DNA from: Armatimonadia bacterium
GTDB lineage: Bacteria; Armatimonadota; Zipacnadia; Zipacnadales; JABUFB01
Assembly (NCBI GenBank): GCA_039679385.1
Contig: JBDKVB010000074.1
Span: 1-64,000 of the forward strand
Reading direction: 5' to 3'
Length of the DNA stretch: 64,000 bases
Part shown: one piece after another, positions 1 through 64,000 of the stretch
Layout of the letters: each line of letters begins with the position of its first letter
Position numbering within the stretch: the stretch's first letter is position 1
Position numbers and translations under genes: made by a program
The notes under the pieces: model-generated
What the model was told of the DNA's origin: nothing
Database searches by the model: none
The model's input: the letters and a program-made list of their open reading frames with translations, nothing else

Positions 1-238
1 CCAGGCCCGTGTACGCAAACAGCATCACCGGGCCCTTGTTGTCCCACAGGTCACGGTAGGGCACAGCCCCCTGGAGCATCTCACGCCCTACCAGACCATA
101 GATCGCCTGGTCGGGCGTCAGCCACTCTCCCGGCGGCCGCAGACCGATCCCCACGAAGAGCACCAGCAAGCCCCAACCGACATAGCCTCTCCACCGACCA
201 CCCGTGTTGCCTATCTGTGCACGGACCAGACCTGTCAC
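1..238 (-). CDS. Membrane glycosyltransferase, GT39/ArnT-like, N-terminal fragment
   Basis: The gene runs off the left edge, so only about 79 N-terminal residues are visible. A cytosolic basic start is followed by a hydrophobic segment (WGLLVLFVGIGL), then TPDQAIYGLVGREMLQG and PYRDLWDNKGPV. The acidic residue in the first loop and the PYRD-WDNKGP block are typical of PMT_2/ArnT-like glycosyltransferases that transfer sugars from a lipid carrier in the periplasm. The start is a GTG, six bases after AAGGAGG (245-251 on the other strand). It is divergent from the GH20 gene. The family is fairly sure; the substrate is unknown. Confidence 0.75.
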   Translation of the reverse strand, partial: MTGLVRAQIGNTGGRWRGYVGWGLLVLFVGIGLRPPGEWLTPDQAIYGLVGREMLQGAVPYRDLWDNKGPVMLFAYTGL

Positions 239-352
239 CGGCGGCCTCCTTGCTTGTGGAAGCTTGGTCGCACCGTCACGGTCCAGGGTCAGAAGGTGAA
301 GCGCCCTCCTCCGAGAAGTACTCGGCTACCATCTCGCAAGGGAGGCCCCGCA

Positions 353-3301
353 ATGCAGCGTCTGTGTCAAGTTGCAGTGGTCTGTGCCGCCTTATTGGCT
401 ATGTTCGTCCAAAGTTCCTCCGCCGACCGCTGGGCTGACTACGGTGACTTCACTACCCGCTACGAATCCCTTGAACCCACGCCGCAGGGAGACGGGCATC
501 TCGGGTCCATCGCCTCAGGTCAGTCGCTGCAGGTTCGGTTCCCGATCCCCGCAGGCGATCTCGTCGGCTACTGGGTGAGCCTCAGCAACGTCGTCGGCAT
601 GAGCGGCCAGGGCAGCTCCTACCAGCTCCTCGTGCGCCGTGACTCAGCCACCGGGCCGGTCGTCTATCAGGGGCCGACCATCGCCAACGGCGACGAATGG
701 AATGCCACCAACCGGACACCCATCGACCTCACCGACACGCTGACGGAGGCCGACCGCGCCCGTGGCTATCTCGACCTGTTCGCCACGGGCATCGTCACAG
801 GTGACGGCTGGACGCTGTATCGCAACCAGCCCGGTCGCCCCATCTACGCCTATGCCGCGATTGCCAGTCCGGAGCTTACGAAGCGCCTCGCAGCCTCCAA
901 GGCCATGCAGCGCCTCGGAGTGTCGGTGATCCCGCAGCCTCGTGAGATGCGCTTCGAAGAGGGCAGCTTCAAGCTCGCTGCCGACACGCACATCTGCTAC
1001 CCCGCCACGGCATCCGAAGGTGTCCTTTTCGCCGCGCGGGAGCTGCATGACCTTCTTCAGGAGCGGACCGGTCTGGACCTGCGCCTTGAGCCCTGCGAGA
1101 AGGGACGCTTCGGGCACATCAACCTCGGTCTGGCCGGTGACAGCTTCTGGCCTGAGCAGCCGCCTGCCGGGCTTATCCCGCCAGGCAACGAAAGCTACCT
1201 CACCTTCGTCGATGACGACGGCGCCTTCCTCGTCGGGCCCACGGAGCAGGGATGTCTGTACGCCGCGATGACCGTCGGCCAGTTGGCCCGCAAGAGCGAC
1301 GGCGAGGTCGGCTTGCCGCACTGCACGATCCGCGACTGGCCGGCCTTCCCCTACCGGATCATCCAGTACGATGTGGCACGCGGTCAGACCATCAACGTGG
1401 ACTATGTCAAGCGCGTCCTCCGCGAACTGGCGCGCTGCAAGATCAACGCCGTGCTGTTCTACATGGAAGACGACTTCAAGTTCCGCAAGTACCCCTTCCT
1501 CGGGCGCGAGGGCACCTTCACCCACGAGAAGGCCGCCGAGCTATCGGCCTTCGCCAAGCCCTACCATGTGCAGCTCATCCCGCAGTTCGAATCACTGGGG
1601 CACGCAAGCGCCGTGCTCGGTCATCCCGAGATGAAGGAGTACCGTGAAGCCGGTGGCTCCTGGGTCTTCTGCACCAGCGAGCCAAAGACTTGGGAGTTCC
1701 TCGACGACGTCTACACCGAGCTGCTTGAGGCCTTCCCGAGCACCGAGTTCATCCACGTTGGCGCCGATGAGTTCGAAGGCGGCTTCGGCAAGTGCCCGGC
1801 CTGCAGCGCCAAGGTTGCCCAGGGCGGCTACGGACTGCTGTACTCCGAGCACATGAACAAGCTCAACCAGCTCGTCAAGAAGCACGGAAAGACCATGATG
1901 TTCTGGCCCTCTCACGGCGGACCGACTCCGGCGCTCAGCTACATGACGCTGCAGTACCAGGACCTGCTGGAGAAGGACTGCATCCCGACCGAGTGGATCT
2001 ACCACGGGCCGAGCAGCTACCCGCAGATCGAACAGTACCAGAAGGCTGGGTTCAAGGATGTGCACTGCTGCCCGGCCGTCGTGGGCTACTCACGAATCTA
2101 CCCGGACTACCGCACAACCTTCCGTGGAATCAGCGGCTTCTACAAGGCCGGGGAGGAGCACAAGTGCGGCGGCGCCTACTGCACCACCTGGGAGTTCATG
2201 CACGGCGCTCTCATCGAGAACTCCTGGTACGGGCTGATCTACTCCGCCGAGTGCGCCTGGAATCCCGAGAGCACCCCCAAGACGGAGTTCAACCGACGGT
2301 TCGCCGACGAGTTCTTCGGCCTGCGTGATGCTGCGGCCGCCGACCAGATCGAGAGCACGATCTCCGACCCGCTGCCGATGGACCGCAAGGTGAGCCAGTG
2401 GCGCAACCTGGGCACCCTCACCGACCTGATCTGGTGTGCGCCGAACCGCGTGATCCGGGACTTCGCCATGAAGCAGCCGCCGGCCCTCGCGCAATCCGCG
2501 GGTGAGTTCGCCACCGCCCTCGAGGCGCCGCTGGGTCGTGTTGCCGATCTCTCGGCCCGGGCGTCGACCAATAAGGTGACGCTTCAGGCTACCGGTCTTG
2601 CTCTGCAGATGATGAGCTACGCCGCTCACAAGCTCGAGGTCATGCAGCAGGCAGGAGTCACCTACCGGGCCGCCGCTGACCTGATAGGCAAGGACTCGAC
2701 TGCCTGCGCCGCCAAACTCCAGGAGGCCGCCGACGGCATCGCAGGACTCGGAAGTGAGGCTGGCGAGGCAGCCAAGGGCTACCGCTACTTCGTGGACAAC
2801 TGCGGGGCGTACCTCGGCGACTGGGACCGGCTGAACAAGCAGTCGGAGCAGCTTGGCGCGACTGCCGGTCAGTTGCGTGATCTCCAGGCCAAAGCCAAAG
2901 CGGGGACCATCGAAGCCTTGCCGGCGGGCGAGACCTTCGGCTTCGTGTCGGGGACGTACACCCGACTCGGCGAGTGGGTGCCGGCTCAGATGAGCGAGAC
3001 CGGCGCCACGGTCACCTACGATGTCACCAAGTTCATCAAGGGTGACGGACCAGTCGTCGTCGAGTGGGAGTACACGCGCGGCGCTCATGGAGTGGACATC
3101 GTCAAGACCGAACTGCTGTGTGACGGCAAGCCTGTGGCCGAGGACACCCACAAGGGCTGGAGCGGCGGAGGCACTCGCGACAATACCTATACGCTGCAGC
3201 TCAAGGGGTTCAAGCCGGGGAGCAAGTATGAGGTGGCCGGTCTGCTGAAGTCGAACGGGGGAACGGACTCTCGCGGGACCGTCTGGATGGTCGCGCACTA
3301 A
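353..3301 (+). CDS. Secreted GH20 beta-N-acetylhexosaminidase-like protein
   Basis: This 982-residue exported enzyme probably hydrolyses terminal N-acetylhexosamine residues. A signal peptide (LCQVAVVCAALLAMFVQSSSA) is followed by an N-terminal beta region, a GH20b-like domain beginning near VIPQPREM (about residue 200), and the TIM-barrel domain. The GH20 Asp-Glu pair is in HVGADEFEGG, at D472-E473, where Glu is the acid/base in the substrate-assisted mechanism. A helical region and a C-terminal beta domain follow. The ATG at 353 has GGGAGG upstream and gives a clean signal peptide, whereas a longer open frame from 254 would bury it. A strong hairpin lies just after the stop. The family is sure; exact specificity is not. 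Confidence 0.88.
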   Translation: MQRLCQVAVVCAALLAMFVQSSSADRWADYGDFTTRYESLEPTPQGDGHLGSIASGQSLQVRFPIPAGDLVGYWVSLSNVVGMSGQGSSYQLLVRRDSATGPVVYQGPTIANGDEWNATNRTPIDLTDTLTEADRARGYLDLFATGIVTGDGWTLYRNQPGRPIYAYAAIASPELTKRLAASKAMQRLGVSVIPQPREMRFEEGSFKLAADTHICYPATASEGVLFAARELHDLLQERTGLDLRLEPCEKGRFGHINLGLAGDSFWPEQPPAGLIPPGNESYLTFVDDDGAFLVGPTEQGCLYAAMTVGQLARKSDGEVGLPHCTIRDWPAFPYRIIQYDVARGQTINVDYVKRVLRELARCKINAVLFYMEDDFKFRKYPFLGREGTFTHEKAAELSAFAKPYHVQLIPQFESLGHASAVLGHPEMKEYREAGGSWVFCTSEPKTWEFLDDVYTELLEAFPSTEFIHVGADEFEGGFGKCPACSAKVAQGGYGLLYSEHMNKLNQLVKKHGKTMMFWPSHGGPTPALSYMTLQYQDLLEKDCIPTEWIYHGPSSYPQIEQYQKAGFKDVHCCPAVVGYSRIYPDYRTTFRGISGFYKAGEEHKCGGAYCTTWEFMHGALIENSWYGLIYSAECAWNPESTPKTEFNRRFADEFFGLRDAAAADQIESTISDPLPMDRKVSQWRNLGTLTDLIWCAPNRVIRDFAMKQPPALAQSAGEFATALEAPLGRVADLSARASTNKVTLQATGLALQMMSYAAHKLEVMQQAGVTYRAAADLIGKDSTACAAKLQEAADGIAGLGSEAGEAAKGYRYFVDNCGAYLGDWDRLNKQSEQLGATAGQLRDLQAKAKAGTIEALPAGETFGFVSGTYTRLGEWVPAQMSETGATVTYDVTKFIKGDGPVVVEWEYTRGAHGVDIVKTELLCDGKPVAEDTHKGWSGGGTRDNTYTLQLKGFKPGSKYEVAGLLKSNGGTDSRGTVWMVAH

Positions 3302-3321
3302 CCCCGAAGCACAAACCACAA

Positions 3322-3356
3322 CGCAAGGGCGTGGGGTAGCCAACCACGCCCTTGCG
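3322..3356 (+). terminator. Intrinsic terminator-like hairpin after the GH20 gene
   Basis: A 13-bp perfect inverted repeat (3322-3334 with 3344-3356) with a 9-base loop starts 20 bases after the GH20 stop and is followed by CTTTCC. It lies between convergent genes, so it may act on both strands. Confidence 0.75.
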
Positions 3357-3374
3357 CTTTCCTCCGAAGTACCC

Positions 3375-4346
3375 CTACGCCAAAGCGTGCTCGATGGTGG
3401 CGCGGACGGCGACCTCATTGAGCCGCATCTGGACGAAGGGCGGCGTGGTCGGGCTGTTGTTCTGGATCTCGCTCGTAAGCATGGGCACTCGCGAGCTGAA
3501 GTCGCGCCAGGCTCTCACGAGGTAGTCGCGCTGCTCACCGGTGTAATTCAGTGGCTCCACCTTCTCGATGGGCCGAGCCCCTTCGAGGTTCTGCCACGCC
3601 GCCACGACCGCCTCTCCCCACGCTCCTTCCGCCTGCTGGATCTGTGGCGGCTGCTCGTCGTAGGCACAGGGCATGATGACCATGCAGTTGCGGTCGCTGT
3701 TGACGAACTCCGTCTGGTGGAGCGAGAGCATCCAGTCCCAGGGGTACCGGTCCCATAGCTTGTACAGCCACCGGAACAGCGAGCTGCGATGATGGCGGTT
3801 CGGCTCCACGTACTCATGCTCCGAGACCTGCTCGTAGACAATCCCGTAGCGGGTCGGCAGCTTCTCCTCTTTGGTGTCGTCCCACAGATCCACGCGCTTC
3901 CACATCAGCCCGGTGTCGGGGTCGACCCCGCGCATCCAGGCCCAGAACTCGTCATTGGTGTACTTGCTGCCATCCCAGCACTCGACGGGAGCACTGGCCG
4001 TTCCCTGCGGATTGGCGTCGATGAGGAAGGTGATCAGACAGTCATGCAGCACGCGGTCGTTGTCGAACTCCGTCGGGCGACCGTCGAGGCTCTCGCCGGT
4101 GAGGAGCATGTTGATCACGTTCACCTGCCCGGCGATCGGCGCAGGCTCGTGGGCATGAGGCTTGTCGATGAGGATGCGCTTCTTGCGTTCGGAAGACGCA
4201 CATTTGTCGGTTACGCTCAGCGCCCACACGGGGCGACCGGCGTACTGAGGGAAGCTCTCCGCGGTGAAGGCATGGGGGAAGTTCTCGCTCCACTCCGCTA
4301 CCTGGGCGTCAACCTTGTCAGGACGTGAGATCCAACCGGGTATCAC
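3375..4346 (-). CDS. M14-family zinc carboxypeptidase-like protein
   Basis: A 323-residue protein with the layout of an M14 metallopeptidase. The motif IDKPHAHEPAP supplies the HxxE zinc ligands, SLHQTEFVNSD supplies a plausible third ligand (His) about 130 residues later, and SEIQNNSP near residue 295 could supply the catalytic Glu. No signal peptide is seen, so it may act in the cytoplasm, unlike many neighbours. It starts with GTG preceded by AGGTGA. Convergent with the GH20 gene. M14 is a motif-level assignment; a deacylase (AstE-like) role is also possible. Confidence 0.6.
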   Translation of the reverse strand: MIPGWISRPDKVDAQVAEWSENFPHAFTAESFPQYAGRPVWALSVTDKCASSERKKRILIDKPHAHEPAPIAGQVNVINMLLTGESLDGRPTEFDNDRVLHDCLITFLIDANPQGTASAPVECWDGSKYTNDEFWAWMRGVDPDTGLMWKRVDLWDDTKEEKLPTRYGIVYEQVSEHEYVEPNRHHRSSLFRWLYKLWDRYPWDWMLSLHQTEFVNSDRNCMVIMPCAYDEQPPQIQQAEGAWGEAVVAAWQNLEGARPIEKVEPLNYTGEQRDYLVRAWRDFSSRVPMLTSEIQNNSPTTPPFVQMRLNEVAVRATIEHALA

Positions 4347-4482
4347 AAGATCACCTATCGTGGTATGTTATGTAGGCGCAAGGTGTCCAGTCAGGGATCG
4401 GGGAAGGATTCCCGGCACGCGCGAAGAAACCTCCTCCCCTCGCTGGTCCACAGGGTCGCTAATCCTAACAGGTGATGATGCA

Positions 4483-5253
4483 ATGTCCCTACGCTCTCAG
4501 CGTACGGCAGTGATGCTCGCGGTGACGTGTCTTATCCTCTCCTCTCTCGCGTGGGCGGGCGAGGTCAAGCCGCCGGTGAACGCCGGAGAGGCCTGGCGTG
4601 TCTACGACGCCTCAGGCAAGGAAGTGAGCCGTCTCGTTCTGGGCGGCATGGATGCCAAGACCGGGCAGCTTAGCTACACCACCGTCGACCTTGCGACGGG
4701 CACGCCTGCTCCGGCCGCCCATGCCCTGCCGTGGGAAATGCGCGACGTGATCAAGGCTGAGGTCGCCAAGGGTGACCATGCGGATCGCGGCGTGTTCCTC
4801 GACCGAGCACAGATGAACTTCCAGACCCTCGAAACCGTGAAGGCCTCCGACCTTGGCGCCGCACCGGCAGCACAGGCCGGCGCACCTGGTGGCAAGCCCG
4901 GTGCACCTGCGCCTGGTGGTAAGGGTGGACCTGGTGCCCCGGCGGCAGAAGGCCCTGGTGCCGGCGCACCTCCGGGAGCGCCTGCGGCTGGTGGCGAAGG
5001 CGGACCTGCTGGACCTGCAGCGGAAGGCCCGGGCGCTGGTGCGCCTCCCGGTGGACCCTCTGCAGGCGGCAAGGGTGGTCCCGGAGCACCCGGTGGCGAA
5101 GCCGCCCCTGGTGCTGAAGGCGGCGAGGCCTCTGAAGAGGGCGGCGCAGGTGGCGGCAAGGGCCTGCCTCTGCCCCTCCTTGGTGGCGCAGTCGCTGCAG
5201 TTGTCGTGATCGTCGTCATCGTCCTCGCGCTGAAGAAGAAGAAGGCAGGCTAG
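4483..5253 (+). CDS. Pro/Ala/Gly-rich exported protein with C-terminal membrane anchor
   Basis: This 256-residue protein has a signal peptide (ending SLAWAGE), about 90 residues of ordinary sequence, then about 100 residues made of PGAPA, GAPPG and GGKGGPG-type repeats, and ends in one hydrophobic helix (LPLLGGAVAAVVVIVVIVLA) followed by KKKKAG. It therefore looks like a surface or periplasmic protein held by a C-terminal anchor, with the repeat region as a flexible linker or spacer. I do not recognise the folded domain. The ATG at 4483 follows AGGTGATG and matches the start of the signal peptide. Confidence 0.75.
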   Translation: MSLRSQRTAVMLAVTCLILSSLAWAGEVKPPVNAGEAWRVYDASGKEVSRLVLGGMDAKTGQLSYTTVDLATGTPAPAAHALPWEMRDVIKAEVAKGDHADRGVFLDRAQMNFQTLETVKASDLGAAPAAQAGAPGGKPGAPAPGGKGGPGAPAAEGPGAGAPPGAPAAGGEGGPAGPAAEGPGAGAPPGGPSAGGKGGPGAPGGEAAPGAEGGEASEEGGAGGGKGLPLPLLGGAVAAVVVIVVIVLALKKKKAG

Positions 5254-5288
5254 CCCCACAAGGCTTGCCGGAAAGCTACGTACACCCT

Positions 5289-5322
5289 CAGGGCCGGGAA
5301 GGGCACTCCCTTCGCGGCCCTG
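5289..5322 (+). terminator. Terminator-like hairpin
   Basis: Outer stem of 8 bp (5289-5296 with 5315-5322) with an inner GAAGGG/CCCTTC stem, 35 bases after the Pro/Ala/Gly-rich gene. There is no clean U-tract after it. Confidence 0.6.
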
Positions 5323-5382
5323 ATTGCCTTGCCTCCTCGGCCACAGCGACCCAGTGTCGCCCCCTCTTCCCCACAACCTCCC

Positions 5383-5410
5383 TTGCGAACCGACAGGGCG
5401 CGTGTACAAT
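5383..5410 (+). promoter_or_regulatory. Sigma-70-type promoter for thiE-thiM
   Basis: TTGCGA (5383-5388), a 16-base spacer and TACAAT (5405-5410). Transcription would start near 5417, leaving a leader of about 32 bases, too short for a TPP riboswitch. Confidence 0.6.
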
Positions 5411-5448
5411 AGGGCCCGTGATCCTCACAAGACGGGAGCCGATGAGCT

Positions 5449-6075
5449 GTGAAGCTTGACCTATCCGTGTATCTGGTTACTGAGCGGTCACTGCTCGCCG
5501 GGCGCAAGCTCGTCGATGTCGTGGCCGCCGCAATCGCCGGCGGCGCGACGGTTGTGCAGTTGCGGGAGAAGAAGGCTGAGGGCCGCGAGTTCTTTGAGCT
5601 GGCGGAGGCGCTGCTGCAGATCACGCGACCGGCCGGCGTCCCGCTCCTCATCAATGACCGCGTCGATGTGATGCTGGCCGCCGATGCCGACGGCGTTCAC
5701 GTTGGCCAGGAGGACCTTCCAGCCGACCGCGTCCGCCGGATGATCGGCCCCGACAAGATTCTCGGCGTCACCGTTGCCGACGCTGCCGAACTGGATGAGG
5801 CGGTGAAGGACGGTGCAGACTACGTCGGCACGAATGCCGTCTTCGCAACGCCCACCAAGACCAACACAGGGACCCCGCAGGGCCTTACGGGACTGCGGGA
5901 GATGTGCCGGGTGTCGCCCGTGCCCGTAGTCGGCATCGGGGGCATCGACCTGGGGAAGGCTGCCGACGTGATGGCGGCCGGAGCAGCCGGCTGTGCCGTG
6001 GTTCGTGCCATCATGGCAGCGCCGGACCCAGAGGCGGCTGCCCGAGAACTCGCCAGAGCTTGCCGGAAGCCTTAG
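5449..6075 (+). CDS. thiE: Thiamine-phosphate synthase
   Basis: This 208-residue TIM-barrel enzyme joins HMP pyrophosphate and thiazole phosphate to give thiamine phosphate in the cytoplasm. Signature blocks are VVQLREK (pyrophosphate binding), LLINDRVDVMLAADADGVHV (Mg and substrate binding), YVGTNAVFATPTKTN and PVVGIGGID. The length matches the family. The start is a GTG with GGGAG ten bases upstream. thiM follows after 37 bases in the same direction, forming a salvage pair. Confidence 0.95.
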   Translation: MKLDLSVYLVTERSLLAGRKLVDVVAAAIAGGATVVQLREKKAEGREFFELAEALLQITRPAGVPLLINDRVDVMLAADADGVHVGQEDLPADRVRRMIGPDKILGVTVADAAELDEAVKDGADYVGTNAVFATPTKTNTGTPQGLTGLREMCRVSPVPVVGIGGIDLGKAADVMAAGAAGCAVVRAIMAAPDPEAAARELARACRKP

Positions 6076-6112
6076 CGCTCACCGGCCTCCCCTTCGCAAA
6101 GGAAGACCAGCC

Positions 6113-6925
6113 ATGAAGCCTGAAGACCTCAGCCCCCGAATCGGCGCCGACCTCGCCAAGATCCGCGAGACGAAGCCGCTGATTCACCAGATCACCAACT
6201 ACGTCGTCATGAACGACACCGCCAATGTCACCCTCCAGCTCGGGGCTCTGCCGGTCATGGCCCATGCGCAGGAGGAGGTCGCCGAGATGGTGCGTTGCGC
6301 CGGGGCGCTGGTGCTGAACCCCGGCACGCTGGAGCCCTCCTGGGTGACCGCCATGATCCTCGCCGGGCAGGAGGCCAAGCGTTGCGGCGTCCCAGTGGTC
6401 CTCGATCCCGTCGGCGCGGGTGCAACGACCTATCGGACCCAGAGCAACCTGCGTCTGATAGCGGAGGTTCAGCCCACCATCGTCCGGGGCAATGCCGGGG
6501 AGATCGGCGCGCTGATTGGCGCCGGCGGAGAAGTGCGCGGTGTCGAAAGCGTGGGTGAGGTCGGAGACGTGCCGGCCATCGCAAAGCAGGCTGCTCAGGC
6601 CTGGGGAGCGACCGTAGCCATCACCGGCGCTCGGGATCACATCACCGACGGCACGCGGTCCCTGGCTGTCGACAATGGGAACGCCTGGCTGACCACGCTG
6701 ACCGGAACGGGGTGCACCTCGACGACCGTGGTTGCCGCCTTCGCTGCCGTGGAGTCTGACCCGGTCATCGCCGCCGCGGGTGCTTTGGCCTGCCTGGGAT
6801 ACGCCGCGGAACTGGCCGAGAAGGACACTCACGGGCCAGGCTCCTTCCGGGTCGCGCTCCATGACGCGCTGTACAACCTCACACCGGAAGCCCTCTCCGC
6901 CGGGGCACGCGTCACAGTGCTCTGA
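6113..6925 (+). CDS. thiM: Hydroxyethylthiazole kinase
   Basis: This 270-residue ribokinase-like enzyme phosphorylates 4-methyl-5-(2-hydroxyethyl)thiazole, supplying one ThiE substrate from salvage. Visible motifs are PLIHQITNYVVMNDTAN at the N-terminus, NPGTLEP, VLDPVGAGAT, RGNAGEI and the C-terminal anion hole TGTGCTSTTVVAAF with the catalytic Cys. The ATG at 6113 has AAAGGAAG upstream; an open frame extending to 5993 overlaps thiE and is not needed. A strong terminator follows. Confidence 0.95.
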   Translation: MKPEDLSPRIGADLAKIRETKPLIHQITNYVVMNDTANVTLQLGALPVMAHAQEEVAEMVRCAGALVLNPGTLEPSWVTAMILAGQEAKRCGVPVVLDPVGAGATTYRTQSNLRLIAEVQPTIVRGNAGEIGALIGAGGEVRGVESVGEVGDVPAIAKQAAQAWGATVAITGARDHITDGTRSLAVDNGNAWLTTLTGTGCTSTTVVAAFAAVESDPVIAAAGALACLGYAAELAEKDTHGPGSFRVALHDALYNLTPEALSAGARVTVL

Positions 6926-6955
6926 GAGCCCCGTCGCCCTACCCTCAGACACACG

Positions 6956-6989
6956 AAAGCCCGAGGCGCCCTGTTCGGCCTCGGGCTTT
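6956..6989. terminator. Bidirectional terminator between thiM and tRNA-Sec
   Basis: A 12-bp perfect stem AAAGCCCGAGGC/GCCTCGGGCTTT (6956-6967 with 6978-6989) with a 10-base loop. It ends in TTT on either strand, so it can stop thiM transcription from the left and the selD-tRNA-Sec transcript from the right. Confidence 0.85.
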
Positions 6990-6997
6990 GCTCACTT

Positions 6998-7095
6998 TGG
7001 CGGGGGCGTGTGGGAATCGGACCCACCCGGGACATCTCTCAATGCCCCACGACGGGTTTGAAGCCCGCGAGCACCACCAGGCACCATCCGCCCCC
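6998..7095 (-). tRNA. selC: tRNA-Sec (anticodon UCA)
   Basis: On the minus strand a 98-base tRNA ends in an encoded CCA. The acceptor stem GGGGGCG pairs with CGCCCCC, with discriminator G. The anticodon stem-loop is GCGGG-CTTCAAA-CCCGT, giving anticodon UCA. There is a long extra arm and a T-stem GTGGG/CCCAC. The length, long variable arm and UCA anticodon are diagnostic for selenocysteine tRNA. The T-loop reads TCCGATT rather than TTCGATT, a small oddity. It lies downstream of selD on the same strand and may be co-transcribed with it. Confidence 0.93.
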
Positions 7096-7153
7096 GTAAG
7101 GTCGCTTCCGGCCGCCTGAATCACGACCGGCAGCAAGTAAGAGATTCGCCGGG

Positions 7154-8215
7154 CTACCCGGCAGTTCCTTCCCCGAGGAAGGTGAGCCGTCCGGCCGCTT
7201 CGGCTTCCACCTCGCCCACATGCACCACCTGGACTCCTCGCGAGGCCATTGTCTCCAGCGCCGGTTCGAGGGCATCCTCCGGCAGGGCGATCAGCAGCCC
7301 GCCCGAGGTCTGCGGGTCGCACACCAGCTCGATCTGCGCCTCAGACCCAGCGCCGAAGTCGGCATCTTGCCCGTAGTACTCGCGATTGCTCGCCCCGCCA
7401 CCGGTGACGGTCCCTTCGGCCGCATGACGGAGAGCACCGGGCAGCAAGGGCAAGCGGTCCCACCAGAACCTCAGCCCCACACCACTCGCCTGGGCCAGGA
7501 CCTGCGCATGACCAATCAGGCCGAAGCCGGTGATGTCCGTGGCTGCGTGGGCGCCGAACTCGACCATCGTCTCAGAGGCAGCCTTGTTGAGGGCCGTCAT
7601 CGACGCGGTAAGCGCCGCCAGTTCCTCCTCGCTGATCTTGTCGCCCAGCATCGCCGTGACAAGCACCCCGGTCCCCAGCGGCTTGGTCAGCACGAGCTGG
7701 TCACCCGGCTGCGCACCGGCATTGGAGACCAGCTTGTGCGGGTCGACAAGCCCCAGTACCGCCATCCCGTAGTAGGGCTCCGGGTTGCTCATCGTGTGGC
7801 CGCCGGCGACCGTGACTCCTGCCCCCGCAGCCTTCGACATACCACCGTGCAGGATCTGCGTGAGGATCTCCGGCGGCAGTCCGACCTGCGGGAACCCGCA
7901 CACGTTGATCGCCAGGATGGGACGGGCACCCATGGCCCAGACGTCGCTGAGGCAGTTGGCCGCCACGATCTCGCCGAAGACGTGCGGGTCATCATGGATC
8001 GGCGTCAAAGCGTCTACGGTGAACACGACCGCCTGATCGGGAGCAAGAGCATACACCGCCGCATCATCGCCGGTTTCGTTGCCGATGATGAGGTTGGGGT
8101 CCACGAAGGTGGGAAGTCCTCGCAGAACCTGCGAGAGGGCTGCCGCCCCGAGTTTAGCCGCTCACCCAGCGCAGGAACTGGTCTGGGTGAGGCGGATGCG
8201 CTCTCGATCAGACAT
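7154..8215 (-). CDS. selD: Selenophosphate synthase, itself a selenoprotein (in-frame UGA = Sec18)
   Basis: SelD makes selenophosphate from selenide and ATP, the Se donor for Sec-tRNA. From the ATG at 8215 the frame reads MSDRERIRLTQTSSCAG, then TGA (8164-8162), then AAKLGAAALSQVL, and continues without a stop for 335 more residues. The TGA falls exactly at the catalytic Cys/Sec of SelD (family pattern CAG[C/U]AAK). Later motifs are GDDAAVYAL, FTVDALTPIHDDPHVFGEIVAAN, NVCGFP, GGHT and the CDPQTSGGLL block. Full length is 353 residues, normal for SelD. GGGAG lies ahead of the ATG. Without Sec decoding the gene would be called from an internal GTG at 8104 and lose its active site. Confidence 0.93.
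8119..8148 (-). promoter_or_regulatory. Candidate bacterial SECIS region in selD
   Basis: Two hairpins follow the selD UGA on the mRNA. The nearer is GGGC-GGCA-GCCC (8148-8137), with its loop 18 bases after the codon. The next is a perfect 7-bp stem CUCGCAG-GUU-CUGCGAG (8135-8119), with its loop about 34 bases after. Both fall in the usual bacterial spacing; which one SelB binds is not decidable by eye. Confidence 0.5.
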
Positions 8216-8428
8216 TGGGCTCGACTCCCTCAGTGGTAGCGACGTCGACGGTACCCCCTTCTCTCCTTACGGTCAGAAACCTCTTTGCCCTTGGTACCCC
8301 CGTGAGCTTCCGATCCCGAAACACGCCGGAAACGCCACCGAAAGGCCGGGGAAACACCAGAGTGCGAAAGTGACTGCAGCTCAGTCGAGCACGTGATCTT
8401 GCGGCTGGCAGAAAGGACGTGTTCATCG

Positions 8429-9952
8429 ATGGCACCACGCACTACAGCCAGACGAGCTCTGCTCCTGGCGGTTACGACGGTTGTCCTCCTTGGCGCAGTC
8501 ATGCAGTTCGCCTACGCGGGAGACCCGACAGGCGACAAGACGGGAACCGCCGCCGATGTGGTGGCGGCAACGGCGGGAGAGCCGACCATGAACGAGATGG
8601 CCGCCGAGCTCGGTCACACGAAGATCGCTGTCAACTACGTGTGGCTGCTGATGGCGGGCTTTCTGGTCATGTTCATGCAGGCTGGTTTTGCGATGCTCGA
8701 GGTAGGCTTTGTCCGCGCCAAGAACGCGGTGCACACGATGATGATGAACCTCGTCATCTATGGCCTCGGAGTCATCGGCTTCTTCTTCGTAGGCTTCCCC
8801 CTGATGTTCGGCGGTGCGGGCCCCTTTGCCTCACTCGCCGGTGGGGCGGGCCTGAGTCATGAGATCACCGTGAACCTGTTCGGCAAGCCTTTCGGCCTCT
8901 TCGGCTGGTCGGGTGCGGCCTTGGCCGGAAACAACTACGACGTCGCCGTCTTCGCAATGTTCCTGTTCCAGGTCGTATTCATGGACGCGATGGCGACCAT
9001 CCCCACAGGCGCCATGGCCGAGCGCTGGCGGTTCTCGAACTTCTGTCTCTACGGCCTCGTCGTATCGGCGATCAGCTACCCAGTCTTCGGCAACTGGGTG
9101 TGGGGCGGCGGCTGGCTCTCGAAGCTCGGTGCGAACTTCGCCCTGGGGAATGGTTACTGTGACTTCGCCGGATCGAGCGTCGTCCACGCCATGGGTGGTC
9201 TCACCGCACTCGTCGGCGCCTGGCTCCTGGGTCCGCGAATCGGCAAGTTCACGGCCGGTAGAAAGCCCCGGGCGATCCCCGGCCACGACATTCCCATCGC
9301 GGTTCTCGGCGCCTACATCCTCGCCTTCGGCTGGTTTGGGTTCAATGCGGGCAGCACGCTGGCCGGTGGGGATGTCCGCCTGGCTGTAGTAGCCGTCAAC
9401 ACCATGCTCGCCTCGGCCGCCGGGATGCTATCGGCAATGCTGTACATGAAGAGCATCACCGGCAAGTTCGACGCACCAATGTCAGCCAACGGATTCCTTG
9501 CAGGTCTCGTCGCCATCACCGCGCCCTGCGCCTTCGTTCCCGCCTGGGCCGCACTGGTGATCGGCCTCGTCGCCGGTGTCCTGGTCTGCGTCGTCGTCTT
9601 CTTCGTTGAGCGCGTGCTGCACGTCGATGACCCGGTTGGTGCGGTTGGCGTTCACGGCGCGAACGGTCTCTGGGGCTGTCTGGCGCTCGGTATCTTCGCC
9701 GACGGCACCTACGGCAAGGGGCTCAACGGCGTCGATCACGCGGTCCGCGGCCTTCTGTACGGTGGCGCCGATCAGTTCCTCGCCCAGTTGATAGGCGTCG
9801 TCACCGTCATCCTCTACGCCCTGGTCATGGCCTTCATCGTCTTCAAGGTCCTCAACGCCATCACTCCGATGCGCAGCCCGGCTGAGGACGAAGAAAAGGG
9901 TCTCGACCTTCCTGAGACAGGTGTCACTGCCTACCCGGACTTCGGCTTCTGA
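8429..9952 (+). CDS. amt: Ammonium transporter Amt
   Basis: This 507-residue inner-membrane channel conducts ammonium. A signal-like N-terminus (residues 10-30) and a short extracytoplasmic stretch come before the usual eleven membrane helices. Family landmarks include QAGFAMLEVGFVRAKNAVH, MDAMATIPTGAMAERW, DFAGSSVVHAMGG, FGWFGFNAGS and GVHGANGLWG. The pore histidines lie in VVHAMGG and VGVHGANG. The ATG at 8429 has AAAGGA upstream. A porin-like gene and glnK follow on the same strand, the standard context for nitrogen control. No sigma-54 site was recognised in the 213-base upstream region. Confidence 0.95.
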   Translation: MAPRTTARRALLLAVTTVVLLGAVMQFAYAGDPTGDKTGTAADVVAATAGEPTMNEMAAELGHTKIAVNYVWLLMAGFLVMFMQAGFAMLEVGFVRAKNAVHTMMMNLVIYGLGVIGFFFVGFPLMFGGAGPFASLAGGAGLSHEITVNLFGKPFGLFGWSGAALAGNNYDVAVFAMFLFQVVFMDAMATIPTGAMAERWRFSNFCLYGLVVSAISYPVFGNWVWGGGWLSKLGANFALGNGYCDFAGSSVVHAMGGLTALVGAWLLGPRIGKFTAGRKPRAIPGHDIPIAVLGAYILAFGWFGFNAGSTLAGGDVRLAVVAVNTMLASAAGMLSAMLYMKSITGKFDAPMSANGFLAGLVAITAPCAFVPAWAALVIGLVAGVLVCVVVFFVERVLHVDDPVGAVGVHGANGLWGCLALGIFADGTYGKGLNGVDHAVRGLLYGGADQFLAQLIGVVTVILYALVMAFIVFKVLNAITPMRSPAEDEEKGLDLPETGVTAYPDFGF

Positions 9953-10031
9953 TGCACCGACTGAGCCGTCCTCACACACCTCGGCCGCCCTGCGCCGAGC
10001 ACAACACGACCCCGCGAAAGGGGAAGCTCTC

Positions 10032-10703
10032 ATGAGAACCACTCTGTTCCTGACGGGAATCCTGTTGGCAGTCCTGGGCACGACGGTTGCCCACGCAACA
10101 CCCTCGACCCTGATCTGGATCCCTTCCACCGATATCCAGGCCGACGGAACCTGGCACCTGGGGATCGACAACTACTTCACCAAGACCGACGGCTACCGCT
10201 CTCCCACCGATGTTGGCCTCACCTACGGCCTACTGGGTGGCAAGGCAGAGGTTGGCGTTGACTACCTGGGCGGTTCCGACGACCCGCTGTACTTCAACGC
10301 CAAGTGCCTGCTGGTGCCGGAGAGCGAGAAGGCCCCCGCGGTGGCGGTTGGCGTGTACAATCTGGGGACCGAGTCCGGCGTGACCGACTGCAACATGCTG
10401 TATGTGCTGGGCGCGAAGACCCTCGGTCCCGCTCGTGTGACCTTGGGCTACTGCAAGGGGAAGGAAGCGACGCTGGGCCGCGATTCCGACATGCTGCTGG
10501 CCGGTGTGGATGGGTACCTTACCAGTGACAGGAAGTGGTGGGGAGCGATCGACTACCAGAGCGGCGACAACGCTTTCGGGGCCCTTAGCTTCGGCGCCTC
10601 CTACGCAGTCACCGACAAGGTCAGCCTGCTCTTCGGCTACGATCTGTACAACGACAGCGCGCTCGACGACACTATCACGACGCAACTGGATATCAACTTC
10701 TAG
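10032..10703 (+). CDS. Small outer-membrane beta-barrel (porin-like) protein
   Basis: This 223-residue exported protein has a signal peptide (LFLTGILLAVLGTTVAHA), alternating aromatic beta-strands (GTWHLGIDNYF, VGLTYGLLGGKAEVGVDY, KVSLLFGYDLYND) and a final Phe, as expected for a barrel recognised by the BAM machinery. It sits between amt and glnK in one apparent operon, with AAAGGGGAAG before its ATG. I infer a role in passage of ammonium or small nitrogen compounds across the outer membrane, from position only. The barrel would be small, perhaps 8-12 strands. Confidence 0.7.
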   Translation: MRTTLFLTGILLAVLGTTVAHATPSTLIWIPSTDIQADGTWHLGIDNYFTKTDGYRSPTDVGLTYGLLGGKAEVGVDYLGGSDDPLYFNAKCLLVPESEKAPAVAVGVYNLGTESGVTDCNMLYVLGAKTLGPARVTLGYCKGKEATLGRDSDMLLAGVDGYLTSDRKWWGAIDYQSGDNAFGALSFGASYAVTDKVSLLFGYDLYNDSALDDTITTQLDINF

Positions 10704-10751
10704 GCCACCTCGCCCAGTCGGGAGGCGTCATGAGAGGAGAGCGGGAGTGAC

Positions 10752-11090
10752 ATGAAGAAGGTCGAGGCAGTCATCAGACCACAGAAGCTCGAGGACGTGA
10801 AGGCTGCTCTACACGAGATCGGCGTCACGGGGATGACGGCGTCCGAGGTACGCGGCTTCGGACGTCAGAAGGGGCAGACCGGCGTCTACCGCGGCAACGA
10901 AATCCACGTCGATTTCCTTCCGAAGGTGAAGATCGAGGTCGTCGTGGATGACAGGCTCGCACCTCAGGTGGTCGATACTATCTGCGGTGCCGCAAGGGAC
11001 GGGGGCATCGGCGCGGGCAAGATCTTCGTCTACGCGCTCGAGGAAGTGGTCCGCATCAGTACCGGGGAGCGCGGGCCCGACGCCATCTAG
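10752..11090 (+). CDS. glnK: Nitrogen regulatory protein P-II lacking Tyr51
   Basis: This 112-residue trimeric signal protein senses ATP/ADP and 2-oxoglutarate and gates Amt. The PII signatures are present: start MKKVEAVIRPQKLEDV, ITGMT-like VTGMT, GFGRQKGQ, VDFLPKVKIEVVV and the C-terminal GAGKIFVYALEEVVRIRTGE-like block. In the T-loop the sequence is VYRGNEIHVDF: Tyr46 is kept, but position 51, the uridylylation or adenylylation Tyr of the family, is Ile, and position 49 is Asn rather than the cyanobacterial phospho-Ser. Covalent control at the usual sites is therefore unlikely. The gene partners the amt gene upstream. Confidence 0.93.
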   Translation: MKKVEAVIRPQKLEDVKAALHEIGVTGMTASEVRGFGRQKGQTGVYRGNEIHVDFLPKVKIEVVVDDRLAPQVVDTICGAARDGGIGAGKIFVYALEEVVRISTGERGPDAI

Positions 11091-11119
11091 AGCAGTGCAG
11101 TTCCCCCGGGGATCCAAGC

Positions 11120-11146
11120 AGAGGCGCTCCGACGAGGGGCGCCTCT
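11120..11146. terminator. Terminator hairpin between glnK and the response regulator
   Basis: An 11-bp stem (11120-11130 with 11136-11146, one G-T pair) with a 5-base loop. It lies between two convergent genes and can serve both. Confidence 0.7.
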
Positions 11147-11147
11147 G

Positions 11148-11549
11148 CTACTTGGTGTTCCTGTGCTTCTGGGCTTCGGCGATGATCTTCGCTACGTCCT
11201 TCGCCAGTGTTCGGGTATTCACGGGCTTGGTGATATAGCCGTCACAGCCGGCCTCCAGCGCAGCCTCGCGGTCACCTTTCATCGCCAGCGCCGTGATGGC
11301 CACGATGGGCATGTCGTGGGTCTTCGGGTCGGCCCGGAGCTTGCGGGCAATCTCCAGCCCGTCGATGTCCGGAAGGCGGATGTCGAGCGCGAGAGCGTCG
11401 TACTCGTGAGCGCCGAGTGCTTCCAGCGCCGCCTGTCCGGTCTCCACAGACTGCACCGAGTGGCCGGCGCGCGTGAGGACAATCTCTGCCAGCTCACGGT
11501 TTACCGGAGCGTCCTCCACCAGCAAGATGGATAGCGGTTGGTCACCCAT
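11148..11549 (-). CDS. Single-domain response regulator (CheY-like receiver)
   Basis: A 133-residue stand-alone receiver domain. The acidic pocket is in ILLVEDAP, the phospho-acceptor Asp in YDALALDIRLPDIDG, the conserved Thr in IVAITALA and the Lys in GYITKPVN, so phosphotransfer should work. No output domain is present; it would act through protein contacts or in a phosphorelay. It starts 3 bases after the stop of the hybrid kinase gene, with AGGGGTGA as its ribosome site, so the two proteins are co-transcribed and very likely partners. Confidence 0.9.
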   Translation of the reverse strand: MGDQPLSILLVEDAPVNRELAEIVLTRAGHSVQSVETGQAALEALGAHEYDALALDIRLPDIDGLEIARKLRADPKTHDMPIVAITALAMKGDREAALEAGCDGYITKPVNTRTLAKDVAKIIAEAQKHRNTK

Positions 11550-11552
11550 GCA

Positions 11553-13763
11553 TCAGTCACCCCTTACGTCCCTTCCCGCCGGGAGCCCACCGAGCAAGGA
11601 GAGGAAAGCGTCTGACGAAAAACTAGCCTTTGGCAAAAGAGCGTAGCACTTCTGTTCCAGCTCACTGCGTTCGGTCTCGGTCAGCGGCTTGACCGTCGAG
11701 ACGATCACGGGAAGGCCGCGTGTGCGCTCATCAGCGTTGAGGGCGTCGATTACCTGCCAGCCGTTCATCCTCGGCAGCATCAGGTCGAGGATGATCACAT
11801 CGGGCAGGTGCCGCAGAGCCATCTCGAGACCCGTCCGCCCATCGTTGACCGACAGAGCGTGGAAGCCCGCCGTCTCGATCAGGATCGCCATGGCCTCGCT
11901 GAAGGCCGGGTTGTCGTCCATTACCAGGGCCAGGCCACTGACTGCCGACCTCGCCAGGATGCGGTTGATGAGCCGCCCCAGGTAGGGCCGCCGGACCGGG
12001 TACGCGCAGGTCTCCGTCACCCCGATCTGCATCGCCTGCTCTCGCAGATCGCGCGGACCGGCGAAGACCACGGGCACGTCGACGAGTGCGGGGTCCTGGC
12101 GGAGCTTCCGCAGCCCCTCTACGACATGGGGGCCACCCTTCGCCTGTCCAACCAACAGCAGAGCCGGCCGAAGCTCGCGGGTGAGATGGGGCAGGTCGTC
12201 AGGGCTCGCCAGCGTCACGGGGCGCAGGCCCTCGCCGCTCACCACCTCAGCAAGGACCGCTCGACTGGCCTCATCCTCCTCCGCGATGAGGACGGTCCCT
12301 TGACCGTCAGTTGCCACCGCCGGCGTAACGGTCGCCTCCCTGGGTTCGTTCGCCTGACTCGTGGGCATTCCAGAGGCCGGCAGCCGGACCACAAACTCCG
12401 CACCGTGACCCTCCTCGCTGTGCAACTCGATGGTGCCACCCATCGCAGCCGCGAGACGTCGGACAAGCGGAAGTCCCAGACCAGTACCTTCGTATTTCCC
12501 CTCAGACTGTGCCGAGCCCTTCCGGAACTCCTCGAAGATGACGTCCTGTTCTGCCGCCGGAACCCCCGGGCCCCAGTCGCGCACACTGAAGACCAGGTCC
12601 GGCCCGTCCAGTCGAGCCCGGACCTCCACCGACCGTCCTCGCGGGCTGAACTTCACGGCGTTCGAGATGAGGTTCACGGCGATCTGGCGAAGTCTCTCGG
12701 CGTCGATGACCACGATGGTGTCGTCCGGCGGCAGCGTGAGCGACAGCGAGATGCGGCGGCTCCGTGCCATCGGTTGAAGGGTCTGCGCGGCATCCGCCAG
12801 CACCTGTCCAAGGGCACAGGGCTCGGAGCGGATCGTGAACCTTCCGGTCTCAATGGTTGCTATATCCAGCAGGTCGTCGATCAGGCGGACGAGGTGGGCC
12901 CCGTTGCTCTCAACGGTGGCGAGGTACTTCGATTGCTCCTCGGTTACCGGCCCGAAGGCACCGTCACGCAGAAGCTCGGTAAGCCCGATGATCCCGTTGA
13001 GCGGCGTGCGCAGCTCGTGACTCATATGCGCCATCAGCAGGCTCCGAGCCCGCAGGGCCTCTCGCAGGCCCTCGTTCTCAGCGGCGAGGCGCATTCCCAG
13101 CTCCTGCAGGCGCAGCGTGGTCTCGCGACTCTGCAGACGCTTCTCAGGAGTTCGCAGGGCTGCGGTGGAAGGCGGGGCAGGCGCATCGTCGGACCCGTTG
13201 CCCTCGCAGTCGCCCGAGAGGCTCTCCTCGAGTCGCTGGTCCAGGGCCTCGCAGAGGGCTTGGACTGAGGCTCGCGTCGCAGCAGCCTGTTCATCGGTCA
13301 GCCCCAGGGCGAAGCACTGCTCCACCGCCGACAAGACCTCCTCAGGGGGGCATCCCAGCCGATCGGCCAGCTCGGCGACCGGCATCAGCGCTGCCCCGGT
13401 GTGGAGATAGGCCGTAAGCGCACCGGCGACTGGGCCGCCCCCCGGGAAGTGCGAGAAGCACGGACAGGCCCAGATTGTTGCCGGTCCGAGCAGGGAATCG
13501 GCGAAGATTGGCTCACCGCGCTTGACAGCCTCCCGGCCTGCACGCGACAATTCGTCTACCATCCTGGCTTCGGCCGCATCGGCCGCAACCAGGGCGTAGA
13601 CCGGATGGCGACCGACCGGCTGCACGGGCCATGGTGCCGTGTGGTCTTGCGCCTCCTGTACCCAGACATAGGCGCAGGGCAGGTGTGTGAGGCTGCTCAC
13701 CCACTGAACAGCTCTGTCTATCTGCTCCCGGGCAAGCGTCGTCAGCCGACCTGTCACAGTCAT
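11553..13763 (-). CDS. Hybrid sensor histidine kinase with two receiver domains
   Basis: This kinase of about 736 residues has no membrane segment. A sensor-like N-terminal region (about 1-170) is followed by a coiled linker, the HisKA domain with phospho-His near residue 249 in MAHMSHELRTPLNG, and an ATPase domain (NLISNAVKFSP, DWGPGVP, GTGLGLPL). Two receiver domains follow. The first looks dead: the Asp position reads LLLVGQ and the Lys region reads YPVRRPY. The second has IILDLMLPRMNG and LPKASF and looks active. The ATG at 13763 has TAGGG 11 bases upstream; a GTG at 13775 is an alternative. The ligand is unknown. Confidence 0.88.
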   Translation of the reverse strand: MTVTGRLTTLAREQIDRAVQWVSSLTHLPCAYVWVQEAQDHTAPWPVQPVGRHPVYALVAADAAEARMVDELSRAGREAVKRGEPIFADSLLGPATIWACPCFSHFPGGGPVAGALTAYLHTGAALMPVAELADRLGCPPEEVLSAVEQCFALGLTDEQAAATRASVQALCEALDQRLEESLSGDCEGNGSDDAPAPPSTAALRTPEKRLQSRETTLRLQELGMRLAAENEGLREALRARSLLMAHMSHELRTPLNGIIGLTELLRDGAFGPVTEEQSKYLATVESNGAHLVRLIDDLLDIATIETGRFTIRSEPCALGQVLADAAQTLQPMARSRRISLSLTLPPDDTIVVIDAERLRQIAVNLISNAVKFSPRGRSVEVRARLDGPDLVFSVRDWGPGVPAAEQDVIFEEFRKGSAQSEGKYEGTGLGLPLVRRLAAAMGGTIELHSEEGHGAEFVVRLPASGMPTSQANEPREATVTPAVATDGQGTVLIAEEDEASRAVLAEVVSGEGLRPVTLASPDDLPHLTRELRPALLLVGQAKGGPHVVEGLRKLRQDPALVDVPVVFAGPRDLREQAMQIGVTETCAYPVRRPYLGRLINRILARSAVSGLALVMDDNPAFSEAMAILIETAGFHALSVNDGRTGLEMALRHLPDVIILDLMLPRMNGWQVIDALNADERTRGLPVIVSTVKPLTETERSELEQKCYALLPKASFSSDAFLSLLGGLPAGRDVRGD

Positions 13764-14054
13764 TGCGCACAGCACCCTATCTCATGATGTGCCGTCAAGT
13801 CTGTATTCGAGATAACACCCATTTCGCCACAGACGACTTCACGCCTTCCCCCGGTGCGGGAACGGGACCAGCGCGCAGAGCGGGCTCTGAGGTCCACCGG
13901 GAAAGAGGACCGCTTCGTGAAGCAAGGAACTCACGGCCGTGCCGGATAGTAGCGAGAGGGCCGGGACGGATCACCATCTCGCTTCCGGTTTCGGCTTCGT
14001 CGATTGTATGTTTTACCTTCACATCTTGTCAATAAACCAGAAAAGGTGGTCATA

Positions 14055-15731
14055 ATGAAAAAGCCAGACGACGACATTCTCTACGTAACCGCGCGCGGCG
14101 GCGACCTCCTGAGCGACGCCTCACTGAACAAGGGTAGCGCCTTCACCAACGAGGAGCGCATCGAGCTTGGACTGGAGGGACTGCTGCCGCATCACGTCTC
14201 CAACCTCGACGAGCAGGTCCAGCGTGTGCTCGAGAACTTCCGGCGCCAGGCCACTCCCATCGACAAGCACGTCTACCTGCGGTCCCTGCAGGACCGCAAC
14301 GAGACCCTGTTCTACGCAGCTCTCATCTCGCATCTGGCCGAGATGATGCCCATTGTCTACACGCCCACAGTGGCTCAGGCGGTGGAGGAGTTCTCGCACC
14401 TCTTCGCCGCCACTCGCGGCCTGTACCTCACACCGGAAGACAGCGTGCGGATGGAGGAAGTCATCGGTAACGTGCCGTGCGAGGATGTGCGCGTGGTGGT
14501 TTGCACGGACAACGAGGGCATCCTCGGCATCGGCGACCAGGGCACCGGCGGGATGGCCATCCCCATCGGCAAGCTTGCCCTGTATGTGGCGGCCGGTGGA
14601 TTCCGACCGGACGAGTGCCTGCCGGTGTGCCTTGACGTAGGCACCGACAACCGCCGACTGCTGGAAGACCCGCTGTACCTGGGCGTCAAGCAACCTCGGC
14701 TCCGGGGGGCCGAGTATGATAGCTTCATCGACTCCTTCGTCGAGGGCTTCAAGAAGCGGCTGCCCAACGCCATCCTGCAGTGGGAGGACTTCAGCCGCGA
14801 CATCGCCTTTGAGAACCTGATTCGCTACCGGGACGAGGTGTGCTCCTTCAACGACGACATTCAGGGCACCGCGTCGGTCACGGTTGCCAGTCTCATGGGC
14901 GCTGCGAAGCTGGCTGGACGGTCCTTCGCCAAGGAGGTCATCTGTATCGTCGGAGCCGGCTGCGCGGGCGTAGGCGTTACCCTCGGGATCCTCGATGCCC
15001 TTCAGAGCGAGGGGCTGAGCCTGGAGGAAGCCAAGGAGCGGGTCTACGTCTTCGACAGTCGCGGTCTGCTCGTCGATACCCGGCCCGGCCTGCCTGACTA
15101 CAAGCGCCAGGTCGCAACTCCGGCCTCTGTGGTCGAGGGCTGGGGCGGACTGTCGCTCTATGACGTCATCGAGCGCGTTCGCCCGACGGCACTCGTGGGA
15201 CTCTCAGGTCATCCGGGCGCGATCGACGAGGAAGCCGTGCGGACCATGGCCGAGCTCAATGAGCGTCCGTCGATCTTCGCCATGAGCAACCCGACCGCCA
15301 ACGCCGAAGCGGTTCCGGCAGACATCCTGTGCTGGAGTGACGGGCGGGCGATCATCACCACCGGAAGCCCCTTCGATCCGGTGGAGTACAAGGGGAAGGA
15401 GTACCAGTTCTCGCAGGCCAACAACGTCTATGTGTTCCCCGGCGTCGGCCTGGGTGCTGCAGTGTGTGGGGCGACGCGGATCACGGACCGCATGCTCACC
15501 TCGGCGGCCCGGCGGCTGCATGAGCTGACCGATGACGCGGACTACGAGCGCGGTCTGGTTCTGCCGCCGGTGCGCGACCTGAGGTCGGTCTCGGCCCAGA
15601 TCGGCGCCGCGGTGATGGAGTCGGCGATCCGCGAGGGCCTTGCGGCGAAACCGGCAGTCGGCGACCTTGCCAAGACGCTGCGGGATGGGATGTATCAGCC
15701 GCACTACACACAGTACAAGCCTGCTAAGTAG
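14055..15731 (+). CDS. maeA: NAD-dependent malic enzyme (oxaloacetate-decarboxylating)
   Basis: This 558-residue cytoplasmic enzyme converts malate to pyruvate, CO2 and NADH. Signature blocks include MPIVYTPTVAQAVEEF (catalytic Tyr), GILGIGDQGTGGMAIPIGKL, SFNDDIQGTASVTVASL (metal ligands), the Rossmann motif VGAGCAGVGV, and IFAMSNPTANAEA. Length fits the large-subunit bacterial and eukaryotic type. The ATG at 14055 follows AAAAGGTGGT. It is transcribed away from the kinase gene; a hairpin follows. Cofactor preference for NAD is inferred from the family. Confidence 0.93.
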   Translation: MKKPDDDILYVTARGGDLLSDASLNKGSAFTNEERIELGLEGLLPHHVSNLDEQVQRVLENFRRQATPIDKHVYLRSLQDRNETLFYAALISHLAEMMPIVYTPTVAQAVEEFSHLFAATRGLYLTPEDSVRMEEVIGNVPCEDVRVVVCTDNEGILGIGDQGTGGMAIPIGKLALYVAAGGFRPDECLPVCLDVGTDNRRLLEDPLYLGVKQPRLRGAEYDSFIDSFVEGFKKRLPNAILQWEDFSRDIAFENLIRYRDEVCSFNDDIQGTASVTVASLMGAAKLAGRSFAKEVICIVGAGCAGVGVTLGILDALQSEGLSLEEAKERVYVFDSRGLLVDTRPGLPDYKRQVATPASVVEGWGGLSLYDVIERVRPTALVGLSGHPGAIDEEAVRTMAELNERPSIFAMSNPTANAEAVPADILCWSDGRAIITTGSPFDPVEYKGKEYQFSQANNVYVFPGVGLGAAVCGATRITDRMLTSAARRLHELTDDADYERGLVLPPVRDLRSVSAQIGAAVMESAIREGLAAKPAVGDLAKTLRDGMYQPHYTQYKPAK

Positions 15732-15737
15732 CGATTA

Positions 15738-15770
15738 CCGGGGTGTCACCACGTGTCAGTGACACCCCGG
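15738..15770 (+). terminator. Terminator-like hairpin after the malic enzyme gene
   Basis: A 12-bp perfect stem CCGGGGTGTCAC/GTGACACCCCGG (15738-15749 with 15759-15770), six bases after the stop, followed by ATTCCT. Confidence 0.7.
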
Positions 15771-15846
15771 ATTCCTCGATCCTGTGGGCCGTCCTGACCT
15801 TGGGGCCGGTTCTGTGGCCCGGTGGAGCCCTAAGGCGCGGGTTTCC

Positions 15847-15876
15847 TTGACACCCACTTCAGGGCAAACCTACAAT
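15847..15876 (+). promoter_or_regulatory. Sigma-70-type promoter for the M48 protease gene
   Basis: TTGACA (15847-15852), an 18-base spacer and TACAAT (15871-15876). The expected leader is about 140 bases before the ATG at 16025. Confidence 0.65.
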
Positions 15877-16024
15877 GCCGCAAAGCGCGGCGGAAGGTAT
15901 CCGCGGGCCTGTCGTTACGACTCTTGATCGCAGGTTGCCGCAGAATTGGCGTCGGCGGGTCAGTCTACCATCCGACGGGCTCGCACTGGGTCCGAGGCGT
16001 GTGCCGAAGAGAAGGTGAGAGTGC

Positions 16025-17986
16025 ATGAACCGCTGTGGTCGTCTCTGGCTTGTCCTGCTGGGGTCGGTGCTGCTGCTCGGCCTCCTCTCTGGATGCGACG
16101 AGCAGATCGAGAAGAAGATCGGTGACATCTCCGCGGCGTCGGTGGAGAGTGAGTACAAGGTCGTCAAGGACCCACTCCTGACCGACTGGATCAACACCAT
16201 GGGCCATACCATGCTCGGCTACGTGGTGCGCCAGAACCTGCCCTATGAGTTCAAGGTCATCGACACGGACCTGGTCAACGCCTTCGCCGCGCCCTACGGG
16301 CATGTGTACGTGACCACGGGGCTGCTGGACTTCTGCGAGAGCGAGCAGGAGGTCTGGGGCGTCATCGGCCATGAGATCGGCCACGTATCGAATCGCCACT
16401 CCATCAGCGCGGTCAAGCGCGGGTTCCTGTACAACATCGGGCTGGCGATTCTCGGCGGCCAAAGTCGAGGCCTGGCAGACGCAGCGGGCCTTGGTCTGGG
16501 ACTGTTGTCGCTGCGCTACAGCCGCGAGAACGAGTATGAGGCCGATGACATGGGGCGTCGGCTGACCTTCGCAGCGGGCTATGACCCGCGCGGGCAAGTC
16601 GACTTCTTCGGCCGTCTGCTGGCCAAGTACGAGAAGAGCCGGCCCTCCAGCATCGAGGTCATGTTCCGCACTCACCCAACGACCGACAAGCGTGCGGCCC
16701 GCCAGATGGCCATGCCCGAACTCTCGAACGACAACCCCGACGCACTGCTGCAGACCGGCCGCGGCTATGCCCATCGGTACGAGTTCCGCCGAGCCTCCGA
16801 CCTGCTGGCGAAGGCTGTGGAGCTTCGCCCGACGGATGCGGAGAGCGTGGTGTCGCTGGGCGAGGTACAGTTGCACCGCGGCGATCTGGAACGTGCCCGC
16901 CAGACCTTCGAGACGGCTCTGCGGATCCGATCTAGCAACTATGCCACGGAGGGTGTCCGCCTGGCGGCGACCACTTCGCTGCCGACGGTCACCCCGGCTT
17001 CAGACTCCGAACGACAGCGAGCGACGCTGCTGCTTGCCGACGCCGGTCGTGGGGTGTCCAAGGCGGAGCAGGCCGCTACCGACGCCGGGCGTCAGGTGGA
17101 GGCACTGACTGCGGCGTACCATCCCTCCATCAAGGGCGCGCAGTCGGTGATCGAGAACCTGTTCGGTCTCGCCGACTCGCAGGCCGAACTGAGCGAAGCT
17201 GCGGAAAGCCTGGTGGCCTTTGCGAATAGCGTCGTGAACCGCGCGCTGGATCCGGTGTACTCGGTGGAGCGCCAGCGCGAAGGCCTCAACCTGTGTGCCG
17301 CCCAGGTGGCGGAGAGCGCGGCCCAGATCCAGGCGAAACTCGGGGCGGCCCAAGACGGGCGGCTCGCGGCTGGTGACGTGACCGTCCTCGAACGGACACT
17401 GCGCGAGACCCAGAGGGCCGCCGACGATGTGCAGACGGCTCTGGATGAGCTGACTCGTGCGCAACCGGCCGTGAAGGCGGCGGCCGAAGCGGCGGAGGAA
17501 GCCACGGGCTACGTGGACCGGATCATGAACGGCGACCGGACCGCAGCCACGGCCCAGAGGGCCCAGCTTGCGGCCCAACTGACGGAGGCGCGGGCACTGA
17601 CGGCCCTGGCAGCTACCGCCAAGGCCAAGCAAGTGGTCGACCGGGCAACACTGCGTTCGCTGATCTCACGGGTGAACCTTGCCGCGACCGGCGTCGATCC
17701 TGTCCTGCGCCCGAGTCTGGACGGCATGGTGGCCCACTTCACGATGCAGCGTCCTGAACTCGTGGCCAAGCTGCGCGGCGAAGGTGTGGGGTATGGTGAG
17801 ATGGCGCTGATCCTGACCGCCGCCTACAGCAACAACACCAAGCCGGCCGACCTGATGTCGCTGGCCGGTGGTGCTCGCAGTCTCGTCGACCAGATCAACT
17901 CGGCGGGCGCGCGCACCGACGGCGCGCTCGTGGTGCTCAAGTACCTGGCCCGCGCGGTCGAGTACGAGACAAAGTCCAGCTCCTAA
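16025..17986 (+). CDS. M48 metalloprotease lipoprotein with TPR-like and coiled-coil regions
   Basis: This 653-residue periplasmic lipoprotein has a lipobox (LLSGC) after a hydrophobic signal. The zinc site is HEIGH (H116-H120), with the third ligand in NEYEAD (E170). A helical TPR-like block follows from about residue 240 (GRGYAHRYEFRRASDLLAKAVELRPTD type), as in BepA/YfgC, which degrades or chaperones misfolded outer-membrane proteins. The last 300 residues are Ala-rich and helical, probably coiled coil, longer than in BepA. A role in outer-membrane protein quality control is inferred. Confidence 0.88.
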   Translation: MNRCGRLWLVLLGSVLLLGLLSGCDEQIEKKIGDISAASVESEYKVVKDPLLTDWINTMGHTMLGYVVRQNLPYEFKVIDTDLVNAFAAPYGHVYVTTGLLDFCESEQEVWGVIGHEIGHVSNRHSISAVKRGFLYNIGLAILGGQSRGLADAAGLGLGLLSLRYSRENEYEADDMGRRLTFAAGYDPRGQVDFFGRLLAKYEKSRPSSIEVMFRTHPTTDKRAARQMAMPELSNDNPDALLQTGRGYAHRYEFRRASDLLAKAVELRPTDAESVVSLGEVQLHRGDLERARQTFETALRIRSSNYATEGVRLAATTSLPTVTPASDSERQRATLLLADAGRGVSKAEQAATDAGRQVEALTAAYHPSIKGAQSVIENLFGLADSQAELSEAAESLVAFANSVVNRALDPVYSVERQREGLNLCAAQVAESAAQIQAKLGAAQDGRLAAGDVTVLERTLRETQRAADDVQTALDELTRAQPAVKAAAEAAEEATGYVDRIMNGDRTAATAQRAQLAAQLTEARALTALAATAKAKQVVDRATLRSLISRVNLAATGVDPVLRPSLDGMVAHFTMQRPELVAKLRGEGVGYGEMALILTAAYSNNTKPADLMSLAGGARSLVDQINSAGARTDGALVVLKYLARAVEYETKSSS

Positions 17987-18133
17987 GTGGCCGGTGTGCT
18001 AAGCCACAAGAGGCAGTCCTGCGCTTCCCGCGGACGGGGGTAGCTGCCTGTGCGTGCATCCAAGTTCGACACCTCAAGCGGTTCTTCACGGGTGTCCATG
18101 GACACCTTCCTTATGGGCGAGGCGAGATCTGAC

Positions 18134-18829
18134 ATGTCATCTTCCGTCGTCTTCGACTTCCACATGCACACCTTTCTCAGCGACGGTGCTCTGCTGCCGA
18201 TCGAGTTGATCCGCCGCTGCATCGTCCACGGCTACGCAGGGATGGCCATCGCAGATCACGCGAGTGCCAGCACCCTCGAGCGCGTGATCACCGAGGGCGC
18301 ACGCGACTGTGCCCTCGCCCGCAAGCACTGGGACTTCGAGGTGTACCCGGGCGTGGAGTTGACCCATGTGCCGGCGACGGCCATCGCCGAACTGGCCGCC
18401 CAGGCCAAGGCTGCCGGTGCTGCTCTGGTGGTTGTTCACGGCGAGTCGCCGGTCGAGCCCGTCCAGCCCGGCACGAACCTGGCCGCGGCCCAGTGTCCGG
18501 AGGTCGATGTGCTGGCCCATCCGGGGCTGCTGACGCCGGAGGTTGCCAAAGCGGCTCGTGAGAACGGTGTCATGATCGAGCTGACCTCTCGACAGGGTCA
18601 CGGGATGGCCAACGGTCTCGTCGCCCAGGTCGCGCTCGCGGCCGGCGCCTCGATGGTCGTCAATAGTGACACGCATCGCCCCGAGGACATCCTAACCCCG
18701 CAGTGGGCCGAGCACGTCGCCCGCTGCAGCGGGGTTTCACCCGAGATGCTCGAGACGATTCTGGACACGAACCCCCGAGCGCTGCTGGCCCGTGCACGCT
18801 CTCGCATGACTTCCGAGGAGACCCAATGA
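18134..18829 (+). CDS. PHP-domain metal-dependent phosphoesterase
   Basis: A 231-residue PHP protein, cytoplasmic. Metal-binding motifs are DFHMHTFLSDG near the N-terminus, AIADHAS, YPGVELTHV, VDVLAHPG and NSDTHRPEDI. It belongs to the histidinol-phosphatase/TrpH-like group; the substrate (phosphate ester or nucleic acid) is not known. The ATG at 18134 puts the first motif at residue 8, as usual; in-frame starts at 18050, 18098 and 18113 are possible. It overlaps the next gene by ATGA, suggesting translational coupling. Confidence 0.85.
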   Translation: MSSSVVFDFHMHTFLSDGALLPIELIRRCIVHGYAGMAIADHASASTLERVITEGARDCALARKHWDFEVYPGVELTHVPATAIAELAAQAKAAGAALVVVHGESPVEPVQPGTNLAAAQCPEVDVLAHPGLLTPEVAKAARENGVMIELTSRQGHGMANGLVAQVALAAGASMVVNSDTHRPEDILTPQWAEHVARCSGVSPEMLETILDTNPRALLARARSRMTSEETQ

Positions 18830-20163
18830 GTCGCCTGACCCGACGCGGGCCCAGCAGCATCGACTCCGAGTCGTCTACCGGCCGCGCACAGCCCTGTGGC
18901 AGTTGGCTGCGCTGCGCTCGCCTGTTGTGTCTTGCGCTCGTGGCAATGGTGCCGGTGCTGAGTGTCGGTGGCTGCGCGCGGGGTGAGGGCACGACCTTGC
19001 CCCAGTCGGTGATGGACGTGTGGGTTCAGTTCCGGGGCCCGGTGGAGGATTCGGCCTACTACTTCCTGGCCCTCAACAAGAACCCCAACTTCAGCACACG
19101 TATTCCCGTCCCCGTCGCTACGGGGCCCTTCTGGGGCAACGGCTGGGGCACCGGGTCGATGACCCATTTTCTGGAGTACCGCCTGGGGCAGTACGAGTTC
19201 TACTCGACCAATCTGACGATCGTGCTGCGCCAGGCAGGCGGCGGTATTCTGGCTGCCGGCGGCACTCCGAGCGGAGCCGACGCCGGTCGCTATGACCTCA
19301 CCGTGGGAGCCCCGGTTCCCGGCGTCGCTTCCCTGAGCGGCACCGGGATGATCAGCGGCGTGAACAACGCCTCGGGGCAGACGGCCGGGAGCATCACAGT
19401 CAGCACCGATGCAGCGGGCAAGACCATCGCCGGGAGCGTTGTGTACACCCCGGCCGCAGGTTCGACGACGCTCACGCCAACTCAACAAGCACAGATTGCC
19501 GGTCTGAACGCCGGTGGCGTCGCGCTGCAAACGACCTCGCTGGACAGCTTCGGACTGGTTCTCACGCTGGCTTCCGCGACGGCCGGGGCGCAGACGATCA
19601 CCGTCGCACCGACGACGGCGACGGTCAGTGTGACCTTCGTTCCGATGGCACCGGCGCCGGCGGTTCAGAGCACCGCCTCACTGCGGGCAAACTCGACCGC
19701 CGCCACCAGTACGCCGCCGATTCCGGGTGCCACGATCACCACGGGCGATCTGGTCTACGGTGGGACGGCGCGCATCGATACCGAGATCTCACAGTCGCCG
19801 CAGCTCCTTGGCCCTCCCTTCGCCTACACTATTCCGGCAGGGGCTAACAGCCTGCGAGCGACGATTGACCTCTCCGAGTTCGGCTCGGGGCTGACGGACC
19901 TCGGTTTCAACGTGATCGCAACCACCGAACTGATCTACGACCCGAGCGTGACGGACCCCGCGCAGCACTGCTACGATGCCCTGGGGCCGCTGGGCAACGA
20001 CGCCGTGACCTTCAGCACCAGCGAGTATCGGACGTACTCCAACGCGGACAGCTTCGTCACCGAAGGGGCCAATGACTCGACGCTGCGCGGGAACGTGACA
20101 GAGGCCCAGCGAGCCGCCGTCGACATTACCGACTGGTCGATCACCCTCCGCCGCATCCGCTGA
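18826..20163 (+). CDS. Lipoprotein of unknown function
   Basis: A 445-residue exported lipoprotein: a long basic N-terminus, a hydrophobic stretch (LLCLALVAMVPVLSVGGC) and a lipobox Cys. The mature part starts with a domain that mentions aromatic beta-strands (VWVQFRGPVEDSAYYFLALN, MTHFLEYRLGQYEFY), then a Thr/Ala/Ser-rich stretch of about 200 residues, and ends with a beta region containing VDITDWSITLRR. I do not recognise a named family. It is coupled to the PHP gene upstream by an ATGA overlap. Confidence 0.75.
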   Translation: MSRLTRRGPSSIDSESSTGRAQPCGSWLRCARLLCLALVAMVPVLSVGGCARGEGTTLPQSVMDVWVQFRGPVEDSAYYFLALNKNPNFSTRIPVPVATGPFWGNGWGTGSMTHFLEYRLGQYEFYSTNLTIVLRQAGGGILAAGGTPSGADAGRYDLTVGAPVPGVASLSGTGMISGVNNASGQTAGSITVSTDAAGKTIAGSVVYTPAAGSTTLTPTQQAQIAGLNAGGVALQTTSLDSFGLVLTLASATAGAQTITVAPTTATVSVTFVPMAPAPAVQSTASLRANSTAATSTPPIPGATITTGDLVYGGTARIDTEISQSPQLLGPPFAYTIPAGANSLRATIDLSEFGSGLTDLGFNVIATTELIYDPSVTDPAQHCYDALGPLGNDAVTFSTSEYRTYSNADSFVTEGANDSTLRGNVTEAQRAAVDITDWSITLRRIR

Positions 20164-20239
20164 TTGCGCCCATTCCGTCAGGGCCGACTGACCTGCAGGT
20201 GTTGCGGCCTGGTCGCCCTTGCCCTCAGAGGTTTGCTGC

Positions 20240-20794
20240 ATGTGCCCCGCGATTCCCGAGGAGGCGCCGGTGGTTCGGGTCCGACGCGCCGGAGTGCATG
20301 ATCTTCCCTCCGTGGTGCGGATCGAGCGCACCAGCTTTTCCGACCCGTGGCCTAGTTGGAGTCTGAAGGACGAGATGATGCGCCCCGACTCGGTCTTCCT
20401 GGTCGCCGAACTGGCCGGGGAGGTGATTGGCTATGCCGGGATGCGTTTCGCGCTTGATGAGGGGCACGTGGGGACGGTTGCCATCACTGAGGAGCACCGG
20501 GGTGAGGGCCTCGGTGAGGCGCTGATGCTGTGCATGCTGATCGAGGCAAGGGAGCACAAGCTCAACACCGTCTTTCTGGAGTACCGAGTAGGGAACAAGC
20601 CAGCCGCGAATCTGTATGCGAAGCTTGGGTACAAGCCCAACCGCCTCCGCCGGGGCTACTACGAGGACAACGGCGAGGATGCCGTCGAGGCAATCCTGCA
20701 GGAACTGCGCAGCCCCGAGCTACAGAGGCACCTGAATAGCCTGAGGAAGAGCTGGGAGAGCCGTCATGAGCGCCACCTTATCTGGGACCGATAG
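20240..20794 (+). CDS. rimI: GNAT N-acetyltransferase, RimI type
   Basis: A GNAT acetyltransferase of about 184 residues that probably acetylates the N-terminus of ribosomal protein S18 or other proteins. Seen are IERTSFSDPWPSW, the acetyl-CoA loop HRGEGLGEAL and the C-terminal NKPAANLYAKLGYK followed by RRGYYEDNGEDAVEA, which is typical of RimI. Start choice is open: ATG at 20240 with AGAGG, or GTG at 20270 with AGGAGG at five bases. The 3' end overlaps tsaD by 29 bases; the rimI-tsaD pairing is a common bacterial arrangement. Confidence 0.88.
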   Translation: MCPAIPEEAPVVRVRRAGVHDLPSVVRIERTSFSDPWPSWSLKDEMMRPDSVFLVAELAGEVIGYAGMRFALDEGHVGTVAITEEHRGEGLGEALMLCMLIEAREHKLNTVFLEYRVGNKPAANLYAKLGYKPNRLRRGYYEDNGEDAVEAILQELRSPELQRHLNSLRKSWESRHERHLIWDR

Positions 20795-21860
20795 CCTGCT
20801 GCTGGGGATCGAGACTTCCTGCGACGAGACCGCCGCTGCCGTAGTGGAGGGCGGTCGGGTGATTCACTCCAACGTGATCGCCTCGCAGGTGGACATCCAT
20901 GCCAGGTTCGGCGGTGTCGTGCCTGAGGTGGCCTCGCGCAAACATGCCGAGGTTATCAGCGCCGTGGTGGAGCAGGCGCTGGCGGAAGCCGGCCTTGGCT
21001 GGAAGGACCTCGCCGGGATCGGGGTGACTCACGGTCCTGGGCTGGTGGGCTCGCTCCTGGTGGGCGTTGCGGCGGCGAAGGGGTATGCACTCGCCACAGG
21101 CCTGCCGCTGATCGGGGTGAACCACGTTGAGGCCCACCTGCTTGCCAACTTCCTGCGCAAGCCCGAGGAGGAGCGCTCGCCGGCGCTGGACCTGTTCCCA
21201 AGCGTATGCCTGATCGTCTCGGGCGGGCATAGTGATCTGGTGCTGGTGAAGGGCCTGGGCAGCTACCAGGTCCTGGGTGCCACGCGGGATGACGCGGCCG
21301 GTGAGGCGATGGACAAGGCGGCGCGAGTCCTCGGCCTAGGCTATCCCGGCGGCCCGGCGATTGATCGATCGTCGCAGGAGGGCGACCGGACGGCCGTCAA
21401 CTTCCCGCGTCCCGTGGTGCCCAACACCCTGGACTTCAGCTTCAGCGGCCTCAAGACAGCGCTGCTGCGCGAGGTGCAATCGCGCTACGGCAACGCAACC
21501 AAGGGCGGCGCCCAGGGCATCGACGCACCAACGCAGGAGATCGCCGACCTGGCAGCGAGCTTCCAGGAGGCTGTCGTGGATACGCTGACCCGCAACCTGA
21601 TTGAGGCGGCGGCGCAGTATGGGGCCCGTCAGGTGATGCTGGCCGGAGGAGTGGCGGCGAACTCCAGACTGCGGGAGAAGGTGGGCCAGTGGAGCCAGCG
21701 TCACGGCGTTCCAGCGTGCTTCCCACCGCTGCGCCTCTGCACGGACAATGCGGCAATGGTGGGTGCAGCGGGGTTCTTCGGGGCGCAACGTCGTGGCTGG
21801 GACGACCTCGATCTTGACGTTTTTTCGGCCATGCCTATTACAGAACGGACCATGGCTTGA
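20766..21860 (+). CDS. tsaD: tRNA N6-adenosine threonylcarbamoyltransferase
   Basis: This 364-residue enzyme of the ASKHA fold transfers threonylcarbamoyl to A37 of tRNAs that read ANN codons, working with TsaB and TsaE. Hallmarks are GIETSCDETAAAVV, GVVPEVASRKH, the metal-binding NHVEAH, VSGGHSDLV, GEAMDKAARVLGLGYPGGP, FSFSGLKTA and LAGGVAANSRLR. Full length for the family. It overlaps the end of rimI and is convergent with the heparinase-like gene. Confidence 0.96.
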   Translation: MSATLSGTDSLLLGIETSCDETAAAVVEGGRVIHSNVIASQVDIHARFGGVVPEVASRKHAEVISAVVEQALAEAGLGWKDLAGIGVTHGPGLVGSLLVGVAAAKGYALATGLPLIGVNHVEAHLLANFLRKPEEERSPALDLFPSVCLIVSGGHSDLVLVKGLGSYQVLGATRDDAAGEAMDKAARVLGLGYPGGPAIDRSSQEGDRTAVNFPRPVVPNTLDFSFSGLKTALLREVQSRYGNATKGGAQGIDAPTQEIADLAASFQEAVVDTLTRNLIEAAAQYGARQVMLAGGVAANSRLREKVGQWSQRHGVPACFPPLRLCTDNAAMVGAAGFFGAQRRGWDDLDLDVFSAMPITERTMA

Positions 21861-22023
21861 ATGCCCAAGTATGTGGATGAGTCGGTGGAAAACCCCTCCC
21901 ATCCTGTTGATTTCGGTGGAAAACTCGGGATTCGGGAGTGGGCGGAGGAGGGGCAAGCGCTCTGACGTGCGGTGGTTCCAGGGCTCGGAAAAGAAGGAAG
22001 GTATGCTGCGGCATGTGGGAAAC

Positions 22024-24138
22024 TCAGGAGGGTTGCGCTGCAGTGTGGGGGCGCCAGACGGCGGTCTGCCGTTGGCGGGTCTTCCACACTAGCTTTCCTT
22101 CCACCCACAACCTTGAGGCTCCCATGATCAAGACGTAGCTGGGGTGTCCGGAGCCATCCGCTTCCCAGTAGAGCGCATACCCGTCGGTGCGGACGCCGTC
22201 GTCGCCGATGATCCCGCTGCCCTCGGTGCGGAAGGCGCCGTGTCCGGTCTCCCCGAGCTTCAGACCCATCCAGCCACGATCGCGGTGGGAGGAGGTCGAT
22301 GGCGCCTGCGATCTGGGCCCTGTGGGTGAGAGCACTGTTAGGAAGCTCACCTGGTCGCGGTTGCGGGCCGTGGCCCTGAGTACGGTGTGGCGTTCCGGCT
22401 GCCCTTCGTGCAGGTAGTGGATCGCCTCGTCGGTGGTCAGTTCGTCGCCGCCGTCATGCGAGGAGTATAGCGAGATCGTCAGGGCGGCCTGCTCGCGGGT
22501 CACCCTGGCGGTGTTCTTCTCCACGACGAGGCGGCCCCCGGTGGTTCCGCCCGCGTTGAGATGCAACTGCCAGGTGAAGTCGTGGGGTCCTTGCCCGGCG
22601 AGCTGGCGGTCGAAGAGGAGGTAGTCCTTGCGGCTGGCGAAGATGACCGTGCGGTCGAAGATCGCCTGGTCGTGCATCCGCCGGACTCGCACGGCATCGA
22701 CCTCGCGGTCGAGTATGCTGTCTGTGACCTGCGCCTCGACATCCACGGCCACGATGGCCCCGAGCGCGGTCTTGACCGGTGGGCCCTGATTGTCCATGAG
22801 GACCAGGTTGTGGGCCCGTCCCCCGCTCGTGTCCTGACGATGAGCCCAGCCTCCCCAGCCCGTATCCATCACAAGGGTCTCCGGTCCGCGGCAGAGCACC
22901 AGACTGGAGGAGTCCGGCTGCTCATAGACGCCGCCGGCGGAACGGGCTCGCCCATGCTCGGCCAGCAGGAGCAGGTAGTTGGCCGTCGGGCCCCAGTCGC
23001 TGCGCAAGACAACGTCGCCGGCAGCGCTGAGGACCTGACTGGGGTGTCCGCCCGGTTTGGCGGCCGGGGTTCCGTCATCGTAGAGGGCAAGTGCCTCGGG
23101 AAGCTGCTCGGCGGGTACCGTACCCCCCAGGTCGCTGGTCGCGGCGTCCCAGCTCAGAAGCTTCGACTTGGGCGCCAGTGCGGCCGCCAGGTAACTGCAG
23201 CTCGGCGTCGGCACAGAGCTGTCGAGAGCCGGGCGCAGGCTGTCGGGCATGCGGATGCGGGCTCCCCATTCGCAGGCCTGAAGTACGTCGCCGGTCAGCA
23301 GGTCCTCTCCCATTACCTGCTTGCTTGCGGCGAAGAAGGGCAGGTACAACTCAGCCGCCTCGAAGTGCCGGCCGGGCCCCTCGGCGTAGCCCCCATCTCG
23401 ACAGATCTGGTGCTCGAAGGCGGCGGTTAGCTGGCGCCGTGCCCGCGTATACCAGGCACGCGGACCCGGTTGAGAGTGTAGGGGAGCCTCGCCGCGGATG
23501 GCCAGCGCGCACATTCCCAGGGCACAGGCCTGACGAACCTCGCGGGTATCGCCACCGGGGCTTGGCCAGACGTAGCGTTCACGGTAGAGGGTGCCCGCGA
23601 GTTCGTCGATGAACATCCGCATCTTGGTGTCGAGGGGTTGGTTGGAACGCAGGTGTGGCGCCATCAGATCGTAGGCCAGGGCGTAGTCAGCGGCGCCGGC
23701 CACGACCTCATCGAGCTCTCGCCACCTGCCGCCACAGGAGGGACGCTTCGCACGGACGAAGAGCCGCTCGACCTTCTCTGCGTAGCGCCGGTCTCCGGAC
23801 AAGGAAAAGGCGAAGGCAAGCGCCTTCGCCCGGTGAGCAATCTCGATTTCACTAACCCTCGCACCTGTATCGATCGCATCGGCCTCGACGAGGAGTCTAC
23901 GCTCCCAGGTCCGATAGGGTTCGCGATCCAGGCGTCCCCGCAGAACATCCACGTCGTCGCGACCAACCAATAAGGAGGGGTGCGTCTCGGTCGGCAAACC
24001 GGTCTTGGTGAGAGCAACCTGCCGACTTGCGAGAAGCAGCACAACCGCGAATAGGCAGAGCAGCACACCAAACAGGATCGTTCGGGTGCGCAGCCTCGGT
24101 CTGAGGTGGCGAATGTGTTCGTCGGAACTTGTATACAT
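22024..24138 (-). CDS. Membrane-anchored heparinase II/III-like protein
   Basis: A protein of about 704 residues with one N-terminal membrane helix (ILFGVLLCLFAVVLLLASR) and the rest outside the membrane. An alpha/alpha-toroid region (ELDEVVAGAADYALAYDLM, ICRDGGYAEGPGRHFEAAELYLPFF) precedes an antiparallel beta part with RSDWGPTANYLLLLAEHG, the conserved MDTGWGGWAHRQDTSGGRAHN block, and YLLFDRQLAG. This matches heparinase II/III-type polysaccharide lyases, which cleave uronate-containing glycans. The ATG at 24138 is used; a GTG at 24165 is also possible and neither has a strong ribosome site. The substrate is unknown. Confidence 0.72.
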   Translation of the reverse strand: MYTSSDEHIRHLRPRLRTRTILFGVLLCLFAVVLLLASRQVALTKTGLPTETHPSLLVGRDDVDVLRGRLDREPYRTWERRLLVEADAIDTGARVSEIEIAHRAKALAFAFSLSGDRRYAEKVERLFVRAKRPSCGGRWRELDEVVAGAADYALAYDLMAPHLRSNQPLDTKMRMFIDELAGTLYRERYVWPSPGGDTREVRQACALGMCALAIRGEAPLHSQPGPRAWYTRARRQLTAAFEHQICRDGGYAEGPGRHFEAAELYLPFFAASKQVMGEDLLTGDVLQACEWGARIRMPDSLRPALDSSVPTPSCSYLAAALAPKSKLLSWDAATSDLGGTVPAEQLPEALALYDDGTPAAKPGGHPSQVLSAAGDVVLRSDWGPTANYLLLLAEHGRARSAGGVYEQPDSSSLVLCRGPETLVMDTGWGGWAHRQDTSGGRAHNLVLMDNQGPPVKTALGAIVAVDVEAQVTDSILDREVDAVRVRRMHDQAIFDRTVIFASRKDYLLFDRQLAGQGPHDFTWQLHLNAGGTTGGRLVVEKNTARVTREQAALTISLYSSHDGGDELTTDEAIHYLHEGQPERHTVLRATARNRDQVSFLTVLSPTGPRSQAPSTSSHRDRGWMGLKLGETGHGAFRTEGSGIIGDDGVRTDGYALYWEADGSGHPSYVLIMGASRLWVEGKLVWKTRQRQTAVWRPHTAAQPS

Positions 24139-24263
24139 CGCAGCGCTCGCACACACCCTGTGCACGGCCCGGAAGCCCGGACGCTACCCCACAGCCACAG
24201 GTGCTGCACGCTAGATTGTCTGCATCAGGGGATCAGTTGCCGGCCACCGGAGGCCGGTTGCGC

Positions 24264-25445
24264 CTATCCCCAGCCACGGAAGGCGTTGATGTCCGCTCGG
24301 AACTCGTCGAACAGATAGCGGGAGTCATGCGGACCAGGTCCCGCCTCGGGATGGTACTGGACGGAGAAGATGGGCAACTCGCGGTGCCGCATGCCCTCCA
24401 GCGTGTTGTCGTTGAGGTTGGTGTGCGTCTGCTCCATCCCGGTGTCTTTGAGCGAGTCCAAGTCTACGCAGAAGCCGTGGTTCTGCGTGGTGATCTCGAC
24501 ACTGCCGGTCCTCAGGTTCATTACCGGGTGGTTTACACCCCGGTGTCCGAACTTCAGCTTGTAGGTGCGGCCGCCGAGGGCGAGAGCAAGAATCTGCTGG
24601 CCGAAACAGATGCCGAACAGCGGGACCTTGCCGACCAGCTCACGGGTCGCTTCGATGGCGTAGGTGATCGGGTCGGGATCGCCCGGTCCATTCGAGACGA
24701 CGACGCCGTCGGGATCCAGGTCAAGGATCTCGGAGGCCGAAGTCTTCGCCGGGGCCACGATCACCTGGAACCCGTGGCTGTAGAGCTGGCGTAGGATGTT
24801 CTGCTTGACCCCGAGGTCGATGATGACGACGCGAGGTCGCACGTCTTCGTGTGACCAGGTGCGCTGCTCGTGGTCCGCGCCCATTCCCAAGGCGAGTCGT
24901 GGAGCCTCAGGGTGGAACTCCCGGTAGCCTTCCTTGCCCCACTCGCGGACACGCTCGCAGGTGACGTCCTGGGCGAGGTCGAGGTTGACGATCTTCGGCG
25001 CCTGGCGAGCCTTCTCAGTCAGGCTGTCCGGATCAAGGTCAACCGTGGAGAGCACACCGATCTTGGCCCCGTGGGTCCGCAGGTGCTTAGTGAGCATCCG
25101 CGTGTCGATGCCCTCTATGCCAAGGATGTTGTTCTCGCGCAGGTAGTCGCCCAGACTCTGGGTGCTGCGCCAATTGCTGGGGATCTCGCAGGCCTCGCGA
25201 ACCACAAAGCCCTCGACCCACGGGCGCCAGGACTCGACGTCTGCGAGGTTGACCCCGTAGTTCCCCATCTGCGTGTAAGTCATGGTTACGATCTGGCCCC
25301 GATAGGAGGGGTCGGTGAGAACTTCCTGATAGCCGGTCATGCCCGTGTTGAACACGACCTCGCCGCTGTTCTCACCCTCGGCGCCGAAGGAGGTGCCTTC
25401 GAACACCGTCCCGTCTTCGAGAGCCAGCAATGCCGGCTTACGCAC
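24264..25445 (-). CDS. carA: Carbamoyl-phosphate synthase small (glutaminase) subunit
   Basis: This 393-residue subunit releases ammonia from glutamine for carbamoyl phosphate made by CarB, feeding pyrimidine and arginine synthesis. The N-terminal domain has FNTGMTGYQEVLTDPSY, and the class I amidotransferase domain has the nucleophile in FGICFGQQ and the His/Glu in QYHPEAGPGPHDS. Length fits. It starts with GTG. carB is not in the window. It has its own strong promoter and a leader of about 175 bases, so it is not simply read from pyrC upstream. Confidence 0.96.
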   Translation of the reverse strand: MRKPALLALEDGTVFEGTSFGAEGENSGEVVFNTGMTGYQEVLTDPSYRGQIVTMTYTQMGNYGVNLADVESWRPWVEGFVVREACEIPSNWRSTQSLGDYLRENNILGIEGIDTRMLTKHLRTHGAKIGVLSTVDLDPDSLTEKARQAPKIVNLDLAQDVTCERVREWGKEGYREFHPEAPRLALGMGADHEQRTWSHEDVRPRVVIIDLGVKQNILRQLYSHGFQVIVAPAKTSASEILDLDPDGVVVSNGPGDPDPITYAIEATRELVGKVPLFGICFGQQILALALGGRTYKLKFGHRGVNHPVMNLRTGSVEITTQNHGFCVDLDSLKDTGMEQTHTNLNDNTLEGMRHRELPIFSVQYHPEAGPGPHDSRYLFDEFRADINAFRGWG

Positions 25446-25628
25446 TTGACGATCGCCTCACTCGTACCTGACCGCGCTTGCAGCCCTCACCCGACAATGG
25501 CTGCGTGTGCCCGACTGAAGGGACGCTCAATCATGCAGACACCAAGCTACCCCGGCCCAACTTACATCCACTGCGCCACGGCTGCCTGCGTCTTTCTGTA
25601 TGAACCTGCCAACGCGTAGAATGTCACA
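25446..25628 (-). promoter_or_regulatory. Long leader upstream of carA
   Basis: About 175 bases lie between the carA promoter and its GTG. No long coding frame and no known riboswitch core was recognised. Pyrimidine-dependent attenuation is plausible for a carA leader but nothing in the sequence proves it. Confidence 0.35.
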
Positions 25629-25657
25629 ATTATAGTCGCCCCTGGAGCCCCGTGCAA
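25629..25657 (-). promoter_or_regulatory. Strong sigma-70-type promoter for carA
   Basis: On the minus strand: TTGCAC (25657-25652), a 17-base spacer and a perfect TATAAT (25634-25629). This is the best promoter match seen in the window. Confidence 0.8.
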
Positions 25658-25710
25658 GCGGAGCCTTGGTCGCATAAGGGGCAAAATCGCAGGGCTACTC
25701 ACTCATCGCC

Positions 25711-27036
25711 CTATACTGCAAGAGTCTGGTCACCGTCGTTCGTTACTAGCCGCCCACCGACACAGACTCCCCAGCTTCTGCCTCGCAGTCGCCTGCCTGC
25801 GAAGGGCGTATTGCGACCCTTCGAGCGGAAGCTGGAGGGGTCGACAACCCACTCCTTGTCGGGGTCCAGAAGGGTGAGGTCGGCGGCGGCGCCGACCTGC
25901 AAGACCCCGAGCGGGAGACCCTCTGCAGACCGAAGGCCGAAGAGGCGTGCCGGGTTGCAGGTCATCAGGGCCAGGGCCGCCGGAAGCGTCATGTCCCCGG
26001 TGTGCACCAGCTCCGTGAGGGTCACTCCCAGCGCCGTCTCAAGGCCGACGATCCCCCAGGGCGCCTCCTGAAGCCCCTTACCCTTCTCCTCGGAGCTGTG
26101 GGGAGCATGGTCGGTGGCGATGATCTGGATCGTGCCGTCGAGGATTGCCTGGCGGACCGCCCGTCGGTCCCGCTCGGTGCGCAAAGGCGGGTTCATCTTG
26201 GCGTTGGCCCCCTGCTCGCGGACGGCCTCTTCAGTGAGGGCGAAGTAGTGGGGCGCGGTTTCGACGGACAAGTGCAGGGATGCCGCCTCGTCCCGCAGCC
26301 TTCGCACTTCCTGAACCAGGGCTTCGGTGCTTGCATGGGCCACGTGCAGCCGGAAGGGCTTGCCCTGGTCGGTGGCCGCCTGTGCCCAGAGACGCAACCC
26401 CAGAACCTCGGAGCGCGGGTCCTGCCCGGTTACACCGAGGTCGCGGCTGACGGCACCTGCGCTGATCGCTCCGTTGGCGCTCACCTGCTTGTCTTCGCAG
26501 TGGGCCACGAAGAGCGCCGAGGCTTCTGAGGCCTGCTTCACCGCCTCGGTGGCAACCTCCGGGCTCTGAATCGGCACCGCGTCATCTGAGATGGCGACGC
26601 AGCCCGCGGACAGGAGCCCGGCGAAGTCGGACAGCCGATCGGCTGAGCCATCGAGAGTCGCGCAACCGATAGGCAGCACGCGACAGCGGGCATCGGCGCT
26701 GATCCGGCCCAGCAGGTCGGCTACTCGCTTCGATCGGTCCACCGGCGGCGTGGTGTTCGGCATGCAGCAGAGGGTGGTAAAGCCTCCGGCGATCGCCGCT
26801 GCCGTGCCGGTCGCGATGGTCTCCTTGTGCTCCTGACCAGGCTCGCGCAGGTGGACGTGGACGTCGATGAGCCCGGGGCAGACGACCAGCCCGGTCACAT
26901 CCACGGTATCCCAGTCGCCGGGCTCAGGCTGCGGACCGAGGCCGAGGATTCGGCCGTCGCTTAGCCAGCAGTCTGCGGCCTCAGTTCGACCGGTCGCAGG
27001 ATCAACCAGTGTCGCGCCATGCAGGCACAGTCCCAT
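25711..27036 (-). CDS. pyrC: Dihydroorotase
   Basis: This 441-residue class I dihydroorotase closes carbamoyl aspartate to dihydroorotate in pyrimidine synthesis. Zinc ligands are in DVHVHLREPG, followed by GGFTTLCCMPNTTPP, the catalytic region VAHCEDK, HVAHAS and the Asp in IATDHAPHS, then EKGKGLQEAPWGIVGLE. Length is normal. It lies upstream of carA on the same strand, so two steps of the pathway are clustered. Confidence 0.94.
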   Translation of the reverse strand: MGLCLHGATLVDPATGRTEAADCWLSDGRILGLGPQPEPGDWDTVDVTGLVVCPGLIDVHVHLREPGQEHKETIATGTAAAIAGGFTTLCCMPNTTPPVDRSKRVADLLGRISADARCRVLPIGCATLDGSADRLSDFAGLLSAGCVAISDDAVPIQSPEVATEAVKQASEASALFVAHCEDKQVSANGAISAGAVSRDLGVTGQDPRSEVLGLRLWAQAATDQGKPFRLHVAHASTEALVQEVRRLRDEAASLHLSVETAPHYFALTEEAVREQGANAKMNPPLRTERDRRAVRQAILDGTIQIIATDHAPHSSEEKGKGLQEAPWGIVGLETALGVTLTELVHTGDMTLPAALALMTCNPARLFGLRSAEGLPLGVLQVGAAADLTLLDPDKEWVVDPSSFRSKGRNTPFAGRRLRGRSWGVCVGGRLVTNDGDQTLAV

Positions 27037-27124
27037 TGAGCTTGCACCCTCAGCAGATCAGCGTTGTTGCGGTAGGTGCCGGCAGTCGGGACTGTGGGGG
27101 TAAGGTCCGGTCGCCGGCCCGGCA

Positions 27125-27157
27125 CGAAAAGAGGCCTCCGGCTACAATGGAGGCCTC
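27125..27157 (-). terminator. Intrinsic terminator of the Gly-rich protein gene
   Basis: A 9-bp stem GAGGCCTCC/GGAGGCCTC (27157-27149 with 27139-27131), followed on the minus strand by TTTTCG. This is a classic rho-independent terminator, 34 bases after the stop. Confidence 0.85.
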
Positions 27158-27191
27158 GTGTTCCTCGCGTCTGAGCGGGATGGGCAGTGCC

Positions 27192-28151
27192 CTACCCGCT
27201 GGTGATCTGGAGCATGCCGAGATAGACCTTGCCGACGGAGTTGCCGGTGATGACCACGCCGATGAGCTTCGCACCCGCTGCGCCGCCCTTGCCCTTGAGG
27301 TTGGCGAAGGGGACCTTGATCTCGCCCCAGTCGTTGTCCTTGGTCAGCGAGGACACCAGGAAGGAGCCGGCGTCCAACTGGCCCTTGTCGGTTACGAGGG
27401 CGATCCGTGCGCTCTCCAGGGGCTTGACCGGCTCGGAGGAGCCACGGCCCATGCCCATACCCATGCCGAAGCCCGGCATGAACATACCACCGGGCATGCC
27501 GGTAGCACCAGGCATCTGGGAGGGCATCTCCATGCTTCCGCCGGAGGAGCTACCACCCATACCGCCCATACCGGGCAGACCCGGAAGGCCGTAGTATTGG
27601 GCGTAGTTGGTGAGGTCCTTGGAGTTGCCGGGCAGGGCGCCCTGGTCCATTCCGCCGCCACCTTCGCCGCCCCCGCGCTGCCGTCGGCCACGCCGACCAC
27701 CGAAACCGCCCTGGCCGCCACCGAAGCCACCCTGGCCGCCGCCGGGACCCATGCCCTGACCGCCACCAGGACCCATGCCCTGGCCGCCGCCAAAGCCGCC
27801 AAAGGGGCCGCCCATCCCGCCGCCACCGGAGACACCCGCCGAGGCTTCGAGCTTGACCCGCGCGATCAGGTAGCTGCGGGTCGGCGCGTTCAGGTAGGGA
27901 GCGAGGTCAAGGGCGGGCTCCACGCTCAGGTAGCCACCCTCATAGTACCCGCGGCTGTCGACCTCAATCGCTGCGGTGCTCTGGTAGTTGAAGCTCGAGG
28001 ACACCTGGACCTTGCCGTTGCCCCAGGGGCTCAGCTTGCCCGCATCGGCCTTGCCCTGATACAGCACCGCTGTGTCGGCGAAGGCACAACAGGTCAGCAC
28101 CGCAAGCATCGCCGTAACGAGGATGGATCGCATGATCGCTCTTGACGTCAT
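27192..28151 (-). CDS. Exported Gly/Met-rich protein with conserved flanks
   Basis: A 319-residue exported protein. A signal peptide (ending CCAFAD) leads into a beta-rich segment with VLYQGKADAGKLSPWGNGKVQ and a block that resembles a carbohydrate-binding fold. The middle third is low complexity, with GGGQGMGPGGGQ-type repeats, an RRGRRQRGGG patch and later GMFMPGFGMGMGMGRG. The end is again structured (NDWGEIKVPFANLKG, KVYLGMLQITSG). The middle appears to be an insertion into one beta-sandwich domain. Function unknown. The ATG at 28151 has GAGG upstream. Confidence 0.7.
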   Translation of the reverse strand: MTSRAIMRSILVTAMLAVLTCCAFADTAVLYQGKADAGKLSPWGNGKVQVSSSFNYQSTAAIEVDSRGYYEGGYLSVEPALDLAPYLNAPTRSYLIARVKLEASAGVSGGGGMGGPFGGFGGGQGMGPGGGQGMGPGGGQGGFGGGQGGFGGRRGRRQRGGGEGGGGMDQGALPGNSKDLTNYAQYYGLPGLPGMGGMGGSSSGGSMEMPSQMPGATGMPGGMFMPGFGMGMGMGRGSSEPVKPLESARIALVTDKGQLDAGSFLVSSLTKDNDWGEIKVPFANLKGKGGAAGAKLIGVVITGNSVGKVYLGMLQITSG

Positions 28152-28299
28152 GGCCTTCACCTCTGGGTCTCCAACGCATTGTGCGCCCGCACAGCGGGCG
28201 GCACCACCAAGACAGCCGATCGGACACGCACCCGACCGCTACATACGCCACTATTCGCCCTTCGCCTCATGAAGTCCTTCCGGTGCAGCCTCTGGTGCG

Positions 28300-29427
28300 T
28301 CACGGAAGGAACTCACAGGCGATGGCGCTTTGCACCAGCATACCTTCGAATGTTAGTCGGAGGCGCACTCCGTCGTCAAGCATGAGACCTCCAGCCACCA
28401 GTCGGGCGATGAGGTCCTTGTGACGCTGACGCAGGTCAACGCCGAAGCGTCGGGTCAGCTCCTGCGGTGCAATGCCCTCCGTGGTTCTCAAGCCGAGCAT
28501 GACCGCCTCGCCGCAAGCCGTGTCCGGATCGAGGCGCTCGGAGTCGGCTACCAGGCCCCGTTGCTCCAGCGCCGCCGCCAGGTAGTCCGTCGCCTTCACC
28601 AGGTTACGGCGACGCTCGCCGGAGAGGTAACTGACCGCTCCGGCACCCAGGCCGACGTACTCGCCGTCGCGCCAGTAGAGGAGGTTGTGGCGGCACCGAT
28701 GGCCAGGCTGCGCGTAGTTCGAGATCTCGTAGCGCTCATAGCCGGCTTCGGCCAGGGCGTCGACCGTCCACCTGATCCAGTCGGCCGCGTCCTCTTCCTC
28801 CGGCGTGGGCAGGAGACCGGCCTCCACCTGCTCACGCAGGGGCGTATCGGGCTCCAGAATCAGCCCGTAGACCGAGAGGTGGTTCGGCGACAGGGCCACG
28901 GCCTGGGTCAGCACGCTCTCCCACTGACTGGCGGTCTGGCCGGGCAGCCCGCGCATGAGGTCAAGGGACAGGTTGTCAAAGCCCGATTCGCGCGCTGCCG
29001 CAATAGCCTCTCGCGCTTCCGTACTGGTATGGACGCGGCCGAGGAGCCGCAGTTCAGTGTCGTCGAGCGACTGCACTCCCAGGCTCAGGCGATTGAAGCC
29101 CGCCTGACGCAGGAGACGCAAGGAAGCGAGGGCGACCGTTCCCGGGTTGGCCTCGACGGTGATCTCAGCGTCGGCTGCGATGGCGAAGTGACCTCGCAAG
29201 GCTTCCAGGACGCCCGCCAGTTCCTGCGCCTCATAGAGGGTTGGAGTACCGCCCCCGAAGTAGACGGTCGAGATCGGCAGCGGCGGCGACTGCGCAATCT
29301 CGGCTGCGAGCGCCTGCAGATAGAGATGGCGCTCTGCGTCTGAGGCCACACCCGAATTGAAGTCGCAGTAAGCGCACTTGCGCCGGCAATAGGGAAAGTG
29401 GACGTATAGCCCACGCTCGGTAGTCAT
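28300..29427 (-). CDS. hemW: HemW-like radical SAM protein (heme chaperone family)
   Basis: A 375-residue radical SAM protein. The N-terminal LYVHFPYCRRKCAYCDF has the CxxxCxxC that binds the 4Fe-4S cluster, with the extra Cys typical of HemN/HemW. Also seen are YFGGGTPTL, ITVEANPGT, RLSLGVQS and the C-terminal HemN_C region with YEISNYAQPGHRCRHNLLYW. The short N-terminus and length match HemW, which binds heme and delivers it to respiratory proteins, rather than the true coproporphyrinogen oxidase HemN. Confidence 0.9.
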   Translation of the reverse strand: MTTERGLYVHFPYCRRKCAYCDFNSGVASDAERHLYLQALAAEIAQSPPLPISTVYFGGGTPTLYEAQELAGVLEALRGHFAIAADAEITVEANPGTVALASLRLLRQAGFNRLSLGVQSLDDTELRLLGRVHTSTEAREAIAAARESGFDNLSLDLMRGLPGQTASQWESVLTQAVALSPNHLSVYGLILEPDTPLREQVEAGLLPTPEEEDAADWIRWTVDALAEAGYERYEISNYAQPGHRCRHNLLYWRDGEYVGLGAGAVSYLSGERRRNLVKATDYLAAALEQRGLVADSERLDPDTACGEAVMLGLRTTEGIAPQELTRRFGVDLRQRHKDLIARLVAGGLMLDDGVRLRLTFEGMLVQSAIACEFLP

Positions 29428-29442
29428 ATCACGAGAGACACG

Positions 29443-29472
29443 CGGGCCAGGACACCCTCGCGTCCTGGCCCG
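29443..29472 (-). terminator. Terminator-like hairpin after the prepilin gene
   Basis: An 11-bp perfect stem (29443-29453 with 29462-29472) between the prepilin stop and hemW. It lacks a U-tract, so it could be a transcript-stabilising hairpin instead. Confidence 0.55.
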
Positions 29473-29511
29473 TTGTTGGTAGCCGAAAAGGGCGGTGCGT
29501 CAGCCCTGGTA

Positions 29512-30129
29512 CTAGTAGCACTGCCACCAGCATTCAGTGGCGGAGCACTTCACAGCCGAGGGCTTGTACCACTTGGCATGGCCGTCCATGAAGCCGTAGT
29601 TGGAGCCATCATTGTGGCGCTCAGAGGCCTTCGCGCTGAAATCCTTCAGCGAGAACCCGTGGGCGCTGGTTGCCATGGTGACGGCCCAGGGGCCGGCAGT
29701 GGTGTCGCCCTCGATCTCAGCGAAGCCGATGACCGTGGAGGAGTCCTCGACCATCGCCAACGACTGCCCTGCGGGCGAGGGGTTGGTGCCGCCGGTGCCA
29801 TCGTGCGCGAGGTTGATGCCATAGCCAATGACGGTGGCTGCGCCGTTGCCACGGAAGCTCGGGCACTTGAAGATCTGGGAGTTCTTCACATAGGGCTTCA
29901 TGAGGTCAGTCCACGGAGTGGTGGAGTTGGTCTCAGAGGGCACAAAGAGCTCGTCATAGTCCTGCGCATACATGAGGCCGCCGAGCATGATCTGCTTCAC
30001 GTTCGATACGCAGTTGGACTGACGGGCCTTCTCGCGAGCCCGGGAGAACACGGGGAACAGGATGGCCGCGAGGATTGCGATGATCGCAATCACAACCAGC
30101 AACTCAATGAGCGTGAAACCTTTGCGCAT
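29512..30129 (-). CDS. DUF1559-type prepilin-like protein
   Basis: A 205-residue protein with a type IV prepilin N-terminus: MRKG, then [19 protein letters not shown], cleavable after Gly4. The next block [16 protein letters not shown] and [12 protein letters not shown] are typical of the large H-X9-DG/DUF1559 families in Armatimonadota and Planctomycetes; the H-X-DG part is [17 protein letters not shown]. The C-terminus is Cys/Trp-rich ([11 protein letters not shown]). AGGAGGAAGAAG precedes the ATG. No pilus machinery is nearby. It is probably a pseudopilin or exported structural protein. Confidence 0.9.
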
Positions 30130-30498
30130 CTTCTTCCTCCTGGACGCTGGATGTGGCGAACTAGGATGTGTGCGACACCGACCAGGTCAGGCCGGCTCTG
30201 CGACCAGATGACCTCCGACTAGCGGCCACGACACAGCCGGGGCAAACGTCGAGGGCCCCGCCCAACCGAGGAGAACGGCGAGAGGTCAGCTCTCACGCGC
30301 CACTGCACACCGCGGTCTGGCTCTTGCAGACAATCGTACGCGATGGAAGTTCCCCGTGATTTGTTCCAAGGACGCCGCCTGAGACCAAGAGTTCAACGTA
30401 GGGAGGGCGATTCATCCCTGCAGGATGTAACCATTTGCGGGAGAGCGAAGGAGGGTCGGCTGGCTCGCGGAGGACCTGGGGCTGCGGAAGCACGGGGC
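30130..30498. other. Non-coding stretch between the prepilin gene and tRNA-Val
   Basis: No gene was found in these roughly 370 bases. They must hold the promoter of the prepilin gene (minus strand), but no convincing -35/-10 pair was seen. The right end meets the tRNA-Val terminator. Confidence 0.5.
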
Positions 30499-30533
30499 AA
30501 AACAAAAGGGGCCATGCCGCGAAGACATGGCCC
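30499..30533 (-). terminator. Intrinsic terminator after tRNA-Val
   Basis: An 8-bp stem GGGCCATG/CATGGCCC (30533-30526 with 30516-30509), followed on the minus strand by CTTTTGTTTT. It lies 17 bases beyond the tRNA 3' end. Confidence 0.8.
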
Positions 30534-30549
30534 ACAGGTTTGTCAGGGA

Positions 30550-30624
30550 TGGTGGGCGCTAGTGGATTTGAACCACTGGCCTCCACCGTGTCAAGGTGGC
30601 GTTCTTCCCCTGAACTAAGCGCCC
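30550..30624 (-). tRNA. tRNA-Val (anticodon GAC)
   Basis: A complete cloverleaf with encoded CCA. The acceptor is GGGCGCT/AGCGCCC, the anticodon stem-loop CCACC-TTGACAC-GGTGG gives GAC, and the T-arm is AGTGG-TTCAAAT-CCACT. Confidence 0.95.
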
Positions 30625-30675
30625 GGCAGGTCGTAGTATAGCAGAACCCCCTGGGGCTGTAAACCCCGCAAAGGG

Positions 30676-30693
30676 TGAGTTTTCGTGAGGCAG
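30676..30693 (+). repeat. Direct repeat, copy 1, upstream of the GH106-like gene
   Basis: TGAGTTTTCGTGAGGCAG. It matches 16 of 18 bases with copy 2, starting exactly 48 bases downstream. Possible operator half of a two-site regulator. Confidence 0.6.
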
Positions 30694-30723
30694 GAAACCG
30701 GGCCTCGCCCGCGAAAGGTCCTC

Positions 30724-30741
30724 TGAGTTTTCGTTTGGCAG
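30724..30741 (+). repeat. Direct repeat, copy 2, upstream of the GH106-like gene
   Basis: TGAGTTTTCGTTTGGCAG, 30 bases before the GH106-like start. See copy 1 at 30676. Confidence 0.6.
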
Positions 30742-30770
30742 CTACCAGATACTACCCTGGGGGCGATCCC

Positions 30771-33635
30771 ATGCATCACTCCTACAACGAGGTTCTTGCT
30801 ACCTTCACAGACCCGCCGGCTCACTACCGGCCAATGCTGTTCTGGATCTGGAACGGCGAACTAGACCGCGAGCAGATCGAGGCACAGGTTGCGGATATGG
30901 CCCAGAAGGGCTGCGGCGGGTTCTTCATCCATCCGATGGGTGAGAACTTCCGGCTGAAAGACTTCGTGAAGGGGATCTCACCCAACTATCTCTCCGACGG
31001 GTACTTCGAAGCCGTTCGCTGGGCCGTCGAAGCGGCTGTGAAGCATGGCCTGTACGCGTGGTTGTACGATGAGGGAGGCTGGCCGAGTGGGACCGCCCAG
31101 GGGAAGGTGCTCGAAGGCCACCCGGAGCATCGCGCCCAGGTGCTATCCTGCCGTCGCCTCGAGGTCTCGGCCGGGGAACAGCTACCGTCGGACGTGGACA
31201 CCGTAGCCTGGTTCGCGGTCTTCGAGGGGAAGCCGCCGCAACTACTGGACGGCAGCGATGGGGCCGTCGTGCCTGAGGACTGCGGGGAGGTCTTGGCCTT
31301 CGTGATTCGGCGCGTCGAGGGGCGCACGAACCTGCTGAGCCCTGCGATGGTGCGCCGGTTCATCGACGTGACCCACGAGCGCTATGCCCAGGTCGTGGGT
31401 GAGTACTTCGGCAACACGATCCCGGGCCTCTTCACCGACGAGCCCTCGGTGGCGGGACGAGTGGGAAGCGGCGAGATCCCCTGGACCGACGACATGCTGG
31501 AGGCCTTCCAGTCGCGCAAGGGCTTCGACCTGCGGCCCTTCCTTCCGGCGCTGTTCAGCCGCGAGGCCGTCGGTGCACAGGTGCCGGCAAGCCTTGACCC
31601 GGCTGTTGTGGGGCAGATGCGATGCGCCTTCTACGATGTCTGGACGGACCTGTACCAGGAGGCCTACTGGCTGCAGATCAACCGTTGGTGTGAGGATCAC
31701 CAACTGATTCACACCGGGCATGTGGGGGGCGAAGACAACCTCCTCGACCACGCGCGGCATGGCTTCGGGCACTACTTCAAGACGGCGGGGTCGCTGCACT
31801 CGCCAGGCGTCGACACGATCTGGCGACAGCTCTTCTGGGGCAAGGACAACTTCGGCTTCCCGCAGTTTGCGGCGTCGGCGGCTCATCAGCGACCCGGACA
31901 GGGAGGGTCGCCGGAGGAGGACAGCCCCTTCGACAACCTGGTCATCACGGAGACGAACGGCGTGTACGGCGCCGGGCTGACCTACGAGCAAATGCGGTGG
32001 CTGGTCGACTACCAGTGCCTGCGGGGCATCAACCTGATCGCGCCGATGGCGTACAGCTACGACACCAGTGAGGGCAGGGTCTACCGCACGCAGGATCAAC
32101 TCGGTCCGGGCAGCCCGCAGTGGAAGTTGTACCAAGGGTTTGCGGATTACGTGGGCCGACTGTGCGCGATCCTTCGCCGGGGCATCTCGCTGGCCGACAC
32201 CGCCGTGTACTACCCCATCGAGGGTGTCTGGGCCGACCTGGACTCTGAGGCCGCACAGCAGACGTGGCGGTCGCTGCAGCTCGTCACCCGGGCGCTCAAC
32301 GAGGAGCAGGTGTCCTTCGACTTCATCGACGCGCGGGCCATCGAGTCCGGGACGGTTTCCGAGGGCGCGCTGGAGACACCCGGTGAGAACTACTCAACCA
32401 TCATCCTTCCCGACACGGGCTATCTGCCGCTTGGGGTGCTGAACAGACTCGGGCAGTTGTACGAGCAAGGTGGACGCGTGGTCTTCCTGGGAGACGTGCC
32501 TGCCCGATGCAGCGACTACGGGACCGATCGGCAGTATGAGGCCGCCGCCAACCGGCTGGAGGCAGTCTCGGTACCCATGGACCTGACGGCCGAGAGCGAG
32601 CTGCCGGCCGGAGACACTCGTGGAGGTCTGGATGAGGCAGCGCGCTGGGATGGACTGGCCGCAGGTCTTGCGATGCCCCGGAGCATGGACGCCTTCCCGG
32701 CGGCCGTCACCGCGGACAAGGTGGTGCTGAGGGTGCCCGAAGAGGAGATCGGGCGCCTGGCACGAGTCCTGGCCTTGCGTGTGGGGCGGTTCAGTCTTCA
32801 GGCCGCCGGGGTCGAGCCCGACCTGCGTGTGATGGTTCGCGACCTTGACCCGCTGCAGGTGGCCTTCGCGATGAACGAGAGCCAGGAGCCGCTCGAGGTG
32901 ACCATGGAGGTCGTGAGCGAGGTTCCGAGCCTCCTGGAGCGCTGGTACCCGGTGGATGGAGCCGCTCATCTTTTGGCCGTCCATGAGGAGATCTCGGAGA
33001 TCACGCGGACGCGGCTGCGACTGCGACCCGGTGAGAGCGCCATCTTGGTGCTGGTGCCGAAGTCGGAAGCTCCGGAAGCCACCTCCGAACTGGAGCCCAA
33101 GCCACGCCATCCCGAACTGGAGGTCATTCTTGAGGCCCTGGATGAGCCGGACACCATCAGGATTGTCGAGCAGTATGAACTGACCGGGGGCGATGTTCGG
33201 GTGACCCGGCAACCCTCCGTCAAGCCGCCGACGCACCTTGGTTCCTGGGGCGACTTCGAGCTGGGGGAGTTCAGCGGCACCATCGCGTACGAGTACAGCT
33301 TCACGGTTGCAGCGGAGTATCTGGGGGAGGAGGTCTTCCTTGACCTGGGCGAGGTGTGCTACGCTGCGCGTGTGGTGCTAAACGGCACCGAGTTGGCTCC
33401 CTGCCTGTGGCGACCCTATGTGCTGGAGGTCGGGCACCAACTGCGCGAGCACGACAATCTGCTGCGGGTGGAGGTCAGCAATACGCTGGCTAATCAGGTC
33501 GCTTCGCCGCTCGCAGTGGAGGAAGCTCAGCGCAAAGGATGGTTCAACACCTACTACGAGCGGTCCTTGCCCATGATGCGAGAGAGCCTGCGGTCCGGCC
33601 TGATCGGCCCCGTGCGACTCTATATGCGGGGCTGA
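30771..33635 (+). CDS. GH106-like glycoside hydrolase (alpha-L-rhamnosidase family)
   Basis: A 954-residue protein without a signal peptide. The N-terminus PPAHYRPMLFWIWNGELDREQI and the stretch GGFFIHPMG, WLYDEGGWPSG are typical of GH106-type enzymes. A TIM-barrel with FTDEPSVAG and ITETNGVYGAG (candidate acidic residues) leads into a C-terminal beta-sandwich resembling the GH2 sugar-binding domain (FLDLGEVCYAARVVLNG, LRVEVSNTLANQ). It probably acts inside the cell on imported oligosaccharides. The ATG at 30771 follows a G-rich site. The amidohydrolase gene follows after 23 bases. Confidence 0.78.
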   Translation: MHHSYNEVLATFTDPPAHYRPMLFWIWNGELDREQIEAQVADMAQKGCGGFFIHPMGENFRLKDFVKGISPNYLSDGYFEAVRWAVEAAVKHGLYAWLYDEGGWPSGTAQGKVLEGHPEHRAQVLSCRRLEVSAGEQLPSDVDTVAWFAVFEGKPPQLLDGSDGAVVPEDCGEVLAFVIRRVEGRTNLLSPAMVRRFIDVTHERYAQVVGEYFGNTIPGLFTDEPSVAGRVGSGEIPWTDDMLEAFQSRKGFDLRPFLPALFSREAVGAQVPASLDPAVVGQMRCAFYDVWTDLYQEAYWLQINRWCEDHQLIHTGHVGGEDNLLDHARHGFGHYFKTAGSLHSPGVDTIWRQLFWGKDNFGFPQFAASAAHQRPGQGGSPEEDSPFDNLVITETNGVYGAGLTYEQMRWLVDYQCLRGINLIAPMAYSYDTSEGRVYRTQDQLGPGSPQWKLYQGFADYVGRLCAILRRGISLADTAVYYPIEGVWADLDSEAAQQTWRSLQLVTRALNEEQVSFDFIDARAIESGTVSEGALETPGENYSTIILPDTGYLPLGVLNRLGQLYEQGGRVVFLGDVPARCSDYGTDRQYEAAANRLEAVSVPMDLTAESELPAGDTRGGLDEAARWDGLAAGLAMPRSMDAFPAAVTADKVVLRVPEEEIGRLARVLALRVGRFSLQAAGVEPDLRVMVRDLDPLQVAFAMNESQEPLEVTMEVVSEVPSLLERWYPVDGAAHLLAVHEEISEITRTRLRLRPGESAILVLVPKSEAPEATSELEPKPRHPELEVILEALDEPDTIRIVEQYELTGGDVRVTRQPSVKPPTHLGSWGDFELGEFSGTIAYEYSFTVAAEYLGEEVFLDLGEVCYAARVVLNGTELAPCLWRPYVLEVGHQLREHDNLLRVEVSNTLANQVASPLAVEEAQRKGWFNTYYERSLPMMRESLRSGLIGPVRLYMRG

Positions 33636-33658
33636 GACCGGGGGAACGCTGAAGTGCC

Positions 33659-34450
33659 ATGATCTTTGACTGCCACACCCATATCTTCCCGGAGGGTCTG
33701 GTCGACCGTGCCATGGTGTCGCTGAGCGCCGGGTACGGTGTCGAACCCGTCGGTCGAGCAACGGCCGACGGGTTGCTTGCCCATATGGATGCCTGCGGGG
33801 TCGACAAGGCCCTGGCGGTATCCGTTGCCACCAAGCCATCGCAGGTGCAGTCCATCAACGACTGGCTGCTGAGTCTGGGCCAGGAGCGGCTGGTGCCCTT
33901 CGGGGCAATGCATCCCTACTACGAGGACATGGAGACGGAGATCCAGCGGCTCCTCGACGCCGGCGTGAAGGGCATCAAGCTACAGCCGTACTTCCAGGGC
34001 TACCGACTGGACGACCCGCGGACGCTGGCGATGTTCGAGTGCATCGGCGACCGGCTGATCGTGTTGCTGCACGGCGGCAACGAGATCATCCCGCTTCCCG
34101 AAGTGCAACCCACGCCGGAACGCGTGCGGAACCTCCACCGGCGCTTTCCGCAGGTGCGTCTCATAGTTGCACATCTCGGGGCCTCGGGGCTGTGGGACGA
34201 CGTGGAGAAGTACCTCGTGGGTGAGGACCTGGTGTTCGATGCCTCCTACGTCTTCGACATCTGCAGCGATGAGCAGGTCGGGCGGATCATCAGGAACCAC
34301 GGGCCTGAGAGGATCCTCTGGGGCAGCGACTTCCCCTGGCAGCCGCAGTCACAGGGCATAGCCGGGGTCAACCGCCTGCCCTTCACGGAGGAGCAGAAGC
34401 AGGGGATTCTGAGCGGCAACCTGTTGCGGTTGCTGGGGATGAAGAGCTAG
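33659..34450 (+). CDS. Amidohydrolase-2 family metal-dependent hydrolase
   Basis: A 263-residue TIM-barrel hydrolase. Metal ligands are in MIFDCHTHIFPEG, then GIKLQPYFQGY, LLHGGNE, the His in LIVAHLGASGLWDD and the Asp in RILWGSDFPW. This pattern matches COG2159-type enzymes (decarboxylases or lactonases such as ACMSD-like proteins). The substrate is not known. It is just downstream of the GH106-like gene, so a role in breaking down a sugar lactone is possible but unproven. Confidence 0.85.
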   Translation: MIFDCHTHIFPEGLVDRAMVSLSAGYGVEPVGRATADGLLAHMDACGVDKALAVSVATKPSQVQSINDWLLSLGQERLVPFGAMHPYYEDMETEIQRLLDAGVKGIKLQPYFQGYRLDDPRTLAMFECIGDRLIVLLHGGNEIIPLPEVQPTPERVRNLHRRFPQVRLIVAHLGASGLWDDVEKYLVGEDLVFDASYVFDICSDEQVGRIIRNHGPERILWGSDFPWQPQSQGIAGVNRLPFTEEQKQGILSGNLLRLLGMKS

Positions 34451-34452
34451 CC

Positions 34453-35007
34453 CTACACGCTCAACCGTTCGCCCGTTCCGAGGTCAAGCAGATACACGTC
34501 GTCCCCCTCGATCACGCCGCAGGTGGGACGACGTTTGCTTTCCTCGCTGCTGAGAGGATAGGTGACCGTGCCCGGGTTGATGTGGGTGCAGGTGCCCAGA
34601 GGGCGGATCGTCGGCACATGCGTGTGGCCGGTGAGCAGGTACTGAACGCCCCAGCGGAGGCACAGCGCTTCGAGGTCGTCGGGGCTGAAGAGGTGGCCAT
34701 GGGTGGCGAGGATGCGGACGCCCTCCACCTGCGCGAAGACGTAGGGCTGCTGGATGGGCACCTGCAGGACCAACTGATCGACCTCGGAGTCTGCATTGCC
34801 TCGTGCAATCAGCAGAGGCTGCGGGACCGCGTTGATCGCCTCGGCCAGGGCCTTCGGATCGTAGGCCTCCACCGGCTTGAACTTTGGGCCGTGATAGAGC
34901 AGATCGCCGCAGTGGAAGATGACGTCGGCGTCGTGAAGGGCCAGCTCCCAGGCCCGCTCCCAGCCCTGCAGATTCCCGTGCGTATCGCTGATAAGGCCCA
35001 GCTTCAC
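34453..35007 (-). CDS. YfcE/MJ0936-type metallophosphoesterase
   Basis: A 184-residue calcineurin-like phosphodiesterase. Metal and catalytic motifs in order: LISDTHGN, FHCGDL, ARGNAD, THGHLF and LTGHTHVP, then NPGTVTYPLS. This matches YfcE, active on artificial diesters; the natural substrate is unsure. It starts with GTG, with GGGAGG ahead. It is convergent with the amidohydrolase, only two bases apart. Confidence 0.9.
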   Translation of the reverse strand: MKLGLISDTHGNLQGWERAWELALHDADVIFHCGDLLYHGPKFKPVEAYDPKALAEAINAVPQPLLIARGNADSEVDQLVLQVPIQQPYVFAQVEGVRILATHGHLFSPDDLEALCLRWGVQYLLTGHTHVPTIRPLGTCTHINPGTVTYPLSSEESKRRPTCGVIEGDDVYLLDLGTGERLSV

Positions 35008-35039
35008 GATGTGTGCCTCCCTCGCGCAAAGGCGGACGG

Positions 35040-37058
35040 CTACCGGGGATCGCGCACCCAGGTCGAGGCCGTGTTCAGTTGCCAGTCCATCCCGAAGTAG
35101 CCCGCGACCTCATGCTCGTTCGTGTCGTCGTAGTTGAAGCGGTGGCAGTTGAAGATCAGGAAGTCGGGGACCAAATCGTGCTTGTGGTTGATCCCGCACT
35201 TCTCCCCGTACAGTCGGCCCGCGTAGATGACCACGTAGCGCTCAGGGTTCAAGGGGTTCGGGTAGCACATCACGAGCCCCAGATCGTCGCCCTTGTAGGT
35301 GCCCCCGGCCACGGTGTATTCCTGCTCACCAATCTTGATCGGCAGCTTCGGCTGGATCTGCTTGAGGATCGAGTTGCTGGCCGGTGTGCCGAACAGGACC
35401 AGATTCCGCGTCGCAAGGTCCTGCGGTGTGACGTCACGGTCGATCTTCAGCGGCGGGACCCCGTCGGCGAACTGATCCCACTCGTCACTCCACTTGCGAG
35501 CGTTGAGGGCATTCGCCTGGTTCTGCTCGTCGGTGCCGCTCGTGCCGACCACGAGGAGGAAGGCGGTGTTGAAGACGTCCTCGACGGGTCCGCACAGGCC
35601 CTTGCGCTTGTGTGGCGGGAAGTCCGCCGGGGTCTGCTCCACGCCGTCACAGCGGACGTACAGGTCCCAGTTCGCCGTCGCGCGGACGGTCTGCTTCTTG
35701 CCATTGACCACGGCCTCGAAGTCCTCGACGCGCTGCAGCGGCGACTGATCGACCTTGAGGTCTACCAGCCGCACGTTGGTGGTCTTCAGCGTGAACCCGC
35801 TACCATCCGCGTTCACCTGGCAGTCGACCGTGGCAGCCTTGGCGGGCTCAATCAGATCGACCACGCGCACCCAGAAGGCCGTGTCGTAGTTGAGGCTATA
35901 GGTCTTGTAGGTGACTCGGCGCGGCGGAGTCTCGGGCAGGCTGAAGTCCTTGGTCCAGGTCCAGGCATTGCGGAAGCAGGGCAGGTCCCAGTAGATGTAG
36001 TGGTTCTGGCCCTTGAACTCATACAGCTTCATCGGGATTCCGAGCTTGGCGGCGGCGCTGACCATAGTGCGGGACTGCTCGACGGGAATCAGCGAGTCCT
36101 GCTCGCCGTGCTGCACGAACATGGGCTGGTTGCGGGCGTTCATCACCAGGTCGATGGGGTTGTCCCACTCGACCAGAACGCGGCGGAAGGGGGCCAGGTC
36201 GTCGCGACTCGTCGGCCAGTTGGGGAGCGCTCGCGGCCACCAGGCGTGCATGTCGGTCTGGCCGGAGATGGGCGTCGTCGCCGCGTACATCCCCGGGTGG
36301 CGCAGGGCCATGTTCCACGCACCCATGCCTCCCATCGACACGCCGCTCATGTACACACGGGAGGGGTCGATCTTGTAGAGCGCCTTCACCTCTTCGGTCG
36401 AGGCCAGGACATCGACCTCGCCGACGCCCTGGAAGTCGGTGTTGCGGCGACCGTAGGGAAGAAGAAGGATGCAGCCGTTGTCCTCGGCCAACTGACACAC
36501 GGCCTCGCTCAGGAGCCAGGGATCGAGCATGGAAGTCGTCGGCACATACCCGTGGAGGAAGACGATCAGGGGCCACTTCTTCGCCGGGTCGTAGTTGGCG
36601 GGAAGGTGCAGGTAGTAGGGCTGCACGGTGGAGTCGTTGGCGGTGATGTAGGCCAACTCGCTGAGCATGCCGGGTTCGGCCTGATAGGTCTGCCCTCGGC
36701 GCAGACGGCTCAGAGCTTCAAGGCCCTTCTGGACGAAGGTCTCCACCGAGTTGTCGGTGACGTACCAGGTTCGAGCGGCGGCCATCCGGGCTTTCTTGAG
36801 CTGCAGCAGGGCAAAGGGGTAGTTGGTCCGGTATGCCGGGCTGTTGTGGTCGACGGAGCTCCCGTCGACCGCGATCACGGCATTCTGCAGTTCCTGGATC
36901 CGAGCCGCTTGCGTGCCGTTGCCCACTTGCTGAGGCCAGGCAGCGGCAGCGAAGGTCAGCATCAAGAGGCCGGTCAGGGGGAGAAGAGGCCTCCCCGAAG
37001 CAAGTGACGTAAGGGCCCAGATCTTAGCGACCCGGCGACGCCAAGACTGCATGCTCAT
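35040..37058 (-). CDS. Secreted alpha/beta-hydrolase (esterase/peptidase-like)
   Basis: A 672-residue exported protein. A long signal region ends about AAAWPQQ. The alpha/beta-hydrolase core starts at VQPYYLHLPANYDP, with the oxyanion loop VFLHGY, the nucleophile in MSGVSMGGMGAWN (GxSxG) and likely Asp/His in FVQHGEQDSLIP and FKGQNHYIYWD. A beta-rich C-terminal half with LVVVGTSGTDEQNQANA follows, of unknown use. It resembles prolyl-oligopeptidase-like esterases (CE1-like). ATGA overlap with the upstream gene (37055-37058) shows coupled translation. Confidence 0.78.
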   Translation of the reverse strand: MSMQSWRRRVAKIWALTSLASGRPLLPLTGLLMLTFAAAAWPQQVGNGTQAARIQELQNAVIAVDGSSVDHNSPAYRTNYPFALLQLKKARMAAARTWYVTDNSVETFVQKGLEALSRLRRGQTYQAEPGMLSELAYITANDSTVQPYYLHLPANYDPAKKWPLIVFLHGYVPTTSMLDPWLLSEAVCQLAEDNGCILLLPYGRRNTDFQGVGEVDVLASTEEVKALYKIDPSRVYMSGVSMGGMGAWNMALRHPGMYAATTPISGQTDMHAWWPRALPNWPTSRDDLAPFRRVLVEWDNPIDLVMNARNQPMFVQHGEQDSLIPVEQSRTMVSAAAKLGIPMKLYEFKGQNHYIYWDLPCFRNAWTWTKDFSLPETPPRRVTYKTYSLNYDTAFWVRVVDLIEPAKAATVDCQVNADGSGFTLKTTNVRLVDLKVDQSPLQRVEDFEAVVNGKKQTVRATANWDLYVRCDGVEQTPADFPPHKRKGLCGPVEDVFNTAFLLVVGTSGTDEQNQANALNARKWSDEWDQFADGVPPLKIDRDVTPQDLATRNLVLFGTPASNSILKQIQPKLPIKIGEQEYTVAGGTYKGDDLGLVMCYPNPLNPERYVVIYAGRLYGEKCGINHKHDLVPDFLIFNCHRFNYDDTNEHEVAGYFGMDWQLNTASTWVRDPR

Positions 37059-38749
37059 TCTCCCGTGAAGCCAAGGACGAGGGGCTCCGAGGTGATCTGA
37101 TAGTAGTCCTTGAGGTTGGACACCGTCGGCACCAGGTAGTTGTCACGCGGGAAGCGGTTGACCTTCTTGGCGTACCGGTCGGCGTCCTCGGGTGTTACCT
37201 GCCACCAGCTTGAGCCGTGCCCGTAGATCCAGCAGAAGCCGTCGGAGAAGGTCCGCAGCGCCGCCAGTTGGGTGCGGAATTGGTCGACGGGATAGCGTGC
37301 GCTCTTGTCGGCGAAGGGACCGACGAGGGTGTCTCCGAAACGGTCGGGTTTGCCGGAGTAGCCTCGCAGCTTGCCGTCGGGACCGGTGACGGCGCGATAG
37401 TACCCCAGCGGCCAGGCACCGAGAGCGACCTTGCCACGCTGCTTCCAGATGGTAGCGGCCTCGCCGTCGAGGTTGTACGCCATCATGGCGCGCACATGCT
37501 CGGCATGATCGCGAATCTGCTCGGGATTACGCAGGTCGAAGGTGCCCTCGCACAGGAGATACACGTCGCCCTCACCGCCACCGAGAGCATAGCCCTCAAT
37601 GAGCCCGGCGAAGAGCTGGGACCATAGCGGGCCGTAGTAGAGGACGCCCTCGGGCATGACGGCCAGTTGCAGGCGGGGATGGGCCTCGGCGATCGCCCGG
37701 CCCACATCGCGCCAACGTCCCCGGAAGCGCTGAGCGAACTCATCGCGAGTGTGCTTGCCGGCGGCATAGCCGGACCAGGAGTAACTGAACTCATCGGCGG
37801 CGTACTTGGTGTCGATGGCCATGAGCGTCACGCCGACACCCCGAGCGAAACGGGCTCCCTGGCGGAAGTTCTCACGCAGGAGGCTGTAGAACTCCTCGTC
37901 ATAGGGATCGGGCAGCGGGGAGTACAGTCCGACCTGTATCCCGGAGGCGGGAAGGCCGCCATCGCGACACTCGCGGAGGCTGTTTTGCATCTCCAGGAAG
38001 AACTGGTCGTCGCCGCCGCGGCTCTCGGGCTTGGCATCCTGAGCCCAGATGTCCGTCTTCCAGTCGTGCATGACATAGGAGAGGAAGAAGCCGGTGAATC
38101 CGCGCTTGGCCCAGTCGGCAGGATGCTCGCGCAGGTAGTTGACGTTCGCCGAGGCGTAGAGGAGCCCGGGACGCTGATCCTGCGGCCGGGCATCGGGCAT
38201 CAGGCTTATGGTCACCGGCGGGAGGGCCTTGAGCTCAAGGTCATCGAGCCACAGCACGCCGGGGCGGCCGCTGAAGTTCTGGAGGTTGATCTCGCCCTGG
38301 GCAAAGGGACGCTCGAGGGTGAAACGGTAGATGATCTCGGTCCAGTCCTCGCCGACAAGGCGTGCCGGGCCGTAGTGGTCGGCCAGGTAGGCTCGCACCA
38401 GGGCCTGGGTGCCCTTCTGGGCACGGGCGTAGAAGCGCAGTTGGTAGCGCTGAGCGGGAAGCGGAAGCTTGATGAAGACGCCGGGACGAGCCTGGTCGTC
38501 CTGGGCCTCGGTGCGGAGGCAGACGCCGCCGAGATGGGCGACGGAATCGTCACGGGACACAGAGCTCTTCGAGGCGGCCGGACCCCAGTTTGCGACCTGC
38601 CATCCCGTGGCAGGGACGCCCTCGGCTGTCTCCTCGAAGCTCGGATTGGGAAGGGGTGGGAACTCGATCTGTGCAAGGGCAGTGTCCATAGCGGCGGCCA
38701 GAAGGAACGCCATGGCCGCGATAGTTGGTACGCCGAACCGCACGTGCAT
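37055..38749 (-). CDS. Secreted protein with a carbohydrate-binding-like N-terminus and a TIM-barrel-like body
   Basis: A 564-residue exported protein. The signal peptide ends near AMDTALAQ. Residues 30-180 form a beta-sandwich of CBM type (LPNPSFEE, GVPATGWQVANWGP, VLWLDDLELKAL). The rest looks like a barrel: GFTGFFLSYVMHDW, MAIDTKYAADEFSYSW, LQLAVMPEGVLYYGPLW. No named family is recognised; a glycoside hydrolase with acidic residues in DTKYAADE and MPEG is possible. The ATG at 38749 has GAGG nine bases upstream; a TTG at 38755 is less likely. It is in one operon with the esterase. Confidence 0.65.
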   Translation of the reverse strand: MHVRFGVPTIAAMAFLLAAAMDTALAQIEFPPLPNPSFEETAEGVPATGWQVANWGPAASKSSVSRDDSVAHLGGVCLRTEAQDDQARPGVFIKLPLPAQRYQLRFYARAQKGTQALVRAYLADHYGPARLVGEDWTEIIYRFTLERPFAQGEINLQNFSGRPGVLWLDDLELKALPPVTISLMPDARPQDQRPGLLYASANVNYLREHPADWAKRGFTGFFLSYVMHDWKTDIWAQDAKPESRGGDDQFFLEMQNSLRECRDGGLPASGIQVGLYSPLPDPYDEEFYSLLRENFRQGARFARGVGVTLMAIDTKYAADEFSYSWSGYAAGKHTRDEFAQRFRGRWRDVGRAIAEAHPRLQLAVMPEGVLYYGPLWSQLFAGLIEGYALGGGEGDVYLLCEGTFDLRNPEQIRDHAEHVRAMMAYNLDGEAATIWKQRGKVALGAWPLGYYRAVTGPDGKLRGYSGKPDRFGDTLVGPFADKSARYPVDQFRTQLAALRTFSDGFCWIYGHGSSWWQVTPEDADRYAKKVNRFPRDNYLVPTVSNLKDYYQITSEPLVLGFTGE

Positions 38750-38830
38750 GGTCAAGAGCCTCGTCTCTGGAACGCGTTCTATCGCAGTGGTGAACTCACA
38801 CTGGGGTCACCCCACGGCACGTCAAGGGGC

Positions 38831-38836
38831 ATTATA
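38831..38836 (-). promoter_or_regulatory. Possible -10 element of the two-gene secreted enzyme operon
   Basis: A perfect TATAAT on the minus strand, about 80 bases ahead of the ATG at 38749. The expected -35 position reads ACAACT, a poor match. Confidence 0.35.
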
Positions 38837-38891
38837 CAACCTTTGCGAGGCGAGTTGTGTGTTCCAAGGGGAAGAGCGCAGGGAAAAGGAG

Positions 38892-38919
38892 AGGCCCGGA
38901 GAGAGCACTCACCGGGCCT
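38892..38919 (-). terminator. Intrinsic terminator of the histone H1-like gene
   Basis: An 8-bp stem AGGCCCGG/CCGGGCCT (38919-38912 with 38899-38892), followed on the minus strand by TCTCCTTTTCC. Confidence 0.7.
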
Positions 38920-39027
38920 AGGGGCAACGCGTTATTAGTTCGGGTCGGGACCCGGACGTGAGATGACGGGCGATAGAGATGGATGATGGAGGGGCCAGTC
39001 TCGGCCCCGGCGCCGTCAACTGTGACC

Positions 39028-39342
39028 TTAGGCGCTCTTCTTGGCAGCCGGCTTCTTCGCAGCGGCGGCCTTCGGTGCAGCGGCTTTCTTCGCCGGAGCC
39101 GCGGCCTTCTTCGCGGGAGCTGCAGCCTTGGCGGCGGCTACGGGCTTCTTGGCCGGTGCTGCGGCTTTCTTGGCGGGCGCTGCTGCCTTGGCGGCGACTT
39201 CCTTCTTGGCAGGAGCGGCCTTGGGTGCTGCGACCTTCTTGGCGGGAGCCGCGGCCTTCGCGGCAGCCACGGGCTTCTTGGCCGGTGCCGCAGCCTTCGT
39301 TGCTGTAGCCTTCTTGGCGGTCGCCGTCTTCTTCTCGGCCAT
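39028..39342 (-). CDS. Histone H1-like Ala/Lys-rich protein
   Basis: A 104-residue protein made almost only of Ala, Lys and Pro, in repeats such as AAAPAKKPVAAAK and AAPAKKAAAPAKK. This is the pattern of the eukaryotic H1 tail and of bacterial Hc1/Hc2 and AlgP C-terminal tails, which bind DNA without a fold. There is no separate DNA-binding domain. The ATG at 39342 has GGAGGTGA at six bases. It probably acts as a nucleoid-compacting protein; an RNA-binding role is also possible. Its repeats make it prone to length change. Confidence 0.75.
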   Translation of the reverse strand: MAEKKTATAKKATATKAAAPAKKPVAAAKAAAPAKKVAAPKAAPAKKEVAAKAAAPAKKAAAPAKKPVAAAKAAAPAKKAAAPAKKAAAPKAAAAKKPAAKKSA

Positions 39343-39506
39343 CAACCGTCACCTCCGGACCAACACAGCAAGCGGATACAGAGCGACAAGCCCTGATTTG
39401 GGGCAGTTTAGACGGACCTCTCCAAGGAGTCAATATGCTGTAAAGAAAAAGGGTGGATTCTTGCACTTCCCTGCACTGAATCCTCTTTTGGAGCCTCTAC
39501 ACACGC

Positions 39507-39540
39507 GAAGACGCCCGACGGAACTCCGTCGGGCGTCTTC
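39507..39540. terminator. Perfect 15-bp hairpin between the H1-like and Cys-rich peptide genes
   Basis: A 15-bp stem with loop AACT (39507-39521 with 39526-39540). It lies about 105 bases beyond the stop of the small Cys/Lys-rich gene and ahead of the H1-like gene on the same strand. There is no U-tract. Confidence 0.65.
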
Positions 39541-39644
39541 GAACGGCGCTGTAAGACTGCTTGCCCAGGAAGGCAGGAGACACTTTTCCTTCTGAGCTTT
39601 TCTCGCCTCAGATCCAGGCCCGGGAGCAGTCGCTCACTCTCACG

Positions 39645-39737
39645 TTACTTTTTCTTGGACCCGCAACCGCACCCTGACTTCTTGGTCTCCTCTTTCTTCT
39701 CTTCCTTCTTGGCACAGCAGCCTTTACTCTCTGGCAT
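39645..39737 (-). CDS. Small Cys/Lys-rich peptide (30 residues)
   Basis: A complete tiny gene, too short for ordinary ORF calling. It reads MPESKGCCAKKEEKKEETKK, then SGCGCGSKKK and a TAA stop. A CC pair and a CGC pair flank a charged Lys/Glu stretch, suggesting soft-metal binding (metallothionein-like) or a redox role. The evidence that it is real is the ribosome site AGGAGGTGG upstream, plus a well-placed promoter (TTGACA, 17 bases, TAGATT) and a strong hairpin downstream. No family is recognised. Confidence 0.65.
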   Translation of the reverse strand: MPESKGCCAKKEEKKEETKKSGCGCGSKKK

Positions 39738-39802
39738 GGCTACCTACCACCTCCTGTCAACGTGTCGCGGTTGAGATTGGGGCTAGAGCCCCACGCGATT
39801 AC

Positions 39803-39831
39803 AATCTATCAGACGCAGTGCACGCTGTCAA
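39803..39831 (-). promoter_or_regulatory. Sigma-70-type promoter for the Cys/Lys-rich peptide
   Basis: On the minus strand: perfect TTGACA (39831-39826), a 17-base spacer and TAGATT (39808-39803). Transcription would start near 39796, about 60 bases ahead of the ATG. Confidence 0.65.
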
Positions 39832-39868
39832 GGTTCTCGTTTGTATAATCTGGTTACTGATTTTCGCC

Positions 39869-40783
39869 TCATGACCTCACCGGCTCGGCGCTCGATCGCC
39901 GTGGACCGAGGAGCTTGATCGCCGCAGGCATCAACTCACAACGCACGGGGCTGAGGCCACCGACCTCACCCTCAACCTGCCAAGGCACCGGCGGCTCTGT
40001 GCGCAGTTCCAGCCTCCTGCCACGCAGGACCTGCATGTGTGGCTGCTGCTCCGCGGATCTCCCGCGAGCAAAGATCTCGGCGGAGACCCGCAGGAGCTGA
40101 TCGCGGCGGCACCCGTGGAGGAGGATGAAGTCCAGGAGGCCGTCATCGGGCTGTGCTTGAGGAGTGAAGCTCACCCGCCAGGTGTACTGAGAGCTGTTGC
40201 ACACAAAGAGGGCCCACAGGCAACCCTCCAACTCCTGCCCGTCGAGGGTTGCCCAGAAGCGCCAGGGACGCTGGCTGAAGACGGTCTGCAGGAACTGGCC
40301 CACGAAGGCCTGGCCGCCGAGCAAGCGCTTCCAGACCCTCCCGACCTGCGAGGCTACCTGCGCATCGAGGCCGACACCGGCCATGTTCGCGAAGTGGCGG
40401 TCATTGAACCGACCCACGTCGAGGGGCCGTAGATTGCCCTGCTGGATCAGGCCACACGCGGCCTTCAGGTCGCCAGGTTCCAGTCCGAGGTAGTGGCCGA
40501 GAGCATTGCCGGTGCCGAGAGGGATGACGCCGAGCGCAACCGAGGTGCCCAGCAACCCGTTGACCACCTCGTTGACGCTGCCGTCTCCGCCGGCCACGAT
40601 CACTGCCGGACGACCTTGCTGCACGGCCTCTCGGGTCAGCTCGGTCGCATGGCCGGGATGCGTGGTGACCAGAAGGTCGCAGGGCACCCCGTGCATCTCC
40701 AGACACCGCACGAGACGGGGGACCAGATCAGGCTCCGTCTCCACCAGCCGGGCACGCGGATTGACCAGCAGCAGGGGGTTCAT
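39869..40783 (-). CDS. Diacylglycerol/lipid kinase family protein
   Basis: A 304-residue kinase of the DAGK_cat fold (YegS/DgkB/BmrU group). The N-terminal domain has LLLVNPRARL, the phosphate-binding AVIVAGGDGSVNEVVNGL and VIPLGTGNAL. The C-terminal beta-sandwich includes DVGRFNDRHFANMAGVGLDA and PDDGLLDFILL. It phosphorylates a lipid alcohol such as diacylglycerol or phosphatidylglycerol at the membrane. The ATG at 40783 overlaps the upstream stop (ATGA), which supports this start over one at 40807. Confidence 0.9.
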   Translation of the reverse strand: MNPLLLVNPRARLVETEPDLVPRLVRCLEMHGVPCDLLVTTHPGHATELTREAVQQGRPAVIVAGGDGSVNEVVNGLLGTSVALGVIPLGTGNALGHYLGLEPGDLKAACGLIQQGNLRPLDVGRFNDRHFANMAGVGLDAQVASQVGRVWKRLLGGQAFVGQFLQTVFSQRPWRFWATLDGQELEGCLWALFVCNSSQYTWRVSFTPQAQPDDGLLDFILLHGCRRDQLLRVSAEIFARGRSAEQQPHMQVLRGRRLELRTEPPVPWQVEGEVGGLSPVRCELMPAAIKLLGPRRSSAEPVRS

Positions 40784-41244
40784 GGGGCACCTTCGCAGCA
40801 TCTCCACAAGGGCGCTTCGGGCCTGTTGAACTCGGTGAGTGCCAGGACCTGACGGGTCTGCAGGTCCACGAGGGCAACGAAGGAGCTCCCTCGGCGCAGG
40901 GGAGCGGGCTCACGGCTGCAAAACCTCAGCTCGAGGGCATCCTCCGCCGCACCGAAGGGGGTGTAGCGCAGTTGCCAGGCGGTGACGAGCGAGGAGCCCT
41001 GGACAGTCTCGTTGCGCAGGTCGAGGATGCGTCCGCCGCAGGTGGCGAAGCGCTCCTGGCAGTGCGGACAGCGCACCCAGTCAGGGAAGGTCAGGAACAT
41101 CTCGACGAACTTCCCGTCGCAGTCGAGACGAGGACAGCGACCCAGGTAGGCCGGTCTCGGATCGGCCCGGTGAGTCGGAGGCGACGAAGAGTCGCTGTCC
41201 TCATACTGGATGGGAGGGAAGGGACGTCGCCGCCACAGTCTCAT
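40780..41244 (-). CDS. Small protein with a zinc-ribbon-like motif
   Basis: A 154-residue cytoplasmic protein. Four Cys in CPRLDC and CPHC patterns (GRCPRLDCDGKF, VRCPHCQERFATCGGR) probably bind zinc. The second half is beta-rich (SLVTAWQLRYTPFG, LRRGSSFVALVDLQTRQVLAL). Family not recognised. It is translationally coupled to the lipid kinase gene downstream. A GTG at 41253 is an alternative start. Confidence 0.6.
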   Translation of the reverse strand: MRLWRRRPFPPIQYEDSDSSSPPTHRADPRPAYLGRCPRLDCDGKFVEMFLTFPDWVRCPHCQERFATCGGRILDLRNETVQGSSLVTAWQLRYTPFGAAEDALELRFCSREPAPLRRGSSFVALVDLQTRQVLALTEFNRPEAPLWRCCEGAP

Positions 41245-41273
41245 CGCTTCCACCCCTCTTGCAGCATCAGGCT

Positions 41274-44200
41274 CTACTGAACCTCCACCCGCACCTGTAC
41301 CTGCTCCCCGAACAGTATCTCAGGAGACCACACACCCATCTGGAAGACGAGGTCCATGCTCTCCTGCAGCTCGCAGACCTGGAAGTCCTGGAGGCGGACC
41401 GTGCCGAGAGGCTGCACATCGCGAGGCAGCGGTGTGAAGGCCTCGCCGCAGGTCACGATGACCTGACCATGTCCCTGGGCGGCCAGCCATTTCGCATCGC
41501 CCAGATTGCCGATGATCGCACGGACCATGACCGGCGCGCCCCGGCGGAGCTTGATCACGCTGCCCTTGGTCACCGTCTGGTAGCGGCCCTGGGCGTCCTG
41601 GATCTGGAGCTGGTCGAACTCAGCGTTGAGGTACTTGTGCGGGTTGCCGCGAAGGCGGTACGGGACATTGCCCACGGCGATCAGCGGAGCGGTTGCCGAG
41701 TCGAGGCCATAGCCGTCGGTGCGCAACCCCGGGGCCTTGCCGGCGTTGATCAAGCGGGTGTAGCGCTGGGCAACCGACTCGTACATCCCCGCGACACCGC
41801 GCACACTGGCGTCGCGGTCGACGGTCAGCCACTCATCGACCGGCTGCGAAGGTCTCGGTGAGGTCATGCGGATTGCCTGGTCGTGGATCACGCGACTGAC
41901 CGGGCGCCAGCTCCCGTCGCCGTTGATGACCCCATAGTCGCTGCGCTCCCCGACGCGGTAGCCTCCCGGATACCACCAGCAGACAGTGCCGTCGGCGTCG
42001 GACTCGCGGGCCATGCGGTAGAAGAGACGGTAGTGGTCGGCGGTCGCCTCCTGGGCTTGCGGGGAGGCATCGAGGGCATCGGGACCATAGGGTGCGAGGC
42101 CGAACTCGGCCCACATCACAGGTCGGCCCGGTGCCACGCAGCGCGCATAGTCGACGGTGAAGCGACCACGCTGCACGTTCTCCCAGGCACCGTGACGACC
42201 GTAGGCTTCGGGCTCCATGATATCGCAACTCCGGGCGAGGCCCCGGAAGTCATAGCCGCAGGAAGTCGGCGACGCCGTCGGATCACCGGCGAGGGTCATG
42301 CGGAAACTGGTGAAGTGATTCGGGTCGATGCTCTTCACCAGACCGTTGGCGATGCTGTGGTACTTGGATAGCAGGTCATCGAGGAAGCGCCGGTAGGCGC
42401 AGACCATGACTCGGTGCTTGCCCTCTTTGGTCAACTGCTCGTCGGAGGGACCGGTCACCTTGCCCTCTGCCCGTGGCACCGGCATGCCCCAGTCGGCCTC
42501 GGCGCTTGCAAGGCTCCCGTACTGCCGGAGGATCCAGGTTTCCCATTCGCCATCCCAGCGGACGCGTTTTGCGTAGTTGCCGAACATGGGCTCCCAGCCA
42601 AGATCGTAGGCGAAGACCGTGTCGTTCTGCGCCAGCCGGTAGGTCTGGAGGAGCGCCTTCATCTCGTCCCAGCGGAAGTCGAGGGGCGTGCCCGGTCGCA
42701 GGGAGAGGTTGACCATCAGGTTGTGGCGTCGGCAGCGCTCGAGGATGTCCAGCAGGTTGCGGCTCTCCAGGGAGCGGTAGTAGCAGAAGATGCTGACGCA
42801 GTTGAAGCCCATCGCCTCGACGCGGCGCAGGTCGCGCTCGATGATGACCGGATCGTAGGGCTGACTGCCCATCCAGTACTCGAAGTACTCGCCGTCCTCC
42901 GTGCCGATGCCGCTGGAGGGCATGTAGTTGACGCCATGCGCATACCAGGGCTTGCCCCGCAGGTTGAAGTGCCCGTTGCTGACCTGCATGAACTGGGGAT
43001 CGCGTGAGGGCTCCCAGACCAGGAGCGGATGGCGGAGCATGTCGAGCAGGTTGCCGCCGGAATCGACCAGCGTGCAGAGGACCTCGTAGGTTCTCTTCGC
43101 GAACTGGCCGGGCTTCCAGGTGGTCTCCGCCTTGCCGTCCTTGAGCGCGACGGTCATCTCGAACTCGGTGCCGATGTCGGAGGTGACGAAGAACTTGACG
43201 GCAGCCGGCTTCGCCGTGGTCGCGGGAGAGGCTGAGCCTGTCGCCGCAAGGCGCGCTCCGAGCTTAACCGCCTCGCCCTGGAAGTAGGCGAAGTACTCGG
43301 CGCCGCCCTCGAAGAGGAAGACGTGGTCACGCATACGGACGGCGACCTGGGCCACGAGGTCGAGCAGGGCCTGGCTCTCGAAGCTGGAGGCCGGAAGTGC
43401 GAAGGAGGCGATCTGCGAGCCCGGTGCGCCACCGGCCTGGTTGAGGATCAGCGCAGCCGGAGTGCCGCAGACCTCGCCTTGCTTGTTGAAGGCCTCGAGC
43501 AGGGGCACGAAGCGCCACTTGCGGTCCTTGTTGTAGCCGGTGCCCTGCGGGCGAGGCTGCAGAGACATGAGGCCCTGCGGGACCGGGAACTCGGCGGGCG
43601 AGATCAGCCCCTGCTTGTCACTGACCCGCAGCGACGCGGCCTCGGTGACGCGATGGAACTTGTAGGCCGGTGCGAGACCGTCCATCGGCGGCATGTCGAG
43701 GGTCAACTTCGTCATCCCGTAGGGGTTGCGGGCGGTGCCGATCTGGTCTACCCAGAACTCATGCCGCCCATCGCCGAGTCGCGTGTGAGTCTTGGCGAGT
43801 CCCAGGGTGAGCTTCGCAGCGTTCGCAGGCTGGAAGCTGTCAGTGGAGCCACCCCGGCCCTTGCTCGTGCTGTCATGCCAGTACTCGAAGGCCTCGGGGG
43901 CAAGCGCGAAATACTGCCACTCGGTCGTGAGCGGGACGACGGCGATCCAGCGCGAGCCGTCCTTCTCGGTCCACTCCACGTCCAGTTGAGTCGTTGCCGG
44001 GCCACCCTTCGCCCAGAAGGTCGTGAGGGTCTGGCCCGCGGCGAAGGGCTGCGTCACAGCGGGGCTGACGAAAGTGTTCCAGCCGGTGAAGTTGGGCACG
44101 GTGCACTTCAGGGCATGGCCGGTGCCGTCGGCGCCACCGGCAGCGAACTCCCACTGGCCTGCGGGGCCGGGGCTGCCGGTGTGACTCCAGTCGGCGGGGT

Positions 44201-45029
44201 TTCCGCTTTCGAAGTCGAAGAGGACCTTCTCGGGTCTCACGGCGGCCAGTGCAGCCCTGAGGTCCTGGTCGGACATCCAGCGATCGCCGACACGCCGCAC
44301 GACCTGCTGGAAGGCCGGTGTGCCAAGGGCAAGGAGGTTGCCGCCCTGGGCCGCGAAGTGACTGAGTGCAGGTCCGGCCTCGGCGGGGCAAGTCGCAGCG
44401 TTGGTCAGCACCAGGCAGGAGATATTGGCCGGAGTCAGGATGGCAGGATTGGCCATCTCAGCCATGGACAGGGCCACGGGCTCCATCCCGGCGGCCTTCA
44501 TGCGCTCCGTGACACGCCCCACCAGCGCAGGGTCAAGACCCGGGACGTCGTCGTCGAGGATTGCGGGGACAGGGCCATGGGCAAGACGGTCCTTCATGCG
44601 GGCCATCCAGGCCTGGGCGGCCTGGCTCTGAGCAGCAAGGTCACTCGCCTGGGCCTCGGTCAGCACTGGGATTACCTCCCCGAACACTACGGGCGCGAGG
44701 GACTTGGTCCAGTCGTCGCCGTACCAGACGGCGAGGCTGATCTGATCGGCCACGGTCCGCAGCGGCACGGTGAAGGTCAGGGACTGCGTGCCCTTGCCGG
44801 AGACCTGTGGCGAGAAGGACTGGAGCACTACGGCCTTCGTGTCCTTCAGCTCGACGTGCATGGAGACCGTGCCGAACTTGGCCGGGACATCATACTGCAC
44901 CGAGATCGCGAGGGGCTTGCCCTCCTCGAGAGCAGGCGGCAGGGCTCCCAGACGAGTGGTGATCTGGGCCGACGCGAGGCACGGGATGGTGAGCAGCAAA
45001 GCGCAGAAACCTGACAGCCGAACAGTCAT
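41274..45029 (-). CDS. Very large secreted glycoside hydrolase-like protein (clan GH-A type)
   Basis: A 1251-residue exported protein. The signal peptide ends PCLASAQ. Residues 20-700 hold several beta-sandwich domains, including one like a carbohydrate-binding module (VLFDFESGNPADWSHTG). From about 720 a TIM-barrel begins (GHFNLRGKPWYAHGVNYMPS), with the likely acid/base in FAYDLGWEPMFG and the nucleophile in PVMWAEFGLAPYG, the clan GH-A pattern. A beta domain ends the protein. The ATG at 45029 has GGAGGG ahead and starts the signal peptide. Substrate unknown. Confidence 0.72.
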   Translation of the reverse strand: MTVRLSGFCALLLTIPCLASAQITTRLGALPPALEEGKPLAISVQYDVPAKFGTVSMHVELKDTKAVVLQSFSPQVSGKGTQSLTFTVPLRTVADQISLAVWYGDDWTKSLAPVVFGEVIPVLTEAQASDLAAQSQAAQAWMARMKDRLAHGPVPAILDDDVPGLDPALVGRVTERMKAAGMEPVALSMAEMANPAILTPANISCLVLTNAATCPAEAGPALSHFAAQGGNLLALGTPAFQQVVRRVGDRWMSDQDLRAALAAVRPEKVLFDFESGNPADWSHTGSPGPAGQWEFAAGGADGTGHALKCTVPNFTGWNTFVSPAVTQPFAAGQTLTTFWAKGGPATTQLDVEWTEKDGSRWIAVVPLTTEWQYFALAPEAFEYWHDSTSKGRGGSTDSFQPANAAKLTLGLAKTHTRLGDGRHEFWVDQIGTARNPYGMTKLTLDMPPMDGLAPAYKFHRVTEAASLRVSDKQGLISPAEFPVPQGLMSLQPRPQGTGYNKDRKWRFVPLLEAFNKQGEVCGTPAALILNQAGGAPGSQIASFALPASSFESQALLDLVAQVAVRMRDHVFLFEGGAEYFAYFQGEAVKLGARLAATGSASPATTAKPAAVKFFVTSDIGTEFEMTVALKDGKAETTWKPGQFAKRTYEVLCTLVDSGGNLLDMLRHPLLVWEPSRDPQFMQVSNGHFNLRGKPWYAHGVNYMPSSGIGTEDGEYFEYWMGSQPYDPVIIERDLRRVEAMGFNCVSIFCYYRSLESRNLLDILERCRRHNLMVNLSLRPGTPLDFRWDEMKALLQTYRLAQNDTVFAYDLGWEPMFGNYAKRVRWDGEWETWILRQYGSLASAEADWGMPVPRAEGKVTGPSDEQLTKEGKHRVMVCAYRRFLDDLLSKYHSIANGLVKSIDPNHFTSFRMTLAGDPTASPTSCGYDFRGLARSCDIMEPEAYGRHGAWENVQRGRFTVDYARCVAPGRPVMWAEFGLAPYGPDALDASPQAQEATADHYRLFYRMARESDADGTVCWWYPGGYRVGERSDYGVINGDGSWRPVSRVIHDQAIRMTSPRPSQPVDEWLTVDRDASVRGVAGMYESVAQRYTRLINAGKAPGLRTDGYGLDSATAPLIAVGNVPYRLRGNPHKYLNAEFDQLQIQDAQGRYQTVTKGSVIKLRRGAPVMVRAIIGNLGDAKWLAAQGHGQVIVTCGEAFTPLPRDVQPLGTVRLQDFQVCELQESMDLVFQMGVWSPEILFGEQVQVRVEVQ

Positions 45030-45122
45030 CAGCAACCCTCCGAAGGTGTTTTCCTGACTCCTAAGGGTTCGCCGCCAGTCGGCCATGTCCTGCCCGAAGG
45101 CAGGTGAGGTTAGTGGGGAGCG

Positions 45123-47054
45123 TCAGTGCGGTCGGAGGTCCTGCAGGCGGGCCCGGCACAGACCGTTGTCGGTGCCGATCCAGAGGGCGTCACCGTCGCA
45201 GGTCAGGGCCAACACGTTGTCTGAGGGCAGGCCATCCGCGGCGCCGTAACTACGGCACTGCTTTCCGTCGGTCCAGGCCAGCCCGCCGGTGGTGCCGATC
45301 CACAGCTCGCGATCCGTGGCCAGGAGACAGACAACGTGCTCCGAAGGCAAGACGCCCGTCAGGCGTGTTGCGACGTAGCGGGTCGGAGACTGGGGCTTTG
45401 AGGTAGCGTCGCTCTTGCGGATCAGGCGGTAGAGACCACCGTCGAAGGTGCCGGCCCAGACCTCCTGCCCAAGGTGCTCGACGCAAGTGACCCAGGTGTC
45501 CTGCAGGCCGGTGCCCTGGCTGAACTCCTGCCAGGTGTTGGCCTTGCGATTCCACAGGAGCAGGCCCTGCTTCTGGGTCGCCAGCCAGACCTCGTCGCCC
45601 AGGAGGGTCACGTCGAGGACGAACTTGCCGTGGAGTTGAGGCTTGGGGGCGAAGACCTCCCACTTGCCCCCGGTGAAGAGGTAGAAGGCGGAGTAGGTGG
45701 CGGCGAAGAGGCGGTCGCCGTCGTTGCCGAGAGCGCTGGCCCAGTCGTGCGGCCAGTGGTCGATCTTCTTGTCGACCTGTCGCCAGCCGCCCTTGCTCTG
45801 GGTCGTCCAGACCTTGCCGCTGGAGGTGCGGAAGAGGGCGTGGGTGCCGTCGGTCGCGACGCTGCTGACCCAGTCATCGGGCAGCCCGGTCTCGCAGGTC
45901 ATCTGTGTCCATTGGCCCGCATGGTAGACGCTGAGGCCCTGGGTGCTGGTGCCCGCGTAGAGACATCCGGTGCTTCGCGCGAAGGCGAGACTGGTGACGG
46001 CGTTGTCGGTGGGCTCGGAGAGGTCGCGACGATCCGCGGCACAGCGGCAAGCCTTCTGAGTCGGCAGCCACTCCCAGATCCCCTCTGTGGTCCCGAGAAG
46101 GAGCGTTCCCTTCCACTCGGTGAGAGCCGACAGGCCGAGGAGGCCATCCCCGAGCTGTGGCATGGCTCCCTGGTTGCGGGCTCGTGCACCGGTCTCACGA
46201 GGATAGCGGGCATCCCAGACGGGTGTCAGTCGGCCCTCTCGTAGCTGGAACAGGCCGTCGCCGTCGGTGCCTGCCCAGAGGCCGGTCTGGTCGGAGGCGA
46301 CCGTGGCACCAAGGCTGAGGACGTGGATCGGCGTCCCGGCGGTCGTTGGGATCAGCGCCCACTCGCCGTGGGTCCAGCGGAACAGACCGGCGGCAGTTCC
46401 GGCGTACAACTCGCCCTGAACCTGCGTGAGGCAGAAGACGGTCTGGCTAAGCGGATCACGGGAGAGGACCTGGCGCAGCACTACAGACTTGCCGCCTGCT
46501 TCTGCGGAGCGGATCTGCCATACGCCGTCGAGGGTGGCAGCCCACACCGCGCCCTCGTGGAAGACCAGCGAGTGAACGAAGGCGATGCCGGGCAACTGCA
46601 CCAGGGGAGTCGGAGCGGCGTCGTGCCACTGCTGCACGAGACCTAGCTCATGACCGGAGCAGAGGACGCCGTCGGCGGTCGTGCAAAGGCCGCTGGTGGG
46701 CTCTGCGGAGAGTTCGACTAGCTTGCCGGCAGCGTAGCGGTACAGCCCTGAGGACGAAGCGACCCAGGCTTCGTCGGCAGCACCGGGAACAGGCTGGATC
46801 GCTCCCACTGGTCGGCAAGGCAGGAGGACCTTGCGGGTGCCCTTGTCATCAAGGACAACCAGCCCGCCTTCGGTGCCCGCGAGCAACTCGGTGCCAAGGG
46901 GCTGCAGGCACGTCACCGAGCGCGTCGAGGGGAAGTAGTCGAAGCGGAGGTCGGCAGTTGCACTGAGGGCCGGCAGGAGGGCAAGCGTCCACAGAGCCCA
47001 CCGGAAGGGAGTGGTCCGGCGGGCTCTGCGGAGGTCGCACTGCGATCGGGTCAC
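45123..47054 (-). CDS. Secreted beta-propeller protein (two-component-regulator-propeller-like repeats)
   Basis: A 643-residue exported protein with a signal peptide (WALWTLALLPALSATA). It is built of about twelve repeats around GTEGGLVVLD, WVASSSGLYRY, WAGTDGDGLFQL, YAGTSTQGLSVYHAGQW, WAGTFDGGLYRL and WIGTTGGLAW, the Reg_prop/ligand-binding-sensor pattern. Two seven-bladed propellers would fit. There is no kinase or membrane helix, so it may bind glycans or partners outside the cell. It starts with GTG overlapping the stop of the VIT/vWA gene (GTGA). Confidence 0.8.
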   Translation of the reverse strand: MTRSQCDLRRARRTTPFRWALWTLALLPALSATADLRFDYFPSTRSVTCLQPLGTELLAGTEGGLVVLDDKGTRKVLLPCRPVGAIQPVPGAADEAWVASSSGLYRYAAGKLVELSAEPTSGLCTTADGVLCSGHELGLVQQWHDAAPTPLVQLPGIAFVHSLVFHEGAVWAATLDGVWQIRSAEAGGKSVVLRQVLSRDPLSQTVFCLTQVQGELYAGTAAGLFRWTHGEWALIPTTAGTPIHVLSLGATVASDQTGLWAGTDGDGLFQLREGRLTPVWDARYPRETGARARNQGAMPQLGDGLLGLSALTEWKGTLLLGTTEGIWEWLPTQKACRCAADRRDLSEPTDNAVTSLAFARSTGCLYAGTSTQGLSVYHAGQWTQMTCETGLPDDWVSSVATDGTHALFRTSSGKVWTTQSKGGWRQVDKKIDHWPHDWASALGNDGDRLFAATYSAFYLFTGGKWEVFAPKPQLHGKFVLDVTLLGDEVWLATQKQGLLLWNRKANTWQEFSQGTGLQDTWVTCVEHLGQEVWAGTFDGGLYRLIRKSDATSKPQSPTRYVATRLTGVLPSEHVVCLLATDRELWIGTTGGLAWTDGKQCRSYGAADGLPSDNVLALTCDGDALWIGTDNGLCRARLQDLRPH

Positions 47055-49339
47055 CTAAGCTCCACCTCAACCTCGAGGGTGAGGCGGTTGTGGCCGCGGT
47101 CGAGGAGCACGACGGGGACCATCACACTGTCGCCCGCCGTGCCGGTGAGTCGGAAGGTGGTCTCCCAGCGACCCGTATCCGGATTCTGGCTCAGCTCCAG
47201 CCGCTCACCCGAGGGCAGCATCACCAGGGCACGGCTGGTGTCGTCGGTGGCCTGGAGGGACAGACGCACCTGCCAGCCATCACGGAGCCGAGTGACCTGA
47301 CTGCTCCCACTGCCGCCGGGAGTCTCACGGTCGGCCTCGAAGCCGATCACCAGGCGCTGCTGAGTCCCGTCGCCGCGAGTGAGGATCAGGGTCACTTCGT
47401 ACCTGCCATGCGGCACGAAGCTCGGGGTCACGAAGCGGCACTTCCAGTAGCCCGTGGCGGCGTCATGGACCAGGGGCATGGTGCGTCCCCAGGGGAAGAC
47501 CGCCAGCACGCGCTTGGTGTCCGAGGGAGCCAGGACGCGGATCAGCGGATCGGCTCCTACAGGTGCAGCCGAGGGAGTGGCTGCTGCCAGTCTCTCGGCT
47601 TCCTCCTTCGGAAGCGCCAGGAAGGAAGTGTAGGGAGTGACGAAGAGGTACTGCTTGCTGAGGGCGATGACCTCGTCCTTGAGCTCCTGGTTCTCGCCCT
47701 TGAGGCGCATCGAGTCGACCGCCCAGTCAACGCGGGCTTTGGCCCACAGCCGGGGGATGAACCCGTTCTCGGTGCTCTCGGCCGGGAAGTCGGCGGGATA
47801 GACGAAGCGGCGAGGCTTGCCGTTGATCTGCCCGCTGAGGGCAAGGTCCTGGTGCCCGTTGTTGGTGTAGCGGCCTACAACGATCAGTTGCTTGCCCTTG
47901 AAGATGTCGGGCAGTTGATCGGGGTAGACCTGCCGGGTCTTGATGCTGCCGAAGTCGAGCTTGAGATCGACCAGAACGGGCTTGGCGACCTTGGAGTAGA
48001 AGCTGCTTACGGCGGCCTCGATGGACTCGCCGGCTCGGACGTGCTGCTCGGCCCCGTGGTTGTCGGTGGCGAGCTTGAGCAGCAGGTAGTCGTCCACGTC
48101 ATCGCCGACGCCGAAGGTGAAGAGCCGGGCGTCTCGGTGGTTCGCGGCCTTCACGTTGCCGACGATCTTGCCGACTTCCTGCTCACCCGAGGTGGGTAGC
48201 CCGTCGGTCAGGAAGACGATGGTCTTCTGGTTCGTGTTGGGCTCGAACATCCCGAGCGCCTGGAGTAGCGCGGCGTTGATGTCCGTTGCGCCGGTGGCCT
48301 CCAGCGCACCGATCTGTTTGATGGCCGCATTCAGGTTGGTCTCGGTCGCAGGTAGGAGCTTGTCCGAGGCGCTTTCGATTGTGTCGGAGAAGGTGACGAC
48401 GCCGAAGCGGTCGTTCTTGCCCAGGTTGCGGAGGCAGAACTTGAGCGCCTCACGGGCCTGCTGAATCTTCTCCCCCTCCATGGAACCCGACTTGTCGAAG
48501 ACGAAGACGATGTCCTTCTTGACGATGTCTGCCTCGGTGGTCTGCTCTTGAGGCGCAACCATCAGCATGAAGTAGCCGTCTTTCGCGGGCTCGCGGTAAG
48601 TGAGGAAGGACACGCCGAAGTCTGAGGAGGCCAGTTCGTAGCGCAGCTCGAAGTCGGTCTTCGGTGTGAACCTGGACTTCTCGAAGGAGACGGAGGCACT
48701 GTGGGCTTCGGTCGCCGCGACGAGCTCGACGGAGGCCTCCGGGTAGGAAGGACACCAGACACGCTTGAGGGGCTTTTGGTCGCGCAGGTTCACGGTGATG
48801 GCGAACTGCCCGACTTTCTGCTCCGAGCCACCGGCGGTCAGCGGATAGCGGAAGTTGACGATGCCGGAGTCGTAGTCGCACACCTGCGAGTACTCGACGA
48901 CGACCCGCAGGGGCTCCCTGGAGGACACCGGGAAGAGGTTAGCGCGGAACAGGTTGCGACCGGCGTACTCCAGCAAAGCCGGGTCGCGCTTGCGGGCGAC
49001 GATCTGCTCGTAGACCTGCCGAGCCTCCTCCTTCTCGCGGATCTCGCCGACGATCTCCTTGCCCTTCACCCAGTAGGAGAATCGGGAGATCGTGGCCGAC
49101 TCCTGCAGGGGCAGGAAGTAGACGCACTCCAGGTCCTCGCCGGTGTTGTTGATGAAGACCTGCTCGACCCGGACGCGGGCAATCTGATTGTTGAGGTCGA
49201 CGGTGACGGCCTGCGTCCGACACTCCAGCGGCGGAAGGTCTCTGGCCTCCGGTGCGACACGGGGAACGAGCGCCTGTCCCCAGCCTGTACCTGCAAGCAG
49301 CGTGAGCCCCAACACCGCGCACAACGCCCCAGTACGCAT
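47051..49339 (-). CDS. Secreted VIT and von Willebrand factor A domain protein
   Basis: A 762-residue exported protein. The signal peptide ends GTGWGQA. The VIT domain (about 40-170) has VRVEQVFINNTGEDLECVYFLPL and EIVGEIREKEEARQVYEQ. The vWA domain follows with the metal site DIVFVFDKSGSMEGEKI (DxSxS), then TFSDTIESASD, ATGATDINAAL and VFLTDGLPT, so all MIDAS parts are present. A beta C-terminus follows. The pairing resembles inter-alpha-trypsin inhibitor heavy chains; the bacterial role is unknown. It is coupled to the propeller gene downstream and may form a complex with it. Confidence 0.88.
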   Translation of the reverse strand: MRTGALCAVLGLTLLAGTGWGQALVPRVAPEARDLPPLECRTQAVTVDLNNQIARVRVEQVFINNTGEDLECVYFLPLQESATISRFSYWVKGKEIVGEIREKEEARQVYEQIVARKRDPALLEYAGRNLFRANLFPVSSREPLRVVVEYSQVCDYDSGIVNFRYPLTAGGSEQKVGQFAITVNLRDQKPLKRVWCPSYPEASVELVAATEAHSASVSFEKSRFTPKTDFELRYELASSDFGVSFLTYREPAKDGYFMLMVAPQEQTTEADIVKKDIVFVFDKSGSMEGEKIQQAREALKFCLRNLGKNDRFGVVTFSDTIESASDKLLPATETNLNAAIKQIGALEATGATDINAALLQALGMFEPNTNQKTIVFLTDGLPTSGEQEVGKIVGNVKAANHRDARLFTFGVGDDVDDYLLLKLATDNHGAEQHVRAGESIEAAVSSFYSKVAKPVLVDLKLDFGSIKTRQVYPDQLPDIFKGKQLIVVGRYTNNGHQDLALSGQINGKPRRFVYPADFPAESTENGFIPRLWAKARVDWAVDSMRLKGENQELKDEVIALSKQYLFVTPYTSFLALPKEEAERLAAATPSAAPVGADPLIRVLAPSDTKRVLAVFPWGRTMPLVHDAATGYWKCRFVTPSFVPHGRYEVTLILTRGDGTQQRLVIGFEADRETPGGSGSSQVTRLRDGWQVRLSLQATDDTSRALVMLPSGERLELSQNPDTGRWETTFRLTGTAGDSVMVPVVLLDRGHNRLTLEVEVELR

Positions 49340-49532
49340 GGCAATCGGCTCCTCCCGGCTTCACGTGGGTCTGGCTGGCCCCTATGCCCTGATATTGCAC
49401 AGCCTACGCTTGCCTAGGACTCTACGGCGAGGCGGTTGTTCCCACCTTCTACACGGATCGTCCAAAGGAGGAGCCTGGGCTGCCGGCGGCTAACCAGATA
49501 CGCATTCCTAACGACAAAGGGAGGCAGCCTTC

Positions 49533-50630
49533 GTGCCCTCATCGAGCAAACCTCGTGCCCGCTCGGCCTCGGTCAAGCGGAGCTTCGCACCCATGGACTA
49601 TGTTCGCCAACTCTACGCAGATTACCCACCTTCGCTGGCCTGGAACTGCACCTCGGAAGCCGAGTGGAAGCAGTGGCGGCGGAAGCTGAAGACCAAAGTT
49701 GCTGACCTTCTCGGCGGGCTTGACGAGCCCCGGTGTGACCTCCAGCCCCAGGTCTCCAAGCGGACCCGGATGGGCGGCTATACCCGTGAGCGCGTCGTGT
49801 TCCAGAGTCGCGAGAACCTGAGCATCCCGGCCTGGGTGCTGATCCCTGAGGGGCAGGCGAGTCTCTCGGCGGCAGGGACACCGCAGCGACTTCCGGCGGT
49901 TATCTGCCTGCACGGACATGGCCCCGGAAAGGACGACATCGTCGGCATCAACGATGACGGCACCCAGCGGACCGAGTACGCGGGCTATCAACAGGACTTC
50001 GCGATTCAGGCGGTGCGGCACGGGTTCTTCGTGATCGCGCCGGACATGTTCGGCTTCGGTGAGAGGCGCGACCGGATCGAGCAGGCGCAAACCAAGGACA
50101 CCTCGAGCTGCCGGCAGCCCAGCATGGCCGGGCTCCTGATGGGCCACACCGTGGCCGGGATCCGCGTGTATGACGTGATGCGCTGCGTGGACTACCTGCT
50201 GACGCGGCCGGAGGTGAACGAGAAGCGGATCGGGCTGATGGGGATCTCGGGCGGAGGTCAGGTGACAACCTTCGCGGCCGCCGTGGATGAGAGGATCTCG
50301 GCAGCGTTGATCAGCGGCTACCTGGCGTACTGGAAGGACTCGATCATCAGCATCCACCACTGCCCGGACAACTACGTGCCGAGCCTGCTGCAGTACGCCG
50401 AGATGCCCGACATCGCCTGCCTGATCGCCCCGCGACCGGTGTTCTTCGAGAACGGCACCCGGGACGACATCTTCCCGCTCAAGTCGGCACGGGCCGCCTT
50501 CCGGAGCGTCAAGTCAGCCTATGACGTGCTGGGAGTCGAGCACCGCTGCGGGATGGAAGTCTTCGAGGGCGAGCACAGCTTCTGGGGCAGGAAGGGCTTC
50601 GCCTTCCTGGAGCGCTGGCTGAAGGGGTAA
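49533..50630 (+). CDS. Alpha/beta-hydrolase, acetyl-xylan-esterase-like
   Basis: A 365-residue hydrolase with no signal peptide. The core begins at LPAVICLHGHGPGKDD; the nucleophile lies in IGLMGISGGGQVTTFAA (GxSxG), the Asp probably in FFENGTRDDIFP and the His in FEGEHSFWG. APDMFGFGERRD is typical of the abhydrolase_7/acetyl esterase group. It may remove acyl groups from sugars. It starts with GTG after GGGAGG. A hairpin follows. Confidence 0.82.
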   Translation: MPSSSKPRARSASVKRSFAPMDYVRQLYADYPPSLAWNCTSEAEWKQWRRKLKTKVADLLGGLDEPRCDLQPQVSKRTRMGGYTRERVVFQSRENLSIPAWVLIPEGQASLSAAGTPQRLPAVICLHGHGPGKDDIVGINDDGTQRTEYAGYQQDFAIQAVRHGFFVIAPDMFGFGERRDRIEQAQTKDTSSCRQPSMAGLLMGHTVAGIRVYDVMRCVDYLLTRPEVNEKRIGLMGISGGGQVTTFAAAVDERISAALISGYLAYWKDSIISIHHCPDNYVPSLLQYAEMPDIACLIAPRPVFFENGTRDDIFPLKSARAAFRSVKSAYDVLGVEHRCGMEVFEGEHSFWGRKGFAFLERWLKG

Positions 50631-50728
50631 GGCGCTGAAGAGCCGATGGTCCAGGGCTAAGGGCCTCACGACGCAGGGGCTCCGCCCCTACAACCCCGCT
50701 GGGGCCCAGGCCCCAGACCCCCTATCTC

Positions 50729-50775
50729 GTGCGGATTCCGGCCAGAAGCTGCGCTTCCGCGGCCGGAATCCGCAC
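50729..50775. terminator. Long hairpin between convergent esterase and UroD-like genes
   Basis: A 15-bp perfect outer stem (50729-50743 with 50761-50775) with an inner GAAGC-TGC-GCTTC stem. A GC-rich tract with shorter repeats (50672-50720) precedes it. It can stop transcription from both sides. Confidence 0.65.
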
Positions 50776-50841
50776 GCTCCGGGCCGGTACTGACCGCCTC
50801 AGTCTGCCGGCTTCCCTCTGCAGGACCCGTCAGTGTTCCCA

Positions 50842-51999
50842 CTAGAGCGCGATCGGGTAGACGCCGTAGCGCTCACGGCACTGCTTCATCCTCTTCAGGT
50901 TCTCCGGCTTGCAGCCGACCGCGAGCGAATGGCTGGAGCCCAGGATGAACCCTCCGCCGGGCGCTGCCCACTTCATGCAGTAGCGAGCGTCCTCCTCGAT
51001 GTCCTGCGGCGATCCCAGGACCAGGTGCTCGTGCCAGATGCCGCCCCAGAGCGTGAGCTTATCTCCGTAACGCTCCTTGAGCTGCTTCATGTCCATTCCG
51101 CCGCTGGCCTGGATGCCCTCGTACCCGTCATACCCCGCTCGGCAGACCGCGGGAAGCGCCTCCCAGACACAGCCGCAGCAATGCATCAGCACCGTCAGCC
51201 CGAGTCCATGGGCGCGCTTGATGTACTCGGCCCACCAGGGCTCCACGTTCTCCTCCAGGATGCTGGGCCTGGCGAAGAGGCTGGTGGAGCTGCCCAGGTC
51301 GTGGCAGGGCATGACCGAGTCCACGCCCTCCTCGGCATACCAGGGTAGCTGAGCCATGAGGCGCTTGGCGGTGAGCTCGGCGACCTTGGCATGCAACTCG
51401 GGGTGCAGCGCGAGGTTGAGGAACTGCTCCTCGTCCGTCGGGCCTACCACGGGGAAGCCCATGCCGCCGACGCAACTGTTGATCCAGTGCGTCTGCTTCT
51501 TGAGCTTCACCACATGGCGCAGGACCTCCCAGCAGGAGTCGTCGGGCTTCTGCGGCGGCTCAGACTCCAGCCGGTCGATCTGCCCCTGCAGCGACTCGAC
51601 GGTGGGGAGCTGGTAGCCCTCCGTGTTCACCTTGTAGGGCATGAGGTCATGCGTCGTGGCCGAGATGCGGAACAGGTTGCCGTTCCCCGCCTCGAAGGTC
51701 TCCTGGTCGAGTTGCTTGAGGGCTGCGGGCTGATAGCCGGCACCCGCATTCTGGCCGACGGTGATGATGTCGAAGCCCAGGGCATCGGCGAGGTCGGGGA
51801 GGTCGCGTTTGTGGGACTCGACGATCTCGTCGCGACGGCCGTCCCAGTAGCCCTTCGTCTGCTTGAACTTCGCCTGGACCCAGGTCTCGCGGCCCAGGGT
51901 CATCTCGTAGATGTTGTAGTCGATCGAGTGCTCGCCCCAGGGGACGAGGTCCGGCTCCTGATGGCGCAGGGTCGTCTCAACGCGTTCGCGGGGTAGCAA
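50842..51999 (-). CDS. Uroporphyrinogen decarboxylase (URO-D) family protein
   Basis: A 385-residue TIM-barrel protein of the URO-D superfamily. It starts LLPRERVETTLRHQEPDLVPWG, the usual opening, and has VDSVMPCHDLGSS, LMHCCGCVWEALP and GGIWHEHLVLGSP. These distant members are usually methyltransferases or corrinoid partners, not heme enzymes, and the HCCG motif could bind a metal or methyl carrier. I chose a TTG start at 51999 because AGGAGG lies eight bases upstream and residues before it look random and overlap the next gene. The substrate is unknown. Confidence 0.8.
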   Translation of the reverse strand: MLPRERVETTLRHQEPDLVPWGEHSIDYNIYEMTLGRETWVQAKFKQTKGYWDGRRDEIVESHKRDLPDLADALGFDIITVGQNAGAGYQPAALKQLDQETFEAGNGNLFRISATTHDLMPYKVNTEGYQLPTVESLQGQIDRLESEPPQKPDDSCWEVLRHVVKLKKQTHWINSCVGGMGFPVVGPTDEEQFLNLALHPELHAKVAELTAKRLMAQLPWYAEEGVDSVMPCHDLGSSTSLFARPSILEENVEPWWAEYIKRAHGLGLTVLMHCCGCVWEALPAVCRAGYDGYEGIQASGGMDMKQLKERYGDKLTLWGGIWHEHLVLGSPQDIEEDARYCMKWAAPGGGFILGSSHSLAVGCKPENLKRMKQCRERYGVYPIAL

Positions 52000-52166
52000 G
52001 GGATTGGCCTCCTGATGGCGCCGGGATGTGGTCGGGAGACTTCGACTCCGGGCGCACGGGCTCCTGCTTGAATCTGACGGCGGTATCAGGAAGGATATGT
52101 CGCTGTAGGGGTCGAATATGTCGAAGTTCGTTCTCGCCGCAATATCCTGGTAGAAGGAGAGGGGCC

Positions 52167-53402
52167 ATGAAGCGAGCCTTGCTCTGCACCGCCCTGTTGG
52201 CCGGCCTGCTGACAACGGCGGTCGCTGCTCCCCCGGGCTTCATCACTGACCTGGGTCAGGCCGAGGCCCAGGCAGCCTCGACCGGCAAGCTGATCTTCGC
52301 GTACTTCAACCTACCTGGGTGACCGTACAGCGCACAGGTAGAAGCCGTGTGCTTCTCCAAGCCTGCTTTCCGCGTCGTTTCCTCTGCCTATGTTCTGCTG
52401 GAACTGAACGAGGCCACCGCGTCTGAGACCATTGCAGACTACGAGGTCGACACTTTCCCGAACTTCGCCGTGCTCGATGCCGAAGGGGAGGTACTCCTCC
52501 CACCTAACTCAACGCTGACTCAGGTTGTCTGCTCCTCCCCGCCGGTCCAGACCGTATCGTCACTGCTCGGCTACCACTACCAGTCCTGTCTGGAAGGTGG
52601 TGGGACGCCCTGCAGGGCCGACATAATCCTCCAGCACCTGACCCTCCTCACCTCTACTGAGCAGTCGGCTGCGGCCGAGCAGTGGCTCCAGAAGAGCCTG
52701 ACAAACCCAAAGGCCAAGCCGGAGGATGTGAGAGTGCTCAAGGTGTACAAGGCGCTCTCGCTGCGCCGTGCGGGGAAGAAGGCCGAGGCGCTGGCGCTGC
52801 TAAAGGAAGTCGAGCCGAAGCTGACCTTCCAGGAGCCGGAGGCCGAAGCGGTCGCTGAGACAACACCGAAGGGTTCCATGACGCCGCGGCAGGTGGAGCC
52901 CTTCGTGGTGAGTGACGGCAAGGTGACCCTCGGGCGGATCTCCAGCGACGCCGATCCGCAACTGACGTCGAAGGCGCTCACCTGGCTCAGCGCTCTCCCC
53001 GTCGGAGCGGGGATCCCGTCGCCCGAGGGCAAGGAGCCTGGAGAGCTGCTGACCGGAGCCGTCTCGCTCGCGGCGGTGCTCAACAAGCCGCTGGTCGCCG
53101 CACCGTGGCTTGCGGCCTACAAGACGGCACTGGGTGACAAGGCCTTCGAGGGCGCTACGTCGGCGATACTTGCCGATGGCCTGATCCTCCTGGCCGAGGG
53201 GAACCTGAAGGAGGGCGCTCGCCGGTTGATGGCCTTCGTGCAGACCGCACCGGAGGAGAGCTTCGCGCCGTGGGCCGGAGTGGTGGCCTACGAAGCGGCG
53301 AGGAAGGCCGGTGACCTGACCCTCTCCGAGACCTATGCCCGCCAGGTCTCCGACATCTACGGGTCGCGGCTCTCCGAGGACCTGAAGGTGCGTCTGGGCT
53401 AG
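52167..53402 (+). CDS. Exported thioredoxin-fold selenoprotein candidate 1 (Sec52, UxxS)
   Basis: Read with UGA as Sec, the gene gives 411 residues. A signal peptide ends at TTAVAA, followed by GFITDLGQAEAQAASTGKL, the strand LIFAYFNLPG, then U52 (TGA at 52320-52322) and PYSAQVEAVCFSKPAFR. FPNFAVLDAEG carries the cis-Pro of a thioredoxin fold (P98), so U52 takes the place of the first Cys of CxxC. The frame stays open for 359 codons after the TGA. The C-terminal 250 residues look helical, TPR-like. Cys normally second in CxxC is Ser55; Cys62 could resolve. AAGGAGA precedes the ATG at 52167. A frameshift-free pseudogene with one stop is the alternative. Confidence 0.75.
52330..52352 (+). promoter_or_regulatory. 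SECIS-like hairpin after the first Trx UGA
   Basis: Stem GCGCAC/GTGTGC (one G-U pair), a bulged A, an inner GG/CC and the loop UAGAAG. The loop begins 17 bases after the UGA, inside the bacterial SECIS window. Confidence 0.6.
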
Positions 53403-53430
53403 CGGCGACACGACCACCACACGATCTCGC

Positions 53431-53479
53431 CGGGGGCAGAGCACCTCTTCCAACAGCCGGAAGGGGAGCGCTGTCCCCG
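53431..53479 (+). repeat. Conserved hairpin after Trx-like gene 1
   Basis: An outer 9-bp stem CGGGGGCAG/CTGTCCCCG (one G-T pair) with an inner TTCC/GGAA. The same structure, with changed bases, follows gene 2 at 54889. It may be a terminator or a processing signal. Confidence 0.6.
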
Positions 53480-53622
53480 TAGCGTTTCCGGAGGCCATCG
53501 CCGTGCGACACCTCGCCCTTCGGGAGGGGACAAGGACCAGCGTCGGCAGGAGGTGTCGGTCTGCAAGGAGAATAGGGAAGAGTTCGTTCTGGCGCTCACA
53601 ACCTGGCAAAAGGAGGAGGCCC

Positions 53623-54861
53623 ATGAAGCGAGTCCTGCTTTGCACCGCTCTGCTGGCCGGCCTGCTGACGACGGCCGCGGCAGCTCCCCCGGGCTTCATC
53701 ACGGACCTGGGCCAAGCCGAGGCACGCGCAGCCTCGACCGGCAAGTTGATCTTTGTGTACTTCAACCTACCTGGGTGACCGGGCTGCACACAGGTAGAAG
53801 CCGTGAGCTTCTCCAAGCCTGCTTTCCGCGTCGCGTCGTCTGCTTTCGTTCTGCTTGAACTGGCCTACGGTAAGGCCAACAAGGACATCGCGCAGTGCGG
53901 TGTCCGCTCCTTCCCGAACTTTGCAGTGCTGGACGCCGAAGGGAAGGTCCGCATCCCGCCGAACTCGATGCTGACCGGGGTGGTCATGAACAAGCCGCCG
54001 GTCGAGACTGTGTCGGCGCTGCTGAGCTACCACTATCGCTCCTGTCTCGAGAGCGAAGGGACGCCGTGCAGGGCCGACGTGATCCTGCAGCACCTGGCCT
54101 TCCTCAGAGCCTACGGGGAGACGACAGCGGCCGACGAGTGGCTGCAAAAGAGCCTCGCAAACCCGAAGGCAAAGCCGGAAGACGTGAAGGTGCTGAAGGT
54201 GTACAAGGCCCTGGCGCTGCGCCGTGCGGGGAGCAAGACCGAGTCGCTGGCGCTGCTGAAGGAAGTCGAGCCACAGTTGTACTTCCAAGAGCCGGAGGCT
54301 GAAGTGGCCGTCGTCGGCACGACTCCCAATGATTCCATGACGGCACCGCAGGTGGACCCCTTCGTGGTGAGCGACGGGAAGATGACCTACGGGCGGGTTT
54401 CCAGCGATGCCGACGCGCTCTTGACGACCAGGGCGCTTGCCTGGCTCAGCGCTCTCCCGGTCGGTGAGGGCATACCCGGTCCCGAAGGCAAGGAGCCTGC
54501 GGAGCTGCTCACCGGGGCGGTCTCGCTCGCGGCCGTGCTGAACAAGCCGATGCTCGCTGAGCCCTGGCTCGCGGCCTACAAGACGGCGCGGGGTGAGAAG
54601 GCCTTCCAGGGAGCGATGTCCGGCGTCCTTGCCGATGGCCTGATCCTGTTGGCGCAGGGCAAGCTGACAGAAGGCGCTGCCCGCCTGATGGTCCTGATGC
54701 AGTATGCACCGGAGGAGAGCTTCACGCCCTGGGCCGGCGTGCTGGCCGTCGAAGCAGCGAGGAAGGCCGGCGACAAGACCGCTGCCGAGGGCTATGCCCG
54801 GCAGATCACCGACACCTACGGACCACGACTTGCCCAGGAACTGAAGACGCGTCTGGGCTAG
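53623..54861 (+). CDS. Exported thioredoxin-fold selenoprotein candidate 2 (Sec52, UxxC)
   Basis: Paralogue of the gene 220 bases upstream, 412 residues if UGA is Sec. A signal peptide (LLAGLLTTAAAA) precedes LIFVYFNLPG, then U52 (TGA at 53776-53778) and PGCTQVEAVSFSKPAFR. The active site is UPGC, a proper Sec-x-x-Cys redox motif, and SFPNFAVLDAEG has the cis-Pro. The second domain keeps SCLESEGTPCRADVILQHL and helical repeats. AAGGAGGAGG lies ahead of the ATG. The same codon is UGA in both copies, which argues strongly against random stop mutations. A periplasmic oxidoreductase or peroxidase role is inferred. Confidence 0.8.
53786..53808 (+). promoter_or_regulatory. SECIS-like hairpin after the second Trx UGA
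   Basis: Stem GCACAC/GTGAGC with one A-A mismatch, the same bulged A, GG/CC and UAGAAG loop as copy 1, at the same distance (17 bases) from the UGA. Confidence 0.6.
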
Positions 54862-54888
54862 GGCCGAAACAACTACCGCACGATTCGC

Positions 54889-54937
54889 CGGGGACAGAGC
54901 ACCTCTTCCGTAACGCGGAACGGGAGCGCTGTCCCCG
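54889..54937 (+). repeat. Conserved hairpin after Trx-like gene 2
   Basis: A 9-bp perfect stem CGGGGACAG/CTGTCCCCG with an inner TTCCG/CGGAA. Homologous to 53431-53479. Confidence 0.65.
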
Positions 54938-54960
54938 TCGTGTCTTCGAGGTCACCATCG

Positions 54961-55629
54961 ATGAAGGCAAGGCTACCGGAAGCGCTGGCCCAGATCCCGT
55001 TGTTCGCCGATCTGACCGAGGTGCAACTGAAGGGGCTCACAGATTCGGCCGACGTGGTTGACTATCCGCGCGGGACGGAGCTGTTCTCGGCCGGGCAACC
55101 TGCGGAGAGTTTCCTGGTGGTGCTGGCGGGCGTGGTGAAGGTGTACCTTCTCTCGCCGGACGGGCGGGAGCATATCCTGCATCTGGCTGAAGCCGGGGGT
55201 CTGGTGGCTGAGGGAGCCGTGTTCGCCCAGCGGACCTACCCGGCCTCGGCGATGGCGACGGAAGACTGCGTGGTAGCCAGGTTCTACCGCGACCGACTCG
55301 TAGCGCTGCTGCGCGAAGACCCGGAGCTGTCACTCGCGATGATTGCCGGGCTGTCGCGGCGTCTGCGGGAGTTTGTGGCAACTATCGAGGACCTGTCGCT
55401 ACGGGATGTCGCCGCACGGCTGGCACGGTATCTGGTCGAGAACTCTGTCGGCGGGTTCTGCAAGCTCCCGGGCACGAAGACGCAACTCGCCGCGCAACTG
55501 GGCACGGTGCTGGAGCCGCTGTCGCGGTCCTTCCGGCGACTGCGGGAGGACGGCCTCATCAAGGAACACAAGCAGGGCGTCGCGCTGTTGGACACCGACG
55601 GGTTGCGCGCCCTCTACGAGGGGTGGTAA
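54961..55629 (+). CDS. Crp/Fnr-family transcription regulator (HcpR-like by context)
   Basis: A 222-residue regulator. The N-terminal cyclic-nucleotide-binding-type beta-roll includes YPRGTELFSAGQPAESFLVVLAGVVKVY, then a dimer helix (FVATIEDLSLRDVAARLARYL) and the winged HTH (TKTQLAAQLGTVLEPLSRSFRRL). There is no N-terminal Cys cluster as in FNR, so an oxygen-sensing Fe-S cluster is unlikely; heme or another ligand may be bound, as in DNR/HcpR proteins. The ATG at 54961 follows GAGGT; a GTG at 54940 is possible. The next gene is hcp, with a matching palindrome upstream, so I infer it senses NO. Confidence 0.88.
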   Translation: MKARLPEALAQIPLFADLTEVQLKGLTDSADVVDYPRGTELFSAGQPAESFLVVLAGVVKVYLLSPDGREHILHLAEAGGLVAEGAVFAQRTYPASAMATEDCVVARFYRDRLVALLREDPELSLAMIAGLSRRLREFVATIEDLSLRDVAARLARYLVENSVGGFCKLPGTKTQLAAQLGTVLEPLSRSFRRLREDGLIKEHKQGVALLDTDGLRALYEGW

Positions 55630-55661
55630 CCCACACGGCCGAGAGCACCCATGACACAGCC

Positions 55662-55675
55662 TTGACCTAAGTCAA
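55662..55675 (+). promoter_or_regulatory. Crp/Fnr-type operator upstream of hcp
   Basis: A perfect palindrome TTGAC-CTAA-GTCAA. A likely -10 (TATCAT, 55698-55703) puts its centre near -41.5 from the start of transcription, the classic class II activator position. TTGAC-N4-GTCAA is known for HcpR-type sites. Confidence 0.75.
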
Positions 55676-55751
55676 AGACTGCCGGATCGACGGCGGCTAT
55701 CATCGTGCCAAGGTCGCCGATCCAGTATCGCTCGATCAAGGAGGAAGTGCC

Positions 55752-57383
55752 ATGTCCATGTTCTGCTACCAGTGTGAGCAAACCTTCGGAGGCACCGGCT
55801 GCACCAAGCAGGGGGTCTGCGGCAAGGACGCGACGACCGCCGGCCTGCAGGACCTGCTGATCTTCTCGCTCAAGGGGATCGCTCGCTATGCGAAGCCCGC
55901 TCGTGAGCTGGGCGCCAAGGACCCCGAGATGGATGCCTGGGTCCAGGAGGCCTTGTTCGCCACCCTCACCAACGTCAACTTCGATGCCGAGCGCTTCGTG
56001 GCGTATGTGAAGGAGGCGCAGGCCTGGAAGGACAAGGCGAAGGCGATGCTGCAGCAGGCCGGCGGCACAGTGCCGGAGGACCTCAAGCCTGCGGTTCCTG
56101 CGGATGCCTCGCAAGAAGACCTGATCGCCCTGGCGGCGCTGGTAGGAGTCCTGCAGGATACTCACCCCGATGCCGACGCAACGGCGCTGCGGCAACTGGT
56201 CACCCTCGGCCTGAAGGGCATCTGCGCTTACTCCTTCCACGCACGCGAGTTGGGCAAGACCGACGACGGTCTCGACGCCTTCATCTATGAGGCCCTCGCC
56301 GCGACGACTGATGACTCGATGTCCGTGGACGCTCTCGTGGCGCTGGCGCTCAAGACCGGCGAGATCAACATCAAGGCGATGGAGATCCTCGACGCCGGGC
56401 ACGTGGAGAAGCTGGGCGTTCCCGAACCGGCACCCGTATTCCTCGGCACCAAGGCCGGTCCCGGCATCCTCATCAGCGGGCACGACATGGTCGACCTGCT
56501 GGAGCTGCTCAAGCAGACCGAGGGCACCGGCATCAACCTCTACACCCACGGCGAGATGCTCCCGGCAGTCATGTACCCCGAGCTTCGCAAGTACCCGCAC
56601 CTGGTCGGCAACTGGGGTGGCGCCTGGCAGAACCAGCAGCGGGAGTTCGAGGAGTTCCCCGGCCCGATCGTCATGACCACCAACTGCCTGATGAAGCCGC
56701 GGGAGAGCTATAAGGACCGCGTGTTCACCCTCGGGCCTGTGGGATGGTCGGGCGTCAAGCACCTCGGCCACAGCCGCGACTTCTCCGCAGTAATCGCGAT
56801 GGCCAAGGAGCTGCCGCCGCTGCCTGAGACCGAGGGCAAGACCATCCTGACCGGGTTCCACCACCTGCCGGTGCTGTCGATTGCCGACAAGGTGATTGAG
56901 GCAGTGAAGAGCGGCGCAGTGAAGCACTTCTTCCTCATCGGCGGCTGCGACGGAGCACGCCCCGGTCGGAACTACTACACCGAGTTCGCCGAGAAGGTGC
57001 CCCAGGACTGCATCATCCTGACGCTGGCCTGCGGCAAGTACCGGTTCAACAAGCTGGACTTCGGCGAGATCGGCGGCATCCCCCGGTTGCTCGACATGGG
57101 CCAGTGCAACAACGCCTACTCAGCCGTGCAGGTGGCGCTGGCTTTGGCCAACGCCTTCGGCGTCGGAGTGAACGAGCTGCCGCTGTCGCTGATCATTACG
57201 TGGTATGAGCAGAAGGCCGTGGCGATCCTGTTGTCGCTGCTGCACCTGGGCATCAAGAACATCCGTCTGGGGCCGACGCTACCGGCTTTCGTCACGCCCA
57301 ACGTTCTCGATGTGCTGGTCAAGAACTTCGACCTCAAGCCCATCAGCACACCGGACGAAGACCTAACAGCCTGCCTGAGCTAG
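55752..57383 (+). CDS. hcp: Hydroxylamine reductase / hybrid cluster protein
   Basis: This 543-residue protein carries a 4Fe-4S cluster and the hybrid 4Fe-2S-2O cluster, and acts in nitrosative stress as an NO or hydroxylamine reductase. The N-terminal Cys pattern is C5-x2-C8-x8-C17-x5-C23 (MSMFCYQCEQTFGGTGC), the class I spacing, not the E. coli class II. Later ligands are in NLYTHGEMLPA, IVMTTNCL, FLIGGCDGA and LTLACGKYRFN. AAGGAGG precedes the ATG. Placed right after the Crp/Fnr gene and its operator. Confidence 0.96.
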   Translation: MSMFCYQCEQTFGGTGCTKQGVCGKDATTAGLQDLLIFSLKGIARYAKPARELGAKDPEMDAWVQEALFATLTNVNFDAERFVAYVKEAQAWKDKAKAMLQQAGGTVPEDLKPAVPADASQEDLIALAALVGVLQDTHPDADATALRQLVTLGLKGICAYSFHARELGKTDDGLDAFIYEALAATTDDSMSVDALVALALKTGEINIKAMEILDAGHVEKLGVPEPAPVFLGTKAGPGILISGHDMVDLLELLKQTEGTGINLYTHGEMLPAVMYPELRKYPHLVGNWGGAWQNQQREFEEFPGPIVMTTNCLMKPRESYKDRVFTLGPVGWSGVKHLGHSRDFSAVIAMAKELPPLPETEGKTILTGFHHLPVLSIADKVIEAVKSGAVKHFFLIGGCDGARPGRNYYTEFAEKVPQDCIILTLACGKYRFNKLDFGEIGGIPRLLDMGQCNNAYSAVQVALALANAFGVGVNELPLSLIITWYEQKAVAILLSLLHLGIKNIRLGPTLPAFVTPNVLDVLVKNFDLKPISTPDEDLTACLS

Positions 57384-57404
57384 ACAGTCTGAGGATGGGG
57401 TAGC

Positions 57405-57440
57405 GGGAGTCGAGGCGGCCGGCCTGGGGCCTCGACTCCC
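57405..57440 (+). terminator. Terminator hairpin after hcp
   Basis: A 12-bp perfect stem GGGAGTCGAGGC/GCCTCGACTCCC (57405-57416 with 57429-57440), 22 bases after the hcp stop. Confidence 0.75.
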
Positions 57441-57605
57441 CGGGGTTGGCGCAGACGAGAAGTCGGAGACGACGGTCCTTCACAATCGGGTTCGGTGTCT
57501 CAGTCGCTGGAGCCGGGACGCTCGCTGTTGTCGTGTTCGGCCTGTGCGCCGCACAGGAGAGCGGAGTGATCGCAAGGTCGACTTAGCCTTTAGGAGGGGA
57601 CCACC

Positions 57606-58151
57606 ATGAAGGCGACGGAGGTTCTGCGGCACGAGCACGAGGTCGTGATGCTGGTTCTGAACGGGACGCGGCGTGTTGTCGGGAACCTGGCCGGCGCACT
57701 CCAGGCCGACCCTCTACTGGCGGAGAAGCTGCATGGCTTCTTTGCCAACTTCGTCGACCATTGCCATCACACCAAGGAGGAGCGGCACCTGTTCCCGAGG
57801 CTCTGGCAACGGGGACTGCCGCGAGGACATGGCCCGACGACCCTGATGCTCAAGGAGCATGACCTCGGGCGTGAGATCGTCAGTGACATCGGCGACGTCC
57901 TGCCCGGGGTTGCCAAGGGGGATGCCGAGGCCATCTCGAAGCTGCGTCAGGCGCTGCTTGACTATGACGGCCTGATGCGGGAGCACATCGACAAGGAGAA
58001 TCGGGTACTGTTCATGCTGGCCGAGGACCTGCTCACCGACGCGGACAACGAAGAGCTTGTGGCGGCCTTCGAGCAGGTCGAGACCCAGGAAATCGGTGAG
58101 GGGATGCACGAGAAGTACCACCAACTGGCGCATGAACTCGCCGGTCAGTGA
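57606..58151 (+). CDS. Hemerythrin HHE-domain protein
   Basis: A 181-residue four-helix protein with a likely di-iron site. Ligand motifs are LRHEHEVV, DHCHHTKEERHLF, LKEHDLGR and MREHIDKENRVLF, matching hemerythrin-like proteins such as YtfE/RIC, which repair damaged iron-sulfur clusters and handle NO. Located next to hcp, it fits a nitrosative stress role, but no N-terminal ScdA domain is present. Start ATG 57606 after AGGAGGGG. The cupin gene follows after 14 bases. Confidence 0.92.
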   Translation: MKATEVLRHEHEVVMLVLNGTRRVVGNLAGALQADPLLAEKLHGFFANFVDHCHHTKEERHLFPRLWQRGLPRGHGPTTLMLKEHDLGREIVSDIGDVLPGVAKGDAEAISKLRQALLDYDGLMREHIDKENRVLFMLAEDLLTDADNEELVAAFEQVETQEIGEGMHEKYHQLAHELAGQ

Positions 58152-58165
58152 GAGGAGTGCCTGCG

Positions 58166-58486
58166 ATGCCCGGAGTCGAGAGGGTTGACCTTCACCTGCA
58201 GGACCACGGCGACCGCATGTGTGTCTGGGAGACCGACGAGGTACAGATCATGAGGATTCGGCTGGCGCCGGGTGAGGCTCTGCCACGGCACAACAGCAAC
58301 TCGCACGTCGTGCTGCTTGCACTGGCCGGGCAACTGAAGTTCGAGACACCAGGGCAGACAGAGGTCTTCGGGACGGGAGAGGCACTCAGCGTCCCCTTCG
58401 ACACACAGATGGATATGAGCAACGCGGGAGAGGAGCCGGCAACCTTCCTGGTAATCAAGACGCCGCACCCGAAGAAGATGCACTGA
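58166..58486 (+). CDS. Small cupin-domain protein
   Basis: A 106-residue single cupin barrel. The motifs are GEALPRHNSNSHVVLLALAGQ and EALSVPFDTQMDMSNAGEEPATFLVI. Motif 1 has His in PRHNSNSH in place of the fuller HxH, and the second motif lacks the usual His, so metal binding is uncertain. It probably shares an operon with the hemerythrin gene, with GAGGAG ahead of the ATG at 58166. The role is unknown. Confidence 0.8.
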   Translation: MPGVERVDLHLQDHGDRMCVWETDEVQIMRIRLAPGEALPRHNSNSHVVLLALAGQLKFETPGQTEVFGTGEALSVPFDTQMDMSNAGEEPATFLVIKTPHPKKMH

Positions 58487-58517
58487 TCGGGTAGGGGCGG
58501 GCCTGGCGTTGGCCCGC

Positions 58518-59246
58518 TCAGCGAGTGGCCAGCACCAGGAAGTAGGGAAGGTGGAGGAAGCAAGACCAGGTATTTCGTGCCCGGCGGATCTCGGCCATGA
58601 CCTCCTGAACTCGCGCTCGCTGCGGCTCGGTGAGGGGCAAGCCCAGGCACAGACCCACGCCTTGCACAGTGGCCGGCTGGGGCATATTGAGAAGCTCAAC
58701 GCACGGCTTCAATCCCGCTTCTTCACAGGCCGCCGGAAGCTTGCGCCCCACAAGGGCGTCGGCTCCGGCGGCCTGTAAACCTTCGATCCACACCTCACGG
58801 AGAGCGACCGACGGCGGGTACTCCATCATCCCGCCGTAGTCAGGCTCCAGGGCGACAAGAGCGCCTCCCGGCTCCAGCACGCGGGCGATCTCGCCCACAG
58901 CCCGCGTCAGATCACCCACCCATAGCAGGATGTTCTGGCAGACCACGAGGTCAAAGCACGCATCGCGGAAGGGGAGATCGCAGGCGTCTGCTGCCACCCG
59001 CCCTGTCGAGGGCGAAGGCGGCGTCTGGACAGCCTCGAGACGGCGGTCCAGGCAGACGAGCTCGCCCGGAACCCGACGGGCCAACTCCTCGCTCACCACT
59101 CCGTGGCCGCAGCCGATCTCGAGCACACGCTGACGCAGCCCGATCTGCGCCCGTCGCAGGAGACGACTCCGCGGAGCTGCCAGCCAGGAAGCCAGGCGCT
59201 CCGACTGGGCAAGAGAGGGCAAGTCGGGTCGCAAGGGCTCGGGCAT
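58518..59246 (-). CDS. Class I SAM-dependent methyltransferase
   Basis: A Rossmann-fold methyltransferase of about 242 residues. Motif I is VLEIGCGHGVVSEEL, the acidic loop LVCLDRRLEAV, then AADACDLPFRDACFDLVVCQNILLWV and ARVLEPGGALVALEPDYGG. The target is unknown. The start is uncertain (ATG 59246 or GTG 59276). It is the last gene of a tight minus-strand cassette after the Cys-tailed membrane protein, so that protein or a product of the radical SAM pair may be its substrate. This is inference from position. Confidence 0.82.
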   Translation of the reverse strand: MPEPLRPDLPSLAQSERLASWLAAPRSRLLRRAQIGLRQRVLEIGCGHGVVSEELARRVPGELVCLDRRLEAVQTPPSPSTGRVAADACDLPFRDACFDLVVCQNILLWVGDLTRAVGEIARVLEPGGALVALEPDYGGMMEYPPSVALREVWIEGLQAAGADALVGRKLPAACEEAGLKPCVELLNMPQPATVQGVGLCLGLPLTEPQRARVQEVMAEIRRARNTWSCFLHLPYFLVLATR

Positions 59247-59283
59247 CGCCGACCCGCCGGGGCCTGCTACGAACACAAGGCCG

Positions 59284-61152
59284 TCACCGTCCGCCTCCTG
59301 CACAGGCACAAGCGCAGGCACATCCGGCGCAGGCGCAGGCACATCCGCCGCCACCACCGCCTCCCCCACTTCCGCTGGAGGAGGATATCGTGTCGAGCAC
59401 ATCGAGGCTCACCTTGTCCATGCCGGAGAGGTCCATCACGCCGCCTCGGGCACCCGGGACTGTGAGACCGTCAAGGCTTGACGACAGGCCACCGGCAACG
59501 TTCTCCGTCCACCCGGCGAAGGAGGAGGCCACGTCGCCAAAGCTCGTATGGCCGCCCACACCCGTATCCGGAGCCGGTGTCGGTATGCCGCCTCCACCGA
59601 AGACCGGACCGGTGCGTATCCAGGGCGGGTCATAGCGATAGCCCGTCCCGTACCAGGTGCCGAAGCTGTCGTTGTAGTCCGGCGCCAGGAGCATCCAGAG
59701 CAGGTTGTCGTCGGTGTAGGTCGTGCGCTCCTGCAGGTCGCCGAGGCCCTTGGCCTCCGACCACGCTTTGGAAACGATCAGCTTGTAGTAGCTGCGGGTC
59801 TTCTCGACATCGAAGCCCTTGAGCCGCGCCGCGGTGTCGACGATCAGACCCTCCATCGCGGGCTTGAGATTGACCTTGTCGACGCGGGTGCTCTTGGCCT
59901 CACGCAGGGCGTCGATGAGACGCTGCTCATAGGCATGGACGACGGTGCCCTGCTCCTGGGCCTGCTTGCGTCGCGCACCACGCTCCTCGGCCTCGTAGCC
60001 GGGATTCAGGGCAACGGAAAGCGGCTTCGTGTCGAGCTGCTTCACGATACCCTTCTTGAGCAACCCGAAAAGTACCAGCGCGAGGACACGATTCAGCGGC
60101 AGCTCCAGCAGAACGGCAGCTTCCGGCGCTGTCAGCCCGCGCTTGATGTCGCCGCCCTCGACCGAGGCAATAGGCGGCAGGTAGTGACCGCGACGACGCT
60201 TCAGCCCCTTCTCCGTGAAGTACCAGACCAGGAGCAGGACCGGAAAGGCGGCCAACTCCACGCCGGGGCTGGCACTGAAGCAGGCGATCAGCAGGATCAG
60301 GAGCGGCACGAAGCAACTGCAGCCCGTCCCGGCACTGGCGCGGAAGAACATGATGCCGAAGAGGATCAGCACGAAGGCACCCCAGAGGAGCCGCACGTCC
60401 GGGGATTCGCGCCACCACTTCATGAACAGCGCGAAGGGCGTCATGTACATCACGTGGGTCATGTTGCGCTTCGGGAAGGACAGGCCGACCATGTGCGGGC
60501 CATCGAGCCGAGTGCCCTGGAAGCGCCACTCCACCATCGTGTACTTGTCGGTTACGAACTTGCGGTTGAAGGGCTGGCGCTCGTCCTGGTAGAGCACTTC
60601 GTCCGGCTTGAGGTCTTTGGGCAAGTAGACCGTAACGTAGAGGTCGGTTGTGCCCTGCACATACTGACTGCCGAACCAGGTCGGGGTGATGCGTAGGGAG
60701 GCGTAGTCCTTGCGCGTCGTGTCCTGCCAGACCATCGAGGGCATGCGGCACAGGAAGCTGAAGCGCCCTGAGGCGCCAGGCTGGATGCTCTTGTCGCCGA
60801 GGTTGACCGCCACGCCATACTCGACGTAGGGTGACTTCTCGAAGCTGTAGACGCGCTCACCGTCGACGGACGCCACCATCTGGCTCATGTCGTAGTCGCC
60901 ATGGGGCAGGCCGACGTCGACGGCGTCGATGGCATGGGCTCCCGGTGCACACTTGAAGTCGATGGTGTACTCCAAGGTCACGGAGGCGTCCGGATTCACC
61001 TCCACCGCCAGCAGCATCTTCGGCACGGAGAACAGGTACTCCTGGGCCGAGGCAGTGACGGCGAGGGTGGTCAGCAGCGCCAGGGCCAGCAGCACCGAGA
61101 GGTGCGCTGCAGACCTGCCGGAGGCTGGTCGTCGGGAAGTGCGGAGGGTCAT
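59284..61152 (-). CDS. DUF2207-type membrane protein with a Cys-Ala repeat C-terminal tail
   Basis: A 622-residue membrane protein. A signal peptide (to about residue 37), a beta-rich external region (40-235), membrane segments near 256-271, 280-293 and 299-312, then a cytoplasmic domain with winged-helix-like LTAPEAAVLLELPLNRVLALVLFGLLKKGIV. This layout matches DUF2207 proteins. The last 33 residues are unusual: Ser, then Gly8, then CACACAGCACACACAGGGR, with seven Cys at every second residue in runs of three and four. ATGA overlap with the upstream radical SAM-like gene shows tight coupling. The tail may bind metal or be modified by the neighbouring enzymes. Confidence 0.82.
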   Translation of the reverse strand: MTLRTSRRPASGRSAAHLSVLLALALLTTLAVTASAQEYLFSVPKMLLAVEVNPDASVTLEYTIDFKCAPGAHAIDAVDVGLPHGDYDMSQMVASVDGERVYSFEKSPYVEYGVAVNLGDKSIQPGASGRFSFLCRMPSMVWQDTTRKDYASLRITPTWFGSQYVQGTTDLYVTVYLPKDLKPDEVLYQDERQPFNRKFVTDKYTMVEWRFQGTRLDGPHMVGLSFPKRNMTHVMYMTPFALFMKWWRESPDVRLLWGAFVLILFGIMFFRASAGTGCSCFVPLLILLIACFSASPGVELAAFPVLLLVWYFTEKGLKRRRGHYLPPIASVEGGDIKRGLTAPEAAVLLELPLNRVLALVLFGLLKKGIVKQLDTKPLSVALNPGYEAEERGARRKQAQEQGTVVHAYEQRLIDALREAKSTRVDKVNLKPAMEGLIVDTAARLKGFDVEKTRSYYKLIVSKAWSEAKGLGDLQERTTYTDDNLLWMLLAPDYNDSFGTWYGTGYRYDPPWIRTGPVFGGGGIPTPAPDTGVGGHTSFGDVASSFAGWTENVAGGLSSSLDGLTVPGARGGVMDLSGMDKVSLDVLDTISSSSGSGGGGGGGGCACACAGCACACACAGGGR

Positions 61153-62453
61153 GATGCCTCACCGTCCTTGCGGTCGTCACTCCAGGAATCTACGTTCCGG
61201 GGGCATGCAGCTTCGCAGATCTCCAGCCCCGGACAAACCTCGCAAGGCACGGGCGCAGCCTCACCCTCCCGGTAGGGAGCAAAGCAGGGCGCAGCCCAGA
61301 TCTGGGCCCACTCCTGCTGCAGCAGATTGCCTGCCTTGACGCGCGGCCCACGAGGCGGATAGACGGAGCCGTCCGGCTCGACGCGCACGGAGGCGTCACT
61401 GCCCGCACGCGGACCGCTGACAATCTGCTCAGCCAGGGTGCGTCGCAGGTCGAAGCGCACCGGCGGCTCCCAGAGGAAGCGAGCGTTCACACTCTCCGAA
61501 CCTTCCGTCACCGACGCAGCCACCTGGGGGAGACTGCGAGCGGCAAGAGCCCCGGCGGCGTCCTCCTGCTCCTCCCCATCCAGACAGGCCACGGCAAAGA
61601 AGGAGTAGTTGCTCACTTTGTGCTGAGTTCCCCAGACCACCATTTCCTCCAGCTCCTGTGCGCTGAAGTCCGTCAGCGGGACCTGGAGCACCGGACAGAG
61701 CTCCAGCGCGCGACAGAGCTTCAAGGCCCGGAGGACGCTGTCGTAGTCCTCAGCGCCCACCAGTCGATTGTGCTCCTCGGCGTCGACGGAGGCCAGCACG
61801 ACGGTCAGGTAGTCCAGGCCCGCCAGCGATGCGGCGGTGAGCTCTTCGTCGCCGAACCAGGAAGCGAGACCGCGGACCCCGGTGATCATCCCCAGGTCCT
61901 CGGCACACTCCACCAAGCGCACCAGCTCCTCCCCGGGGGTCTGCGCAGTGGGCAGGAAGGTGACGTGCGGGATGGCCGCCTCCCACAGCGCCCGCAGCAC
62001 AGGCTCCAGGACCTCCGCACGATCGGCGGTGACGAAGGCTCGATGCGGAGCGATGAGCCTGCGTCCGACCGTGCTCTCTCCGCGGATGCCGACGTTGGTG
62101 ATCGGGTAGTTGTCGTCGGGCGAGGAGAGGTCGTCGATGCGATGGTGCATCTGCCACAGATCATCGGCGATCTCGGGGTCTGTGGCCCCGCCGAAGTGGG
62201 CTCGCACGTCGGCCTTGATGGCGATGTCCTCGCGCCCACTGAGGATCCCGTGGGCCATGAACACACCGACCGGCGAAAGCACCGCAGCCTCGGAGGCGTT
62301 CGCCAGGAGCAGACCGCCGCCGTCAGTGTCGACGCGCAGATGGAAGCGCACCGGTGGATCGGTCTCCGTACGGGTGAAGTGATATAGCCCCGGCTTGATG
62401 GGCGCGGCCGGTGGTGGTGGCGGACCGAAGAGTCGACGCCAGTTGATGGGCAT
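61149..62453 (-). CDS. Radical SAM/SPASM-like protein lacking the CxxxCxxC motif
   Basis: A 434-residue homologue of the next gene upstream. It shares the N-terminal module IKPGLYHF, RFHLRVDTDGGGLLLANASEA (compare KPGLYQW and RLHLRVEADGTGLLLVN), possibly a PqqD- or RRE-like peptide-binding region. Where radical SAM enzymes have CxxxCxxC, it has NYPITNVGIRGESTVG, with no Cys, so it cannot hold the catalytic cluster. It lost the first SPASM cysteines (ASVRVEPDGSVYPP) but keeps CEVCPGLEICEAAC (C-x2-C-x5-C-x3-C). It is probably a non-catalytic partner subunit. It starts two bases after the active enzyme's stop. Confidence 0.75.
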   Translation of the reverse strand: MPINWRRLFGPPPPPAAPIKPGLYHFTRTETDPPVRFHLRVDTDGGGLLLANASEAAVLSPVGVFMAHGILSGREDIAIKADVRAHFGGATDPEIADDLWQMHHRIDDLSSPDDNYPITNVGIRGESTVGRRLIAPHRAFVTADRAEVLEPVLRALWEAAIPHVTFLPTAQTPGEELVRLVECAEDLGMITGVRGLASWFGDEELTAASLAGLDYLTVVLASVDAEEHNRLVGAEDYDSVLRALKLCRALELCPVLQVPLTDFSAQELEEMVVWGTQHKVSNYSFFAVACLDGEEQEDAAGALAARSLPQVAASVTEGSESVNARFLWEPPVRFDLRRTLAEQIVSGPRAGSDASVRVEPDGSVYPPRGPRVKAGNLLQQEWAQIWAAPCFAPYREGEAAPVPCEVCPGLEICEAACPRNVDSWSDDRKDGEAS

Positions 62454-62455
62454 CC

Positions 62456-63868
62456 CTACAGGCCTCCCTGGGCTTGCGGATCCTCAGAGCGGATAGAACC
62501 GGCAGCTGCAAGTGAGGGCTTCGGCGTCTGTGAGGCTTCTTTGGAGACCTGCTCGAGCAGGCACCCGCCGCCACAGACCGGGAGGTCAGGACAGGTCCAG
62601 CATCGCTGCGGAAGCCCCGCCTCACAAGGGTGCTCGCGACGATTGCGGATCCGGGAGAAGAGCGGGCTCTCCCAGATCGCGGACCACTCGTCGGTCAGAA
62701 GATTCCCGGCGGGCTCGTAGTAGGACTGACAGGGCAAGACGTCGCCGCTGGGCTCCACGCATACGGAGTACTCGGCGGCATTGCAGGCCTTCGGTCCGAG
62801 CTCCAGGTCCAGGGGCGAGAGCTTGCAGTACTGCGTCGGCGTGTACCACAGGAAGCGCATCCCGAGTTCCTCGGCCCGGCTGCGAACACGGTCGAGGAGC
62901 GGGATCAGACTAGCCTCGGTAAGCGACGTCGGGTTGTGGCAGCCGCCGCCAGCGCAGATCATCCCGTTCATTGCGAAGGTCGTGATGCCCAGGCTGTGTA
63001 GGAAGTCCACCATCTCGACCGCCTTGGACTGCGTAGCGGAAGTCAGCGTCGTGTTGGTGATGGTGTGCAGTCCTGCGTCGAGGGCGGACTGGATGCCCCG
63101 CACGGTCTGGGCCTGAGCACTGGCCCCGACCATTGCATCGTGGACCTCGGCATCGGGCGACTCGAGGGTTACCTGCACATGGTCCAGACCCGCCCGGGCG
63201 AGCTTGCGTGCCAGTCCGTCCCTGGCCAGTTGCCGGCCGTTGGTGTTGAGGCCGGTGGCCAGTCCCAAGCGCTCAGCGGAGGCAACCAGTGCGGGCAAGA
63301 AGGGCACCAGGGTCGGCTCGCCGCCGGTGAAGATCACGTGGGGCACACCGATGGTCGTTAGCTTGCGCAAGGCGCGCTGCCACTGCGGAAGGCTCAGCGA
63401 GGCCATGCTCTTGCGGCCCGGCTCGTTGTAGCAGTGCGCGCAGGCATTGTTGCAGGCGTAAGTCAGGGCAAGGTCGGCCTTATACGGGGCCCGGGCACGC
63501 GTTGAGAAGACCGGGCGGCGCTCAAGCTGCAGGCCACAGGTCGGGCAGCCGGCCTGCGGTGTCCTGGCTCGCTGGAGGAGTTCGGCAACGCGGCCAAGGT
63601 CGGCCTGGAGCTGATCCGCGGGCACCTGTGGGTACCAGTTGTGCAGCAGCCGCGCCACCTGGGAGACGCTTACCCCGTCCAACAACATGCGCGCCATCTC
63701 GGTAGCCAGGGCAGACAGGTGGACGGCCTCCCACACGTTGACCAGCAGGAGGCCGGTTCCGTCGGCCTCGACTCGCAGGTGAAGGCGCACCTGCTCCTGC
63801 GAGCCGCCGTGGAAACGCCACTGGTACAGACCCGGTTTGGTGCGGCCACTGCCCACGGTCACCCGCAT
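62456..63868 (-). CDS. Radical SAM/SPASM peptide- or protein-modifying enzyme
   Basis: A radical SAM enzyme of about 470 residues. After a PqqD/RRE-like N-terminal module and a CPTC pair, the core is LALTYACNNACAHCYNEPG (CxxxCxxC), FTGGEPTL and GLNTNGRQLA. The SPASM region has CNAAEYSVCVEPSGDVLPC and CWTCPDLPVCGGGC, enough Cys for two auxiliary clusters. Such enzymes form thioether or C-C links in peptides or make cofactors. The start is uncertain (ATG 63868; GTG 63877; an open frame reaches 63982 but overlaps the upstream gene). It leads the cassette of four genes. Confidence 0.85.
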   Translation of the reverse strand: MRVTVGSGRTKPGLYQWRFHGGSQEQVRLHLRVEADGTGLLLVNVWEAVHLSALATEMARMLLDGVSVSQVARLLHNWYPQVPADQLQADLGRVAELLQRARTPQAGCPTCGLQLERRPVFSTRARAPYKADLALTYACNNACAHCYNEPGRKSMASLSLPQWQRALRKLTTIGVPHVIFTGGEPTLVPFLPALVASAERLGLATGLNTNGRQLARDGLARKLARAGLDHVQVTLESPDAEVHDAMVGASAQAQTVRGIQSALDAGLHTITNTTLTSATQSKAVEMVDFLHSLGITTFAMNGMICAGGGCHNPTSLTEASLIPLLDRVRSRAEELGMRFLWYTPTQYCKLSPLDLELGPKACNAAEYSVCVEPSGDVLPCQSYYEPAGNLLTDEWSAIWESPLFSRIRNRREHPCEAGLPQRCWTCPDLPVCGGGCLLEQVSKEASQTPKPSLAAAGSIRSEDPQAQGGL

Positions 63869-63930
63869 CTGGCGCACGAAGGCGCACCAGTCACCGGCGA
63901 CCGCATGAGCAGCCTTCCGCAGCGGGCCTG

Positions 63931-64000
63931 CTACCACTTCGGGGCCTCCTCGAGCTGATAGGAGGTGCCACAGTAGGGGCACTTGACGAACATGGCGCCC
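63931..64000 (-). CDS. C-terminal end of a zinc-ribbon protein (cut by window edge)
   Basis: The visible 22 residues end MFVKCPYCGTSYQLEEAPKW, followed by a TAG. CPYCG is half of a zinc ribbon. It could be the tail of a longer gene outside the window or a complete 20-residue peptide starting at 63993. It lies just upstream of the radical SAM gene. Confidence 0.4.
   Translation of the reverse strand, partial: GAMFVKCPYCGTSYQLEEAPKW

Follow-up and report, generated by a model that had tools for sequence, protein, structure and literature searches.

Thioredoxin-fold selenoproteins with a UxxC active site are as such a well-known kind, and a 2026 inventory of prokaryotic selenoproteins, which mentions neither PF13899 nor Armatimonadota, includes several UxxC thioredoxin-like families as well as the VPGUxxT and Trx7/PDZ proteins (PMC13188914). 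Exported Cys-form proteins of the Thioredoxin_7 family (PF13899) resemble the gene pair described here in fold, position of the CxxC motif, cis-Pro and signal peptide, whereas the pair has a predicted Sec for Cys, LPGUP rather than xWCGxC, and 280 C-terminal residues without detectable relatives. The VPGUxxT thioredoxin-like (seleno)protein NF041383 has the PGU motif and the Trx fold in common with the pair, which carries UPGC/UPYS instead of UxxT, and copy 2 matches it weakly (E 0.019; 14.6 bits, where the cut-off is 275). Similarly, the thiol:disulfide interchange selenoprotein (PF13098; PMC13188914) shares UxxC and a Trx-like fold with the pair, whose scores of 22.2 and 18.5 bits lie under the gathering score of 27, and the Trx7/PDZ (seleno)protein NF041199 shares the Thioredoxin_7 fold but has a CxxU motif (PMC13188914), with a score of 10.8 bits against a cut-off of 300. 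No NCBIfam cut-off was reached by the pair.

The two genes lie in a stretch of 64,000 nucleotides from an Armatimonadia bacterium (positions 1 to 64,000 of contig JBDKVB010000074.1), hereafter the window. According to our analysis both of them, with a probability of about 0.93, encode selenocysteine in an exported thioredoxin-fold protein.

Results

A tandem gene pair interrupted by TGA at codon 52

The initial annotation had described two diverged genes, each with a lone TGA at codon 52 after YFNLPG, about 360 open codons beyond it and a cis-Pro motif following, and the coordinates and frames of the pair agree with this description:

52167..53402, + strand: copy 1 gene, predicted exported Thioredoxin_7-domain protein, 411 aa, residue 52 predicted Sec (TGA), active-site motif UPYS
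52320..52322, + strand: predicted Sec codon of copy 1 (codon 52, in-frame TGA)
53623..54861, + strand: copy 2 gene, predicted exported Thioredoxin_7-domain protein, 412 aa, residue 52 predicted Sec (TGA), active-site motif UPGC
53776..53778, + strand: predicted Sec codon of copy 2 (codon 52, in-frame TGA)

The copies are tandem paralogues with 74% protein identity over the aligned full length, and both retain the TGA in the context YFNLPG-U-P, followed by 359 and 360 open codons, respectively, and by a cis-Pro-like T/S-FPN at residues 96-99. Since their upstream and downstream flanks also look alike by eye, the duplication probably spanned whole transcription units.

When the TGA was read through, the joined proteins matched Pfam Thioredoxin_7 (1.1e-6 and 6.5e-6), the whole protein scoring 29.1 bits in copy 2, above the gathering score of 27, and 26.6 bits in copy 1, just under it. 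Run alone, the segment of copy 2 before the TGA and the segments of both copies after it had no Thioredoxin_7 match. Comparison of copy 1 with copy 2 gave 71/49/122 differences at the three codon positions and a dN/dS after the TGA of 0.32 (95% 0.23-0.44), so that selection on the downstream frame, judged by these substitutions, is still purifying and not relaxed. Within the thioredoxin part dN/dS was 0.47 after the TGA compared to 0.10 before it, which fits functional divergence, but weaker constraint too. GC3 was roughly the same on both sides of the TGA.

Active sites and domain architecture

The active site reads UPGC in copy 2 and UPYS in copy 1, and the two motifs suggest divergence from dithiol-type to monothiol-type sites. 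At residue 62, copy 1 has Cys where copy 2 has Ser. Judged by its sequence, the N-terminus looks like a signal peptide ending in AxA. For the C-terminal part, the best Pfam matches were all under cut-off (TPR_5, E 0.039; ARM_TT21, 0.0055), and an AlphaFold model showed paired helices at low confidence (mean pLDDT 49, from a two-row alignment), which makes a TPR-like tail probable on weak grounds. Of the earlier proposal of exported UxxC/UxxS oxidoreductases with a TPR-like tail, the active-site motifs stood, and the TPR-like nature of the tail has weak support from these sub-threshold matches and the modelled helices.

Two further genes, a Cys gene of the same genome (L090, CEFC) and a TGA gene of another one (L061), likewise combine a signal peptide, a Trx domain and a TPR-like tail, indicating that the architecture recurs. 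BLASTP gave no significant match between L090 and the pair, and by profile the Trx part alone aligned, with low probability.

Codon 52 in homologues of Armatimonadota

Searching 291 Armatimonadota genomes with a profile built from the pair gave matches in 104 of them, almost all limited to the thioredoxin domain, where identity to the pair was mostly 23-38%. In the fetched matches aligned to the profile, most sites had Cys in column 52 (34 distinct Cys sites, corresponding to the leading Cys of CxxC), and a handful of relatives had neither Cys nor TGA there. TGA occupied the column at ten loci, spread over eight other genomes (two each in G146 and G205, one each in G174, G096, G217, G218, G222 and G163). 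The distinct TGA sites number nine, the sequences from G218 and G222 being identical. Eleven of the fetched matches were listed as having a TGA in frame, and in 10 of these it falls exactly at column 52. G220 was rejected as a Sec case, having in-frame stops off the active site and Cys at column 52; this genome is absent from the list of SelA matches.

SelA matches were found in all eight genomes with TGA loci and in 148 of 291 overall (hypergeometric P 0.004), a test that counts G096 on weak matches only (7.5e-12) and would be slightly weaker if mis-binning has put one contig into both G218 and G222. The L066 and L067 proteins are identical though G218 and G222 are assigned to different genera, and a cross-binned contig is possible.

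Neither a full-length relative of the pair nor, with it, a Cys-containing orthologue of full length was found in the 291 genomes of the phylum, and the pairing of Cys with Sec is that of the thioredoxin domain. Likewise, no relatives came up when genome and viral contigs were scanned by pattern for the pair, and the lone match to the C-terminal part in the phylum (G093) was dismissed as chance, the ORF there looking unrelated and, in our reading, TsaB-like.

The TGA genes L061 (UGWC) and L062 (UPAC) have the predicted Sec at the pair's column; the thioredoxin domain of the pair is distantly similar to theirs, but its C-terminal part has no detected similarity to them. L061 (G205:C1) appears to encode an exported thioredoxin-like protein with the same arrangement as the window pair. 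L062 (G096:C242) holds adjacent TGA-bearing thioredoxin-like genes, for a DsbD-like membrane protein ending in a UAVC domain and then for the smaller UPAC protein. In addition, L063, L065 and L066-L068 encode exported proteins of about 320 aa whose N-terminal part is DUF2092-like (sub-threshold in that of L063) and which end in a UxYC thioredoxin domain, and these represent a probable further selenoprotein family in Armatimonadota.

Selenocysteine machinery

A tRNA-Sec and SelD, which the initial annotation had placed in the window, were both located there on the minus strand:

6998..7095, - strand: tRNA-Sec, anticodon TCA, adjoining selD
7154..8239, - strand: selD, with an in-frame TGA of its own at residue 26 (SCAGU)

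We take residue 26 in SCAGU to be the known Sec/Cys active-site position of SelD. Selenophosphate synthetase is therefore probably itself a selenoprotein here, and the TGA of selD speaks independently for the use of Sec in this genome. A check of the window's genome for selA and selB found both.

The region downstream of the UGA

Probable SECIS regions follow the UGA directly in both copies:

52323..52365, + strand: probable bacterial SECIS region of copy 1, hairpin GCGCAC-AGGUAGAAGCC-GUGUGC
53779..53821, + strand: probable SECIS region of copy 2, loop AGGUAGAAGCC as in copy 1, outer stem weaker with an A.A mismatch

The copy 1 hairpin just 3' of the TGA has a folding energy of -13.1 kcal/mol, which was matched by 1 of 60 shuffles (<2%), whereas copy 2 forms this shape less well and has more stable alternative folds. 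Between the copies, codons 51-70 contain zero synonymous changes in about 14 sites, compared to about 0.4 per site gene-wide; this conservation falls where a SECIS hairpin should lie and could reflect it, although local gene conversion is an alternative. In a SECIS-like search TGA sites averaged -6.7 kcal/mol and Cys sites -3.8, a modest difference. An inverted repeat surrounding the UGA (CUACCUG/CAGGUAG) was set aside because the downstream hairpin fits the SECIS model better, and Rfam matches in the region were dismissed as being at chance level only.

Genomic neighborhood

The pair is flanked by a divergent URO-D family gene and by genes for a Crp/Fnr-type regulator, a hybrid-cluster (Prismane) protein and hemerythrin, a neighborhood that does no more than suggest a role in nitrosative or oxidative stress. 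In a genome of the same family (G002), uroD, crp and hcp occupy the equivalent place, and no thioredoxin-like pair was detected by tblastn, implying that the pair was gained here or lost in G002. At the place of the pair in G002 (L080, 5095-5980) there is an apparent small Cys-rich exported protein on the strand opposite uroD. The named relatives of the uroD gene are Armatimonadota MAGs, bar one from Clostridia, and this assigns the window to that phylum. URO-D family genes (50842-52215, - strand, in the window, and relatives) are strongly expanded in the order, with 34-62 matches per genome. A TGA in the uroD orthologue of another genome (G007) was not considered Sec, as it lies just 5' of the conserved region and close to where the gene probably begins.

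Discussion

The open frame, the homology, the equivalence of Cys and Sec at column 52, the Sec genes and the purifying selection, all of them read from the sequence, make it close to certain that UGA at codon 52 is to be predicted as selenocysteine. None of the outcomes that the initial annotation had named as refuting its reading was seen: relatives show Cys or TGA in column 52, the downstream frame stays under purifying selection, and the genome has selA and selB. We propose that a tandem duplication gave rise to two genes for exported thioredoxin-fold selenoproteins, in which SelB and tRNA-Sec would decode the codon 52 UGA as Sec, aided by a SECIS hairpin starting no more than about 10 nt after it. 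Directed by its signal peptide, the protein would cross the inner membrane, and Sec52 would there act as the attacking residue of a UxxC centre in copy 2 or a UxxS centre in copy 1, and the helical, probably TPR-like C-terminal part may bind a partner or substrate.

If the TGA were instead a true stop, the locus would hold two decaying pseudogenes, or a 51-residue secreted peptide together with a separate protein initiated at a downstream GTG (52347 and 53803), and such GTG ORFs of 351 and 352 aa do exist, with AGG a few bases upstream. A protein begun at these GTG codons, however, would start within the thioredoxin domain and lack the signal peptide as well as the first strand and active site. 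Moreover, the TGA has been kept at the exact Cys column in both copies, it occurs in the same column in other genomes, and purifying selection goes on past it, all of which renders a true stop very improbable. Scarcely credible, in our view, is the decoding of this TGA as another residue, either Trp or the product of near-cognate readthrough, because the homologous residue is Cys and not Trp, of 26 larger ORFs checked in the window 11 end at TGA as a normal stop codon, and all Sec genes are present in the genome.

An alternative of a different nature accepts Sec insertion but regards the proteins as selenium-based peroxidases or metal/metalloid-binding proteins on a TPR-like scaffold instead of thiol-disulfide reductases; it differs from the selenoprotein reading above in chemistry alone, and the probabilities of the two overlap. 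The UPYS motif of copy 1, without a resolving Cys at the usual place, the large C-terminal part without relatives, and the finding of no DsbD transmembrane domain (DsbD_TM) in the window's 96.6%-complete genome are in its favor. On the other hand, UxxC is retained in copy 2 and the nearest families are thioredoxin/DsbD-like, and we consider this alternative unlikely. With regard to the selenoprotein reading, we would tentatively guess, at somewhat less than even odds, that copy 2 works as a selenol-thiol reductant or isomerase, with copy 1 being a monothiol-type variant similar to glutaredoxins or peroxidases.

The earlier designation of the proteins as new holds at the family level, since the searches turned up no relative over the full length and the NCBIfam scores all stayed below their cut-offs; exported thioredoxin-fold proteins with Sec are already known, and what is new is the two-gene family and its place in Armatimonadota. 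The pair likely represents a family of exported selenoproteins specific to this lineage, with a unique helical domain at the C-terminus and duplicated UxxC and UxxS forms, within a wider, undescribed spread of thioredoxin-like selenoproteins in Armatimonadota. In the open literature searched, no paper was found that brings together Armatimonadota and selenocysteine, and a search for Armatimonadetes and selenoprotein gave only one match, which by its title concerns Planctomycetes.

Since standard gene calling stops or misstarts at UGA, both proteins are probably absent from automatic annotation. The pair indicates a little-described selenoproteome in Armatimonadota, and its UxxC and UxxS members would provide a natural test of the role of the resolving Cys when the attacking residue is Sec.

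Follow-up and report, generated by a model that had tools for sequence, protein, structure and literature searches.

Among the closest described systems are SkfB and TrnC/TrnD, radical SAM/SPASM maturases of sactipeptides that act on cysteine-bearing substrates. These substrates are short secreted peptides, whereas the substrate proposed below is a protein of about 560-670 amino acids with membrane segments and not a short leader/core precursor peptide. TrnC and TrnD are reported to assemble into a complex that strictly requires the radical SAM activity of TrnC but not that of TrnD (PMC12093266). In the ACGX system a cysteine-repeat protein (TIGR04117) stands beside a radical SAM/SPASM enzyme (TIGR04340) and is curated as its probable target. 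Yet another arrangement exists in haloarchaea (NZ_CP119797), where a dead radical SAM/SPASM protein (TIGR04347) is located beside an active radical SAM enzyme (TIGR04053) and a candidate RiPP. Chemistry of SPASM radical SAM enzymes has also been described for repeat peptides (TVGG), and the accessible text of that work mentions Asp-Cys repeats, not a Cys-Ala tail (PMC9062424).

The locus reported here resembles each of these systems in part. It is located in the window, i.e. the complete stretch of 64,000 nucleotides that was analyzed, and encodes a radical SAM/SPASM enzyme that, together with a catalytically dead twin, probably modifies the Cys-Ala tail of a DUF2207-type membrane protein. Its logic matches that of known radical SAM enzyme/target systems, and no specific curated family fits: none of the system-specific families in NCBIfam release 20 and Pfam reached its cut-off, and no account of the cassette or of a Cys-Ala/CHSA tail system was found in the open-access literature. 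Unlike the situation in the ACGX system, the repeat here sits at the C-terminal end of a large membrane protein, and the window Cys-Ala protein is not matched by TIGR04117.

Organization of the cassette

Four genes of the cassette reside on the minus strand between positions 63868 and 58518. The gene for the radical SAM/SPASM enzyme (62456-63868, 470 amino acids) is followed after a 2-nt gap by that for a pseudo-radical SAM/SPASM paralog, the twin (61149-62453, 434 amino acids), which overlaps by 4 nt with the gene for the DUF2207-type membrane protein (59284-61152, 622 amino acids). A 37-nt gap separates the latter from the gene for a class I SAM-dependent methyltransferase (58518-59246, PF08241 70.3 bits). 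The sequence-only reading had seen four genes arranged head to tail within 59284-63868. While this arrangement holds, the methyltransferase falls outside that interval and a fifth member had been missed, a small hydrophobic membrane protein with a C-terminal zinc ribbon. The 3' end of its gene lies at 63931-64000 on the same strand, its start being outside the window (L007 931-1266, 111 amino acids). A homolog of the zinc-ribbon gene is located directly upstream of the radical SAM gene in most relatives with an intact contig and precedes the gene for the tail protein in both genomes of the f18 lineage. On the opposite strand, downstream of the cassette (54940-58486), genes are found that we take, by eye, to encode a Crp-like regulator, a hybrid-cluster-protein-like protein, a hemerythrin-like protein and a cupin.

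The open reading frame of the methyltransferase extends to 59402. Position 59246 is the most likely start because the longer frame overlaps the tail codons of the membrane protein gene and the conserved part of the methyltransferase in relatives begins after the tail. The nearest NCBIfam family is DVU_1556 (NF045667), which the window protein matches below cut-off (63 of 155 bits) and which is matched by all 28 of the 28 cassette methyltransferases at E<=1e-5. Since the methyltransferase is retained in the f18 lineage, which lacks the twin, it is regarded as a member of the core set.

The presence of a complete CxxxCxxC motif and SPASM cysteine set in the radical SAM enzyme, as originally read from the sequence, was fully borne out. 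The window enzyme exceeds the Pfam cut-offs for PF04055 (83.5 bits) and PF13186 (33.2 bits), both domains were matched by 29 of 29 radical SAM members at E<=1, and the CxxxCxxC and SPASM cysteines are invariant in 30/30 full-length relatives (37 found, seven partial or fused ones left out). The PqqD-like N-terminal module of the window enzyme scores 17.9 bits versus a cut-off of 23.4; at E<=1 a PqqD match was obtained for 8/29 radical SAM enzymes and 5/22 twins.

The designation of the second protein as a cysteine-less twin proved only partly appropriate. CxxxCxxC is indeed missing, being present in none of 33 full-length twins (37 found, four partial or odd ones left out), whereas the last four SPASM cysteines are mostly retained (29, 32, 32 and 30 of 33). 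SPASM is matched by 22/22 twins at E<=1 and is the sole Pfam match of the window twin, which is borderline at 21.8 versus 21.5 bits. The twin shares 25-32% identity with cassette radical SAM enzymes and groups with them in a tree of 41 proteins (support 99/99), which suggests that the twin arose by duplication of a cassette radical SAM enzyme; whether this happened before or after the f18 lineage split off is weakly supported in the tree (81/44). The small tree likewise sets the twin apart from the haloarchaeal pseudo-SAM/SPASM proteins, as does the score of the window twin against TIGR04347, which at 27.5 of 525 bits is below cut-off. In one genome (G016, L063 9082-11733) enzyme and twin form a single open reading frame. 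In two others a gene is inserted between them: in G065 it encodes a nuclease-like protein, named by eye (L115 2665-3711), in G104 a large membrane protein (L047 3587-5629). The twin is not strictly needed, since the f18 lineage does without it. It may act as a recognition or scaffold subunit and, by analogy, a partner with dispensable radical SAM activity would have a precedent in TrnC/TrnD.

The Cys-Ala tail and its association with the enzyme

The membrane protein consists of a signal-like N-terminus, an N-terminal domain, transmembrane segments, a C-terminal domain, a Gly run and the Cys-Ala tail. In the window it ends with CACACAGCACACACAGGGR (59287-59343, minus strand), the proposed substrate site. 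Within the phylum, 39 of 291 genomes contain the tail pattern, once in each with the exception of two copies in G283, while a reversed control pattern occurred a single time across the 291 genomes. The second copy in G283 (L105 6442-6609) is located at a contig end, and no cassette enzyme was matched on this 6.6-kb contig. When the 40 stretches from the 39 genomes were compared, 38 proved to end with the same 17 residues, CACAGCACACACAGGGR; the two tails of the f18 lineage read CACACACASCACACAGGGR and ACACACASCACACAGGGR. The Gly run preceding the tail varies in length, and the complete membrane proteins are 44-57% identical to that of the window (32% for the f18 pair).

A base-by-base comparison of 37 tails revealed 37 different DNA sequences without a single amino-acid change, a mean pairwise difference of 10.4 in 51 nt and synonymous variation at every codon. 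It follows from these 37 DNA versions of an unchanged peptide that each Cys, each Ala, the inter-block Gly and the terminal GGGR are under selection. Repeat slippage or a sequencing artefact is excluded as the origin of the tail because all codons vary synonymously. Selenocysteine was considered for the in-frame TGA codons of several matches and discarded: the tails are free of TGA and the open reading frames end in the tail. We presume that the TGA codons precede the start codons.

Searches covered the genomes of the phylum as well as plasmid and viral records. A cassette-type radical SAM enzyme, with at least 47% identity among the matches listed, was found in 36 of the 291 genomes, 35 of which also contain the tail pattern (Fisher p 1.5e-39, kinship ignored). 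Four genomes have the tail without the enzyme and one has the enzyme without the tail; in most genomes the enzyme was sought among the best candidates, five at most, such that absences do not amount to proof. The contig ends before the tail in the single genome with the enzyme only (G059), and in two of those with the tail only (G156 and G195) the sequence stops at a contig end. In the other two (G033 and G110) flanks with other genes are visible and the radical SAM gene was not found in them.

The membrane protein itself was detected in 33 of 201 genomes of the phylum. Considering all 40 genomes with this protein, genes for the radical SAM enzyme, twin and membrane protein are arranged in this order on one contig in 30, and all five genes follow in order in 17, including G104 with its inserted gene. 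The remaining ten comprise five with contig breaks (G009, G091, G156, G195 and G065), G073 with radical SAM and zinc-ribbon genes on a separate contig, G033, G110, and two without twin (G090 and G008). The two f18 genomes have kept the genes for the radical SAM enzyme, tail protein, zinc-ribbon protein and methyltransferase in a different order. A contig from a metagenome-assembled genome of candidate division WS1 (L009) exhibits the same five-gene order and the same tail. Co-occurrence of the families, proposed earlier as a check on the sequence-only reading, is thus confirmed, and the concern that Cys-Ala tails might be widespread without a radical SAM neighbour was not substantiated in the phylum: there the pattern was found exclusively on the membrane-protein family of the cassette and almost always together with the enzyme.

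It could be argued that these genes stay together merely through shared descent of a stable neighbourhood, without any functional link between enzyme and tail. Most tail genomes do come from a single order within one phylum, and kinship is not taken into account in the Fisher test. Six tail genomes are nevertheless placed outside the class, two of them with altered gene order, one genome encodes a fusion of enzyme and twin, and the pairing with a CHSA tail described below repeats the pattern among different neighbours. Taken together, this renders shared descent alone highly improbable.

No homolog of the membrane protein was present in the plasmid collection, and plasmid spread was dismissed, the listed plasmid radical SAM matches being mostly PqqE, mycofactocin or TIGR04347 proteins. 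In IMG/VR, pattern searching yielded four stretches, three from unrelated contexts and one (L163) representing the end of a related protein; a profile scan of IMG/VR found no relative. The L163 stretch (5856-6152) carries a short tail, CACACAGGGR, at the contig edge beside phage-like genes, and no methyltransferase homolog follows the end of the tail protein there.

A sister branch with CHSA tails and the link to DUF2207

Weaker homologs of the radical SAM enzyme (33-38% identity, E<=1e-30) are present in 12 genomes, and their neighbourhoods include proteins that end in CHSA repeats (L117-L128, L165 and L166, all outside the window). The CHSA-repeat pattern was detected in 13 of 291 genomes, among them all 12 with the weaker homologs. 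In the thirteenth (G168) the CHSA gene is located near a radical SAM gene whose product is 55% identical to an enzyme of the CHSA branch, such that an enzyme of this branch accompanies the CHSA tail in 13 of 13 genomes. Both genes share a contig and lie at most about one gene apart in 12 of the 13, with separate contigs in G122. In one case (L126 7970-10294) the CHSA-tail gene adjoins a LemA-like gene, named by eye. In the 41-protein tree, the CHSA-branch enzymes form one clade (100/99) that joins the cassette radical SAM enzymes and twins (91/84); the sister relation is provisional because outgroups were few and long-branched. Two of the four CHSA proteins scanned gave weak matches to TIGR04117 (16.1 and 13.8 of 50 bits).

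The CHSA proteins also connect the cassette with DUF2207 (PF09972, e.g. SMU.243 from Streptococcus mutans). The window membrane protein has no match in Pfam or NCBIfam, and PF09972 matched none of 27 cassette membrane proteins at E<=0.1. The Cys-Ala proteins do match the CHSA-tail proteins by profile (E 2.1e-21), and one of five CHSA proteins scanned (L125) passes PF09972 with 32.5 versus 24.4 bits. A search for solved structures related to the membrane protein yielded nothing convincing, and an AlphaFold model based on two sequences (pLDDT 43.8) was set aside.

Within the phylum, PF09972 was matched in 62 of 201 genomes; in G135 and G199 the matches reside at CHSA-tail genes. As a control, 30 DUF2207 loci were fetched, none of them CHSA. 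Cys repeats, the hallmark of the two tail types, are absent from all 23 C-termini that could be read; these instead show runs of Gly along with W, F or R. No cassette enzyme was encoded near the ordinary DUF2207 genes in the 30 loci, a partial check given that the flanks spanned only about 1.5 kb. The sequence-only reading had considered the tail a natural candidate target of the enzyme. Because the genes co-occur and adjoin each other and homologs without the enzyme end in plain Gly tails, this pairing of enzyme and predicted substrate is now well supported by comparative sequence evidence.

The Cys-Ala stretch might instead serve as an unmodified, metallothionein-like site for a metal or cluster, the product or target of the radical SAM enzyme lying elsewhere. 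CxC repeats are typical metal ligands, a zinc-ribbon protein belongs to the gene set, and G033 and G110 carry the tail without a detected radical SAM enzyme. Such a site would, however, explain neither the invariant Ala residues and GGGR nor the match of two enzyme branches to two tail types, and we therefore consider this improbable.

Proposed modification of the tail and its significance

DUF2207 proteins are widespread and their function is not established. To our knowledge, no radical SAM partner has been known for them. The cytoplasm is where radical SAM enzymes work. DUF2207 proteins are described as having their N-terminus outside the cell and a C-terminus rich in Gly/Ser inside it (PMC10457818), and the hydropathy of the cassette membrane protein, with hydrophobic segments near residues 251-313 followed by a K/R-rich stretch, agrees with this topology. 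The Cys-Ala tail would accordingly face the cytoplasm.

We envisage that the radical SAM/SPASM enzyme and its catalytically dead twin act on the tail in the cytoplasm, with the PqqD-like modules of both proteins helping to grip the segment that precedes it. The enzyme would activate C-H bonds of Ala residues adjacent to Cys. As the most likely chemistry, albeit tentatively, we consider thioether bonds within the tail that connect Cys sulfur with Ala; the simplest product would be a hairpin in which thioethers fold the two CA blocks round the central Gly. The methyltransferase may methylate the tail or its C-terminus. As a guess, the finished tail could constitute a membrane-anchored redox or metal-binding element.

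Alternatively, the enzyme could act on the tail without forming thioethers, either by epimerizing Ala or Cys, with a tail of alternating L and D residues as the main alternative product, or by another C-H reaction, the cysteines then binding metal. Ala is as invariant as Cys, as expected if Ala reacts, and Ala before Cys is also kept in the CHSA tail. On the other hand, formers of thioether and C-C bonds (SkfB, PqqE and 5v1q) are among the closest homologs of solved structure in profile searches, with the sactionine-forming SkfB being closest to the radical SAM profile (1.3e-26); epimerases were not part of this comparison. On balance, modification without thioethers appears unlikely.

Returning to the cross-linked tail as the preferred product, it is conceivable, though at this stage tentative, that radical SAM enzymes turn C-termini of DUF2207-type proteins with Cys repeats (CA and CHSA) into permanently membrane-anchored, cross-linked cofactors or metal sites on the inner side of the membrane, without a secreted peptide being made, and that twin and methyltransferase aid one of the two branches. 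The cassette puts forward an exact candidate substrate sequence for an uncharacterized radical SAM enzyme and thereby makes a direct test of the chemistry possible. Furthermore, it provides a natural pair of active and dead radical SAM proteins, fused in one genome and free of the twin in another lineage, that offers a handle on the role of dead twins. For the DUF2207 proteins, finally, lineages are now known in which strong selection clearly acts on the C-terminal tail.
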